Source of the DNA: Phytoseiulus persimilis
Lineage: Eukaryota; Arthropoda; Arachnida; Mesostigmata; Phytoseiidae
Assembly: GCA_037576195.1 (NCBI GenBank)
Contig: CM075101.1
Location: forward strand, 49,600,001 to 49,664,000
DNA: 64,000 bases
Direction: 5' to 3'
Part shown: positions 1 through 64,000 of the stretch, piece by piece
How the letters are laid out: the number at the start of each line of letters is the position of its first letter
How positions within the stretch are numbered: position 1 is the stretch's first letter
Position numbers and translations under genes: made by a program
The notes under the pieces: model-generated
The model's database searches: none
Told to the model about the DNA's origin: nothing
Seen by the model: only the letters and a program-made list of their open reading frames with translations

Positions 1-1278
1 GGGCTGGATTTCTTGCGAGCTCGATTCAACTAGGCCGATGGGCCGGGTGTTCACTCATCTCCAATGAGTGGAGCCTGGGAGTCTGGGAATTTTTCGAAAT
101 TATCCCATCCATCGCCCAAGATTGATTCTCTGCTACGAGGGGATGATTTCGAAAAATTCATCTTAACTACCAGGTTCTACTAATGTCCCACAACTCCACT
201 GGACGGGCTTGATATACGGAACCGATGAAGTATCACTGCTCCTGCGAAGCCTTGGAGGGTCATTTTACAATCCGTCGAATAGCTCGATATCGAACTTTGT
301 GTCGGAAGTACGTGAAGATAGAGGACCAAGAACTTTCTGGCCGCATTCGCCAGTGGAAGTGCGTGCCGTGAGAGACACCCACCGAATGGATAGCGTGTGG
401 AGCCTTGCTGATAAAATACGTTGAAAAACCCCTCCCGCCCCCGATCACTCCCCTATCACAGGCTGCTCTGCGAGCTCTCCGAGGAGACGGCCTCAAGGAA
501 CGTGTGACCCGCTGCTCCCGACTCGAGTAGCAACAGCAGTGGTCGCGGTTGTGCGGGTGTAGCAGCTCCCTTATGGAGCTCCTGGGAACCACAACACATG
601 CCTTGCTTGAATGGGGAAGGGTGTCCTCTTACTTACCCAGGCGCGGCTCGGGACAGAGGGGACGGGTATCAAATCCAACGGCGGATTCAAGTCTCGGTTC
701 CTGATCTGGGCGGTTTTCAGACCTCGGGGGATCGCGTGAGAGTTCTCTCGCTCAGCGTCGGTTGCAAAGCACGAGGTTTCTTGGTTTATTTTTTGAAGCA
801 GCGAAGTTTATTTTTAGACCAGAGCCGAAGCTCCGACGCCCCACAGTGGGTCAGGATGAATGATTAGGATGCGAAAATCATCTAAATCCTTGTCTTTTGT
901 TGCACGCGTCGCTCAGCAGCCGAGAGCGTTGGGAATTACGGTGTTTCGCCGATTTTCCGCCGATTTCTGTTCATTTATCAACATCGAGTACTCTGACATA
1001 ACGAACTTCAATGAAAATCAAAAGAAATGAATGGATATCATCTTCAGCTGCGGAGCCCATTGAGTCAGTCTCGAAGGGAAGAGATGACAATAGATGAGCT
1101 CGAAGCAGGGCTTCGCAGTTCCTCGCCGTTCATAGAGAGGTCGCTACGGCCGGGCCAACAGCTTCGAGCTTCCGTATGCCTCTCGCACTTCTCCAGGAGT
1201 ATACGTTTCAGAAAGTGTGTTCTCTGGGGGGGGGGAGCGTATGAACCACTGTGAAGAGTGCCCGGACATACTCTAATC
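1..1278. other. no supported gene
   Basis: Only short overlapping open frames are present on both strands, with no recognisable protein family and no convincing exon with splice sites. A run of ten G lies at 1226-1235, just before the hAT miniature element. The stretch could be intergenic or part of a long intron. Confidence 0.4.
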
Positions 1279-1726
1279 CAGGGGTGGGCAAAAATGCGGC
1301 CCGCGGGCCGCATGCGGACCACTGTGTTCGGGCAGGGCCCTGCGCAAAAAGCGCTTGGAAACGCCGAATCGCTTCCGTGGAAAAGAGATTTAACATTTCC
1401 TACGATCTTCCCCAACCTGAGTGAATCTCCTCAACTTGGTGGACGAGTGAGTCGAGTGTTCACTCTTCGATAGGCACATCGAGGTGTTGTGATTTTTCTA
1501 GAGCTCAGGTTTCTGATGCACCCAAAGGAAACGATTCCTGAGCTTGAAACCTCATCTTTGCCGGATGACGCTCTTTGGAGACATGTCACATGGATTGGGA
1601 ATACTTCGAGCTGAGATACGTTTTATGTGGTGGCTCGTAAGTTTGCACGGCCGCGATGGTGCTGTGCACTGCGGCCCGCGAAGCACCTCGTGCGGCCCGC
1701 GGGCCGCACCAAGTTGCCCACCCCTG
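1279..1726. mobile_element. hAT-type miniature element (448 bp)
   Basis: The left end reads CAGGGGTGGGCAA and the right end is its inverted complement, so the terminal inverted repeats match over the outer 12-13 bases. Each end also carries an inner GC-rich palindrome built on GCGGCCCGCGGGCCGC, at about 1297-1314 and 1691-1708. The element is flanked by a perfect 8-bp direct repeat, CTCTAATC, at 1271-1278 and 1727-1734. Eight-base duplications and CAGGGGTGGGCAA-like ends are hallmarks of hAT transposons, and TA at the centre of the duplication fits the Buster branch preference. No transposase frame is recognisable inside, so it is a non-autonomous copy. The perfect duplication suggests fairly recent insertion. 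Confidence 0.88.
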
Positions 1727-1734
1727 CTCTAATC

Positions 1735-4700
1735 CTACAACCATAGGGTGAAGACTTCGCGCTCCTCTTCGCGCCTGCTGTATAACTGCGAATCGGTGAG
1801 CTCCCCGAAACTGCACACCTGACCATAATTTCCGAATGCCTCGTAACCGTTCTGATCTACTTTGTAGAAACTTGATTATGCCACGGTCATCATCGACGTT
1901 CGTGAGACAGAACAGAAAATGATGGGGCGTGTTCCATCGTGATGTCTCGCTTTCCAGTGGATAAGGGCGACATCCCTGGCGAGTACGAGCCGCTCCGGAG
2001 CGGAAACCTGTGACGTGTTCTCTGACGTCAGCCTTCTACCTCGGATAGAGTTCGCGAGGTTCGTTCGCACTTTATGACTTCCCTTGCCTGGAGGAAATCG
2101 TGGAACCGGAGTTTATACGATTTGGCGTCAGCAAAAACCATCCTGACCTGTAGACGCCGTGTAGCTTGGTCACAAGTTTGCTAGTTCCGGTGCGCATCTA
2201 AAAAACGAGCCTTATACTCCTAGGTAGCAATATCCACTCCAGCGAGTTTCCTCCCTGCCTCCTCGTTGCCTCACAACCATGTGTCGCTGTGGCAGCTGCC
2301 AAACCGTAGAAGGACAACGCGGACTCCGCGGAGCTCGCAGTCAGAACTGAACCTCGATTCGGAGCAGCGGATAATATTGTGACACCATGTGTTCACGCTC
2401 TCGAATTTATTATCGGCTGTATGCGCGAGTGTCTAGGACGAGCCCGTGGAACTTGCCGGAAGACCAGGTTCTTCACATCCAGCTCTCCCCGTGAACAAGA
2501 CGTCTCTGAAGGCGCTCGGCTGCGATTGACGGAGGATAAATGGACAAAGCTTCGAGAGGGCTCAACGTACGCATGAAGAGCACACACTCGATCTGCGGAG
2601 GATCTCGACGAGGAGAAGTCCTGAGCGGCTTAAGTTAAGTGGGCCAGCCGGCTTAACCTGCTCGCTGAGCGGCCTAGCCGGCTACTCGGTTGTTGTCTGC
2701 CTACAAGCGTACTGGGATCGTCTTGCGATGGAATGCCCGCGCGCAGGGTGGTCCGAGTGCATGCAAGAATCACCCGAAGCGTCGGCGAATGCACAATAGC
2801 GGTTGGCGAACCACGGTCGACACGGCTATCGTTTATAGGCTGGGCCCCTCCCTGTTGCTCTCTCGCGCTTTTCATCCCTCGCCTCCTTTAATGCAAATGT
2901 GAACTGAAACGGAGGACTCCGTTCAAGAGATGCACGCAATGTAAACACACATCTGGACTCTGAAGCAGCGCTCCCGACCCATTGCGATACTTCCCGGATC
3001 GGTCACTCATCGCAATCATTGCCTCAACACTCCTGTATCGAGATCACCGAATGCGAGGGCACAGAAGCGAACGAGTATTCCTCCGAAGGTCCGTTTTTTC
3101 AGAAATACTTTGCAGCGCTCCTCTCGGACATGTTTTTGAACCGGATCCGACCAGAATTCGTCATTCATTGCTCGCTCGAGCGTCGTAGGCCTTGAGAGGT
3201 CCATATTTTCTCCGATCCTCGATGATTTCTACCAAGAGCTCCTGAATTTCAAAGGGTTTCGGAAAACATCGTTTCAGTTTGCTCCCGTCGCAGCGATATC
3301 CTCTCAAAGGAAATTATTTGTGTTTCCGAATCTTTTGATCTTCCAGCTACCGAGGCTGCGGCTCACAAGTCCGGTACAGCTCGACGGGATGACCAGATCT
3401 CTAGACAAGCGTGTGTGGGACGAGTGTACCTCCTGGAATCCTGTTCTCGAGCCGGGTCTTCTGCGGCCTGTTTGGAACTCTCTCAGTATCCGACCCGGTG
3501 CAGCAACCCAAGGTTCATGGAATTCGCCCGGAGCGAAGTTTCCGAGTCCATTTTCTTGGCGATCCAAGTCTAAGGGGTTATTGGCGCCGAGACGTAGATC
3601 AAAGAGGGGACCCTTGACCTCTGTACCCTATTACTGTCATTTCCTCTGTTACAACAACAACAACAACAAAACAGTAAACTTTGAAAGGCTGCTGACAAAC
3701 TTCAGAAGCTCCTCAATGTTGACTTTTCAGCAACAAATGCCGCCTGTTCTCGCTTTCAACAGGCGCTGAGCGAGCGGGCAGTCGTACAATGCCGAGAATA
3801 TACACTGGGATGAGTCTGCGATGAGCAGAGCTCACAATGCAGAGCCATATGTCGAGACTATCGAACGTGCAAACATAATGACACCAGTTCTTGCCATTGT
3901 GCCCCTGAACCGGAGCTTCTCCATTAGTCTCAGCTGGAGGCTGAATGGAATCCGGTAACCTCATTCGACGCGATTCGGGCTACCGAGGAGATCCGCACGA
4001 CGGGCTCGATGTAGCCCCATCACGAGGAACAGAGTGCCCCCCAGGAGGGAAGAGGGTCCGGAAGTTGGAGCAGTGTCGGTGAGCGCGGACACCGAGCGGT
4101 GGGAGCCGTGGCAACTTCGAGCCACTAAACAACTTTTACCCGGGAGGCAGTTTCGAACGAATTTCTCGGGATTGCAGGACGACGTTAATCACATTGAGGT
4201 TCCTCGACCGGTCGTAACCTGGAACTCTGTGGAGGTTTTCGACCGAAGGAATGCATTCACGGTTTCATTGTCGCGTACAGCAAGTTTCCGCAACGCCCTC
4301 ATCAACAGCGGGACTTCGTCGAACTCGTGATTGCCTCCGAGCAGTTCAACGAATCTCGCCGAGCCAGCTCTGCCCACCAGGCCGTTTAAGCGATAACAGG
4401 AAGGAGCGAGTACGAACATTCATGGCCAAACACTGAGCCACCCACGCCGAGCGTTCGTCACCTGGTTTAGCGTCGGATTGAAGCTTGATGAATCCCAGAA
4501 ATTATACAATCGGAATGTGGGTTCGCGCCCATCGCATTTATTTCGAGGTGGCGAACCCTTTGTTCTCGTTCTCCGCTTCCGTTCGAAAGGGAGCACCTGA
4601 CTCACTGAAATTCCGTCTCGATCGTCCTCGATCAAACCGCAAGCAATCGAGGAGGCATCGAACTGCATCCATCAACCACACACTCTGCGATGTCCACACG

Positions 4701-7700
4701 ACCACGAGTCGGTCGATGAGCCTGATAATCGCACTGAAATTGTGCAGCTTTTCGAGTAATTTCTACACGGTCATGGATCTGTTTCAGAAGATGACAGCCC
4801 GCATGCAGCTGCCCATCGCTTCTGCCCTTTTCTACCCGTGTCGGTTTCGCTGTTACAGTGCTGCTAATGCAGAAGCGCTCTTTGAAGAGCAGTTTCAGCA
4901 CAGGCTGCGCTGAAAGCTCGGAAATACCGTTTTGACCGACCACCGGCAGCCGACGGAGCAAGCCAAGCAGGCAGGCAGGCGGGCCGGTTGGCAACTAACT
5001 CGCCATCGGTACCATAATTGCGACCCTCATGGCTCCATGCTGGTGTTTTTCGCTCTCGTTTCCCCTCGACAGATTCCCTCCTAGCCGTTCAGTCCTAGCC
5101 GTTAGCAGCAGCTAGCGTACACACGGCGCTGACGGTGGGCATGAGTGGACACTCTCTATTGGCGGGCTACAATCGTATGCTGCGCATGATTGGACAGCGG
5201 TAGACGATCGCTTTCGGAGGGAGCAGTGTCCCCAAATGAGTCTCCAGATTGGAGACACGGTTCTCGTAACGCTTCCCAGAGGCCGAACTCCAGAGCCGTT
5301 GGCAGGCCCGGCAATACCGTTGAGCGTGTGGACGGGAGAATCGATGCACAAACGAATGGATGGATTGAAGGACTACTTTAAGGACGGGCGGATAACGCAC
5401 CCATGAACTTGGAAGTTGTTCTTGCCGGGCCGTTCGTGCTGGGCTCCCTTAATCTCTAGGAGCCTCGGCTAACGAGTTCCCACTTCGAGCTCAAAGCGGC
5501 CGCTTACGTACAGTTATTGTCGGACCCTTCTCCAGAAGGTCAGGAAGCCTGTTCTGTAGAGTCGCGCGAACAAACGAAACGACCAGCGAACCAGACGGCG
5601 GCGCAGCCAGTCACGCAAGGGACGCTTTATTCTCTCTGTTTGACAACGAAAGCCTGCCATCACCGCAAGAGCCACAACAACCACAGAAACACCAGCCCCG
5701 AAGCAGCGGCACCGATCAGGTGTTTGCAGGCTTTATGGCCAACATAGGAACAACAAGTATTTAAGGCTTGCTGCTCTTCGCATCGACGGCTTTCGGCTCA
5801 CTCGCTTCCTATTTCCCTTGACTTTGGGCAAAAGCTAGAGAAGAGAAGGCTTCGGTGGTTTTCTCGCGCTTTACGGCCTCCGAAACGGCCCCAAGAAGCA
5901 GTTATCGCTGGGTGTCGAGTGCTGTTCGAGGAGAAGCTATGTATGAGCAGACTGAGACCTGGTTGGAGCCGAGCTTAGAATCATCTTGGTCAGCCCACCC
6001 TAACAGGAACAGAACCGCAAAATTCTAAGAGATCGGAAATTTATTAACGCTCGATGATTCCCTATAATTCATGCGATCTCCCATGGCCTCGATCGTCGGT
6101 GTCTCCGGGACGTTTGCGGAGGAATGCATTCAATAGAGGATCGATTGCAAATAGATTCGACCGTCGCGCTTATTAGCTGGAAATCTCGCCGAACACGGGA
6201 AAAAATCGAGCTCTCGAGAAGGTCTCCAGATTCAAGTTCTCTCGCCATCCGGCGCTCCATGCGGTACAATCACATCCGATCGCAGATATAATTTACGCAA
6301 ATCGATGCCGAGATTATATGATGCGCTCATCAGTGTCTCCAGATGCGAGGTCAAAAGTTGTCTCCGGAAGACTGATTTTCGTGAAAGAGGAGCATCCTGA
6401 TCCCAAGGAACGGGTGAGGGCGGACCGCTAGAGGAATCGTTCGAGAAACGATTCTCCTTCCGTCCGCAGGGCCTTTCCCATGAGCTTTGGCCTCGGGCCA
6501 AGACCCGGGAGGAAAGGACGTCAAGGTTCGATTGGAGGGAAGACACGCTCCGTGGTACGAAACGGCGCCGCTTTGTCGTACAGGGATAGCTGCGTATCCA
6601 ACGAGCGAACAAGCGTAACTGCACACCTCGTAAATCACGTATTCGGTACTGAATGCGGATAGAATCGAACGTCTAGTTTACGACCCACCCAACGTTTCCT
6701 TCCGTTCAGCAGACCGCATCCCTCATGAGGAAAAAGCTGAATAAAACCCGATGCAGGGTATGGAGAGAGAAAGAAACGGCACGAGTTTCTATCGTCGGCA
6801 GACGATTCGCGTTGTCACTTTCGGCAGGTAGCAAGCCACTCCGAACTTCGTGTGACTCACGACGTTCTGAATGTGTTCGAGAGGCTGGAAGCTGTTTCGG
6901 ATCGCTCGGCCTAGTCAATCGGATTCATTGTTACGTTGGCCTCCTGCCCAAGAACCTCATCGGGGAGCTGTTTCCTGGATCAGGGGGGAGGGGGAAGCCG
7001 AAATCCTGGGGGTGATGTTCGCCCAACCTGCTTTGAGAAGTTCATCCGTGATGATGTTTTCTGACCTGAGGCCTGCCGCGCGGTCCACAAACAGCCATGC
7101 AGCCACGGCTCTTTTATGAGGTATTTCTGGATCCACGAATTATTGTGATGTACAGCGACGCGTACGAGGTTCTCTGGATCGTTCCCGCGCCTGCTCCCAG
7201 ACTCAAACAGCTTTCGAGAAAAGTGGGCGCTCTGAGGGGGGTGTCACCGACGTTCGCGTTCCGTACGCCAGCCAAGGAAATGGTGCGGGCTATAAATTTT
7301 GAATGAGGTGCCATATCCCGTACACCGACTGGCTCGAAAGCACACAAGCAAACACAGGAAACTCGCTCTGGTTAACACATTGGAACACACGCACGAGGCA
7401 TCGCGCCCACATCGGAAGCATTTCGTTCTCAAAAAAACATTCTATCCATTCTACGTGATTCCCCCGGCTTGAGTTCGTACGCATTGACCAGGACCGGTTA
7501 GGAATAGATTTTTTCTTCGCTCTCGAGCTCATGATTACCTCGGATCCGCGCCAGGTTTCTCTTTCACAAAAACGCAGGTCTTTCGGGTCGAAAGACCGAT
7601 CGGAATTTTCGTGGAGCTCACCTTGCGCCACCTCCATCACGTGGATTCTCATCCGGAGGGCTCTGTTGTTCGGTCTTTTCGTCCACGTTATTGGACTATC

Positions 7701-10700
7701 CGCCTAATAGCTCAGCCGGATGTCGTTCGTCCTGGCTCTGAGAATGTTCCCGTTTAGGGAACCGGGGACCGTTTAGACGATATTCAGAGCGAGCGTTCGG
7801 CTACCAGACTTGCCGTCTGGTACCGAGCTACCGTCTACCGGCAGCCCCCATTCTCGTATGCCAGCGATCTGCTCGTCTTGTCCTTTCGATATTCGTTGCT
7901 GTCGCCGCAACCGTTGTGCCCCGAGATCTGACGACGATGACTACGTTCGAGTTCCGAGAAACGTCTGCGAGGTGCATTCGAGCACCCAGTAGCCGATGGC
8001 CAGTGGGGGTAACCGGTCAGGCACCTAGCGAACCAGACTACGTTAATGAAGCGTTCGTGTTTGTGCTTCAAAATGTAGTCGCTGCTCCCGGCATGATTTC
8101 GACCAGATGTGATTCTAGGTCGAGCTATAATTTTACGCGACAGACGCTGAGGATCGCGAAACGCAAACACTTCGTGTGAAATTATCGCTCCCGACGACGA
8201 AATCAGACTCCGCGAGATCCTTTGTGCATCCGCTCTGTAATTTCATTCTGAGGGAGCCTTTTGTATCGCGTCTTCACACCTCGCTGGACTAGCTGTCCAA
8301 ACTCATTCGTGTGGCGCGCGATTTCACGATCCTGCGCCCCCCGTTCGACGGAAACCACCTCAGGCGATAGCGAAATCCCTTCAGTCAAAGTGCGGCTCCT
8401 TTTCATGATGAAGAGCGCTCTCGGTTCGGCTCTGATACAAACTCCTGGCCCGCTCCCGTGGAGCCCGAACCCCTCGACCAGCGGCACGGCGTTGTTCGAA
8501 AGTTGCTCCAGGTTTCGCTTTCACTCCCTCCTCCTGGACTGCATAAGCCTTCGTCCTGGTGCGTGTGAGCCGAGGCGGTTCGCATTCCAGTGGACGTATC
8601 GACGAAGTTTCGTGCGCAAAACTTTCGCCTCAGAACAGCTGACGCGGCTGGTCGGCCGGAGCAACACATCAGAATGTTGTCCAAAGAGCCAAAAATCCAA
8701 AGTACTCGACTCAGCCCAACTTTCACTGATGAGTGGCCACGTGTCGAGCAAGCTAAAGCACTTAACGGTTCCCACAACATCACGCACGCCGCTTGATACA
8801 CATCTCCAGATACGAGCAGATATGGCCCGTACTTCAGTTTGTACACAAATCAAATTATACACTCGCTCATCCGAATCAATCGGCCGCTGGCCGTTGCTCT
8901 ACCGACTGGGTGGCTGGCGACTGGCGTGTGATCTGGTTATCTCGGCAATCTCGTTGTTTCCTTCCGTCCACACCTTTTCACATCAGCAGCACTCGGCGGT
9001 GGCGGGCAGCTGAAGTCGTCCAGGTGGGGAACGCGACGCCGGTCGGTATCTATATCTCCTATTCATTTATAAGCGCCTGTCGATCCGTTGTCATCGAGAT
9101 GCGCTCGGCGACTCGAAAATAACTTTCCTTGCGCCGGCCCTTCCTCCGAGAGAACGGCCTCCGAAGTTTGCGCACGGCGACCCCGCTTCCCTCGCGGAGC
9201 GCACACGGCGCGTTGCTCAGCCAACGTGGAGCTGCTTTAGAAGTTTGCTCAGAGGATCTATCCGTGTTCGTTGCTTCTCCCAATCCGCTCGGCCGGCTGA
9301 CGGCGACGTTCGCCGATCCCTCTAATCACCGCCGTAGTTTGTTGTACTTTCGGGGACGACTTCGTACACCAAAGTGACCTGATCACTGTAAGAGAAGCGT
9401 CCGACCAACCTTTGAGACAAGGATATGGGGTATCGATGTCGAAGAGGAAACCAATACAGGACCAAGACGAGGAAAAGATGAGCCAGATTGACGAAAGCGA
9501 CCACGGCTCTCAAATCACGGATCTGCAATCCGAAAAATACTCAACTCGATGATGGAATCCTGAACCCATGGCTCGCTGTGTGTTCGCCGCTCAGTTCTCC
9601 TCTCGGCGTCGTTCCTCCTCAGAGATGATCGCACAGACACACATCCTAGAAGCTCGAGGATTGGAGCGAAGGTACGTGACACGCCGGGAGCGAGTTCGTC
9701 TCGGAAACCCGAGCCATCGTGGTTGGAACTTTTCTTAGTCGAAGCAGAGCCTGTGATATGCGGGGAAGTTTCGTCACGACGAATTCCGTCGGAGCGGCGT
9801 TTCTTGTTCGTTGAAATGAGAATTCGTGAAAGAAAGCATGATCAATCCGCTCACTCCCAGCTGGTGTTCGGCCGCCCGAGGGAAGTGGCGATCTCAGGTC
9901 GGAATATTCGCAATCCTACGAGATAATCGAGATCGTATCTCTCATTCGGATGTACAACAATTAGGAGTCTTTAATTCCTAGAACATCCGAAACGTTTTGC
10001 ATATCGAAAACCTTAACGTTACGGATCACCCTGAAAATTTTTGAGCTGGAGATGCGATGTCTGAGATCCCGTGAAAGGTTCCGTCTGCAATAGTTACGCC
10101 GTAGGGCTTCAGAAGCTGTAACCATCCCAACTTCTCCCCAATGAGATATTATGCTTGATTGTCGTTCGTTCTCAGCACCCGGGGAATCCAGCGGAAAAAC
10201 GGTTTAAAAGCTTGACGCTAACGGAGCAATAGTCGTATCGGAAACAGCAATCCTTCTCCTGTTGTTTCAACCTCACCGACTTCAGAGCCGACAGGTTCCG
10301 ATGTCATCGAAGCAACAAGGTAGAACTTCTATCTAGAGAGACACAGCCACCATCAGATATCGTTCATCAGCTTCGGAATCGAGCAATCCGGACGAGCATA
10401 GCGGCATCGAGGAGGCTCTGGAGACAAGACGAGGAGGAACAGGGAGAGTAATGAGGAATTTGAATGACGAGAGTAGGGACCAGTTATGATGCCGCTTTCC
10501 ATGATGGAGAATTCGACCGCTCGGTCGTATCCATCAGACAATGCTGGCGGTACCTACAGATTTGCGCAGTGTGAATTTGAATCACAATGCGCGAGATGCG
10601 AGCACAATGCGCGAGAGAGCAATTGTTTGACGAATGAGACTCTGGGGGCGTAGTTTCGAGTCTCGGAGGCTGTCAGCTCGCCTGTTCTCTTCGCGAGACA

Positions 10701-12562
10701 TCCGCCCTCGTTTCCAGCAGGCATCGGCTCGGCTGATTTTCCCGGACAGCGATCTCTGGTGTTGCCTTCACATCGTCGAGATGAGCGCGCGGAGGACAAA
10801 CTGAGCCTCGCAGCTCTCGATGAAAATATTTTCGTTCCATTAAGCTGCGAAAGTTTCCCGAGTAGGAATCTGAGCGCCCATCTCGCGCGAGCGTTAAATT
10901 CTCGGGCATTGTTTTTATTCCACTAAAAACGTCGGAGGAGGGGGATGAATGTGAAAGGAACGCCGATAGGAACAAAGACTCAACGAACTTAATATCAGAA
11001 CCGCGGAAGATTCTATCTCTTGTGCCAGACAAACGAGCCGCTCACACGACCACGATCCGGCTCAGAACGAAGCAGCTCGAGTTGAGAAGGACGAGAACAA
11101 AGCGATCGCCGTATCGAGGGGTGTCTTCAATGCTTCATTAGGAATTGAAGCAAAGATACGAGCGTCGGGTCCGCCAGATCGTCTCACCGGCTTCCCGGGG
11201 CTTCCCTGTCCTTTGATGAATTCGAGGACAATCTACTCAATCCATTCCTCCAGTCAACAACGCGACAAACACAGGGAGATATGATACTTTGGAACCGAAC
11301 AAGCAACTTCGCGTTGCCTTCAGCGGAAAATGGAGCCAAGGTTGACATGAACATGGATTTCGGACCCTCGAAGGCGAGCCGTTTGGTCTCCAAATTTCGG
11401 TCCACTGACCAACAAATATCAGATTCATCACTCCTAGTGAGAACCCGTTAATCGAATGGTTCATCGGCGACGACACAAAATCGTCGTGTTATAATCATCC
11501 CGGCCTGATATTTACATATCTTAATGAAAAGCTGAAAACCGAACTGAAGCGGCCGGGCTCCTGGGGCCCGGTGAGTTTCTCTCGAACCTTTTTCATCTTC
11601 TTCAGCTTCCCTTCCTCTCCTCTGATTCTCTTCGCACCTGCCCGAAACGTCAAAAGTTCTCACCCGAGACGTATAGCCCACTTCCATTGAAAGCAGGCGC
11701 TCGGCTCCCGCTGCTGCTGTAGCCGCTCAGAACGGGCTTTGCTTGCTTTCGCTTCTTGAACTTGACGAAGTTGCTGAAGTTGGGGTGCTCCGCAAACACT
11801 CGTCGCATCGAAAGCTGGAGATGGCTCAGCCGTCTTCGGCTCACCACCAACACCGCTTTAGGACGGAGCTCAACCTTTATTCCTCAGCGCTGCCTGAATG
11901 ACTTCGAAAACAACCCTGATGATGATGCTGGTTCTGCTGTCACTGTCGATGATGATCCTCTTCAGAAGAAGCATAGGTATACGTTCCGCATACCACCGTC
12001 TGGCGCGGAGTCGAAACTTCTCACAATAGAACCAGCGGAGTCCCGAGTGACTCCTGATTGGATCGCTGATCGCACCTCGAGCTCCGCTGCAGAGTTGAGA
12101 AGTCAGGGTCCTGGATTGCGTTTCTGAAATGATCTGAGAAGACCAGGATCCAGACTGGCTTGCATGATCGCCAACACAGTGTCGAGCTGATTTGTAGCGT
12201 CCATACTCCTCACCGGTTTCAAGCCGATGGTGTCCGAACTCGGTGGTAATTCTATTGGATGAAAAATAACGGCTTTGATCCAGGCTGATGCGGTTGGATC
12301 CTGTATCGGGCTCAACCGGGCCTGGCTCCCGTATACTGCGATGAAGTCTGCGCTCCGTTCATTGAGACATCAAATCGAGTATCTCCGGAGGTGCCGGGTC
12401 GATAGCATGCATCCGGCGACGGAGACAATTAATTTGTGTGAGCCCGACGATGGGGCAGCGCGTGCGATTCGCGTTGTCGCCTGCCTCCCAAGCTTTCATT
12501 TCAAGCGGTTTCATCGGTCGGTAGGTCGTTGCTCCGAATCACTGCTCCGGCCCACATTTCAG
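1735..12562. other. about 10.8 kb without a supported gene
   Basis: I found no exon chain, known domain, tRNA or complete transposon here. Several long open frames overlap on opposite strands, notably at 8203-9013 where four frames are open together, but none resembles a known family. A CAA microsatellite lies at 3651-3669. The stretch could be intergenic or the intron of a large gene extending beyond the window. Confidence 0.4.
3651..3669. repeat. (CAA)n microsatellite
   Basis: About six uninterrupted CAA units in non-coding sequence. Confidence 0.9.
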
Positions 12563-12619
12563 AGATGGTTTCCATGGCTCCCGCTCTATCTGAGGTAGAG
12601 GTCGGAGAGCCCTTTTCAG
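12563..12619 (+). CDS. weak candidate first coding exon
   Basis: A pyrimidine-rich acceptor (CCCACATTTCAG) is followed by a short open segment with ATG at 12565 that encodes MVSMAPALSEVEVGEPFS. It ends at a consensus donor, CAG|GTAAGT. Both splice signals are good and the peptide has normal composition, but there is no homology I recognise. No partner exon with a matching phase (phase 1) could be assigned. It may be a small real exon of a gene running to the right, or chance. Confidence 0.22.
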
Positions 12620-15601
12620 GTAAGTCACGTCCGCGAATTGCATTACTCCAACCAAGCAACCTCTGTTGCCTAGTTCCGGCGTGAAGAGCAGGTAGAAGGC
12701 GCTGGAAAAGAGGGCCGGACATCGACGCTGACTTCACTGGACTCCGCCCGGATACCGTGGACGCACTGGGAAGGAGTCGCGCTCTGCGTGATCCAGTCGA
12801 TCCCGATGTCCCGCATGAATGTCCCTACGAGGAGTTTCGAACCAGGCCGGCAATTCGTATCGTCTCGGATCGTCCGATTGCTGAAAAATTGGGTCAGCTT
12901 GAGAAAAGGCAATCAGTCCGGAAGCGTCAGGAGTACGCGACACCCTGTGGCCAGCAAACAATCTCGCGCGACGACGTAAGCCCGCGAGAAGCACCACAAT
13001 CATCATCAACGTTACGTTCGCAACAGCTCTCGTTGTTCGTGAAGTACGGGTACGATATTTCACTGCGTTAGGTCATCGCCGCCAGCTTCCATTTGTTACA
13101 GCCCCATCGGGGAGAAGGCTCTTCATCTCTCAGCACCGGACAGCGGGAGTCGCACATCTACAACTACAGCTACGTCGACGATGACAACGTTTACTAGTTG
13201 TGAAGGCTGCAGAGGAAAGCTTCCTCGCTGATGGGCGCTGACATTTCTCGACGTTCACACGGCCATTAGCAACGCAACGACACAATCGGCGACATCCGAA
13301 GCCGTTGTTTCGGTCCTGTTGAACGCTGGCACGCCTCGAGCAAACGTGTCCTACTGTTCGCTCTCGACCGAATCTCGGCGTTTTCGTGTTGTTCGCCTGT
13401 GACGTCCACACTGAAATCGCACGCTGGCGTTCGATCCCTCGTCCGAAGGCAGCATGACGAATCCTCCGCCTTTCTTTTTCAATTAAGCCAATCCATCTCT
13501 CGATCGACGCCTCCGGCAACACACAAACGTCCACAACAGACAGGGTATTATGCCGTTTCTGCCCCTGCCATCGCTGCTAGTCTTGTTTTCGTCGTTGTTG
13601 TTGTTAGCGGTGGTGGTGCCGTCAGGGAATGAATAGTGGTTCAGTTACGTGGCGGCCCGACACACGTTCAGTTGACTTTCGAGGCGGAGCTGAGCTTCTG
13701 ACTTTGAAGCTACCGAAATTCCTTAGGAGGTCCGGGTTCCTTTGTCGCTCCCGTTGTTGAATCTATGGATCAGGTGGTTGCTGCCCCGGGCCGGCCCGAG
13801 CGCCGTCGCCTTCTCCCGGAGCTTGAACTTCTTACTTCGAGAGCCCGATCGCTCACTTGGACAGAACCGTAGTTTCTGAAACACTCCTCAACCGGAGAGC
13901 TTCCGGAGGGCGTTCGAGGTTCGGCCGCTGATTCAGAGGCCGGGCTCACAAATTGAGCGAGTTAACCGGTCAACGTTCGAGTCGGAGTGGGTTGAAGCGG
14001 TGGTCGAGGTGGCCAACCGTCGGCTTCGATTGAGTATTGTGGTCGCCGAACGTGCAAACTTCGACAATGCACTGGAGTCTGAAGTTTCACCGAAAAGTAT
14101 CCCCTCTTCCATCGGCGTCGAGTGAGGCAGCAAGAGAGAAAGTTGACTTTGGCGGCGTGAAGTACAAGACAGATCCAGTGTCGAATACAATCGACAGCGG
14201 ACCGCTTTGATCCTCCGGGCACAATGGAATCCTCATCAGTTGGTCCGAGTCAGTTTGAACAGTCTTTTGTTGTCCAGAGGGAGGCTCGCTCGCTCGCTCG
14301 ATGCCAATGGCAGAATCCTCGCCACGGCAACACAAGTAGGAATTCGACCGCAGGTACTCGAGACCTGTTTACACTATCGGCGCTGTGATCTTTCGCCTTA
14401 GCCGGAGCAGAGATCGGTCCTGTGTCTCACAGAAACCCTCATCGGAAAAGAACGTATGCCGTCGGACGGATCCACATCGCGAACATCCCGCGGCCGGAGG
14501 GACGCACTGAGCAACGACGGAATTTCTCCGGTGACAGTTGCGGCCATCTCATAACTTGCAGAAGTGGAAGCTGCTGAGTGAAGAGATCTCCGACGAAGAT
14601 CCGCGGTAAGGTCGCTATCGCATCTTCTGAATCGTTGTCGCTTATCTACGGGTACCTGTTGTTGCTTTATGGTGTCGGACTGTGTCGCTACGGCTCTTAA
14701 ACCGCCACTTTCGCAGGTATCAAGATCTTACGCTGAATGCCAGTCCGGCTCGCTTGCTCGCGGATCGGATGCCCTGTCGCCTGAATCGCCGCCACCGCCG
14801 CCGCCGTATCTACCTCCGTCCAACTTCTGTCGTCCTTTGGTTTCCCTTCATGTCGGACGGGGTTTTCAGTTCGGGGCTTTTCTCCTGAGTCGGCCCGACA
14901 GCCGTCTGCCTTCGAGTCGTGCCTTATTTCTCACATTCCTTGTCACTTTTTATTCTCCGCGTGCTTCCGATGCGGCAGAGAGCAGGAATCGACTCCGCCG
15001 AGCCAGATGTCGGTGGAAATCCCTTATCGATATGGCGGTCATTATTGTCTAGAATTATTGTGGCCCTATCTCCGACTCATATCTGTCCAGCCACCTATTT
15101 ATCTAGCGATCCTCTCGCTGTATATTGGGTTCCTTTCGCGAACGGATATCGTTGGCAACGATAGCTGATCGCCGGATCGCGCGCACTCCGCCGCCGGTGG
15201 AATACACCGCGTTCCGGCATGCGCGCGATTTCAAAGACCTTTCAACGACCGATTCCGAATTATCGGGAAAGTTTCAGGAGAAAAGAGTTTCCACTTCCCT
15301 TCGCGGGCTCAAACACTATCCGATGGCATATTTATCGTTCATATGCTCACTGTGTTCGGCGTTCGTCCTCTCACTTCTCGACTCCATGTTGAAGGGAATT
15401 CTTCGGTATCCTCATCCGGTGAAGAAGGTCATTCAGCGACGATCATATTCTACCGAGACTTTCTGCCGGAACCCCCGTTTCCCTGTTCGCCTGAGGAAAA
15501 ATTTCGGACAGCGCCATCGGAAAATTTATAGCGGGAAACCGCGCGTCCGCACTAAAGTCGATTTGAGGTAGCTCATTGTTCTATCCGCTCGCCATTGCGG
15601 A

Positions 15602-15620
15602 GTAGGTAGGTAGGTAGGTA
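15602..15620. repeat. (GTAG)n microsatellite
   Basis: Nearly five tandem GTAG units. Confidence 0.9.
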
Positions 15621-17265
15621 CGGGATCATTCTGTAAATGCGGTGATGCGCAGCGATTCTCAATGGGTTGGTCGATCGGCCGCGGGATCGCTTCAAGCGCC
15701 GTCCCGGACAGCTTGGGTCGAAGATTTTTAATTTTGCGGCCGCTGAGCGGCCTGACAGACAATTTTTCGCCAGCACGGTCTTTCGGTTGATCGTTCGCCG
15801 TTGTCGTTGTTGTGAGCCGTTTTTCTTTCCTCTTGTTCTTGACCAAGCTGAAATTAATAGAAGCAGAAGGCTCCGGTGGAGAAGTTGATCAGTACGGGAG
15901 TGGCACCGCTTCTCTAACAGCAGTCACCACACCCGCCGCCGCCGCTCAAAGGTGCCGAACCTTCAGAAAACAATAGACATGATGGCTATCTTCTCCGCTT
16001 TCTTGCTCTACAAGTTCAGGACTATGGAGGAGAGCGACGACACCGACGAACAGCTCGTAACGCTATCTGCCCATTCGTTCACCGAGTCATCCGCCGTTGC
16101 ATCTGGTCCCGCTCCCATTCATCAAACTCCACGCTCGTCCGCTTGCGGCAGAAAGCCGATTCTGGACGACGCGAGATGCACCTACGATGTCTTACGTCAG
16201 ACGGAATTTTTCGTCCCTCGAAATTTTCAAGCTGTCGAGTGATCCACTACGAAAACCGACGACAGTTTCCGTCTGTCGACGACCCGTCGTCCGCTTCTGC
16301 ATCTGTATCCGGCGAAGATCCGCACGTGAATATTTCATGTTTTCCTCCTGTAGTACCTCTCAGGTGCGATACCCCGTCGGGTCGAGAGAATATCGGGTGT
16401 ATTTGTTTCTGGCCGTCAGGAGTCGGTCCGGAAGTTCAAACCGTGTCGATGAGCGAAGAAACGAGCTGCTAGCCGAACGAACGGACTGTGGATGTCTCCA
16501 TTATTTTTCTCCTCGTCCGATGAGAACTCCGGCGACTATTTCTCACGCGCCCCCACTGCGGAGCGGAACGCGCTCCCCAGGGTTTTGCTGCTTCCATCTC
16601 TCGCTGCGTCCACATACTGTCTGCCACAATCATCTTATTGAGCGTCGAATAACGCTATTCACGGACACAAGCGCATGAACTATATCGAATACCGCAGAGC
16701 TTTCCTATTTATCAGGGTGTGGTTGCTCTGTGTCTCGCTGTTTTCGTGCCAGAACCCGTCTGGATCTCTTTTCCACCGATCGTAATAAACCGCCCGGCCT
16801 TCCGTCGTTGGATGCAGACTCCAGTTATTCATGCTCGTCCGATCGCTTCCGCAAGGCTTCCGCGTGATTTACCATCCGGAGACGAGACGGTTGCGATGGG
16901 GAGGACGTGCTGGGAGGGTGTCCTGGGATGGAGTCCTCGGTAAGAACGCGTCGACGAGAACCTCGAGGAGTCCCTCGCAGACATCTTGTGCGACAATCGA
17001 TCGATGCACAGGCTTGCGATGAGGGACAGAGCTCTCCCCGGCGCCGGAAACGACAAAAATAGCGCGTGTACCAAGTGCGGTGTCTCGCCGGTTCCCAAGA
17101 GTTTTTGTTTCGAGGCGATGGCGGCCGTCTCGTCGGCGGCGCGTCTGGCGGAAAAACGTCCCGCAGAAGAGAACATCGCGGTGGGTCGCCAAAACATGGA
17201 AGTAGTCAAGCGGTGCAAAAAAGCGAGATCAAACCATTCGGAACACTGATCCCGGTGAGCTCGAT

Positions 17266-17284
17266 ACGACGACGACGACGACGA
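17266..17284. repeat. (ACG)n microsatellite
   Basis: Six tandem ACG units. Confidence 0.9.
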
Positions 17285-17951
17285 AAGCAGCCAGCAGCGA
17301 CACCGGTGGTGGCAGGTGGGGCTCCTTTTATAGAGAGTTTCAATTTGCTGGAATTCTGATTCCTGAGCCCTGTTCCCATTGAGTTTCTCGCGTCGGGAGA
17401 TGCAGCTCGCGGATCTCAGCAAATGAATCGCGCGCGGATGATTAATCGCGTCAGCGGCCATCTTTCCTCGCCCTCCCGAGAACATCAAACACCATATTTC
17501 ACGAGCGCCCACGGACTCGAACAACAGTTAGACTGTTGTTTATTCGAAGGAGGAAGAAACACTTCGATACGCGCTCCCGTTGTCGACGACTAAATTGCTG
17601 ATCTCCGCTCTGACGCCGACTCATCGATGAGTTGGTGTCCACAATCGGCGATCGATGACACCGGCCGGCGCCAGGGTAAACCTCTTTGACGATGAGCGAT
17701 GAAACTCCGCCGCTTCGGTCGTGTCGAACCGTTTCTCGGCCGATGTTTCGCTGCTTTTGTGTCGCTGCAATTAAACAGAGCGAAACATTGGAGGGGAAAT
17801 TGCTCAGAGGAAGACAGTGCTTAAGTTTCATTCGTTCGTTTTTCCGTCCGGAGCGTTTAATGGGCGCCCAAATGCACCTGATGCACTAGGGACACTGGTA
17901 GCCGGGCACGGACGAGTTCTTCGCAGGCACCGACACGGTTTCCCACTTCAG

Positions 17952-18287
17952 GTCGATTGCGACACATCTACTTTTCTGAAATTAAAGGGCTCGGAAGCAA
18001 CTTTTCATGGCTCTAGCTCCGCAGCTCGGTCGAAACTCGATTTCCCCTCGACGCGATTGTCAACAACCTCAACCTCACGGCGTTCGCGTAGAGCCCCGTA
18101 CCGAAAATTGATGCAGGTAGTGAGTGAAGACGACCTGATGCTGCTTCGGACCCCCGAAATCACAGACACACCCCTGAAGTTCGGAGGAACCCCGGCAGTT
18201 GAAGATCTTGCCGCTCGTCTCGGGCACTTCGCCTCTTCTTGCTTCGGCAGCCGAACGCAGAGAAAAAAAAACATCAGCGCAGTTTGA
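17952..18287 (+). CDS. candidate terminal exon, unknown protein
   Basis: This 111-codon open segment follows a good acceptor (TTTCCCACTTCAG) in phase 0 and ends with TGA. The first half of the peptide is rich in Ser, Thr and Arg. The second half is acidic and hydrophobic (VVSEDDLMLLRTPEITDTP), and it closes with a basic SRTQRKKNISAV tail. An AATAAA polyadenylation signal lies 137 bp past the stop at 18424-18429, as expected for a last exon. I do not recognise the protein and cannot connect it to upstream exons; the nearest exon candidate, at 12563, ends in a different phase. Chance is still a real possibility. Confidence 0.27.
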   Translation, partial: VDCDTSTFLKLKGSEATFHGSSSAARSKLDFPSTRLSTTSTSRRSRRAPYRKLMQVVSEDDLMLLRTPEITDTPLKFGGTPAVEDLAARLGHFASSCFGSRTQRKKNISAV

Positions 18288-18423
18288 AGGAGTACCCGCC
18301 GCCAAATCGTGAACAGCGTCTTCACACAGATTAACGCTAAGCAAGCCAGCCCAGCCGAACGATGGATCCGAACTGGTACTAGGCCGAGGGCACTGTCACG
18401 CAACGTTCTCGCGAACATTTGAC

Positions 18424-18429
18424 AATAAA
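18424..18429 (+). promoter_or_regulatory. polyadenylation signal AATAAA
   Basis: A canonical hexamer 137 bp after the stop of the candidate terminal exon at 17952-18287. It is only as meaningful as that exon. Confidence 0.35.
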
Positions 18430-19436
18430 AACCGAACGAACGAAAATAGAGAGATGGAGCGAATCAGCAAAATCTGTGACGAGTCTACATCGTGTGGATC
18501 TGATCCGAGGAGGATACTCGTCGGGGTCATGATAATGATCCTCGATCGTGGGTCGATTCACTCGGAAACCCGTGTTTCGGAAAACATTCATCGGAAGTCT
18601 ATATATGTAGAGAGGTTGGAGATGTCTTGCGCGGAGGCTGCCAAGAACTGTCCGAAAAAATCATTGAATCATCATGAATTTATGTACTCGGGAACAAACC
18701 AGTTCCCTCCTCGATTCAAAGGAGGCGAATCCAATCCGAAGGACCACGTAGACGTGTTTTGGTGTCCGTTCCACAGGTGACCGCTGCCGTGCTCTGTTAG
18801 ATTCCGCTCCCGCGTGTTGAGTTCATGTCGCAGTGGAGTGTATACTCGCTTTTCGGGTACGATATAGACGCATGCATGAACGCCGTAAATTCTCACGTCT
18901 TGAGAAGTCTCTTCAACGTTCCGAAAGTACTCGAGGCTCGTCGAATGATTCTCAAGAATCTCAGTGAATCTTCAAAGGAAATGAGCTCGCAGGAATTTCG
19001 GGAGAGATTTGGGAGTTTTTGAGGACTGCCAATGATTCGCAGCTCTGGAGGCAACTCGTTTCATTGAGGAGTATTCAATGTGCTCCGTTAGCGTGACGTT
19101 TTTGATGACACGTTGTGTAGCTGGAGGAGGGCATATGGATTTTCGGTCGAGAGAGCGTCGCGACATGTATTCCACTCGGGGAGGTGGGCATTACGGCTGA
19201 ACAGGTTGTAAATTCGAAATGGTTGTAGTAGAGATCGAATTCCCGCACCAGAGATGAGTCATTTGCTGACGCCACGATGCGTCTCGGTCAAGACTGGGAG
19301 GTCGCCGTCTGTCCCCGGCTATTTGTCGTCCGTTCCTTCGTTTTATCAGTTCGCAATGAACCAGCCCGAGCCGACAAACTTCAGATCTCCCTCCTCAGCA
19401 GTTCGTATTTACAGCTGTCATAAATGTCTTTTCGAG

Positions 19437-19450
19437 TATATATATATATA
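19437..19450. repeat. (TA)n microsatellite
   Basis: Seven TA units in non-coding sequence. Confidence 0.9.
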
Positions 19451-21571
19451 TCTGTCCATCTAACGATGCATGTGAGTGTGAGTCTCTCAGTCGTTGTGGC
19501 GGTGTCTCTCGGCCGGTGAAACCGAAAACCACCGGTGGCGCATCTGAAGCCGAAAAGGATCCGAAACGTTATTTTATGTCTCAGCATTCGTCGCCACGGC
19601 TTAGACAGATCTCAGCCTCATAGACGCACTTCACATCAAAGTACGGATCGGAGAGGCCTTTTGCATTTGTTGCGGCTCCTGCGGCAGTCGTTACTGTTGT
19701 GCCTTTAAAAGCGGGTCACGCTTTCGTTCCGACTAAATACTTTCAACACTTTCTGTTTCTCTACTTCTTTTCAGATCTTCTCAGATAGGAATCTCACTGA
19801 TCTCGCCGGTGGTTCGTGGCCAATACTCCGTCTGGCTCGTCGATTGGGGATCGCTAAATTTGCCGCAACGCGGACTTTCTGAGACTCTGGAGAATACGCA
19901 TGGTCTCTGCCTTTTCCTGTTCTCCTTTGGTTCACTGGCCGTAGTTTATAGCAGTCGGAGTCGCAAGGTTTTTCCAGCAATGGGTTTAGCGCTCCCCGGG
20001 CCGATCGCACGGGGTGACGCCTCTAATGAGCTGCTCGTCGTCGACAAACAGATCAGCTAATGGAGTGAATGGTGGCAGGAAACTTTGCATGAAAAACCGC
20101 GCGTGCAGAGACGGCATGCAGGACGGCACCTTGTTAAAGGATCGACTTCCTCTTAGTGCCGACCGAAAACTCCGCGTCGTACCAGCAGAGTACGACCTTC
20201 GTCGGTGAAGAGGATTTCTGACAGAGGCGCTCTCTCGGTGACTTCTTTTTTGAACTCAACAAACGCTCGGAGTGGCTTCAATTCACAGAACAACGAATCC
20301 AGGCCACAAATTAACCTCAAACCTGGCGGCAGTCGCAACCTCCACGAATGGAACATGCAGAGTCCCCAGAGTGTAGCCCCCCCCCCTCCCCTCCTCCTCA
20401 AACCCTCCTGCTTGGTGTTCATGAACGTCGGGCCGAGTCTATGAAGTTCGAGCGTCGACGGTGCATTTGCCGAAGACCGCTTGTTTGCAGGTTGTATAAA
20501 TCCGAGCGAGGAACACGACGACTGAAAAAACCGGCCCTGACGATTCTGATGAAGCGCCACCCGAACCAGTAGGATTGGATTGTCTATTTGTCCGCCGATC
20601 GGACGAGCTTCCCCGCTCGCAAGCGAGGGAGCCGGTGAACGAGCAACGGGTGAATCGAAAGCTGTCAACAATGACTTATCGAACTTAATTTAAATTCTCC
20701 TCCGCAGAAAGTCGGCGGCAACGCGTTGACGCCACGACTCGACGCAGCGGGCGTCTGCTCGACGCAGGGGTCCTGAGTGAGACATCAACCCTGGACCCTA
20801 GACCTGATTCCGCCAGCGAACGATCTTTTTCGAAAACGATCTGAACCAGAATGGATCGAGCGAACACGACGGCGCCAGCTCAACATCAGATGATTCGCAC
20901 CATTCCGAACGAAGCAACGAAAATCCTCGGCACACAAGCACACTTACGCCGAGCTCCACGCCATATGGTTTTCTAATTCAGTTCGACGAGCGACCCCCAC
21001 AAATTAGTACTTCGATGATGATAATCATGATGATGGGGTTCAGTCGAGAGAACATGTGTTTGACAAGCACGTGTAGTCCTGTCACTCATTCTTCAGGACG
21101 CGACAGGACACCCCGAGGAGATGAGTCACCGAACTCCGACACACTTCACGCCCGCTTCCCCCCGGCCTGCGCTCGCGAACACAAACCGTTCCAAAGCTCG
21201 AGCTGCTCCGGGCCTGGCCGTTGCATGAGATTGGCGGACTCGGTCGAGATTCCTCAATGCATGCGAAGGAAACCCGCGCAACTTCCGAGCGGATCCCGGG
21301 CGGATGAGAGCGAAGGGCCTCGCTCGCGTACGGTCCGCGCGAGAATTCCTCGCACGCTTGGGTCGTCGTCGTCGTCGAGAGGAATGCTGAGATGAGTTTC
21401 CTCGAACAGTTACTTAACCCTACGCCCGTATGAGCGTTCAAAATAGGATCGAAGGTTCAAGACCTGGAGAACAGTTCTGAGCTTCTAGGTTGTTATGTTA
21501 CGGAGACTAAAGGTCAACCGTTAAGAATGCCAGTAGCGGTCACGACTTCGTAACCGAGGGATGATCAACAA

Positions 21572-21591
21572 CAACGACGACGACGACGACC
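21572..21591. repeat. (GAC)n microsatellite
   Basis: An imperfect CAA run passes into about six GAC units; a related GTC run lies at 21362-21377. Confidence 0.85.
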
Positions 21592-24500
21592 ACTCCGAAA
21601 ACTTCGGTAACAACTGCGACCGCAGCAGAAGCCTGAGCAACAGCAGCGACAACAAATAGATAGGAGAGTTTTGTCGCGAGTAATTGCATGTCGTGATCTT
21701 GTGGTGGCGGCGACTGGGTGCGGCGACGTCACATATTCCTCGAAGTCACCGGTCATATTTTTGGTTTCGCCGTAATTAACGGCGTTCACGGAACAGAAGA
21801 GCTGGGATCCTGAATCAGGTGCGGACATACTACGAGTCGACTTCATGAAGAAGGGGTTGTTGGAGTCGATGCCGCGTCGGCGACAGCCCCCAGAATTGAA
21901 GTCGGTCGCAGCTCTCGACTGATGAAGCTCCACCTGACCAAGATTCGAGTTCGGAGAATCCCAGCCTCGACTGCGTCGTTTCCCTTGCGCCACCTCCCCT
22001 TTCCTTCTTGAACTAACTGCTCGAACCAATGAAAAACCGAACCGCCGGGAAGTTTCCGCCTGACGCCAGCTCATCTCATGATGAAGTTCTTAATTACAGC
22101 TCCAAAGACTCCTGGACGTCAGCTTAGCGATGTTCGAGTCTTCTGGCCATCTCTCCATTCGGTGTCTATAAACATGTCCGGTGAGATAAGAACACGGGCA
22201 TTGTGTTTTCCGTCTGTTGTTATAATGTTCCAGTTGAAAGCCTCAAAGCACGCGTTCCGTCGATGGAGAGACAGACGGACCGAGTGAAGACAATGGAACA
22301 ACTCCAACAGTCGCTTTGTTTCTGCGATCTGGCTGACCGGACCACTGGATCCTCGGACGAACCGGCGTTATTCTGTTATGAGTCAACAAAAATTCCCGTG
22401 AAACAATTTCTCGACCGTTCAGCCAGTCATGATGAGAGCCGCGATGGAGCTGCAGCCGTCAGCAGCGAAACCCCAGGTTCGCAGTACCAACGAAACAAAA
22501 TAGCATTCCGCAGGATGCTTGCCATTTGTAAGAGAATCGCCGATCATTACGTCGCCCTCTTCTATCACGCTCGTTCGGACGAGGGTTTCTGAGAAAGTTC
22601 TATCACATCCGTTTGTTTCCTCTCGTCCGATCACTTTGACATCGTTCCGGGCCGATCGGCAATTTTCCACTCGCAGCACGAATTAAACATCGAGAGCCGC
22701 CATGAGTCAAATCTGCGCTATGTGCAAATTCGTTCCTAGGATTCCTTTTCTTATTCACCCTCTGTCTGTTCTCGTCGTGCTGCCTCTCGCGCACTTTTGG
22801 GGCCTATCCGATGTCTTGTATTGTCATCGACATGCTCGTTCGTTTGTCGGTTCGGGAGCCTTTGGAACATATGTCGCGGACATGTCGCGTTCTGTGATAA
22901 CTTCATTCGCCATCAGATCCATCGACCTATCTCTCCCAGGGTTCGCCAGTACGGCGTCCCGGGCCGCGGATTGATCGTCCGTCCGCTCATTCATTGATTA
23001 GCTCCGCCATTCTTCCGAGCCACTGGACTAGAAGGAGTGTTTTCCAAGCCGAATCGAATCGCATTGCTATGCTACGCGAATTGTGAGGCTGTTCGATTTG
23101 AAGTCATAAATAGTGAAGGAGCTCCGCCGTGTGCGATTCCTCATTCTTCGTGCTCGAGAGCTTCGGCGGTGAGGGTCCGTGGAGAATCGAGCACGCCGAC
23201 CTCTCGACGCCGTCACCGAGCCGAGTGCTTCTAGAAGGTCTTTCGAAGAGCGCCCCGAGAACGTGTCGACGAGACTCCTCTGACGCAGCCTCTCGCAGTC
23301 TTCGTCGGACGAGTCCATTACTCCGGGTTTGTTTTGCTGCTTTCGCGAGCAGCAGCTGATCTCTCTAATCCCAACCGCAAATCCGTCTCTTCCCAGATCC
23401 GCCCGCTGCATAGTACCGCTAGCTGTTCGCCGGTCGGAAGAGTCGTTCGGTCAGCGAGTCGTCCGTTCCTCTCGGAGCGACACACAAACGGTAGATCTAT
23501 TTCACTTACACAGTGAGCGGAGAACAGTCGGACGGGCAAGCGAACGGGCGGTCGATGCGACTCTTCGAGGTGGTCCACTGATGAAGGGACCGACAGTCCA
23601 CAATAAAACGAAAAGAAAAAAAAAACCCGCTCCGAAATCATCAAGCCAAGTGCCAGGCGAATTGAGGCACCTTCTTCTTTCGATTCCATGCACTTTTCGG
23701 TGGCGTATCAGCAGCGGCCAACCCGTGTCGACGGATCGATAGCGGCTAGCTAGTCGCCCCGACTCGTTGGATGAAGTTGTCTCTTGGAGGTCGTGACGTT
23801 GTCTTCTCGACTTCTGACGCCACTGACGTCGACTACCTGGGTGAGCGAAAACGCCCACAAGTGAGCCTGAGAAACAGCTCCGAAGAGATTTGAAGTCGTA
23901 TCTCCGAAGGCCGTTTTCACACTACTCGGACTCGGTTCTGTGTGGCGACACGGCTCTTCGATTCCAGCTGTGGCAAGCCGTTCGATCGCGTTTCGACGCC
24001 GAGCGCGCTTCCTCGAGCGGTCTCATCAGTGATTCACCGAAAGAGCGCACTTTGCTCGAAGGAATGCAGTCCAGTCATCGCTGTCTCTGGACAGGACCGG
24101 ATGCTGTTTCGAATCCACTTCGTTCGATGTTTGCGCGAGACGCTCGTATGGTGTCCTAATTACTTCGTCGGATTCCCTGCCCGCTGCTCTCTCATGATCT
24201 TTACTCGTTAACTTTCCGTCGCCTCGCTGATGACTCCTCTCAGGACCCACTCGCTGGTTCGAATTCTAATAAGCTCGCAATGTTCAGCGGAATCCTTGAA
24301 CTCCGCGAGCTGCATGAGTAACAACATTGGCGGCATACAGCCCTTCCGTGCTGAGCACCGGAGGTCGTGCGCGTGCGCTGCTCGGCTGCACGCTTACCTA
24401 CTGGCTATTTGTTCCTTAGTTGGTGTTGGTCGCCTAGGTAATTCCATGCTGATTGCCGCCTAATTCAGCGTGGGAGATGTGAGGTACCGACTGAGAGCTG

Positions 24501-25446
24501 GCTTCGTACGTTTCACCACCACACGGTGCCATACCACCCAGAATGCCCGCCTCCGTCTTCTTCGTCGTCTAGCACATGTTCTCAAAGTGGACAGCAACAG
24601 CTGTTGTTTGTTCCTGAGGAGTGGGGCCGAACTTTAACGTCTAAAGTCGCTGAGAAGACTGGGGCTCTGCACGGATCGAGAACAACATGTAAGACCAACT
24701 CGAGAGTGGTATGGGCCGCTACCGGATGGGGAGTGCGATGTCCATCGTTCTCTACTCGAAGATCATCACCGCTCTGCTAATTCTCTCCCCCTCCTTCTTG
24801 AAGTTCAAAACTCGCTCCGAAGCAAAAGAAGACTCCGAGAGAAGCGGTGCGGCGCTTCTATTTTCTGCTTTTCCGAGGGAAACGTGATTCGACGCAGGCG
24901 CACGCGCGGAGACCATGCGAGGCTGGGAACGGCCCCATAAGACAGGCTTCGGGAGGAACTTCACCAAAATAGAATTTTCAGAAGTCTCTACGAGCGCCAG
25001 TGACAGATCGGGCGCCGGAAGGTTAGGGCGAATTCGTTTCGTTCGAATGCAGGTTTTCGCTGAAGGTGCCGCCTTCTGAAGTCGTGGGGTTTCAAACAAG
25101 TCATTACGGCTCCGCGAGGCTGACTGACTCGCCAGTCAGCGGCTTGCTGATGGCGGGCTCGCTCATCACGGCTCCTCACATTGGATTCAACAGCGGCTCG
25201 TTGGATTTCTCCTCGCCTCCCACCTTTGTGGGGAAGGAGGCTGGCCATAAAAGCCGCTGGCAGCTCTGGAGGCCCTCAGATCTCAGTTTGGTAGCGAGTA
25301 ACGTGTGTGCGCATGAAACCCCTATAGCGTTTCGATTGTTTCGGCTTGGATAAGATGTGTCCCGTTTGCCAGTGAACTCTAAGGATAACCGAATCATCCC
25401 CCAAGGATTACGTAGCGTTCAACGCCGGACTCATATCGATCGTAAG

Positions 25447-27706
25447 ATGTAAGTTGACCGGACAGCTGAAATCGAGTGAACGGAGTCGGGAGCAGTTTTT
25501 GATGAATCTGACGTTCGGGCAGTAGTGGGATAGCTCTGGGCCGAGGGAGAATCTAGCCTGTATCTGTGATCCAAAGACAGTCCATGAGACGGGGAAGAGA
25601 AAAAAAATCAGGAAGCCGTCTTGCAGTAGTCTGCTTGTCGGAGAGTGGGTCGATTGTCTGTCCGACCGCGCCGACGATCGAGGCCTCAGAAATTTTCGGT
25701 AGCTACCCCGTTATTAAGGGGGGTAACTGGCTAGACGGTGTTTCTTTGGATGGCGAAAATATTTCATGACTTGTTGACCATGCGCCGAGGAGACGATTTT
25801 TCGTTCCTAGGTTCATGGTTTTTCTTCTATTTCCGTAACTGGTCGCATGTTCATGATCATCAACTTGAGACTGTTTCAACAACGAACGTGCTTTTCTCTC
25901 CAGGAATCCACTCTTGATTTTGGTCTTATTAGCCGGCGTGGCTTCTGCGAGATGGCATTCATTCTGTCCTCTTCGATGCCGATGCAACGATGCCGAGCTC
26001 ACAGTCAACTGTCAGGAGGCTTCACTCGACGTGTTCCCTGCCACGCTGCACCCGATGCTGAAAGAAATCCGCCTGTCAAGGAACAACATCGCGATCATCC
26101 ACTCGGCGATCGGAGTCTATTCGGACCTGGAAGTCGTCGATCTCAGTGCCAACCGCATCTCAGAGCTCGGCGAAGACAGTTTCGCTCTGCATGGACTTCG
26201 AGAAGTCGATCTGAGCTTCAACTTCATCAAGGAGATCAGTGTCAGAACCTTCCGCGGAGCTGAGGTGAGAATCGATAGCGACGAGTTCGAAAACGCCGGC
26301 AAGAGGGCCTCGCAGAGCGGAGCAGCCCGATTCGGGAAAGCGGAACAAAGGAACTAAGAAAGCTTCATTTTCATCCACAGAGTCTCCAAACGCTGATCCT
26401 CAAGAAGAATCTGCTGACCGAACTCCACCCGAACGTGTTCAGCGAACTGAAGAGTCTTGAGGTCCTTGACTTGTCGAACAATCACATCTCAGCCATCAAC
26501 CCTTCGGCGTTCAGCGGACTCGATAGTATAAAGAAGATCGTTCTCCGAGCGAATCATTTCCGTGCGGTTCCCACCGAGTCGTTCATCTACCTCGGACACC
26601 TGAAGAGCTTGGACCTCGGATCCAACGCCCTCTCCATGGTGGATGAGGCAGCTTTCTACCACTTGAGCTCACTCGAGGAGCTGGAGCTCGACAAATGCGG
26701 GATCGCTCAAATCGACCCGGCTGCCTTCACCGGACTCAAAGAAATCAAAACCCTCAATCTCCAATACAACAACATCCAAAGCTTCCCCAAGGCTATCGGC
26801 TCGCTTGAGAAGCTCGAGGAGCTCAACATCGGAGGGAATCTCATCACGCGCCTGAGTACGAAGGATCTGAGGACCTCGTACCGCTTGAAGAAGCTCATAC
26901 TGAGCTATTCCGAGATGTTCAGCAAAATCGACGACGACGCTTTCGCAGCAAATCTCGACCTCGAGGAAGTCGTCATGGAATTCAATATGCAACTCGAGAA
27001 CTTGCCCGTGAACCTGTTCGGTGGGCTCCCAAACCTGAGGCATGTGAGTCTCAAGGGCAACGGAATCCGCCATCTGAACCCGCGTCTTCTGCCGGTCGAA
27101 ACGCTGGACTCCTTCGATGTGACGAAGAACCCCCTCGAATGCAACTGTGATCTCCTCTGGTTGTGGCAGCATCTGCAGCAGGACGTGTTCTACCACAATA
27201 GTTCGATGGTTAGATGCACGGGTCCGAGTCGATTGCAAGGCGAACTGCTGCGGAACCTCGATGAAAGCGATCTTGACTGTGGAGGTGACGCGAAACGAGG
27301 GCTTCTCGTGGGTGCCTTGACACTTTTCAGTGCCGTTCTCATGGTCACCGGAGGCCTCCTGCTCTGGTACCGACGGCGCTCAACGCCTCAACAGGACCCT
27401 GTCAAGGTTCTGAAACAGATGGAAACCGGTGCTTCGGTATATGCACAATACCAGGACAACAAATATCCGTATGTCTTGCAGCCGACGATAATTCAGAGTA
27501 TGCCCACGTCGAATGTGGGCTACGCGGGTCTCACACCGAGAGGTCTGCCCGCGTACATGGTGGGCTTACCGCGAGACACGGTCCGGGTGGATACCTCGAA
27601 CCACATCTACCAAACGCTCAGATCGTCGATGTCGTCGGCGAGCGAATCCGATTCAGCCAAGTACTTCACCCTGGACAGCGATCAGCAGTCGAGTTTGTAC
27701 GTCTAG
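25447..27706 (+). CDS. single-pass leucine-rich-repeat membrane protein
   Basis: The predicted exons are 25447-25448, 25904-26264 and 26381-27706, giving 562 aa. The start codon appears split: AT precedes a consensus donor (GTAAGT) and G is the first base after TTTTCTCTCCAG. The protein opens with a signal peptide (MNPLLILVLLAGVASA). It continues with a cysteine-rich LRR N-cap (CPLRCRC, about residues 22-40) and roughly a dozen 23-24-residue repeats of the LxxLDLSxNxI type. An LRR C-cap (NPLECNCDLLWLW) follows, then one transmembrane helix at about 428-451. The tail is about 110 aa, rich in Tyr, and ends SSLYV, a possible class II PDZ ligand. The architecture matches surface adhesion or guidance LRR proteins such as tartan/capricious or LRRTM types, but no orthologue can be assigned by eye. 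The intron at 26265-26380 keeps phase 0 between repeats. The domain call is certain; the split start is inference. Confidence 0.9.
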
Positions 27707-27975
27707 TTGTGAAAAATGACTAGAGGATATACTGTACAGAAGCCATCGAACATTCCACGTGTCTCGTGATGCGAACGATGACATACCTCACGAATAGACA
27801 CTGAAGTAGGAAAGTGATGTACATAGTCAATATCTGCGCGTGCGCAGTGATTCTCCCAACTGTGATCTCTCGAGTTGATCTCGACAAATGAGCTTAGATA
27901 AGTTATTGTCTACGATTCCGAGCAACATCGCGAGTACGATGTGGGATCATGAATGGTTATAGGTGACTCAAAGCC

Positions 27976-27981
27976 AATAAA
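27976..27981 (+). promoter_or_regulatory. polyadenylation signal AATAAA of the LRR gene
   Basis: A canonical hexamer 270 bp after the LRR stop codon, the first one downstream, implying a 3' UTR of roughly 290 nt. Confidence 0.75.
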
Positions 27982-30940
27982 ACTGAGAAAAATACGGGGA
28001 ACTTCCCCTGACCAGTATAATGTGAAACCAACGGCTTCTCTCTGCTATCTCCTCTCGCTGCCTCTCGTTGAAGAGGAAAGTGCTTCCCTCTTTGGGAGAT
28101 TTCAGGACCGTAAACTCAAAACCCCAAGATGAGTTGCCACAGGCACGGAGCTACAGGTTCCCCCGGTTCCAAAGCAGCGGGGTCAATGTTTGTGCCGCGC
28201 ACACCACTCAGTTTTGGAGGCGAAAAAGCAAAGTCTTTTTCAAGATCACACGCAGAGCGAGCTGCTCCTCGAAGCGGCCGAAAGTGACCCTCGTTTGGAC
28301 GAGGAGTTTATTCCGAGATTCCTCATCTAGAACGGTGCTCATGCCTGAAAGAAGAATGTCAAGGAGAACCATTCCGTTTTTGATCGCCCCCCCCCCCCCT
28401 TCATTGTCAACCTGATTTGTATGGCCAATTCAAGTTTTTCTCTGTACGTTATCAGCGCTGACATCGGCTTCTTTCTTCCTTGGGTTAGTTATCTCGGCTG
28501 TCACATCACCTGTGTGGTCCAAGGTGCTTCTCGCTGACAGCTTCAGTCGACGGAACATTTTGTAAAACCAATTCCTGTCTGTAATGACAGTAGCATGATT
28601 CGTGACTCTTGAAGAGATCGGAATAATAGTTTTCCTTCTCATTCTTCTGCTTCATGTTATTATTTTTTCTTGCTCGCTTCTTTCGCTCCCGACGGAGGTC
28701 CGAGACAATCCGAACGTCTGAGATGTCCGACTAACTGCGCACAGACCCCGTTGTTTGAAGTTAGAAGAGCCTTCTTCTCGTCTCTGTGGTCGTCGGCTCC
28801 CAAGTCGAAACAGGAATCAGCAGAAACGAGGCAAGGAAGGAAACGCGTTCAATCTTTATCTCGAACAATGAACTTCACGACCACTCATTAAAGGCTCAAA
28901 ATTTTGTCGGGCGAGGCAAGATAAGGCGGTAAACGCGGCTGAAGGGGTTGTATGTCATCGCAGGAGAGTTTTGAGACGCTGGTAGTGCACGTAGACGGTC
29001 AACCCAAGGCGCGGGATTCCAGTGCCCCGGATCGGGAACATTAGTGAACCCCTATTCCGCGACTTTGCTCTACGATTTAATGGACCGAGAGCTGGAGAAT
29101 CGGCTGGAGCCAATCGAGCTTCAGAAACTTGCCAGAAAAAAATCACGAGCCCCCCTCCGAGGTTCCCAGTCCGAATCAATCAGATGAGCTGGTTCTGCTA
29201 TCGGAAGACTGACGCGGTCGGTCAGTTTTCGGAAGGAGCGATTCGGTCTTCATGCGTCAAAGTCATCGATTTCATGGCTCAGGCAGATACTTCGAGCCGG
29301 AACGGGTTCATTGCTTGTCCTCCCGGAATCTTCTGACTAAATGAGCGTATGTTTTCAGAGCGAGGATAAATATGAACTCAGATGGGATACTTGAGAATCG
29401 GGTTGAAATCGTGGCTCCTGCTCGAAAATCCGCGACGGTGCAGCGAGTCGAGCAGCTCATCATACGTCCCACGGCCACCATAAGATACGCGTCACCCTCT
29501 GCCATCGGGATATATCCCGAAAAACGCTCGATATGAGCGTTGCCCGCCATATCTGGACTAGCGCCCTTCTGATCCGACGCACACGGGTAATAGTCTTATG
29601 GTCTGCAGGCCACTGTCCACGATGGAATCAATCATTAAAACGCTGCTCGGGGCGCCTCGATAGAAACCAAGCTGCATTCTCTCTGGAGATCAATAATGAA
29701 CACCTCATTATTTGCGAAGTTCGAAATTCTCCGCAAGTCGATAACATAGGAACTCGTAGACCGTGAAGCTCCGAGGTACGAGGTGCGAGCGCCGCCGTAC
29801 AACGCGGGAAGAATCCAAACCATCCATGGGTTCAACGGTCCGCTCCCTTGGAAATGATTAACGCTTGGAAATTCACGTGTGCCGTTGACAGCTCTCGCTA
29901 GAGAGATAGCGGAGGCAACACAACAGGGGAATCGAGGTTTGGCATAACGTTAGTGTGCATATCAGCAAGCGAACGAACGTCGCAGTTTTACGATCGCGCG
30001 ATTCAGCGTTGTTTACTCAGACGGCAGACTAATTACAAGAAGGCACGGGCCACATGCAGCTTCTTCTAGTCGCCATCAGAAAAATTGTATAATCCGGTAG
30101 AGGAAAGAATGGAAGTCACAGAAGAAAGTAAAATTTCGGAGGCAGGTACCGACTGCGGCCATTTCTTCAGAGATAGACATTAGAGGAGGTGCGCGGCGCA
30201 GCTCACGTCAATCGAAACGGAAACGCATCGTCCTAAGCAAAGTTCTCTTTCCTATTGAATCTGGCCCAAATTCGCGATGCCAACTCTTCAGGAAACATCA
30301 CCAATCCTGGGTCCTAGATTGCATCGCTGAATGTCAATATCAAAGCCGCTCGACACCCTCGTGTCGTGCAGAGCACAAGTGAAGCGCGCTTCGATCTTAA
30401 AGTATTCCGGCATTAGCATTCACATGTTTCAATGACGAGCCTGCCTACCCGTCTGTCTCGCATCAAACGAGCCAGCTTGTTCCACTTCTGATGTAATTAA
30501 TTGCGGTCAGGTGTCGCACACGGAACTATCGGCAGCAGCGGATCGTAGAACCACAGAAGGAAGATTCGGATGACTCCCAGCAACGGTCGACGTGAAATGA
30601 ACCGACTCGGACTGGACGACTTGGTTAATTACAGAGCAAATTCATCGATATTGACATTGAAGAGATTCCACTCGTAGATCGAGCTTGTCGCTACGGCGGG
30701 TAACCTGTTCTCGACGGATATTCCGAGCGACGGAAACGAGCTCAGCTTGCAACTCTGGGCTCAACCAATTCCTGGCTTTTTCCGTAGAACATGGAAGTTC
30801 CCCATCCTGCCTTCTATTGCCTTGGATGCATTCCTCCGAACTTCAGCTCTTTCGCTGAACTATCTTCAGGAGTTAGAGCTCGGCTGCTGTTCTCCTGTCC
30901 TTCACGATTACGGGTCGCGGAGAGGACAATCGAGACGGAT
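27982..30940. other. intergenic, no supported gene
   Basis: A run of 13 C lies at 28387-28399. On the minus strand at 29635-29852 an open segment follows a plausible acceptor and reads like protein (it contains NPWMVWILPALYGGARTSYL). It has no start codon context, clear donor or family I know, so I did not annotate it as a gene. Confidence 0.4.
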
Positions 30941-30975
30941 TCATGCTTGCCAAATTCAGGGAGCCTGCCGGATCG

Positions 30976-31016
30976 GTGGGAGCCAAAGCCAAGCAAGCTC
31001 TGAAAATCGTTGTGAA
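30976..31016 (+). repeat. left 41-bp perfect inverted repeat
   Basis: Starts GTGGGAGCCAAAGCC and ends ATCGTTGTGAA. The exact reverse complement is at 32244-32284. Similarity continues imperfectly on both sides, about 140 bp in total. Confidence 0.9.
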
Positions 31017-31138
31017 AGGCTTCTGGTTTCGGGCAATTTCCGGAAAAGCGCACTTGTCGACGGTGGTGTCATCAGAGCGCTGGTTTCAATTTCATAAACA
31101 AATTGTCTGCACTCTCCACGCGCTCTGTTTTTTTTCAG

Positions 31139-31524
31139 CGGCATTACCTGCAGCTTTGGTGAGATCTCTGTTCGAAACCAGGAAAGTCGTTAAAGCAGTC
31201 ATTGTGATGTCGATGAGAGTCAATGCATTGGTGTCGCTGATCCAGCAACAGCTGGAGTCCTTGCATATCGCCCCAAGTGCTCGAGAAGACGCCCGGGAGA
31301 TCGAGAAGAAACTAGCGGCTGATATCGTGTCAACGGTGAAGAAGTTCGCGGGCAATTATTCCGTAGACGTTGAGGAGGTCGAGGAACTGTACGAGTCGTA
31401 CGGCCATGGCGACGATTACGAGCCTCTGATCGAAAACCAGGGCATGGGAGGACCGCAAGGACTCTTCACGTTCGGGAAAATCTGTCGGATCCTGGACTGC
31501 ATTGATGCCAACCCAAACTGGTAG
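31139..31524 (+). CDS. intact open segment inside the transposon, unknown
   Basis: An acceptor with a long pyrimidine tract (CTCTGTTTTTTTTCAG) precedes about 127 open codons ending in TAG. The product begins ALPAALVRSLFETRKVVKAV, contains a glutamine/lysine-rich helical stretch (IEKKLAADIVSTVKKF) and an acidic segment (VDVEEVEELYESYGHGDDYE), and ends ILDCIDANPNW. I do not recognise it. Its frame differs by one from the transposase frame that takes over just downstream, so it could be the transposase N-terminus after a frameshift, a captured host exon, or chance. Unlike the adjacent transposase it has no stop codons. Confidence 0.3.
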
Positions 31525-31528
31525 CTCA

Positions 31529-32149
31529 AATCAATTCGGTCCGATAGTGGAGGCCTCCATGCCGAATTATCGAAATCTGTTTGTGACCTGCACAAAATAG
31601 GGAAAGTTGACGAAAGAGCTTGTCCGCATATGGAGTCAGACCGTCCCCAAGGTCATCGTGGATCGCTTGCATGACAATAGATGTGTCCTGTTCGTCGACT
31701 CGTGGGGAGGCCACAACGATCAAGAACTCTACAAAATCCCGGGGAAAGTCGTCGCAGTGGAAGTTTTCCCTGCCGGTTCATCGAGCTAGTGCAACCTCTC
31801 GATCTTTATTGTTTCCGACTCTGGAAAGATTTTCCCAAGAGACTAGCTGAACATTGTTTTCTTGTACAACTTCCACGTCGACCAAAGGAATGACGTCCTG
31901 CGGATGCATTCGTTGATGCACAATCAATTTCAGAGTCCGTTGTTTCGTCCTCATTGGCTTTGTGCTTGGCGGTTGGGCGGCTTCGAAGTGCCCGCAGTGC
32001 CATTTTTGTCCATGTCCGAGCTTCTTTTCGAATTCGACGGTGATTGCGTAACGCCGAACTGCATTCTTGTACCATTCATTCGATGCGCGCATTGCCAGAG
32101 TATTTTGTGTTGCGAGTGTTTCTACATGAGATACCATTTTCATTGATTT
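31529..32149 (+). pseudogene. DDE-superfamily transposase relic, copy 1
   Basis: Translated pieces line up in order with the C-terminal half of a DDE transposase: FGPIVEASMPNYRNLFV, then VLFVDSWGGHND (a catalytic Asp region), IELVQPLDLYCFRLWKDF, LRMHSLMHNQFQSP, and a final Cys/His-rich end, FIRCAHCQSILC followed by FYMRYHFH and stop. A TAG at 31598-31600 interrupts the frame, and at least two frameshifts occur, near 31780 and 31860. The N-terminal half is missing or unrecognisable. The QPLD and FIRC..C...LC features recall transposases seen in arachnid genomes; the superfamily (Tc1/mariner-pogo-like?) is uncertain. A second copy lies at 48461-49652. Confidence 0.72.
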
Positions 32150-32243
32150 GAAACCTGACAGTTCGTTTTCTTTTTCGTCCGTCTTTGGTGGCACCACCGA
32201 CACATGGTGCGATTTCCAAGTCATGGCGCGGCAGCAGGAACCG

Positions 32244-32284
32244 TTCACAACGATTTTCAGAGCTTGCTTGGCTTTGGCTCCCAC
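32244..32284 (-). repeat. right 41-bp perfect inverted repeat
   Basis: Exact reverse complement of 30976-31016. It lies about 95 bp beyond the transposase stop codon. Confidence 0.9.
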
Positions 32285-32305
32285 AAATCCGACAGGTTCC
32301 CATAG

Positions 32306-33735
32306 GAGCCCATGTTAAATTTCAAGTTTCGAGGGTGCTGTAGCTCGGAAACGACGGCCCATTAGGAAAAGTTTCATCAGCCGTTTTTCATGTCTCTGGT
32401 AGGCCCACTGGTCGCAATTCACCTGGTCGGAAGCGGAGTCGTACAATTCGGAACCTCCCCTTGTGAGCAGCTAGTTTATAGAAGGCTGAATCGTTAGATT
32501 CAATCATCCCAGGGTGAGAGCTCGATTCGTCCGATTCCAGGCAAGCCGGGCGACTGGGCATGGTCATATGACGCATCTGACTTCCACAAACTTCCCGCTG
32601 CGCGCGAGAATTCCGAGAGGAAAGGTCAGGAGCAACTGGTCGATGGAAATTGACTTTTCGTAACCGCAAACGGCCGCGCCTTGCGGCGGAATCCGTCTGC
32701 CCTAATCAGTTGAATTGAAAGTCCTCATTCGACGTTCTCAAACCCTCCGTCCCTGATGTGACCCCACGTTACGTATGGAGGTTCGAGTATCTTGATCCGC
32801 TCATGGCTTCTGCTTCAGCCGTCGCTGTTTCAAAACTGGTCTCCTTAGTCAACCGTTAATTTTCTGCGTCATTATTCGCTTCGAACGCGTTGAGTGAAAC
32901 TTCTATCAGCATACGATTCTTGAGGTTTTCGATCAGCGGATTTCAGCTATCAATGCTTTCGTTATCGTTGCTGATTTTTGCTTTAACTCGACGTATGCAA
33001 CTTTATCGTGTTTGGTGCTAATCAGCATCGAAAGAAGACAGAAATATCGCGAGATTAAAGCTTGTAACAATCCTGACTGAGAAGATGGAAACCTGTTAAA
33101 CTGATAACGACGAGCAACAAAAGTGTTTCAGGGGTGGAGTTGTGTCCGAGCCCGAAGGAACCTGACGTAACCTGAGGTCGATGGCCGTTGATAAGCTCAC
33201 TTGATTTTACAACGTTTTACATGAGTTGAGCAGCTGCTGCAGGTGGCGTCTTTCGTCGACATGGCTGACGAGTTCTGCCGGCTGTCATCGCGTACTCAAT
33301 TTTACCCTGCTCGCGTGTTCAACTTTTATTTTGTTATGCTTCAGACGCAGTTCGACTTTCCGCTGGTGTTCTTGTGTCGGCAGACGCACATGGTCGTAAA
33401 CTATCGAGTGTTTATGAGGCTACGGCCGACTGCAGGAACTTCGACGCAAACAAAGAACCTCAATGTACACATGGTGAGAAGTCGTCGACAGAAGTTGGAG
33501 CACACTTGAGAGGAAAGCGGCCCCGAACCTCGGATTCTTCCACAAAATTCGATCCATTCGAACGTCTTTCAAGTGGAATCTTCGTGGCTTCGCGGGGGAA
33601 AATGAAGAAAACAACAACCAACTCTTCAAGCAGGCGAGCAGCTTGTGAAAACAAAGTACGTGTTTACGGCTACTCTTCTGGTAATATTCCTGGTAGCAAA
33701 AAAACACCACGGTCACAGCAACAGAGAGACTCAAG
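32306..33735. other. intergenic, no supported gene
   Basis: Only short shadowing ORFs. The part from about 33240 may be decayed upstream sequence of the retrotransposon fragment that follows, but no reverse transcriptase motif is readable. Confidence 0.4.
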
Positions 33736-33738
33736 AAA

Positions 33739-34303
33739 TTGAGATTGCAATTCGACCTGGAAAACCTCGGGCTGACCAGAAATACATCGGGCACAGCAAT
33801 GTGGACTCTACTCCGCAAAGAACTCAAAATGAGGGTGCAGAATAAACTGGACAATACATGGAAACAGAACATGGAATCCAAATCCACACTGTGCATTTAT
33901 CGACAATTCGAAGAGACAAGCGGCCTCCAGCTGGATATGTACGATAACTCGCGGGGCAGTCGGCTTCTGGCGTTAACAAGAGCAGGAATGCTCAACACCA
34001 GAACCGAACGATATAACCGCGATCCTTCTATCGACTTGAACTTCAACATATGCGGAAGACCCGAAACCGACACACACGTCGTGATGGAATGCGAAGAAGG
34101 AAGGTATTCCCCACGAGAATTCCCGTTCCGAATTTGACTTCACCCCGACTCAACACCGAAGGACATTAGAAGGACGAAGGAAATCTCACGATGCTGGGAG
34201 AACCGAGAGAAATTATCTGTGAATGCAAAACACTTCACCCCTGAAACGAAAGGGACCATATGTGCATATGGAAGATCGAAATAAAAATCAATCAATCAAT
34301 CAG
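33739..34303 (+). mobile_element. non-LTR retrotransposon 3' fragment, copy A
   Basis: The frame at 33739-34137 matches the end of a non-LTR ORF2, past the reverse transcriptase. It has a conserved basic block (KELKMRVQNKLDNTW), the GSRLLALTRAGML motif, and a partial zinc knuckle, CGRPETDTHVVMEC. After the stop comes about 150 bp of 3' UTR, AATAAA at 34280-34285, and a short AATC tandem tail at 34286-34303 in place of poly(A). The organisation matches copy B (39981-41930), whose equivalents are GDALLALARAGKL and the fuller CHRC..EETVKHVIHDC. The copy is strongly 5'-truncated and the first cysteine of the knuckle seems lost. Confidence 0.7.
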
Positions 34304-35294
34304 ATGAGGAATGACCTGCGGAAAAGCTCTTGCTATAAATAAATAACGACTTTCTGCGGACGTCAAATCTCGCTCTTTGTGCTGTAACAGGCGATTCCGC
34401 GCGGGCGCCAAGACAGTCCGGGGGTGTCTGGGGATATCGTCGTATTTGATTTTGCCGCAACCGGCAATGTCGTTCTCCGGGCTCAAGACATCAATATTGC
34501 CATTTGTGCGGACTCCATCGGAGGCCGTGGAAACCGGTTCGATTGAGCTTCCAAGGGTCAGGAATCACGGAAAGTTCTTCAGCTTCGATAGGCGATGATT
34601 CAGCGGATGAGCTCGGGCCGTTGCCCGTTCGCGGCTTCCGCTGAATTCCCTCGAGGCGTTTCGCGCTTCTTTGGCGAAGCGTTTCTGCTGCCAGTGTAGA
34701 ACGATTTGGTCTGCAGACCCTAGAGAGAGAAGAAAGGGGGATACCTGATACAGCCAGCTCTGTGGGCGCGGTGCTGGACCAGAGATGATTAGATAACTCT
34801 CAACTCCATTCTATGACCAGATAGCGAAAATGGTGGGGGCTGATGGCGTTTCGAACGACCAGCTTCAAACTTCAAAAACGAAAGAAAGGAAAACATTCAA
34901 TGAAACGATTCAGAGGTTCAAAGAGCCTCAGACCGCGCGGCCACACCCGCGCATTTTCACTTTCATGGTGTGTCTGAGTGAATGCAGCGGGTTCGGTGCG
35001 GAGCTCGCTGGGATATGCCGCAAGGGAGCTCCCCGTGAATATCGCTCGGGCGCCTCATCTTGAACATCGTTCCGAGTCAGGATTCGGCAAGAAGCATTTC
35101 CTTTCAGCAGGAGGGTTCCGCACGCGACACGCGGATCTTAACGGACTCACGGAGTCTCTTTCACGATCGGCCATCGTGTTAGAGCTATGTTTAGAGCTTC
35201 TGTTTTCCCAACGCTTGACTCACGAAGCTCTGTAGTTTCTTCAGTTCTTCGCGCAGAAACTACCCTCTTCAAGGAGCCCAAAAAACCTGCGAAC

Positions 35295-35524
35295 ATGCGA
35301 CCGCGATCTGCGAGCTCCTCACATCGTCGAGGACCTGGAACGGGATTTTACGAAACCCTGCCGCTCCTTGCTTTTTGGCTCGTGTTGGTGGACGCGAGAC
35401 CCTGGATCCTGTTCCATTCCGCAGCGTTCCCCTTGCGCGAACTTTCTCTCAGATATTTTTTCATCACTGCGAAGCTCTTGGCGGTTTACGGGGACGATCC
35501 CGACGATGGTTCGAGCTGGCTTGG
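35295..35524 (+). CDS. weak candidate first exon with hydrophobic segment
   Basis: ATG in a favourable context (AACATGC) opens 76 codons that include a hydrophobic stretch (LPLLAFWLVLVDARPWILF). The frame runs to a decent donor, CTTGG|GTAAGC, in phase 2. No homology and no partner exon were found. Overlapping frames are also open, so chance is likely. Confidence 0.15.
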
Positions 35525-36874
35525 GTAAGCTCATCTGTGAGCAGCGGGAAGCTAAGAAGAGTCTCCAGTCAACCTCCGAAGTTCATTGTATCGAGGAGCG
35601 TTGGCAACTTCTGTTGTAGCGAACTGGAATATACCTATCCTTATCGCACTGCCCCCTCAGCCGAGACCTCTTCGCAGCGATTGAGCATCCCAACTCACTG
35701 CATCGGCCTCGATTTCCTCGTACAGCGGAAAACGATGTAGGGTCCGATCTTTCGGAGTTGCGCCACAAATCGTATGCGTTCGCAGCAGAAGCGGAGGATA
35801 TTTATGTGTAAAATTTTTCATCGCATGAGATCGTTACGGAGTGAAGTTTGTTGAACCGTGGTACTGTTATCAGATCAGATAGGTTGCTGTGTAGCAATGA
35901 ATTGAGAGGGATTCCTATCAAACGTGAGGGACTCGTTGCTGCAAGCTTGGCAGGGGGTGAGTGCTCTCGGCCGTTCACTCTTGCTCGCCATCTTCCACGC
36001 AAAATTTCACCTCCCGTCAAATGCCGCGCGGAGATGTCAATACGGTGAGCGCTGGTAGGAGTGCGTGAGCTGTGGGCCGGGCATCAGCCGCCAGGATGAA
36101 ACATCTCACTCTTCGCGCTCAGGGTGCAGATCGCGCTGAAAATTCGGTTTCTACAAGGTGTGTACTCCGAGCTGCAAACTTTTGGTGGCCTCGTCGTTTC
36201 GAGCTGTGTTTCGGTCAGGACGTTCCGAACTTATTCCAGGCGGTGACATGAGGTTAGCGACAGCAGACTCCTCAGGTGGAAGAGAAGTCGTCGGATCCAG
36301 CCGATTACTTCGTTATCCGTCACTGTGGCTTAGAATGAGAAACTTCAGCCATCGATAGAATTGGCTTTCCTGAAGACTTGAAGGCGGTTCGTTCAAATAT
36401 ACGACAACTCCGACGAACGCCGGGAAAGGCCCTTCCGATCTGCTTGTTAGAATTGCAACCAAAAAAATCGTCCCGATCGGATCAAGTTTGACCGGAATAC
36501 AGCTCAGAGCACGTAGGCCATCACAATGTACACATTCGGTAGCAGGGGGCATAGCATTATCCCCGGCTGCTCAAAATCACAGGATCTTCGCACCTTTGCA
36601 GTGGTTTGGGTTCCTTTAAGGCGCCCCTTGTTTTCGGTTACCTAGACACGCGCTTGAAAGTGCGTGTGTCGATCTAGGATCAGCTGTTGGAGTTGTGACA
36701 GCTCCCCACAGTCATGAGAGTGATTTAAGAAATAGTCTGACGTCGCGGAGACCATGTTTTCATCGAAACATTCAGGTTGGCTCTTAAGATAGCAATCAAT
36801 CTTACTGAGGCTAGAATCGACGACACGAAGCTTCGCCAGAGCGAGCTAACCTCGATGCAACTTCATAATGGAAC

Positions 36875-36940
36875 ATGCGATTTATCAAGTTGCTACTGTT
36901 CTTATTCCTGATTCTCCGTTCCGGCTATGCGCATCCATAG
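36875..36940 (+). CDS. 21-codon signal-peptide-like ORF upstream of FIG4
   Basis: A short complete frame encodes MRFIKLLLFLFLILRSGYA followed by HP and stop. It has the charge-hydrophobic-small pattern of a signal peptide. It ends 58 bp before the FIG4 ATG and just before a possible acceptor (GTTTCCAG, 36967-36974). It may be an upstream ORF in the FIG4 5' UTR, an intronic coincidence, or the start of an unidentified secreted peptide. Confidence 0.2.
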   Translation: MRFIKLLLFLFLILRSGYAHP

Positions 36941-36998
36941 CCCTTTTTCGCTTAGAACATGGGAACTGTTTCCAGGCTTCTTCACTGCCGACGACAAG

Positions 36999-39839
36999 AT
37001 GTGGGGCTTGCCGCTGAGTCCCCTGATCTCACCTATCCAGAAGATGGTTCTCTACGAAAGTAAGGACAAGCTATATCTCATCGGATCGAACAATGCTCAG
37101 AGCTCTTTCCGAATACTACACTTCGATCGCTCTGACCACGAGCTGCTCATTCTGGATGACAAGGTATAGAGTCCACTTCCGGTTTTCGCGTCTCGACCTA
37201 GCTACATGTACAGGGTCAACCGGAGTGCTCGTCAACGTGGGCCCATATCGCAACGTTCCAATCGATTCGATTTCTGCCAGATTCGGTACACGGCGGAGCA
37301 CGTGCAGAAGTTCCTCAAGAAGATAAATCCGGAGGGAAACTGTCAAAAGATATCCGGCTACGGAATAGTCGGTCTTGTGCGTTTTCTCGAAGGGTGAGCC
37401 ACATTGGAGGCCGACCTGAGCTGTCTTCCATCAAGGAATTACAATTCAATACTTGTTCCGAGTTGTGCTTGAGGAGTCGAAGTCTGATAGCTGATGCCTT
37501 CCAGGTATTATATGATCCTGATCACCCGACGAAAGCAGGTGGCAGCGATCGGTCAGCACGCGATCTACAAGATCGAAGAAACTGTGATGAAGTATATACC
37601 TTCAAAAGCGACAACTCATCCCGATGAAGCACGCTACATTAAGATGTTCTCGAACGTTGACCTGCGTTCGAACTTCTACTTCAGCTACAGTTACGACCTC
37701 ACCCATACTCTTCAATTTCATCTGACTCATCTACATCCCGAGGTGGAGAATACTCCGGTGTGGGACGTGTTCGCCTCGAAAGATGAACAACGTCCCGATT
37801 TTGAGCTTCCAAGGCCGCGTTTCGCGGAGAAAACCGACCGAACAGCCAGCATCGAAAAACCCGATTTCGGCAGCGTTCTAGCGGGTAGAGTGAAACCGGA
37901 CGAGAAATTTGTCTGGAACTCCTATCTCTTAGAGGATCTCAAACAATCCGTCGACTCCGACTGGCTGTTGCACATTACTCATGGATTCGTCGGACAGGCC
38001 AACATCTCGTTCTACGGCCGGCCTCTGTACCTGACGCTGATCGCGCGTCGCTCGCGTGAGTACGCAGGACCGCGCTACCAGAAGCGCGGGGCGAATTTCG
38101 AGGGCTACGTGGCTAACGAAGTAGAAAGCGAACAAATACTCCACGACAGCTCCATATCGTCGTTCGAGCACGGCCGGTTTTCGAGCTACGTTCAAATGCG
38201 GGGTTCGGTTCCAGCTCATTGGTCTCAAGAAGTGGTCAAATACGTCCCCAAACCTCAGATTAACATCGACATTTTCGACCCATACTACACCGTGGCCGGT
38301 ATGCACTTCAACCAGGTACTCCGAAGGTACGGCGCTCCTGTGATGATCCTCAACTTGGTCAAAGTGAAAGAGAAGAAGAAACACGAGTGTTTCCTGAGAG
38401 AAGAAATCCAACTCTCGACGAATTACCTCAATCAGTTCCTACCGGACGACTACAAGCTGGAACACATACCTTTCGACATGGCTCGGCAAAACAAAAAGAG
38501 AGATGGCAACGTGATGTCGAAACTAGCGGAAATCAGTAAATACACCATCAAGAAGAACGGAATCTTCCTCACGGCCAAGTGTAATCCGAGGAAGGATCTG
38601 AAAGACATCGGTGGTTTGACTGCTAAGGACGGCAGACGACTCCAGACAGGCGTGACTCGAGTGAACTGCGTCGATTGTCTGGACCGAACGAATACCGCAC
38701 AATTCGCACTCGGTCGATGTGCGCTCGGGTACCAGCTTTACGCTCTCGGGGTGGTATCCGAACCCAAGGTAGATTTTGACACAGATTGTGCTCAGAAACT
38801 CGAAGAGCTCTACGAGAATCACGGTGACATAATTGCCCTCCAGTACGGGGGTTCACAGCTGGTACATCGGGTCAAAACTTATCGGAAAATAGCACCGATT
38901 CGATCACAGTCCAGAGACATATACATGACGCTGTCCAGGTATTACAACAACAATTTCTCTGATCGAGAGAAGCAGGATGCAATGGATGTTTTCCTTGGGG
39001 TCTACCGCTGCGAGGACGGGGCGAAAAATCTCTGGGATCTAGGCACAGATTACTACTTGCACAACTCGGTGCCCGCCGGGAAACTACCCTGCCATAGGAC
39101 GCCGTACTCAATGTGGTGTGACGAAGAGGTTCTGTTGAGTCTCCCGCTGCCCCTGGAAACAACGCACAAGCACCGGGAAATAGCGAATATGTGTCAACTA
39201 CCGGCGCACGACGAGCGAGTGGATGTGTTCCAGGATCAGTACCGGCCCCATGATTTATTGACACTTGAAGAGCTCCATTGTCACAGTCTCAGCATCGAGG
39301 GAAACAAGGACCCGAATCCATTCGAGGTCAGGTTCCGCGGTCGTCAGCAGGACGAAACACCTCAGAATCCTTCGTTGGCTGGAGACAGCACTTCATCGAC
39401 TTTGAAGAACGAAAAAGAAGATGATGATGAGCGAGATGACGAGGAAGACACCGACAACGACGACTACGAAAACTTCATCAGTCAGAAAGTTTTACCCTCG
39501 GAACCGCCTACTGAATTGCCTCCGCCGAAGAAGTCGTTCGCTTTCCAAGAAGCTTTCCGCACCATGAAGGAGACCTATGGTATAGAACTCTCAGACCCTT
39601 CATCGCAGAGCTCTCTGGTTTACGCGAGATACGCAAACATGGACAGTTTTAATGAGAACTTCTCTAGTTGTTTCTCCGAATCGAACAACAGCAGTTTTAA
39701 GATCGATGAGCCGCGGGTCAGTGGCGAGAGTCTCGCGGTCTATGCCCATCATCTGCGGAATCCGTCGAAGCTTTTACTCACGGACGAGAAGAAGCTCGAT
39801 TTTTACAGCAGGCATGTGAGCCTCCGGCGATTCTACTGA
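36999..39839 (+). CDS. FIG4: FIG4, SAC-domain phosphoinositide 5-phosphatase
   Basis: Exons 36999-37163, 37281-37393 and 37505-39839 join in frame to 870 aa (human FIG4 has 907). FIG4 removes the 5-phosphate of PI(3,5)P2 on endolysosomal membranes and works in a complex with the PIKfyve kinase and VAC14. The N-terminus carries the family signature IQKMVLYESKDKLYLIGSNN. The SAC core follows, and the catalytic CX5R motif is intact (CVDCLDR, Cys481-Arg487) with the typical NTAQFALGRCALGYQL after it. Exon 3 holds nearly the whole protein without introns. A strongly acidic stretch (EKEDDDERDDEEDTDNDD) lies near residues 729-750. The start was chosen because it aligns with known FIG4 N-termini; a possible acceptor at 36974 suggests an upstream untranslated exon. 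The gene converges with the mitochondrial IF3 gene; a retrotransposon starts about 140 bp past the stop. Confidence 0.97.
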
Positions 39840-40832
39840 GGTTTGCGGTCACTGCAGACACAACCTCGAACTAATCTTTGAGCTTCTGAAGATGTGCTCT
39901 CGGAACCTGTTTATCTAGAAGCTCCAAGTGAATATATTTATACCTGAAGACACGCCACTGGAAGCACGGTTCCAAATTTTGTATGGTATGGTATTTATTG
40001 ATCCAGATATGGTGTAGTGTGTTTATGTTACATCTATCACCATTCTTCCTTTCATGTCAGGAGCTTTGCAGCAGATCATAGGTCTCCTTCTCCCAGTTTT
40101 CTAGGATTTGTTTTGTTCTTATCACGATTGAGGGGTCTCTCATTTCCTCCTGGAGGCCCAGTCTGAGGAGGAAATCCTCATCCGTGTAGTAGGCGTCGTT
40201 GCAGTCATGGATCACGTGTTTCACGGTTTCTTCATACATACTGCACCGATGGCAGATGCGTTTGTTTTCATTCTCATTGCCATTGTTGATATTGATATTG
40301 CTATTGGGTGGGTTCTGCTTCCCCTGTCGTGGTCTCGGCAGTTTACCGGCTCTTGCCAGGGCCAGGAGAGCGTCGCCTCTTCGGTTTCCGTAGAGGTAGG
40401 ATTTCATACCGGGGTCCGTTTTGCCTCGCCGGTAGAACTCCAGACTTGGTTTCAGCGACATATCTCGCTTCCAGTTTATCTCCTGTGTTTCTCTAATTCT
40501 CTTTCTTATCTGTGAATTAAAGACGTTCATGCATGGTTCTTCCCTTTCCGCAGTTATACCTCTCTCTCAGAAGTTCAGTTCTGTTCCATGTTTTAGCATA
40601 GATACCCTCAATGGACATCATGTTCAGGACGGCTTTCGGCCACCTTCCTTGATCCATGACCTCCATTCTTTTCATGAATCTGATTTTGCTCTGTGCTTCC
40701 CTCGCTTCAAACGAGGACCAGCCGAGTTTTCCAGTTATAAATCCATTTGCGACTCCGGTGGTGGGGATGCCTAGGGCCCATCTGCCCGCTTCTCGTTGCC
40801 TCTTTTCTAGCGCTTCGAGGAGCTCCCCTGTG

Positions 40833-40840
40833 ATCACCTG
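40833..40840. repeat. 8-bp target-site duplication, left copy
   Basis: ATCACCTG; pairs with ATCACCAG at 41683-41690 (7 of 8 identical) around the 842-bp hAT element. Confidence 0.75.
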
Positions 40841-41682
40841 TGGGGGTCGCAAAAAACCGCCAAGCGGAACCGCCGTTGTGGCCCGGAGCCGCGATTACCC
40901 GCGGTTTCTGGCGGGTTCCCGCGGGTAGCCACTGCGAGCCCGCGGTTACCTCCGGTTCCTAGGGACTACCCGCGGGTAGCCGCTGCGAGCCCGCAGTCCC
41001 TGGCGTTTACCCGCGGGTACCCATCAGTCCGGAGGCTACCCGATGGCCTACGAACTCATCTCTGGCGCCATCATCCATGAAGCGATCACAAAACCCTTTA
41101 CTTAATCGCCTAAATGAGCCTCATGAATACGCTCGTGCCTATGGAGAAGCACGGAAAGACGTACTTGATTTTTCTTCCGGAACTTGCGCGTTGTATGATT
41201 GACAGACCGAAAATTTATGGGATCAGCGCGCACAATTTATTATTTCCGAGTCGCTCGAGTCGTGGAATTGAATCGAGTCGAACGAAGTTCTGATCCAACA
41301 CAATTTTGCCTCGAGTTCTTAGTGGCCTTGCTAGATTGCTTTGTAGTCGAAGGCTTCCCGAACGATGAAGATTTCGTCTAAAGTCGACTGCCTCAGTCGT
41401 GTGCGGTTTTTGCCGATGACAAAATTCAACAGGCTGAACGCTCCACATCTTGTGCAAGCTGCTAGAGACTGAGCTGCTGGACAAGGGGCCATTGGTCTAT
41501 AATACTGAGAACAAGCCGTCAGTTGCCAGGCTCCCCAACAGACGGGAACCTGAAAACCGCGGTCTGCGGTCGCGGCTGCCCGCTCGGAACCGCGGGTGGA
41601 CCGCGGGTACCCGCCAGGACCAGCGAGAACCCGCGGGCCCGAGAACTCGCGGTTCCGCTTGGCGGTTGTTTTGCGATCCCTA
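40841..41682 (-). mobile_element. hAT transposon (842 bp), internally deleted, inside copy B
   Basis: The ends are inverted repeats: TGGGGGTCGCAAAA-AACCGCC on the left and the complement of TAGGGATCGCAAAACAACCGCC on the right, with similarity continuing through AAGCGGAACCGC. The flanks show an 8-bp duplication with one mismatch. Removing the element plus one duplication rejoins the two retrotransposon halves in the same frame, confirming the insertion site. Within about 200 bp of the left end and 150 bp of the right end, the motif CCGCGGGT or its complement is repeated many times. Such subterminal repeats are expected as transposase binding sites. At about 41337-41460 on the minus strand a peptide, CGAFSLLNFVIGKNRTRLRQ followed by STLDEIF, resembles the C-terminal dimerisation region of hAT transposases; the rest of the transposase is gone. 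Confidence 0.85.
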
Positions 41683-41690
41683 ATCACCAG
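41683..41690. repeat. 8-bp target-site duplication, right copy
   Basis: ATCACCAG, matching ATCACCTG at 40833-40840 with one difference. Confidence 0.75.
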
Positions 41691-41937
41691 GACCGAGTTC
41701 GCGTCGGTCAGTTGCGGAACTGCGGTCGCTTTCCATTGTGCTCTGGAGACTTCAAATCTATTGAAGCCCCATGTAGAAGTCGCATGCATTCGGTTCAATG
41801 CATGTGGTGCCTGTCTCTCCCAAATGGATTCCTGCTTTGCCAGGTAGTTTTTCGAGTTAGACAAGTGGATTCCCAAATATTTGTATTTACTCGACAATCA
41901 TTTATGGGTTTACACTACATCAAATAGGCTTGTGTTT

Positions 41938-43212
41938 TCAAGTTGCCTCCGGTGTATTCTTCTTCGTGGGCCGCAAGATGCATTTTAATATCCCTTGGCC
42001 CGGTTTTGATTCGATGGCATCGTGAGGAGTATCCCCTAGCTCACTTCTGAATCGCTTGAGGGTGTTCACCTGAGAATGGAATATTTTACACCCGCCATAA
42101 CGTGTATTCTATCATATCATCGGTTTTCACCCCGCTCTGGGACCAATGTTATCAGAGATCTGTCGCTTATCCTGTGAGTGAGCCACAGTCATACCACTAA
42201 CAACGTCAGAAGTAGCGCGGGCATGTATACCGCTCGATCATTGAATCGTGTCGATCGTAGGGCTATCTCATATCAGACGTAGCGTAGATCGCTCCATTCC
42301 TTACCAGCTGCTCCTTGTTCGACGTCATATTCCCCGTAACCGCGACACGAACCTCGAGGTTTTGCGAAATCCATTTCGCAGCCTGTTTCGCTTTTATTCC
42401 GAGATCATGCTCGCCGATCTTCACCCCAAAGGTGATCGCTTTAGACTTGAAAAATATAGATTCCAACTTTCATCTCGAGAACGCTCATTACGACATCAAG
42501 TTCCTCAGAAACGAGGGTAAGATGAGGGACTTGATCGAAGGGTATAGCATTCCCATATTCCACCTCGATATGTTTTCTCTCCCGACGATAAGTTGAATCG
42601 AAAACTGCCAAGAGTACCTCAGAACGCGTCCTTGAAGCGTCGTTCTTGACGAGCTCCTTGACGGGGACTATCTTGTACCACTCTTTCTTCCCGGGTGGAC
42701 TCGTTATTTTCTTGAGACTGTCGAATGATTCGGTTCAGATTAATCGTCGAATGAGAAAGAAACTTGAGTCCACTGGCGAGGCTCGGGAGGAAAATGTCAT
42801 GGTCCAGAGAAGAGAAGCAGTTACCTCATTTTCCGTTTTTTCGCTAGTTCTTGAGCGACCTTCAGTGATCTTGATCCAATGACTCTCCCATCCTCGTTGT
42901 GTAGGAGTACGATCGTGTCGACTTCCTTTGACGCCTGAGCATCTTCTTCCTTCGATGCCTGAGTGTCTCCTTCCCTCGGTGCCTAAAAGTCTCCGCTGGT
43001 TTCATCTTCATGCCAGAAAACGGTCAGGAAGTTTGCCAAAATGGCAAGTTATCACGGAGATCAGGGATCCTTCTTCCCGATAAGCCGATCGTCCTCACCT
43101 TGGTTCCGCTGCAAAGAGGCCGAAAAGTTCTCAACTCATCGAACGCCGTCGCTTGCGCAGAGCGCCCACCTTTGCCCGCCAAGAAAACCGCTCTCGACAG
43201 TCGTAGCAACAT
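41938..43212 (-). CDS. MTIF3: mitochondrial translation initiation factor IF-3
   Basis: Five minus-strand exons join in frame to 214 aa: 43099-43212, 42825-42982, 42618-42717, 42305-42445 and 41938-42069. The factor binds the small mitochondrial ribosomal subunit and keeps it free for initiator tRNA and mRNA. Exon 1 is a typical mitochondrial presequence (MLLRLSRAVFLAGKGGRSAQ). Exon 2 begins the N-domain (VDTIVLLHNEDGRVIGSRSL, KVAQELAKKRKM); exon 3 continues with KKEWYKIVP. Exons 4-5 give the C-domain (ITFGVKIGEHDLGIKAKQAA, KWISQNLEVRVAVTGN) and the GILKCILRP end. Most splice sites are good (AAG|GTGAGG, CTG|GTAAGG); the exon 3 donor, GAG|GTACTC, is the weakest. No AATAAA is present before the retrotransposon that begins within about 30 bp of the stop. 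Opposite-strand frames here are shadows. Confidence 0.93.
42922..42993 (-). repeat. three 24-bp tandem units across an IF-3 splice acceptor
   Basis: Units at 42922-42945, 42946-42969 and 42970-42993 share the plus-strand pattern CTTCCYTYGRYGCCTRARNR. Two units encode a D-T/A-Q-A-S-K-E repeat in the linker between the presequence and the N-domain. The third unit contains the TTTTAG acceptor of exon 2. Confidence 0.8.
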
Positions 43213-46200
43213 GATAGTCCCGATATCGGAGAACGATCGACCTCCTCCGATTCCGAGGAATTCAAGCGCGAACGCTCGCGAGAGATCTTTCCGCCGTGTT
43301 GCTTCAGAGCCGGAATATTCCCGCCTGGAACCATGGGAAAGTCATCACACCGGGAGCATGAACAGGTGAAGGAGAATCATTGAGTTGAAGATTTCAATAG
43401 AAATTCCATGGAGAAGTTATGAGAAGAGAAGGAGCGTGAGAGTTATCTTCGAAGACAAACTCTACCGATCGGCACTGATGTTCAGAGGGTTATCGCGTGT
43501 TTACCTGGATCAGCTGACTGTAACTTTGAATTTCGCGCGCCTCGTTCCGTCTAGCAGTGGCAAGTATCGGACACCGATACTTGCCAGGTTCCCGCCCTCC
43601 TGACATTTTGAACCTTAGATTCGCCCCGCAGTATGGGGTCACGATCGCTACCGATGATATAATGTAGGTTTGGTGAGCGATCTTTGAGTTTTGCTCCACA
43701 AAACACTCGATCGTATGTGGAATACCCTGGAGTGGTCTCGCCACATCTCCACGCCATTGAGCTCCTCGCCTGAGAGTTCGTGTTCGAAGTGTTGGGCAAG
43801 AACCCTTCTGTGGAAGATCGCTTCCGATCTTTTCGACTCGATGGAAGTGAATCCCAACAGAGTCCGGAATTCAAACTATGTTGGCAGAACATGGGGTGAA
43901 AAATTGTGGGTTCATTTGAATATGATCATTTCCCGACCGCGACATCCAGCTCGAATTTCCCGAATTCCAGATGCCACCCATCAATCAATGATAACAGAGT
44001 GTAAGGAAGAACAGCGGAATGAAGCGAACATCTGCAGAAGAGCGGGCCTACATGAAGACTCAACGAGAGGAAATGTAGAGCACACGGAACGGAGTCTAGA
44101 AAGATGGGAGAAAGCAACGAAAGAACACCTGGACGAACGACCCAACAATCCTAGCCAGCAGAGTGTAGTCGCCCTTGCGTCTGGAGTTTCTGACGTAAAA
44201 CGAGATGTGTATGGACAAGAAATGCCCAATAAACCAGTCAATCAGACAATCATAAAAGGTCCAACTTCTCTAATCAATCGACCTGGTCTTGATATCTCAA
44301 CAACCCCTGTTCAACTCGAGACTTCAATTTATAGAGATTCACCTACGGACTCTGTTCCGATCCTTACGTTGAGAACCGTGAATCGACAGGATTCTAATTG
44401 AACGAGGTAACCACACGAAATCTATTGATCTGAAAAGGATTGGAACAGCCAATCGGTGAACGAAAATACGGGCGTCACGTCCCGCATCAGCTCATTTTCA
44501 ATCAGCGGCATTGACACATCGCTGGATTGAATGTTTGAGCGGCACAGCGTCATCGGAGATTCCACGCTTCCAATGGATCGGGAGTTGCGATAAACTCATC
44601 CGATCAGGCTGCACGTCAAGCTGCACCAGCCGGACTCCGCTAGCGAGATCCCAGGATAGTTGAGCCCATCGTATATACAGCAGGGCCAGGGCTCCTCCTC
44701 ACAATTTTAGTCGGAAGTATGGTAGAATGATACAGTATAGGCAAAGGAGAGATGATTCCCTCGACCGGTGTTCTGGTTCAGAATGATCTCCACGTAATAG
44801 TGTAGCACCGGAGTGCTGCTGTGCACAACCCCGTTCCTTGTGAGACAGTGAAGGAGTGAGACGCAGCGTCACCCAGTGGCGTGAGTTTTCCGGCCGTGCT
44901 CACACCCACTGGATTCGCAAAAACATCGGATTTCGTGATCCTCACAAAGTTGGAGTTCTGACGCATTTTGACCGACAGGATGTCTCTAACGTTGTTTCCA
45001 CTCTTGTCGATGTCCGTCATGTGTTCAATCGTCGATGACTCGAGTTCTCTTTGAATTCCGCAGAGTCCTACATCGAGACACCTGTAACGCGTGGAGGCTC
45101 TGCGAGTCTGCGTATCTCTCCGCGAGAGATCTGAGAAGTTACTTCCTGTTCCGCTACGAGGCTGCGGCGCTTCAGCGAAGTTCATTTATCGATAGAAATT
45201 CCCGTTCTTAGGATAGGGGAACGTCTCCAACCCGTGAGGGGTGACAAGGAGAGGAGTACTCGGCACGTGTCATACAGAGCGGCGCGGGACTCATCTTAAT
45301 AACTGACGAGAGGCTTGACGGCGAAGGACAGAAACCTCAGTCGGTTGGCCGCTGTGACGACAATAGGCAGCGGCGACGACAGCAGCGACAATGTCGATTT
45401 CGATTCCAGAGCTGATTTGTTGCGAGAGATAAGCCGGAGAGAAAAGTCCGACTCCAGCGGCGGGCGGCCACGACTGGCGAGAACTCTTTTTAATGAAGAC
45501 CGCTTCGTCTGCGGACGGGAAGCGGCTGACGGCGGTGGGGAAAATGATTCTTTCCTCAATTCAACTGATTTACTTTCCCGAGTTCTGTTCGGTGGAGTTC
45601 TGCCGCCGGCGTTGCCATCACACAATGCTTGGAGATTGGGCGTGAGGGAGGATCAAGTTCTGCTCCGAGCTCTGACCAAACAACATCGCCCCCGGAATCT
45701 CGTGAGAGTCCCACCAGTTGCGAACCACGCGCCACGTGGTCGATCAGCCAGAGTACTACGTGAGATGTTCGGTGCAGCCGTATCAGATTCCTGTGTCGGT
45801 GTGTTAGCAAAGTTCGGCTGCGTATTTCCGCCTCGAGGAACCTGAAACGCTCTCGACATTTCGCTACACTCTCTTGCGGCATCCACCAACTTCCTCGCTT
45901 ACTGATCGGGAACCGGCCGCCGTCGCTTCGTCCGCTATTTATGAAGTTTTGTTCAGGCACTACCACAATCCTCGTATCATTCAAGCTGGACACCCAGGTT
46001 CTTGGATCGGCTCCGAGAATCAAGAAATGAAACAGATCATTCTGAGGATAGAACTGTTCAGCTGAACTTTTCAGCATCTATTCCTCAGAATGGACCTCCA
46101 AAACTCGGAATCTCAAACACGAGCCTGGAGTCGGTCTCCAATTCTCGCTCGGGTGGATCGATTTCGTTTTGCTCACATTACCTCTTCGTTTTCCCTCTTC

Positions 46201-47210
46201 TCATCCTCCGGTTTCACACAGGTTGTGTCACTTCGAAGACAGGAGCTCCCATCCCCGTATAAAGCTCATTCACCGAAAAAAGTCGTGCAGGAGACCGGCC
46301 GGAACTCGATTTGAGCCTCCGATTTCCGGCGAGCTCGGCCGGTCCCACAGAGAGAATGCGCTCGACTCCATCGAGGAGCATGAGGCTCAGTTCTGCATAC
46401 TGTCTCCGATCCTTTCCATCTAAAGAGTTCTTCCGTCGTGAAGAGACAAGCGAACGCGAGCATATGTACTCGCAAAAAGGTCGAAAAAGGGACAATTCTC
46501 TGGGAATACCCTCGGGAGCCCGGTGAACGGTAGCCAAATCCAACTCATGAAAGCTGAAGACGATGGTGAGACAGGGAATGACGCAGTAGCTCTCAACTCT
46601 TGGCGACACCACGCGATACTGAGCCAGTCTTGCATAATCGGCGTACAGGCCGTGGTCTCCCAGAATTTGTGAAAAATTCCACCGGTGTGTTTTATGGCAG
46701 CCGCAAAAGACAAAAGAACGCGAGAGGACAATGTTTTTATAGTTGACTGTGACCCCGGCTGACTCTTATTAGGAGCTTAAAGAGTGAAACGAGCCGTCCC
46801 AGATACCTCAGGCAAAGCGCTCCTACTTTCGACCAAACGTGGCCCCTTCATCGCGCTTCCGATGAAATGATCCTTTCACCAGCTGCTCCCACGGCTTATT
46901 AACCTTGTCCCACCTCATCGAGGCTGCGAAAGCGCCAAACTTAGGAAGAGGGAATCTATCCGGCTTCTGCAGCACCCGCGTCACATGCGAGGAGCACCGC
47001 GAAGCTTCATATGATCGTAAAATGAGGATTTCTGTTTACGATGGGATTGTCTCTCTGATCAGCGCCGTTTCTCATGAGATATCAGATCCATCCATATCAA
47101 CCCCACCTCGACTACGGAACGAGAAAGTAAACGTGAGCGCGAACTAGGTCTCGAGGTCGCCGCGCAACCTGATCAATGTTGATGATTGAAGCCTCGACGC
47201 CCTCGCGCTG
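43213..47210. other. intergenic, no supported gene
   Basis: The largest frame is 43691-44401 on the plus strand (236 codons, hydrophilic, no domain I recognise). It lies upstream of and divergent to the IF-3 gene; it could be a fast-evolving gene or chance. Frames at 45315-45845 (plus) and 45556-46077 (minus) shadow each other. The IF-3 promoter must lie just above 43212. Confidence 0.35.
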
Positions 47211-47295
47211 TTATGGTTATGGTTATTTATTGATCCTCCAATGTGATATCTACATTTCGTTTTATATACATATCACATGGGACCCAGTCCCTGAA
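47211..47295 (-). mobile_element. non-LTR retrotransposon solo 3' tail, copy C
   Basis: On the plus strand the sequence runs TTATGGTTATGGTTATTTATTGATCC, split here as TTATGG units followed by TTATTTATTGATCC. This is the reverse complement of a GGATCAATAAATAA end plus an ATAACC tandem tail. It closely resembles the 3' end of copy B (GGATCAATAAATACC plus ATACC units). Only the extreme 3' end is recognisable, so the right boundary is approximate. Confidence 0.6.
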
Positions 47296-48460
47296 GCGAT
47301 TGCGTTCAGCGGATTGTATGAATGATAGTTTTCATTGGTAGCCGACATCCGTCTCGTCTGGTGTCTGAGCTATGCCTATGCTAGCTATCGATCCCATAAC
47401 TCTGGGGTGCTAAATCGAGGAGAGGAATCCGTTCGGAGTCATCTCGGAATGACGAGCGCGAAAGAGTTTCTGGATCGAGTGATTCCGATGCTCCGATTTA
47501 AGTGATCCCGGGGGAACTCTCGGACGTAGCATCCTAGCTGATCTGATAGCTCAGACTGCCCAATATGGTTCGCGACTCCTACTTGGCAACCGCGTCTCGT
47601 TGGCGCTCACCGTCCACGCTCCGAACCCTCGCTGCCAGGGTTGCAGTGTGGAAACGCACAACTGCGCTGATGGTGCAGAGTCCGCTGTCCTCCTCGCATC
47701 GAACGCTTCCGTGCCTCTCCTTTGGAAAGTTCATTCTGACTCGTCGACTCTGAGAGCTCTGACTCCTGTCGCTCGTTCTGCTACAATATTCTGTCAATTA
47801 GGTTCCCTTCTCGATGTTTTTAAAGTAAAAAACGGAGCAGCGATCATTCCATGAGGCGCCTCTGAGCGACAACGCCCCTTAAGACTCACGCGCATCTCGG
47901 ATCGCGACTGCGCACAACTACCTTTCGATCCCCGAATACCAATCCTTGAATGCCTTAGCTCCTTCCTCTGGTCACTGTCTCCCCAGCTCCTTGCGTTTGA
48001 TTTTGGTTTCGATCTCCACTCCACGCAGAACGCTCTGTTCACAATTTCTGCCCGGAGACGTTCGACTCGAAGTGTATTTCCCCAACAGTTCCGGAATGAG
48101 GAGGAACTTATGGTTCTGACGGGTAAACATTCACTCTCGATGAATCGAGGGGCACTTCCGGATGATGCTAGTTCGAAAAAAACGACGCTGAAAAGTGGTT
48201 TCCCGTGCCCCCATTATTATGGCGAGATTCTGCCAATGAGTTGTAAAATATGAGATGTCGGGTTTGACCCGTTCCCAGGGACTTCCGAGTACCGTGACTC
48301 GGCCAAATCTTGACCGATTTTGAAAACTTTTTTCTCAATCGGGGAGCTCGAAACGAGATTGACATTCTCCGACGCGGCGGTATCGTTTATCACCTCCAAG
48401 ATTGATGATCTTTGTATTGGATCATACATAGAAAAATACGGCACTTGCCGTTTCACGGAT
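47296..48460. other. intergenic, no supported gene
   Basis: Only short shadowing ORFs; no domain, splice-consistent exon or repeat seen. Confidence 0.4.
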
Positions 48461-48569
48461 TCACATTGACCCATCAGCTAATACGGTATGCAATTCAGTG
48501 AGAAATCCGTGAGACAGACTGATGCTCCGCTGGCTATGAGCACAGCTGATGAACGCCGCCTCTCCGCAC

Positions 48570-48577
48570 CTGAAACA
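48570..48577. repeat. 8-bp target-site duplication CTGAAACA, left copy
   Basis: Identical to 49192-49199 and directly abuts the hAT left end. Confidence 0.9.
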
Positions 48578-49191
48578 CAGTAGCGTAGCTAGCCTCCATG
48601 ATGCCCGGGGCGGATTTGATGCCCCCCCCCCCTCTTTCTTGGGGTCCGAATGCGTTTTATGCGCGCTGAATGTATCCTTATATGTCCTCGAACATAAAGT
48701 ATGATCATCCGAAATGGAGATCTTCGGATAAATGGAGACAACTTGCGCAAGCTGACCCCGATGTGAGCAACTAGAATATTACATGAGCAACTGGATCACG
48801 TTTTCTTAGAGGGTTATTTGCTTCGCTCCTGGAGCTGCGAATCTTCTATTGACTCCTCGAAGTTGAACTCATCCGTGATGGACATCTCGATAGATAGGAC
48901 AGCGAGGTTTGTCAATTTCGTTGGCGCGATCTCTGTTCCGGAGCAGAAACAAAATGAACTGAACGTTTCTCGATCAGGAAGGAGGACGAAAATTTTATGG
49001 TGGTTCGTCAATGGGGTGAAAAATCAGATGCAACTATCGGACTCCGCCCCCACACTGAGGATTCCGGGAAAAATCCACCAGGAAGAGCTTAGAAACCTCA
49101 ATGTGATAGGCATGGAGAGGCATCCTGATGCCCCCAGCGACCTGATGCCCGGGGCGGACCGCCCCCCGCCCCCCGCCTCGCTACGCTACTG
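48578..49191 (-). mobile_element. hAT transposon (614 bp), internally deleted
   Basis: The left end is CAGTAGCGTAGCTAGCC and the right end is the inverted complement of CAGTAGCGTAGCGAGGC, giving near-perfect terminal inverted repeats. A perfect 8-bp duplication, CTGAAACA, flanks it. Just inside each end lies a GATGCCCGGGGCGG block and a C-rich run. On the minus strand at about 48814-48960 the frame contains LTNLAVLSIEMSITDEFNFE. This resembles the C-terminal tail of hAT transposases of the TTF-finger type, so this is a deletion derivative of a longer element. It sits in frame inside the DDE transposase relic. Confidence 0.9.
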
Positions 49192-49199
49192 CTGAAACA
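49192..49199. repeat. 8-bp target-site duplication CTGAAACA, right copy
   Basis: Identical to 48570-48577. Confidence 0.9.
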
Positions 49200-49652
49200 T
49201 TCGTCCTCGACGATCTCTTCGAAACGGGAAGTACGAGAGGAGAGCCGTAGTCCGGGCGCTGCATTCGTCTACCCCGACTCGTGAAAGGCATATCCTATCT
49301 CATTCCTGAATCGCGAAGCGCTGAACTGGAAGAGGACAAAGGACTGCAGGCACAATATCTTGTGCCGGTGTCCTATGTCGAACAGAGTCTTGTCGATGAC
49401 AGTGTCCTCTCTGAAACGGACGAATGACTTGCATGGTCGCGAAAGCAAGACGTCCAATGCCTGAATCGGACCTGTGCATCCCTCAGGAAAAATTCCTTTC
49501 ATGAGTGGGATTTCGGGCGGTGAACAGGCAGCTTTGAGTGCAGGGATCCTGATCGCAGCCCATGAGTCTATGGGGAGATGCACTTCTCGGCGATCCCGAA
49601 GCATCCTCGGCCACATGGGGCAAGATATGAAAACTCTTGGCTCATCTCGCAC

Positions 49653-51057
49653 CCATAGGGAATGCTAGATCTGCGTCTAGTTTAGACCTTCGCGAGGGTA
49701 AAGAACAAAATCGGTTGAGATTTGGCTGAGCTACGGTATCCAAAAGTTACCGGAAATAAGTATATCCCTTTTTCAAGGTTTTTTGGAGTCACGTCGCAGA
49801 ATTTTGCCATACGAATGGGGGCACAGAGGACAAATTTTTTCCGTCGACTCTTTCGAAGCCTTTTCAGGCTGACATGATTCAGAAATGCCCCTCGGTTCAT
49901 CGAAAGTGTATCTTATTTCTGAGAGGATTGAGTCCATGCTGCTCGGCCCGGAATCTCACACATATTTGGATCTGGGGGATCCGAGAAAATCTGGATCCCT
50001 CGTGCCAGGCCTCCTCGGGCGGGTCGGAAGACGCTGTTGGAAAAAGCTCCTCCAGTGCCACGGGTACGCATGATCAAGCGTCTAGGAGCGGCATGTCGAA
50101 GTCCGGACTACGCTCTGTTCGCATCCGATTTCGACACTCGGAAAAAAAAACTGATTGATAGCTGAATTTCGAAGACTTCGCCGACCAATTTGAATCGCAG
50201 GAAGCGAGTCAGGCTGGTCGAGAGCGGAACACTCCGGAAGATGGAGCGCATAACTCGAGCCATGAAGTCGACACTTGGATGCGAAGCTTTATTGAATAAG
50301 GGGTGCCCACGAGATGCTCTCCTCGATTCGTTTGTACCGAGCACACGTTTCCGGAGGATCAGGAAGCTCTCGATTGAGTCACAATGGGCATTCGAGGCGG
50401 GGGCACAGAGTCGGCGTTTGAGGCATATCGGTATGGTACGCGGAGCTGCCAGAGACGGAAGTATTGATCCTCATGACTCGCGGGACTCACAGGCTTTCAT
50501 ACATTTACAGCCTCAGAGATACAGCGAAGTTCCGAAAACACCGCTCCGCGCGGGCTATCGCAGGGAAATTTAGGAAAGGCGTCTGGGAAAGAGAACCGCT
50601 GGGGAAGAGGCATTGAGGCTGGGGGTTCCAGCACGAGAAAGTCCACAAACCTCCGGCTTGTCACACGAGGAGCTGAAACTTTAGGATGCTGCCCTTCTTA
50701 GAGGAATGTTCTCGCTCAGGTATTGAAACGGAATCAGAGACTTTGATGGTTTCCGTTACGGACTCTCGCTCTTCACAGACCCATTGGTGAGTGACAATCA
50801 GTTTATCGAGAAAATCAACGTCATGTAGCCTATATCATGGTGAAAACCGCGGTCGGCAGAATGGGCGAGGAACACGAGGACAACCTGCATAGTTGTCAAC
50901 TGCGTTCTCCGCCTCGTCGAATAATCAACATGCCTATGCCCAGTCTCTGCTTGCTGATTAGTAACAATGGAACTCCGGCGTGCAGGAGATCGCAGCGGGA
51001 GATATTGAGTTCATTCCGATCCCGCTCCAATAGATCCTACGACGGGCCGGAGGCGTG
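49653..51057. other. upstream region of the peptidase-fold gene
   Basis: The left part is probably unreadable remains of the DDE transposon. Plus-strand frames at 49885-50073 and 50190-50573 have protein-like composition but no known domain or start evidence. The promoter and 5' UTR of the gene starting at 51058 should lie at the right end. Confidence 0.35.
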
Positions 51058-54000
51058 ATGGAAACCGTGGATTACATGAGATACACGGATAGCTACACAA
51101 AGTGGCACACGTCGCGATCCGCGGAAGAAATCGACCTCGGGCTGCAGCCACCCTGTGGGACTGATAGCGCCGTGAACCGTTTACAGCTTCTGAGAAGGCC
51201 GAGAAAACGTGCGCTGCTACTGGTGAGTACACCGAGGCGTTCTCGGAGAAGACGCGATTCGAGAACCATTCTGTTTTCTACTCCCAAAACTTCCAAAAAA
51301 AACGGGGCCAAGTTCAGCTGCTGAACTAGTGGTTCCCTAGGGTTACGTTCCACATCGATCTGATCAACGACCAGTATATTGGAAGCAAGCCGCTGACGGC
51401 AGAGCGAGTGATAAGTGCTAGTCGACAGTGCCGCAAAGCACAACTCTGGATGGTTTCAGTCTCGTTGCGGCTAGCTTCCGGTACAACAAGCGAACCCTCG
51501 CCGGTAGACGCCTACATCAAAACCTCATGCACACCGCCGTCGACATCGAGCTTCTCGGACCCGACTCATGGATTCGCATGAGTGGCCGCAGCTTGAAACT
51601 CGCGATAGCAATAATTGCGAGCACGTCAGATGCGCGCAGAAGTCTCTACGTGAACAACAGCTCCGTTTCACGGATTTTCGCGGGGTCATCATGTCAATTT
51701 GAGCATCGTCGTTGCTAGCACAGCATAGAATTCGCTCGGGTCAGGCACCATGCTGCGCGGGTCGCGAGTCGATCTGCTGAGGAGTCCCGGAATACTTCAC
51801 GTGGATAATGTATTTGGGACCCGACTGACAATATAAGAATGTTCCGACGTTTTCGGAAATGCTGCAGCTCTGGCAAGTTCAGCGGAGTATGAGCCTCCGG
51901 TGCGTTTTCTCACCGACGAGGCTTTATGGAAGCTCCTTTGCTCACTGAGGCGCATGAGCCCCGTGAGTATCCGGTGGCTGACTCGTCTCACTCCAAAATC
52001 AAAACTCCCGCGACGAGAGGACACCGAAGAATCTAAAACGGATGAGTTGGGCCGCAGACATTGGGTTGTTTCGCGTGGAATGTTGAGGAACATAGAGCGA
52101 TGCCGACCATAGAAAAGCGGTCGCTACGGCGAGATTGTGGATTTGGATTCTGAAAAGGATTCGTTAGCAGAGATAAGCTGGGGAGAACGAAAAAAGGGTC
52201 GACCTCAGCAGAAGCCAGTCCCGACCGACCGGGAGAAACGTTTCTTAATGAAGGGCTCTCTGGCCTTCGAACTTCACAGCGGACGCGAGAAACGGCTGAA
52301 GAAGTGAGCTGCCATAAACTCGATTTCTTTCCTGCTCCAGCCGCTTTCCCGAAATAATTTCCTTATCACGGAAAGACGATCGTAGCAGCGATTGCGGACT
52401 CCGGCCCGAGCAGCAAGAAGGTCGAACTCCCTCGTTCCCAACATGTGCAAAAACGCAAAACCAAGTCGACCGGTAGAGTAGAGCTCGGCGAGCTTGTTCA
52501 ACGATGGATTTTTTCCTGAGATCTCCATTTTCTCTAGTCGTCGAGATGTTTCCGATGGGATGGCTCCCCGGCTTGTTCGTGAGGCGCTCAGGCGACGCGC
52601 CCATGGTTGCGCGGGCTCTGCGTCCCGAGTGAATCAAGCAGAGTGAACTCGGTGTTCTCATCTCGGATAACAGTGAGCAGTCCTCGAGTTGGGCACGGAA
52701 CAACCTATGCGGCGGCGGATACGATTCGATCTTTTTTGCTCTTGCGGTACTGGTAACAAAGTTGCAATAATGGCTCCTTCGTCGAGGTTTTTTGTTGCAC
52801 CAAGCTGCACAGAAGTAGTAGAGGAGCTGAACCAGGAATTCCTGTGGCTTCCGAGAGACTGCCCGCGGAGCAGGGAAAGGGCGAAAAATGGATGAACACT
52901 GCTCGAAAGACGCCAACGGAACGATCGAGCCTCGAACTACTGTCAGCTGGGAAGGGGTCACCCGATCACAGCCAGAAGGACTCTTTGATTGTCTCTGCCA
53001 ATCTGTCCAGCCCCATATTCCTCGCCCGTCGAAGCCCTCGTACGCATCGGGAGTATCGCGGGGATACGACCAGAGGTGTGGGCCAAGACGTGAATTAGCA
53101 AGCATTATCTACGTTGATGAAATTCAGATTGCTGCTTCGGAGACTCTTCATGACTGGGGAGATGTGAATATGCTCCGAAATGATTTCAGAGTAGTGACAT
53201 CCGGTGGATATCGGACAGGAGGCTATGAACAGACTGAAATATCTCAGAAGGAATCCTTTCGATCAAGCAGTGGCCGAAATCGACGTTTTTGTGGCAGGAA
53301 GAGTTCCAATGTTGTATTGATCATTCGTCCATCGTTTGAGCAGGAGTTGCTGGGGAGTCGCAAGGAGCCAATATTCCCCTCCCTGAGCTTGGAAAGACGG
53401 AATCGGGCTAATATCGATGATTAGAAATAGTTGAAGCATCCGAGAACGAATAACTATCGTGAGAACATCCCTCGAGGTACGCGTGGAGCGAATTAGCGGA
53501 GAATCCTCCAGTCCAGGTCACTACGCATGAGTTGGACTGACATTGAAAGTCACCGCCAGAAATAAGTGCGTTCCGCCGCGCCATGAGCACTCCAGCCACC
53601 GGAAAACGCACGGCGAATAGATCAGACAGCGAGACACGTTTGATGATCAAGTAAACTTAGTCCATGCCCGGAACCCTCCTCCTTCCGATGCGACATTTTC
53701 CGTTACCTTTCTCCATCCCTCCAATTGAGGTCAACCCTGGCCTGAGGCGTTTTGATGATGAACCGAAGGTTGAGCGGTCTCGATCTGAAAGATCTACTCC
53801 GGCATCTGCCCGAGCGTAGGGGAGCCACTGAAACAGTTAGGAGAGCAAGCGCAAAAGCTGTAGGCTGGAACATGAGCGGTAGGACTCAGCCCGCAGCTTT
53901 CGCTCCGACCTCCCGACTGGGCAGTCTCAATTCACCTTCGCACGCTTCCTGCAGACCATTTTGCCACCTCTTCGGCTGTTTTTCCATCTCATGGGGCGGA

Positions 54001-57000
54001 GTGAATTCAGCATGATGTCGTATCGTCTTTTGTGAGAGACACAGCTCTCCGTCAGCGTCATTGTGATAATGCACGTGGGCATGTGAGAAATTCCGTTTGA
54101 GAACTATTCGGAGAAGACCTCTTCGTGATTAGAGTCTTGAGAGACTGAGACAGATGACCGCTGAGCTTTTCAATCTCAGAGTGAGTGAACAGAGCCGTGG
54201 TGGCCAAGGGATGTTGGTGATGCTTTTCCATGATTTTCTCATTTCGGAACGTGAGCCATGAGAGTCGGGAACTTGGTGCCCCAAGACTCAGCATGACCCG
54301 ACCCCGAGTCATGATTCCCGAGTTGGCCTGGAGGAACGTTCCGCAACCAGTTTTCACAAGTGAATATTCCGATAGTGCTCTTCCAGCGTTTCTCACAATC
54401 AGCCTCGAGTGAGATTCGAAGAGCTTACTTCCAAGATTGACAGACTCCCACTGCGGAACGAATTGCTCAGAGAGCAGGAACTCCTCTTTCAAAACCCAGA
54501 CTGAATGAGCTCTGCGGATTGTTGCGGAAGAGTTGGACCGGAACTTAACGTCAGTCGCGGCTTTCCGGAAAGCTTGGCAGAGTTTCCTGAAGGCTGGCGG
54601 CAACTTTGAGGAACGAGACTAGCTTTAAACGGCCCAACCCGCGGTCCGCTTAAAAGGTGGCCGCAGACGGGCGATGCGAGCTGTGGCGTCGCATGGCGTC
54701 TCAAAAAACGTACTCATTAGAGACCCTGCCCTGTCTGCTAATGGAGTAGAGCATATCCGCATTCTTTGTCATCGTTATGCTCGTTTCGCGAATGCGAAAC
54801 CCTCGGTTTTTGTACGTTGCTAAATGTACTGCTTTTCCCCCCAGCGTCTCTGGGATTTGCAGCGTGGCTATTCGGTAAGAGCAATGAAATGCCTGAGCAG
54901 GAAAATTTTGACGGTGGAAAGCCATCCGACAATCGCAACTCAGGCCACGCGAACTTGACGACTAGTCATCACGCGGAATGAGCTGAGAGACGACTTTCGT
55001 GGTGCATTTGAATATTTTGGAACGAGGCGCCCGGACGCGGATGAGGAGGACTCGTTCCGTCCACGGTCTTCAAGAGTTCATAAGGACTTCGGTAGCGAAA
55101 GATTTGCGCCATTGCGGATATTGAGGAAATCAGCCCTGTCGGATGGAATGGTCAGGGGGCGGGAAAACTGCTTGATCCTTCTCGATCGCGAGGGCTCGAG
55201 TCGCAGTCACTTCCCGGATGCGTCCCGAAGCGACAAATAGAATGAAAAAAATAACAGAATCGAGCGAACACCATCTGACAAATCCGTGACAACACAGAAA
55301 AGTCGGGTTCGAGGCCGATGAAGGCTCGGGGGAATTTTCGGTGGAACACTTTCATTCAGTCATCTAGGCTTGGATTCGAGAATTTATGAAGCATACGAGC
55401 TCTGAAATTCCTTGCATCGATCCAGCACGGGTCGTGAGAGATGAGAACCGGAAGCATCCATCTTATTTTTTCTCTGTGGAACGGACCGACGGCTTCCGGA
55501 ACCGATTTCCAATCGTATTTGGCTCCTCCATGCGCTTCTCCGAATAAAAGGGCATTTCCTGAATGTCGACATCGAATTCGGAAAAAAGTCTCGAGCCACG
55601 AATACGCATCTCGAGGGCCGAGAATTATTCATTAAGACGAGTTCGGCTGCGAATTCGTTCTCGAAGGCATGCTCTTTTCCAGAGCTTAGCAGGATGCGAA
55701 TGAACTCTGTAGCGAATATGTATGTGAACCGGCATCAGCTTCCTTGAGGGAAACTTGCCGTCTTCGGATCTCGCTGCTCGTGTATTACTCACAAGGGGAT
55801 TAGACCCCGCCGTCCGAGCAGTCTTTAGAACAAGGAGTCGAATCCACCGCTGAGCTCCCGTCTTCACTGGCGGGTTGTTCGTAAAACTACTGCTCCCGCT
55901 CGGCTTGTTCGATGAGCACCGCTCACATACGCAGACACAGTGTCGTTCGAGAATCCATCCAGCCATCATCGGAACTTTGCGAGCTGCCCCGCAGTCAGAG
56001 AGTTGCTCGATCGCAGACGATGACGGCGGGAGGGTTCGATAGTTTCGAGCGGCCAGGTTCGGACCACCATCAAAGTTCGGCATCTTGGGAAGTAATGCCC
56101 GGCCGCGCCCCCAACGAACTCGAGCTGTTGCGTATCGGTTACGCCAGATGTGGAGAGTACGACGAGATGGGAAGTACGTTTCGGGGGCGCGACTCCGGCC
56201 ACGCTTCGGAAGAAGGAAGCGTTCCCGCTGAATGCTGCGACCTCGGAACCCCGGCCTCAGAGCCGTGGACGACGGATCATCGCGAGAGCCCAGAGGATGG
56301 AATCTGCCGCTTCGCGAGTCGGAACTCGCCTCAAGAGAACAGATATTCGCAGTTTCCAGTGATAGGAATCCATGCGCCTCGTTCTATTTCCGGCGGCGGG
56401 CTCCAGCGCTAAACGCGAATCGCTTGCTCTCTTCTCAACCTTTTCCCTCCATGCTTCAGCGGCTCGTGGTTGACTGATTCACTTTCGAGTAGCGGTGGTG
56501 CGGTGCCATGTTTGAGTGGGAGAATCGCTCGATGCAGGAGCCCTTCTCTTGAAGATAACGGCACAAGGACAATACCTGACCGAGTCCTTTGTCATCCGAA
56601 ACTTTTGAATGGGGTGGAAAATCCTTCTCATTGAGAATTAGGGCGGAAACACAAAACAAAGCTCCTTGAGGGGTGGAACACGTCCTCATTAAACCGGCTA
56701 CCGTCATGCTGTTTGACCTCTGTCAAGAGGAGGCGATCAGAGTCCGAGTCAGCCAGTTCGAAGGGCGGCTCAGGTTGTCCGGAAAACCTCCGCTGTCCGG
56801 ACGACGACGCGGAAGATATCAGCCATCCATTCCGAGAATGGATCCGGGCTGAAATTTCGTGGTCCTACCAGAGCCGCGCTGAGTGCGCCGTAAGGTGAAC
56901 ACGACGAGGAAGGCCCGTTGGCAAGGATCGGGTTCAAGAGCTCTGTCGGATCGAGAGTCGTTCCTCAGATAAACTCTCGTCGGAGAGGAGGAGGCCCGAA

Positions 57001-60000
57001 GTATTTTCAGGCATGAATATTCCAGGAGCCGATGGAGTTCATGCGGCCTTCGTTCACCCATAAAATACATTGTACGTATAATATAATAAGATTCTCGTGT
57101 TTTCAGTTCATCTGGCTGATAGCCTCCGGGTTCTGCATCGGAGTCTTGGTTGGATTCTCCGCACGCCAGCTGCTCCAACATAACGTTAGCCTTGTTTTGC
57201 CTCGAGAAACGCCCAAACCAAATTGCGAGCCATTTCATCGAAAGGAAAAGTTTGTCGAGACTTTTACAGCACTCACCTCATCGGTCAAGCGGGAGAACCT
57301 GAACCAATGGCTATGGTGAGGATTTCTATTTCCGATTGCGTGTTAGATCAGTCTCGGCGGCCGGACTCTCTGAACGACTCTGGTCTCATTGCCGATCTGA
57401 CGCTGGGGATGACAATGACCAGGTGGCCAGCAAACCAGTTGGCAAGCCAAGCTTCTCATGTCGCACCCTCGCAGACGATGGTTCAGGCTTAGTTGCATCC
57501 CGATTGATTATCCTCTCAGTCCAGATGGCCCAGTGTGAATCTGGGCGGGAGTATTCTCCGCAAATGCCAGAGGGGAGGACTCCAAGCTCCCGAATTTCAC
57601 AAGGGTCCTGTTCTGGATCAACCCGATAGCCATTCCGCAGTAAATGACTGGCCTGATCGTTTCTTCGTCGATGAAAGAATTCCGGCTCGCATCGATCCGC
57701 TCTGGTCGGGAACCCTAACGACGGAAGAATCCGGACCGAATTCCAGGTCCCTGACGCGTGACTTCCACGTCGGAGGCTCGCATAAAGGACGAGAGCTGTC
57801 GGAAAAAATCCGTGACAGATGGACAAGTCTACCGTATGTGAGGATCGAGAAATATAGGCCGTTGCTCTCTTACCCTGACACGGAACGAACGAATGAGGTT
57901 CGCTTGACGCAGGGCTCGAAGGTGCTCTATCAAGCGACGATGAGCCCGAAAGAAACAACTTTTGGTAAGCGGGGGATGTTGCGGGAAGTTCTTCGCGCAG
58001 AGCGGATCATTCACCGAATAATTAGATCCGACCCGCGGAATCCGAAGAGAAAGCAATGAGCGGTGGAAGGGCTCGGACTCTAAATCGCAAGTCATTCACA
58101 ACTGACCTGAATCGCTTCACCCTGGCATTCCTCCTGCCACTCACTTCTGTTTCCTCGAATTACTCTCGCGGGCTTTTCATATAAAAAGATCCCCGTTCCA
58201 CTCGGAGACACACGCTCGTGCGGGCACCTGGCGAAACGCACGCGCACTGAAACGAACACGCTGCGAGAAGCGGAGCCATACGCTCCAAAAAACCTTCCCG
58301 TTCCGCTATGCTTTTAGCCCCTCTTCGAGAGAGCATGAGAATACACGGAATTACGTTCCGGGGAATAGACGGAGAAATGAATGGAAAGGTTGAATAACGG
58401 AGGATGGAACGGAGGAAAAGTTTAGATGGATGGCGTCTCGTGGGGATGTTGCAAAGACAGCCACTTTGTTTAACTCGCGCGCTTTCCCGCCCGGAATCTC
58501 TAGAAACTCATCCCTATCTGGCCTATTCCTCACCTGGAAAAGTTCGAGGAAAACCCGTGTACGTCAATTTCGGACGTGAAGAAGATTTTGACGCTCTGAG
58601 AGTTCGCGGCGTCACTCTGAACGGAACTATTGCGATCATGCGCTTGGGGAAAGCTCAAACTCTGACGAAAATCCGACGAGCTGAAAAGAACGGGATGAAA
58701 GGTAAAAATTGCGTAACCGCTTCACCGAGGATTCCTTTCTCTCACGAGTCCCGTTCGATTATCCCGATGAACAAAGCTCAGCGCGGCTCGCTAATACCCC
58801 GCTCCCAGCGGAGCTCTTCCAAGCCCGTTGAAGAACTGCTCCAACCAACCTGGAGTGCTTTCTAAGCCAGCGTCGCATCTCTTGCACATTGGGAGCTCGG
58901 ATTATCACAGCGGGCTCATTCCTCTCTTGGCTTCAGGGGTCGTTTTGTACCGAGATCCGTTGGACGCAGAGTCGTTTGAAAGTGATTTTGCGGGACCGTC
59001 CATGCCTTTCGACGCTACACCCCGCGCCACGTTGAAATCATATCCTGGGGATCCGGCCACGCCATATTTGCCAGCCGTCGGAGATGTGAATCGAATTTCC
59101 CGGAGTGACATCCGCTTGCCCAGCATTCCTGTTCAGCCCATCAGTGCTATTGATGCTCAACAGCTATTGAAGTGAGTCCCAACGTCGGTAAGGACTCTGC
59201 TGCTCTGCCTCTTTCCCAGCTTACGTCTCCATCTATCGTATCGGGATACTTCCTACCTCTGCCCTGAAAGTGGATCCTCTGGTTTTGATTTATAACGCTG
59301 GTGATTGAGGTGTCTCCGGTCGAGTTTGGTCCTCTCCTTCGAAAATTTGGGATTAAATTGCGATCTGTTTCCTATTTTCAAGAGACTTGGCTGGTTCCAA
59401 AGCACCAATGGAGTGGGTCGGGAAGCTGAACGTTTCCTATTCAACGGGTCCAGGATACAAAGACGCGGCTGAAGTGTGAGTATGCGTTCCCCATAGCCCA
59501 AAACGGAAGCATATCTCGTTTTGTCTTTCTCGAGTTCGGAGATCGCCGAGGCGTCGGTATCTTCGCGGGTCCCACCGACAAACTAGTGCGCATTTCCCGT
59601 TTCACGATTCCAACTCGTTACACCATCGAGTGTTGATTCATCGAATCCTCCTGACGGAAACGAATGTCCGTCTTCCCTTGGTGTATTTGATGAGTAGCGC
59701 CACAAGCAAACTCTGCGGGTACCATTGTTGTGTCCAAGTTCGGGGAATGTTAGATGCAGCACGACAGGAAGTCGACTGATTCTTGGTTTGGACGTCCACG
59801 ACAGCCTCTCACTCTGATCGCGGAGCACTCCGGCAGGGGATCACCCATGAGACGTCCCTCTCTGGATTTCATCGTTCTGTGGAGAATGCTGGCGTGAGCC
59901 GCGGAGTGGCCAGTGAGCTGAGTATGGGATGTAGCTAAGGCTGTGAATTTGTCACGGTGTTTTCAGCGAAAATTTACGGCGAAGTCACGGCGTTTTTCTT

Positions 60001-63000
60001 GGCGGATCACGGATTACGTGAACAGACTTTCCTTGCCTCCTGGTGTTGCAAGCTGTACATGGAGAGGTCGCTCTCTTTGATGTAGCGACGCTCTGCCGAA
60101 TATTGACAAGCAGGCTCAAACAGATGAGCGCGATTTTTGTAAGCGCCGGGAAGCGTTTTGAGGCTTTCTCGTCGAACGTGATGGGGTGAAACGATGGAGC
60201 CAGCTCCTCCACGTATTCGTAGAGGCCAAGTTTCCCCGTGGCCGCTCAAAACGTCAAGCCATTCAATCAGCACATCCGAGTCGTCTTTGTGTAGGTTTGC
60301 TCGCGCATCACAACTCATAGAAAAAGTTAGTCATCAAATGCGGCGCGAACTTCGTTCACTGACTCAGCCATGATTTGATAGCCCCGGGTCGATACGGAGC
60401 GAGAACAACATGGTTGAACCAACTATTCCATCCTGTTGGAACTGGAGCAGGATGGAACCTCTGCAGCTTGCCCAAAGGACGAGTCAGGGGCTCTGCTGTT
60501 AGGACACACCGCCCAACTGAGGTCATTGATGGCTATCCGGCGGATTGTTCGACCACGGAAAGGAGCGAACCGACTCCAACGGACCGCTCCGAGCCAAATA
60601 GCCTGAGCGAAGTCGAGTTTCCGCCTGAGATGAGGAAAAAAGCACGAGCATGAGGGAAAAATGAGGCATCGGAGATCGCGGCACCAGCGAAATTCACGGT
60701 ATCTCGGGAAAATCTTGGATTTTGTCGCGGCCGTGAATCCCGTGATGGACTCACAGCCCTGGAAATAACTCAGCTGTTGTTCCAGCGAGGTGCAGCTGAC
60801 CTCTTTCAACCTATTGAGAGATATGGAAATTCACAACGTACTTGGAACTATACCCGGATCGCTAGAGCCAGGTGAATCAGAGAAACAGTCGCTGCTCGCA
60901 GAGACTAGACGTGAATGAGTGAATTTTACATCCGAAAACTCTTAGGGTGCGCTCTGAACGAAGCAATAACCCGGAACGATCTTTCAGATCATTACGTGAT
61001 CATTGGCAGCCACCACGACTCATGGACTCGCGGAGCTGCTGATCCCGCGTCGGGCTTGGCGATCCTCATGGAGGTCGGTGGGTCGGTCATTTGGTCGCCC
61101 TGCCGTCTTGGAGTCCCATCCCATTGATTCACGATTCAAGCTACTCTCTCCCCTCTCTCTTTTTTTCTCTGAAACTTTATCAGACTCCTTGACGATCCAA
61201 CTAAGCCAAGCTCCCTCCTCGGCTCTCGGGTGGGCAGGAGGATCAGAACGAGTCCTCATTGAGCAGTTCCTAGTTCGGAGTAAAAATTCGCCCCTTGAGC
61301 TCGCCAGGAAGATGTTTCCCACTGCTGAGTGTTCTGTCCATGTCAGCTGAAAACTCGGAGAGTATTTACTCAAGCTGAATATCCTCAATCACAACAGGTA
61401 GTGCGGGCGTTCTCGGACCTCTATCACAACACGCCTTGGCGACCCAAGCGAACGCTGCTTTTCGTAGCTTGGGACGCGAGCCACTTCGGATCGGTGGGTA
61501 GTACCGAGTTTTTGGATCAGTACTCTGCGGAACTAAGCCACACGATTGCCTATCTTTCGCTTGACAGAGCAGTCACAGGTCAGTGGCCACCATCTCATCA
61601 GAGGAACGGCGGAAAAATCCACCTCCGACAGAACGTGCACACATTCCCCTCTTGCAGGAACTCGAAGCCTGCAGGTCTCGGGGAGTCCTCTACTCCGGCA
61701 GGCTCTGAAGAGGGCGGCGAAACAGATTCCAGCGATCGAGTCGCGAATTGGAGAAAGCCAACAGCCTTTTGAGAGTCTGTACGATTCGTGGCTGAGCGGC
61801 AGACCCGCGTTACTTCTGACGGGTCGCGGATCCGTCCCCGAGCTGCTCCCGCCGTCGGGGGAGACAGACATTATTCCCTTCTTCCAGCTGCTCGGGATTC
61901 CTGTCGCGCAACTCCAGTTCGTGAACCGGGGCTCGTTCTACGATTACCCGGTGGTCGACACCGCTTACGACACTTACGACCTCGTCGCGAACCACGTCGA
62001 CGTCGGACAACACGCGATGTACACTCTGACCCAACTGGTGTTGGGTACAGCCCTCGACTTGGCGGACAGCGATGTCCTTCCCTTCAAGGTGCGTTGTCTG
62101 AGTGGGTTAACGCTCTCCGCTTCCGCAAAGGGAACGGAGTCGGCGAATTCACATCGGAGGCACAAGCGTTAGGATTCCTCTGTCAATCGGGATGACGTCT
62201 TTTCAGGCCGTCGACTATGCAAATCAAATTTCCGCCGATTTCGCGATGTTCCAGCGCGAGCACAGAGAATTTTTCAGAGCCAACGGTGTTCCAATGGAGC
62301 CGCTGACGAAGTCGGTGAAGGCTTTCCGACTCGCATCTCTGGCTTTCCAAGAAGAGGCGTTGCACGACGCAGTGTCTACACATAACAACGCATCGCTGAA
62401 TCGTAAGTTCTGCTTCGGAGACGTTCGCGAGACACTTTCGGGAAACAACAAAGCGGAAACCACCGTGCCCTCATGATAATGAAGACTCAGATCGCACCGG
62501 TGACTCGACGCGGCGTCGATGGCAGACGGGAGTGCAGGGCACCGTTCCAATCGGCCGACGCGGGCAGCGCTTCGGAGTTTCAGATTTCCCATCGCATGCC
62601 ACAGTGGAGGACACCCGCGATCCCGACAAGTCCGTCGAGCGACCCCAGACGGTCGGGGAGGTTATTGTATTCCCGACTCACTTGCAATATTCGATTTCAG
62701 ACTGTGGGATCTTTAAAATTCAGGACCACAACGACCGTTTGCTCAGAATCGAGAAGAGCTTCCTCTTCCCCGAAGGTTATCCATCCGCTCAGCCACATCT
62801 GAGGTATGCCCGCTCTCGAACAGAACAGCAGCTTCCTCAGGTCAAGAAGTTTTCACTAAGCTCGGACTCCAACCGCTCCGCAGGCACATAGTGTACGGGA
62901 TCGACGAGGACAACGTGGACCGGAGTTTGCTATTCCCCCATCTGACGAAAACGATCCGAGAATTTCGGAGAAAACCCAAATCGTTGGCTCTGCATTCGGT

Positions 63001-63091
63001 CCGCGAACACCTAAGTATGGCTCTCAACGCTCTTCGAAAAGCCACTGACCTACTCAACCGCAGTTTGCTGACTGGCAAATCCACTCTATGA
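51058..63091 (+). CDS. glutamate carboxypeptidase II-like pseudoenzyme (M28B / transferrin-receptor family)
   Basis: Thirteen exons give 802 aa: 51058-51222, 57107-57315, 57747-57964, 58504-58701, 58937-59171, 59383-59475, 60786-60871, 60988-61073, 61398-61578, 61658-62088, 62207-62402, 62701-62803, 62884-63091. It is a type II membrane protein. A cytoplasmic tail ends in LLRRPRKR, followed by one helix (about 52-76) and the three extracellular domains of GCPII: a protease-like fold in two parts, a protease-associated insert (LVYVN-like [20 protein letters not shown]), and the helical dimerisation domain. Zinc-site positions: His410 (GSHHDSW) and Asp420 are kept, as is Asp486. The catalytic Glu-Glu pair is Ser458-His459 (WDASHFG), and the last zinc His is Asp591 ([11 protein letters not shown]). 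Peptidase activity is therefore unlikely, as in transferrin receptor. All phases close; the weakest site is the donor at 61073 (GAG|GTCGGT). Exon 1 rests on phase, charge-before-helix and strong splice sites. Confidence 0.9.
51223..57106 (+). other. 5.9-kb first intron of the peptidase-fold gene
   Basis: Bounded by CTG|GTGAGT and TTTTCAG|TTC. No transposon or known gene is recognisable inside. Several open frames lie in it: 52245-53105 minus (286 codons), 52888-53424 plus, 54058-54603 minus, and a compact 84-codon minus frame at 52274-52528. All lack recognisable domains, and most shadow one another. Frames at 56020-56173 and 56713-56889 were considered as alternative N-terminal exons. Confidence 0.6.
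52274..52528 (-). CDS. small intronic ORF, unknown
   Basis: An 84-codon frame opens with ATG in a strong context (GAAAATGG), directly after an in-frame stop. It encodes a peptide of even composition that starts [20 protein letters not shown] and ends FFSRFSRPL. It lies antisense within the large first intron. No family is recognised; a longer minus-strand frame overlaps it. It may be a nested small gene or chance. Confidence 0.2.
   Translation of the reverse strand: MEISGKNPSLNKLAELYSTGRLGFAFLHMLGTREFDLLAARAGVRNRCYDRLSVIRKLFRESGWSRKEIEFMAAHFFSRFSRPL
59476..60785 (+). other. 1.3-kb intron of the peptidase-fold gene
   Basis: Bounded by GAAGT|GTGAGT and GTTGTTCCAG|CGAGG. Nothing recognisable lies inside. 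Confidence 0.8.
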
Positions 63092-63337
63092 GGACGTGGA
63101 AGAGATTTCGTGGAGTGAAGTGGTCGTTTGCGGGCTCTGCCGCTCTCTCGAGCGATCCCGAAAGTTCTCCGGTCGCTCGAATCTCAACTTGGCTGCAAAC
63201 GGACAGAGAGTTCGTTCCTTCTCCCTGAGTTTACCCGGAACTTGTTTCTCCGGGATGTTCCCCTGTGAATTTGTTGACTACATGTACAGCTGAAGATAAT
63301 GTTCAAGTGTGAGAGGAATTCGCGTCAAGATTGGAGC

Positions 63338-63343
63338 AATAAA
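63338..63343 (+). promoter_or_regulatory. polyadenylation signal AATAAA of the peptidase-fold gene
   Basis: The first canonical hexamer after the stop at 63091, 247 bp downstream. Confidence 0.75.
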
Positions 63344-64000
63344 ATCACTGAAGAGTTTCACGATGTCTCGCGTTCGCGAGTGAAGTTTTGTGAGTGCGGC
63401 GTCAGGAATAAAGAGTCATGAGCATCTCCTCAGTTTCCGTGTGCGACGAAGCCCGGGAGTATTTTGGATCCTCATGAGGACACTCTCGCGCACATGACCG
63501 AGCACAATCCCTCCTCAGTATGGGCGGCTTTCCTGCTCGGGCTATAGTCCTGGGCGACAGATGTTTCCTCCAAAAGCAGTCCTTCTCTATTGTTATTCTG
63601 ATCCCGTCTGGTCGCTGGCCTCGAAGCGGACCTTGCGGCCGTGTTAATCGATTCGCTAAGGCTTCCTCCGATCGGGAGTTTCCAGCTTCGTACAATACGA
63701 GCAAATTCCAGAACAGGTATCTCGAACCATCGGAGAGTCGGAACCAGATCTTCCGCCTGAGCACGATTATTGTGACATGATCCACGCGTGGCCAATGGCG
63801 TGCCCAGAGCGGTTGGGGCATGAGGGACATGCCCCCGCCCCAAAACTCTCCGAAATTATCGGGGAGGGTGGATGAAATTCTACTCTGATGGACGGAAGAG
63901 CTCCTCAGTGTTATCAGGAAAATACCCACAGGCTCGAAAACCATGTTGACTGCGTCATGAAAACCTCGCGACGATGATGATGATCATCATCACATCCTCG
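63344..64000. other. intergenic to window end
   Basis: No gene seen. At 63793 a sequence beginning CAATGGCGTGCCCAGAG is followed by GGGGCATG and a C-rich run. It resembles the end of the hAT element at 48578 (CAGTAGCGTAGC, then GATGCCCGGGGCGG). It may be one end of a further element that continues past the window; with one end only this cannot be confirmed. A GATGAT/ATCATC palindromic simple repeat lies near 63975-63993. Confidence 0.3.

Follow-up and report, generated by a model that had tools for sequence, protein, structure and literature searches.

A putative M28B pseudopeptidase with an altered zinc site and a paralog that keeps the catalytic base

INTRODUCTION

The transferrin receptor (TfR) is the standard textbook example of how a peptidase fold can become a receptor. 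In GCPII, a peptidase of the same family (M28B), His377 and Asp453 bind one zinc ion, Glu425 and His553 bind the other, and Asp387 bridges the two. NAALADL2 is a further animal protein that we take to be a pseudo-M28B protein. The mRNA of vertebrate TfR1 carries an iron-responsive element (IRE).

The five zinc ligands of GCPII are named in the available text of PMC10865363. According to excerpts of PMC9768917, GCPII catalysis requires Glu424, and inactive controls of trematode proteins were made by mutating the corresponding residues; section 18 of PMC10794815 likewise describes the catalytic importance of Glu424. In excerpts of a sponge paper (PMC7034838) and a clam paper (PMC12896564), NAALAD2 is put forward as a substitute for the transferrin receptor, which means that the idea of invertebrate M28B proteins as receptors is already in print.

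Here, we describe gene A, a predicted M28B gene in which the catalytic base is replaced, together with two paralogs, genes B and C, on the same contig.

RESULTS

Gene A lies on the + strand of the window, which is the whole 64,000-nucleotide stretch of DNA analyzed and to which the positions below refer. Twelve exons, spliced by hand from 57107 to 63091, have GT-AG borders and give a single open frame of 747 codons plus a stop codon. Adding a provisional exon 1 of 55 codons brings the product to ~802 residues. An earlier note on this DNA had described a reading frame preserved across 13 exons; our splicing bears this out, with exon 1 remaining provisional. For that exon, 50001-57060 was scanned for stretches in phase 0 that run from an ATG to a donor of the form GT[AG]AG, which returned four candidates. 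The one chosen reproduces the numbering of the earlier note and ends in basic residues that precede the membrane segment, and hence is not independent of that note. No homologous counterpart of exon 1 was found upstream of genes B or C. The features of gene A are as follows.

51058-51222, + strand: provisional exon 1, cytoplasmic tail (55 aa, ending [10 protein letters not shown], donor GTGAGT; one of the four scan candidates)
57107-57315, + strand: exon 2, transmembrane segment and stalk (hand splicing, alignment)
57747-57964, + strand: exon 3, start of the ectodomain (hand splicing, phmmer alignment)
58504-58701, + strand: exon 4, protease-associated (PA) region (splicing, phmmer, Pfam)
58937-59171, + strand: exon 5, PA region and beyond (splicing, phmmer, Pfam)
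59383-59475, + strand: exon 6 (splicing, phmmer)
60786-60871, + strand: exon 7 (splicing, phmmer)
60988-61073, + strand: exon 8, with the kept ligands His410 (61011-61013) and Asp420 (61041-61043) (splicing, phmmer, MAFFT)
61398-61578, + strand: exon 9, with Ser458 (61479-61481), His459 (61482-61484), and the kept Asp486 (61563-61565) (splicing, phmmer, MAFFT)
61658-62088, + strand: exon 10, with Asp591 (61957-61959) at the His553 position (splicing, phmmer, MAFFT)
62207-62402, + strand: exon 11, dimerization domain (splicing, Pfam)
62701-62803, + strand: exon 12, dimerization domain (splicing, Pfam)
62884-63091, + strand: exon 13, end of the dimerization domain and stop codon (hand splicing)

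The interval 60988-62088 covers just the three site-bearing exons (7-9 of the 12, or 8-10 of the 13). By eye, the basic provisional tail is followed by a hydrophobic stretch, [19 protein letters not shown], which fits a type II protein with a single transmembrane segment. Two Tyr-x-x-aromatic strings (YMRY and YTKW) occur in the provisional tail at 51058-51222; they are reminiscent of YTRF, the uptake signal of TfR1.

The product of gene A aligns with GCPII-like peptidases over nearly its whole length. A phmmer search of 177,635 distinct PDB sequences found 37 matches with E no higher than 0.001. Of the 747 residues, 56-736 align with GCPIII at 336 bits (E 3.4e-99), and 55-734 align with GCPII at about 315 bits. 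NAALADL1 scores 312 bits and TfR1 about 180 bits. Pfam recognizes the M28 domain (PF04389; 67.4 bits, cut-off 21.3) and the TFR_dimer domain (PF04253; 51 bits, cut-off 27.1). The PA domain (PF02225) reaches 22.1 bits, just below its cut-off of 23.9; the region does align with GCPII. An NCBIfam search gave no match above any cut-off. These results uphold the GCPII fold assigned by the earlier note, and gene A is predicted to encode a type II membrane protein of the GCPII/transferrin-receptor family (M28B).

Two other genes were seen in the window. At 37491-39839 (+ strand), one long open frame matches the SacI homology domain (Syja_N) at 242.7 bits; it seems to encode the greater part of a phosphoinositide phosphatase and, by eye, resembles FIG4. 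A leucine-rich-repeat protein with five LRR_8 stretches is encoded at 26279-27706 (+ strand), with a hydrophobic stretch near its C terminus by eye.

Three of the five zinc ligands of GCPII are identical in A: His377, Asp387, and Asp453 correspond to His410, Asp420, and Asp486. The base Glu424 is Ser458, Glu425 is His459, and His553 is Asp591. A separate MAFFT alignment agrees with phmmer on all of these. The earlier note had listed the same six residues, with the base, one Glu, and one His replaced, and had called the zinc center "dismantled." The residues are reproduced here; that description does not hold. The half comprising His377, Asp387, and Asp453 is complete, and the other half, now His/Asp, still consists of ligand-type residues. 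The aligned residues thus indicate a site that is altered rather than dismantled, with an acid and an imidazole exchanged in one half. Because one half-site is intact and acid and His are swapped in the other, A may still be able to bind metal. The clear sign against catalysis is the loss of the base.

Nine residues with roles in the GCPII pocket were checked, and all are replaced in A (Phe209, Arg210, Asn257, Arg463, Arg534, Arg536, Tyr552, Lys699, and Tyr700). In the glutamate pocket, Arg210, Asn257, Tyr552, Lys699, and Tyr700 have become Thr, Thr, Val, Val, and Asp, respectively.

We compared these changes with bacterial relatives, obtained by scanning prokaryote genomes with the pattern WDAEEFG; the best 80 of 169 confirmed loci were all aligned. 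His377, Asp387, Asp453, Tyr552, His553, and Arg210 are kept in 80 of these 80, while Glu424 and Glu425 were preselected by the pattern and so are not counted. Since every one of the best 80 of 169 has His553, its loss in A is unusual. The loss of Asn257 and Lys699 is ordinary, as neither occurs in any of the same 80 sequences (46 Ser and 34 Thr at the former position, 80 Gly at the latter). Worm and trematode M28B proteins also lack Lys699 in the available parts of PMC10794815 and PMC9768917. A TfR-like string, "LD.AV.G," was considered as a shared novelty and rejected, as similar strings occur in the bacterial relatives.

The earlier note had allowed for an alternative exon restoring Glu-Glu, and none was seen in the window. 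Outside the 12 exons, tblastn of A and B gave only weak matches, none exon-like by eye (lowest listed E 0.83; the best E, 0.024, belongs to none of them). A six-frame motif scan returned WDASHFG at 61470 and one unrelated antisense match.

The assembly searched comprises 180,977,233 bases in 127 contigs (GC 0.50-0.53). Gene B, located at C1:37.427-37.438 Mb (L028, L029), shares 57.0% identity with A across 728 positions. Its site retains His377, Asp387, Glu424, Glu425, and Asp453, with Arg at the His553 position; Tyr552 and Arg210 are lost as well, as in A. Part of the loss in A (His553, Tyr552, and Arg210) is, as aligned, common to B. Most exon borders are shared between A and B in the hand-made models, and both have TFR_dimer domains. 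In the hand model of B, the intron after exon 5 (C1:37430944-37431036) has an apparent GC donor, GCAAGT.

Gene C (C1:7.962-7.967 Mb; L033) is very divergent and was recognized via PF04253. It lacks all five ligands, with Gly at His377, Ser at Asp387 and Asp453, His at Glu425, and no His553, one exon being unplaced and the alignment near 553 uncertain. Its base position holds Glu; Glu424 is thus kept in both B and C.

No intact or fourth M28B gene was found in the assembly with PF04389, A, PF04253, part of GCPIII, or a motif search. PF04389 matched four places, namely L001, L002, a nicastrin gene (L003), and gene B, and missed A and C. L001 and L002 were considered as GCPII candidates and judged by eye to belong to other M28 families. 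The 23 matches obtained with A as query are confined to A itself, B, and a single exon of C; PF04253 finds B, C, and, below its cut-off, A (E 0.85); and all nine matches to part of human GCPIII lie within A, B, or C. The motif W-[D/E/G]-AEE-[F/Y]-G occurs in three places: gene B, L116, and L118. The latter two were set aside by eye, as a retroelement-like open reading frame and a place without M28 features. Because the PF04389 search missed A and C, the absence of an intact GCPII from the assembly is likely rather than proven. The nicastrin-like gene (L003 796-1956) is a 387-aa open frame in one piece, whereas the M28B genes have many small exons.

Over 728 codons, A and B differ with pN 0.293, pS 0.754, and dN 0.37, with synonymous sites saturated. 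We therefore find purifying selection averaged over A and B. These figures argue against decay; as averages over both copies, they cannot date the loss in A. Among five segments with boundaries of our own, dN is lowest in the M28 core (0.275), followed by the PA part (0.304), the region around 553 (0.421), the membrane segment and stalk (0.444), and the dimer domain, where it is highest (0.527).

Relative-rate tests of A against B with three outgroups are not significant (A-only/B-only changes 51/41, 52/38, and 49/47; χ2 1.09, 2.18, and 0.04). Two trees were built, the first from 8 sequences and the second adding 12 of the 80 bacterial ones. The branch of A is ~2 times that of B in each (0.556 versus 0.285 and 0.554 versus 0.264, respectively). 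Because of this longer branch, and because A has more unique changes in all three tests, some relaxation in A is possible. A and B form a clade with UFBoot 100 in both trees. They are only weakly placed relative to TfR1 (UFBoot 47 and 63), and the branches are long. NAALADL2, represented by an approximate sequence, is the partner of C at UFBoot 63 and 66.

No IRE family was found at E up to 5 in window positions 52000-64000 or in L028, L029, and L033. A loose IRE-loop pattern has 35 matches in the window versus 27 expected.

A bantam-like microRNA hairpin lies at L119 1493-1576 (- strand). In a laxer search of 261 bases it scores 53.7 bits over the whole model, below the Rfam gathering score of 61, with one mismatch. 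Bantam is a mark of protostomes, and the hairpin suggests that this animal is one. A search for iab-4 with up to one mismatch did not find it.

DISCUSSION

We consider gene A to be a conserved M28B pseudopeptidase that would serve as a dimeric binding protein or receptor, with a probability of roughly two in three. Its product would be a membrane protein of type II that probably forms homodimers and has an ectodomain of GCPII architecture. Because a serine stands in for the general base and the glutamate-recognition pocket is lost, it should be unable to run the GCPII reaction. It probably still holds one metal ion in the His410-Asp420-Asp486 half-site, and it most likely works by binding a partner or ligand rather than by cleavage. 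The earlier note had proposed a pseudopeptidase with a receptor, adhesion, or transport role. The substituted site and intact frame make the first part the likeliest reading; the role is something that we infer.

Some observations count against a pseudopeptidase. Three of the five ligands persist and the replacements at the remaining two are of ligand type, which is unexpected in a site without constraint, and the M28 core is the best conserved A-B segment, which is also compatible with surviving activity. The same features favor a rewired metalloenzyme, in which His459 and Asp591, having swapped places, would hold a second metal, with Asp420 bridging and another residue acting as base. The presence of Glu424 in B and C likewise counts against a pseudopeptidase. 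From composition, His plus an acid at the two replaced positions has a chance of ~0.007, and any two of H/D/E/C ~0.02, both values being post hoc. We nonetheless regard such an enzyme as unlikely: a candidate base is absent, the checked pocket residues are replaced, and C also has His at 425 though it lacks all five ligands, so His there need not mean metal. Excerpts of PMC9768917 report that trematode M28B proteins with a full site gave no substrate.

A broader scenario, which we regard as unlikely, is that enzymatic GCPII has been abandoned entirely in this animal. Its three M28B genes would then be graded pseudopeptidases: B, with one ligand lost; A, with the base lost and His and acid exchanged; and C, with five lost. 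A and B would be receptors, possibly the iron or metal-carrier receptor of their lineage.

A might instead be a regulatory partner that forms mixed dimers with B and modulates it. Their 57% identity, mostly common exon borders (in hand-made models), and TFR_dimer domains would suit this, as would the Glu-Glu of B, in which the base and four of the five ligands remain. However, B has lost His553, Tyr552, and Arg210 and may thus be inactive, and the dimer domain is the most divergent A-B segment; we find a regulatory partnership improbable. Decay toward a pseudogene, to which the catalytic loss and longer branch of A could point, is very improbable, given 747 codons without stop or frameshift, standard splice sites, a low pN with saturated pS averaged over both copies, and nonsignificant relative-rate tests.

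As a pseudopeptidase and putative receptor, A together with B looks like a separate case of a peptidase becoming a receptor, probably in a protostome. With the base present in one paralog and absent from the other, the sequence in which residues were lost is open to study. An acarine lineage, a guess prompted by the GC content and the compact genome, would give A and B a bearing on iron uptake as well. Ticks apparently lack transferrin receptors according to excerpts of one tick paper (PMC8999750), and a "transferrin receptor, putative" was raised in fed ticks according to excerpts of a transcriptome paper (PMC7654163).

Among known systems, A is closest to human GCPIII (NAALAD2; 34.0% identity over 661 positions), with which it shares an M28 domain, a dimer domain, and a PA-like region. 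It is 32.1% identical to human GCPII (PSMA, FOLH1) over 661 positions, in a nearly whole-length ectodomain alignment. Unlike both, A has the base, two of five ligands, and the checked pocket residues replaced. TfR1 belongs to the same family, has a lost site, and is a non-enzymatic receptor according to an excerpt of PMC10794815. It is 23.9% identical to A over 356 positions. The residues of human TfR1 at positions 377, 387, 424, 425, 453, and 553 are Gln, Lys, Gly, Asp, Asp, and Gly, and A shares only Asp453 with it. Given this differing pattern and an affinity to TfR1 of UFBoot 47 and 63, the earlier note's "same route" as TfR is an analogy only. NAALADL2 tends to group with gene C, not with A, which forms its own clade with B. 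Invertebrate M28B proteins with altered specificity pockets, like A, are described in excerpts on C. elegans GCP2.1-2.3 (PMC10794815) and on trematodes (PMC9768917); in the same excerpts, unlike in A, the catalytic Glu and zinc ligands are conserved. A literature search, with most subscription journals outside its reach, found no report of a substituted site like that of A in an invertebrate M28B protein. Pseudo-M28B proteins are a kind already known from TfR and, presumably, NAALADL2, and A is a new variant of that kind.
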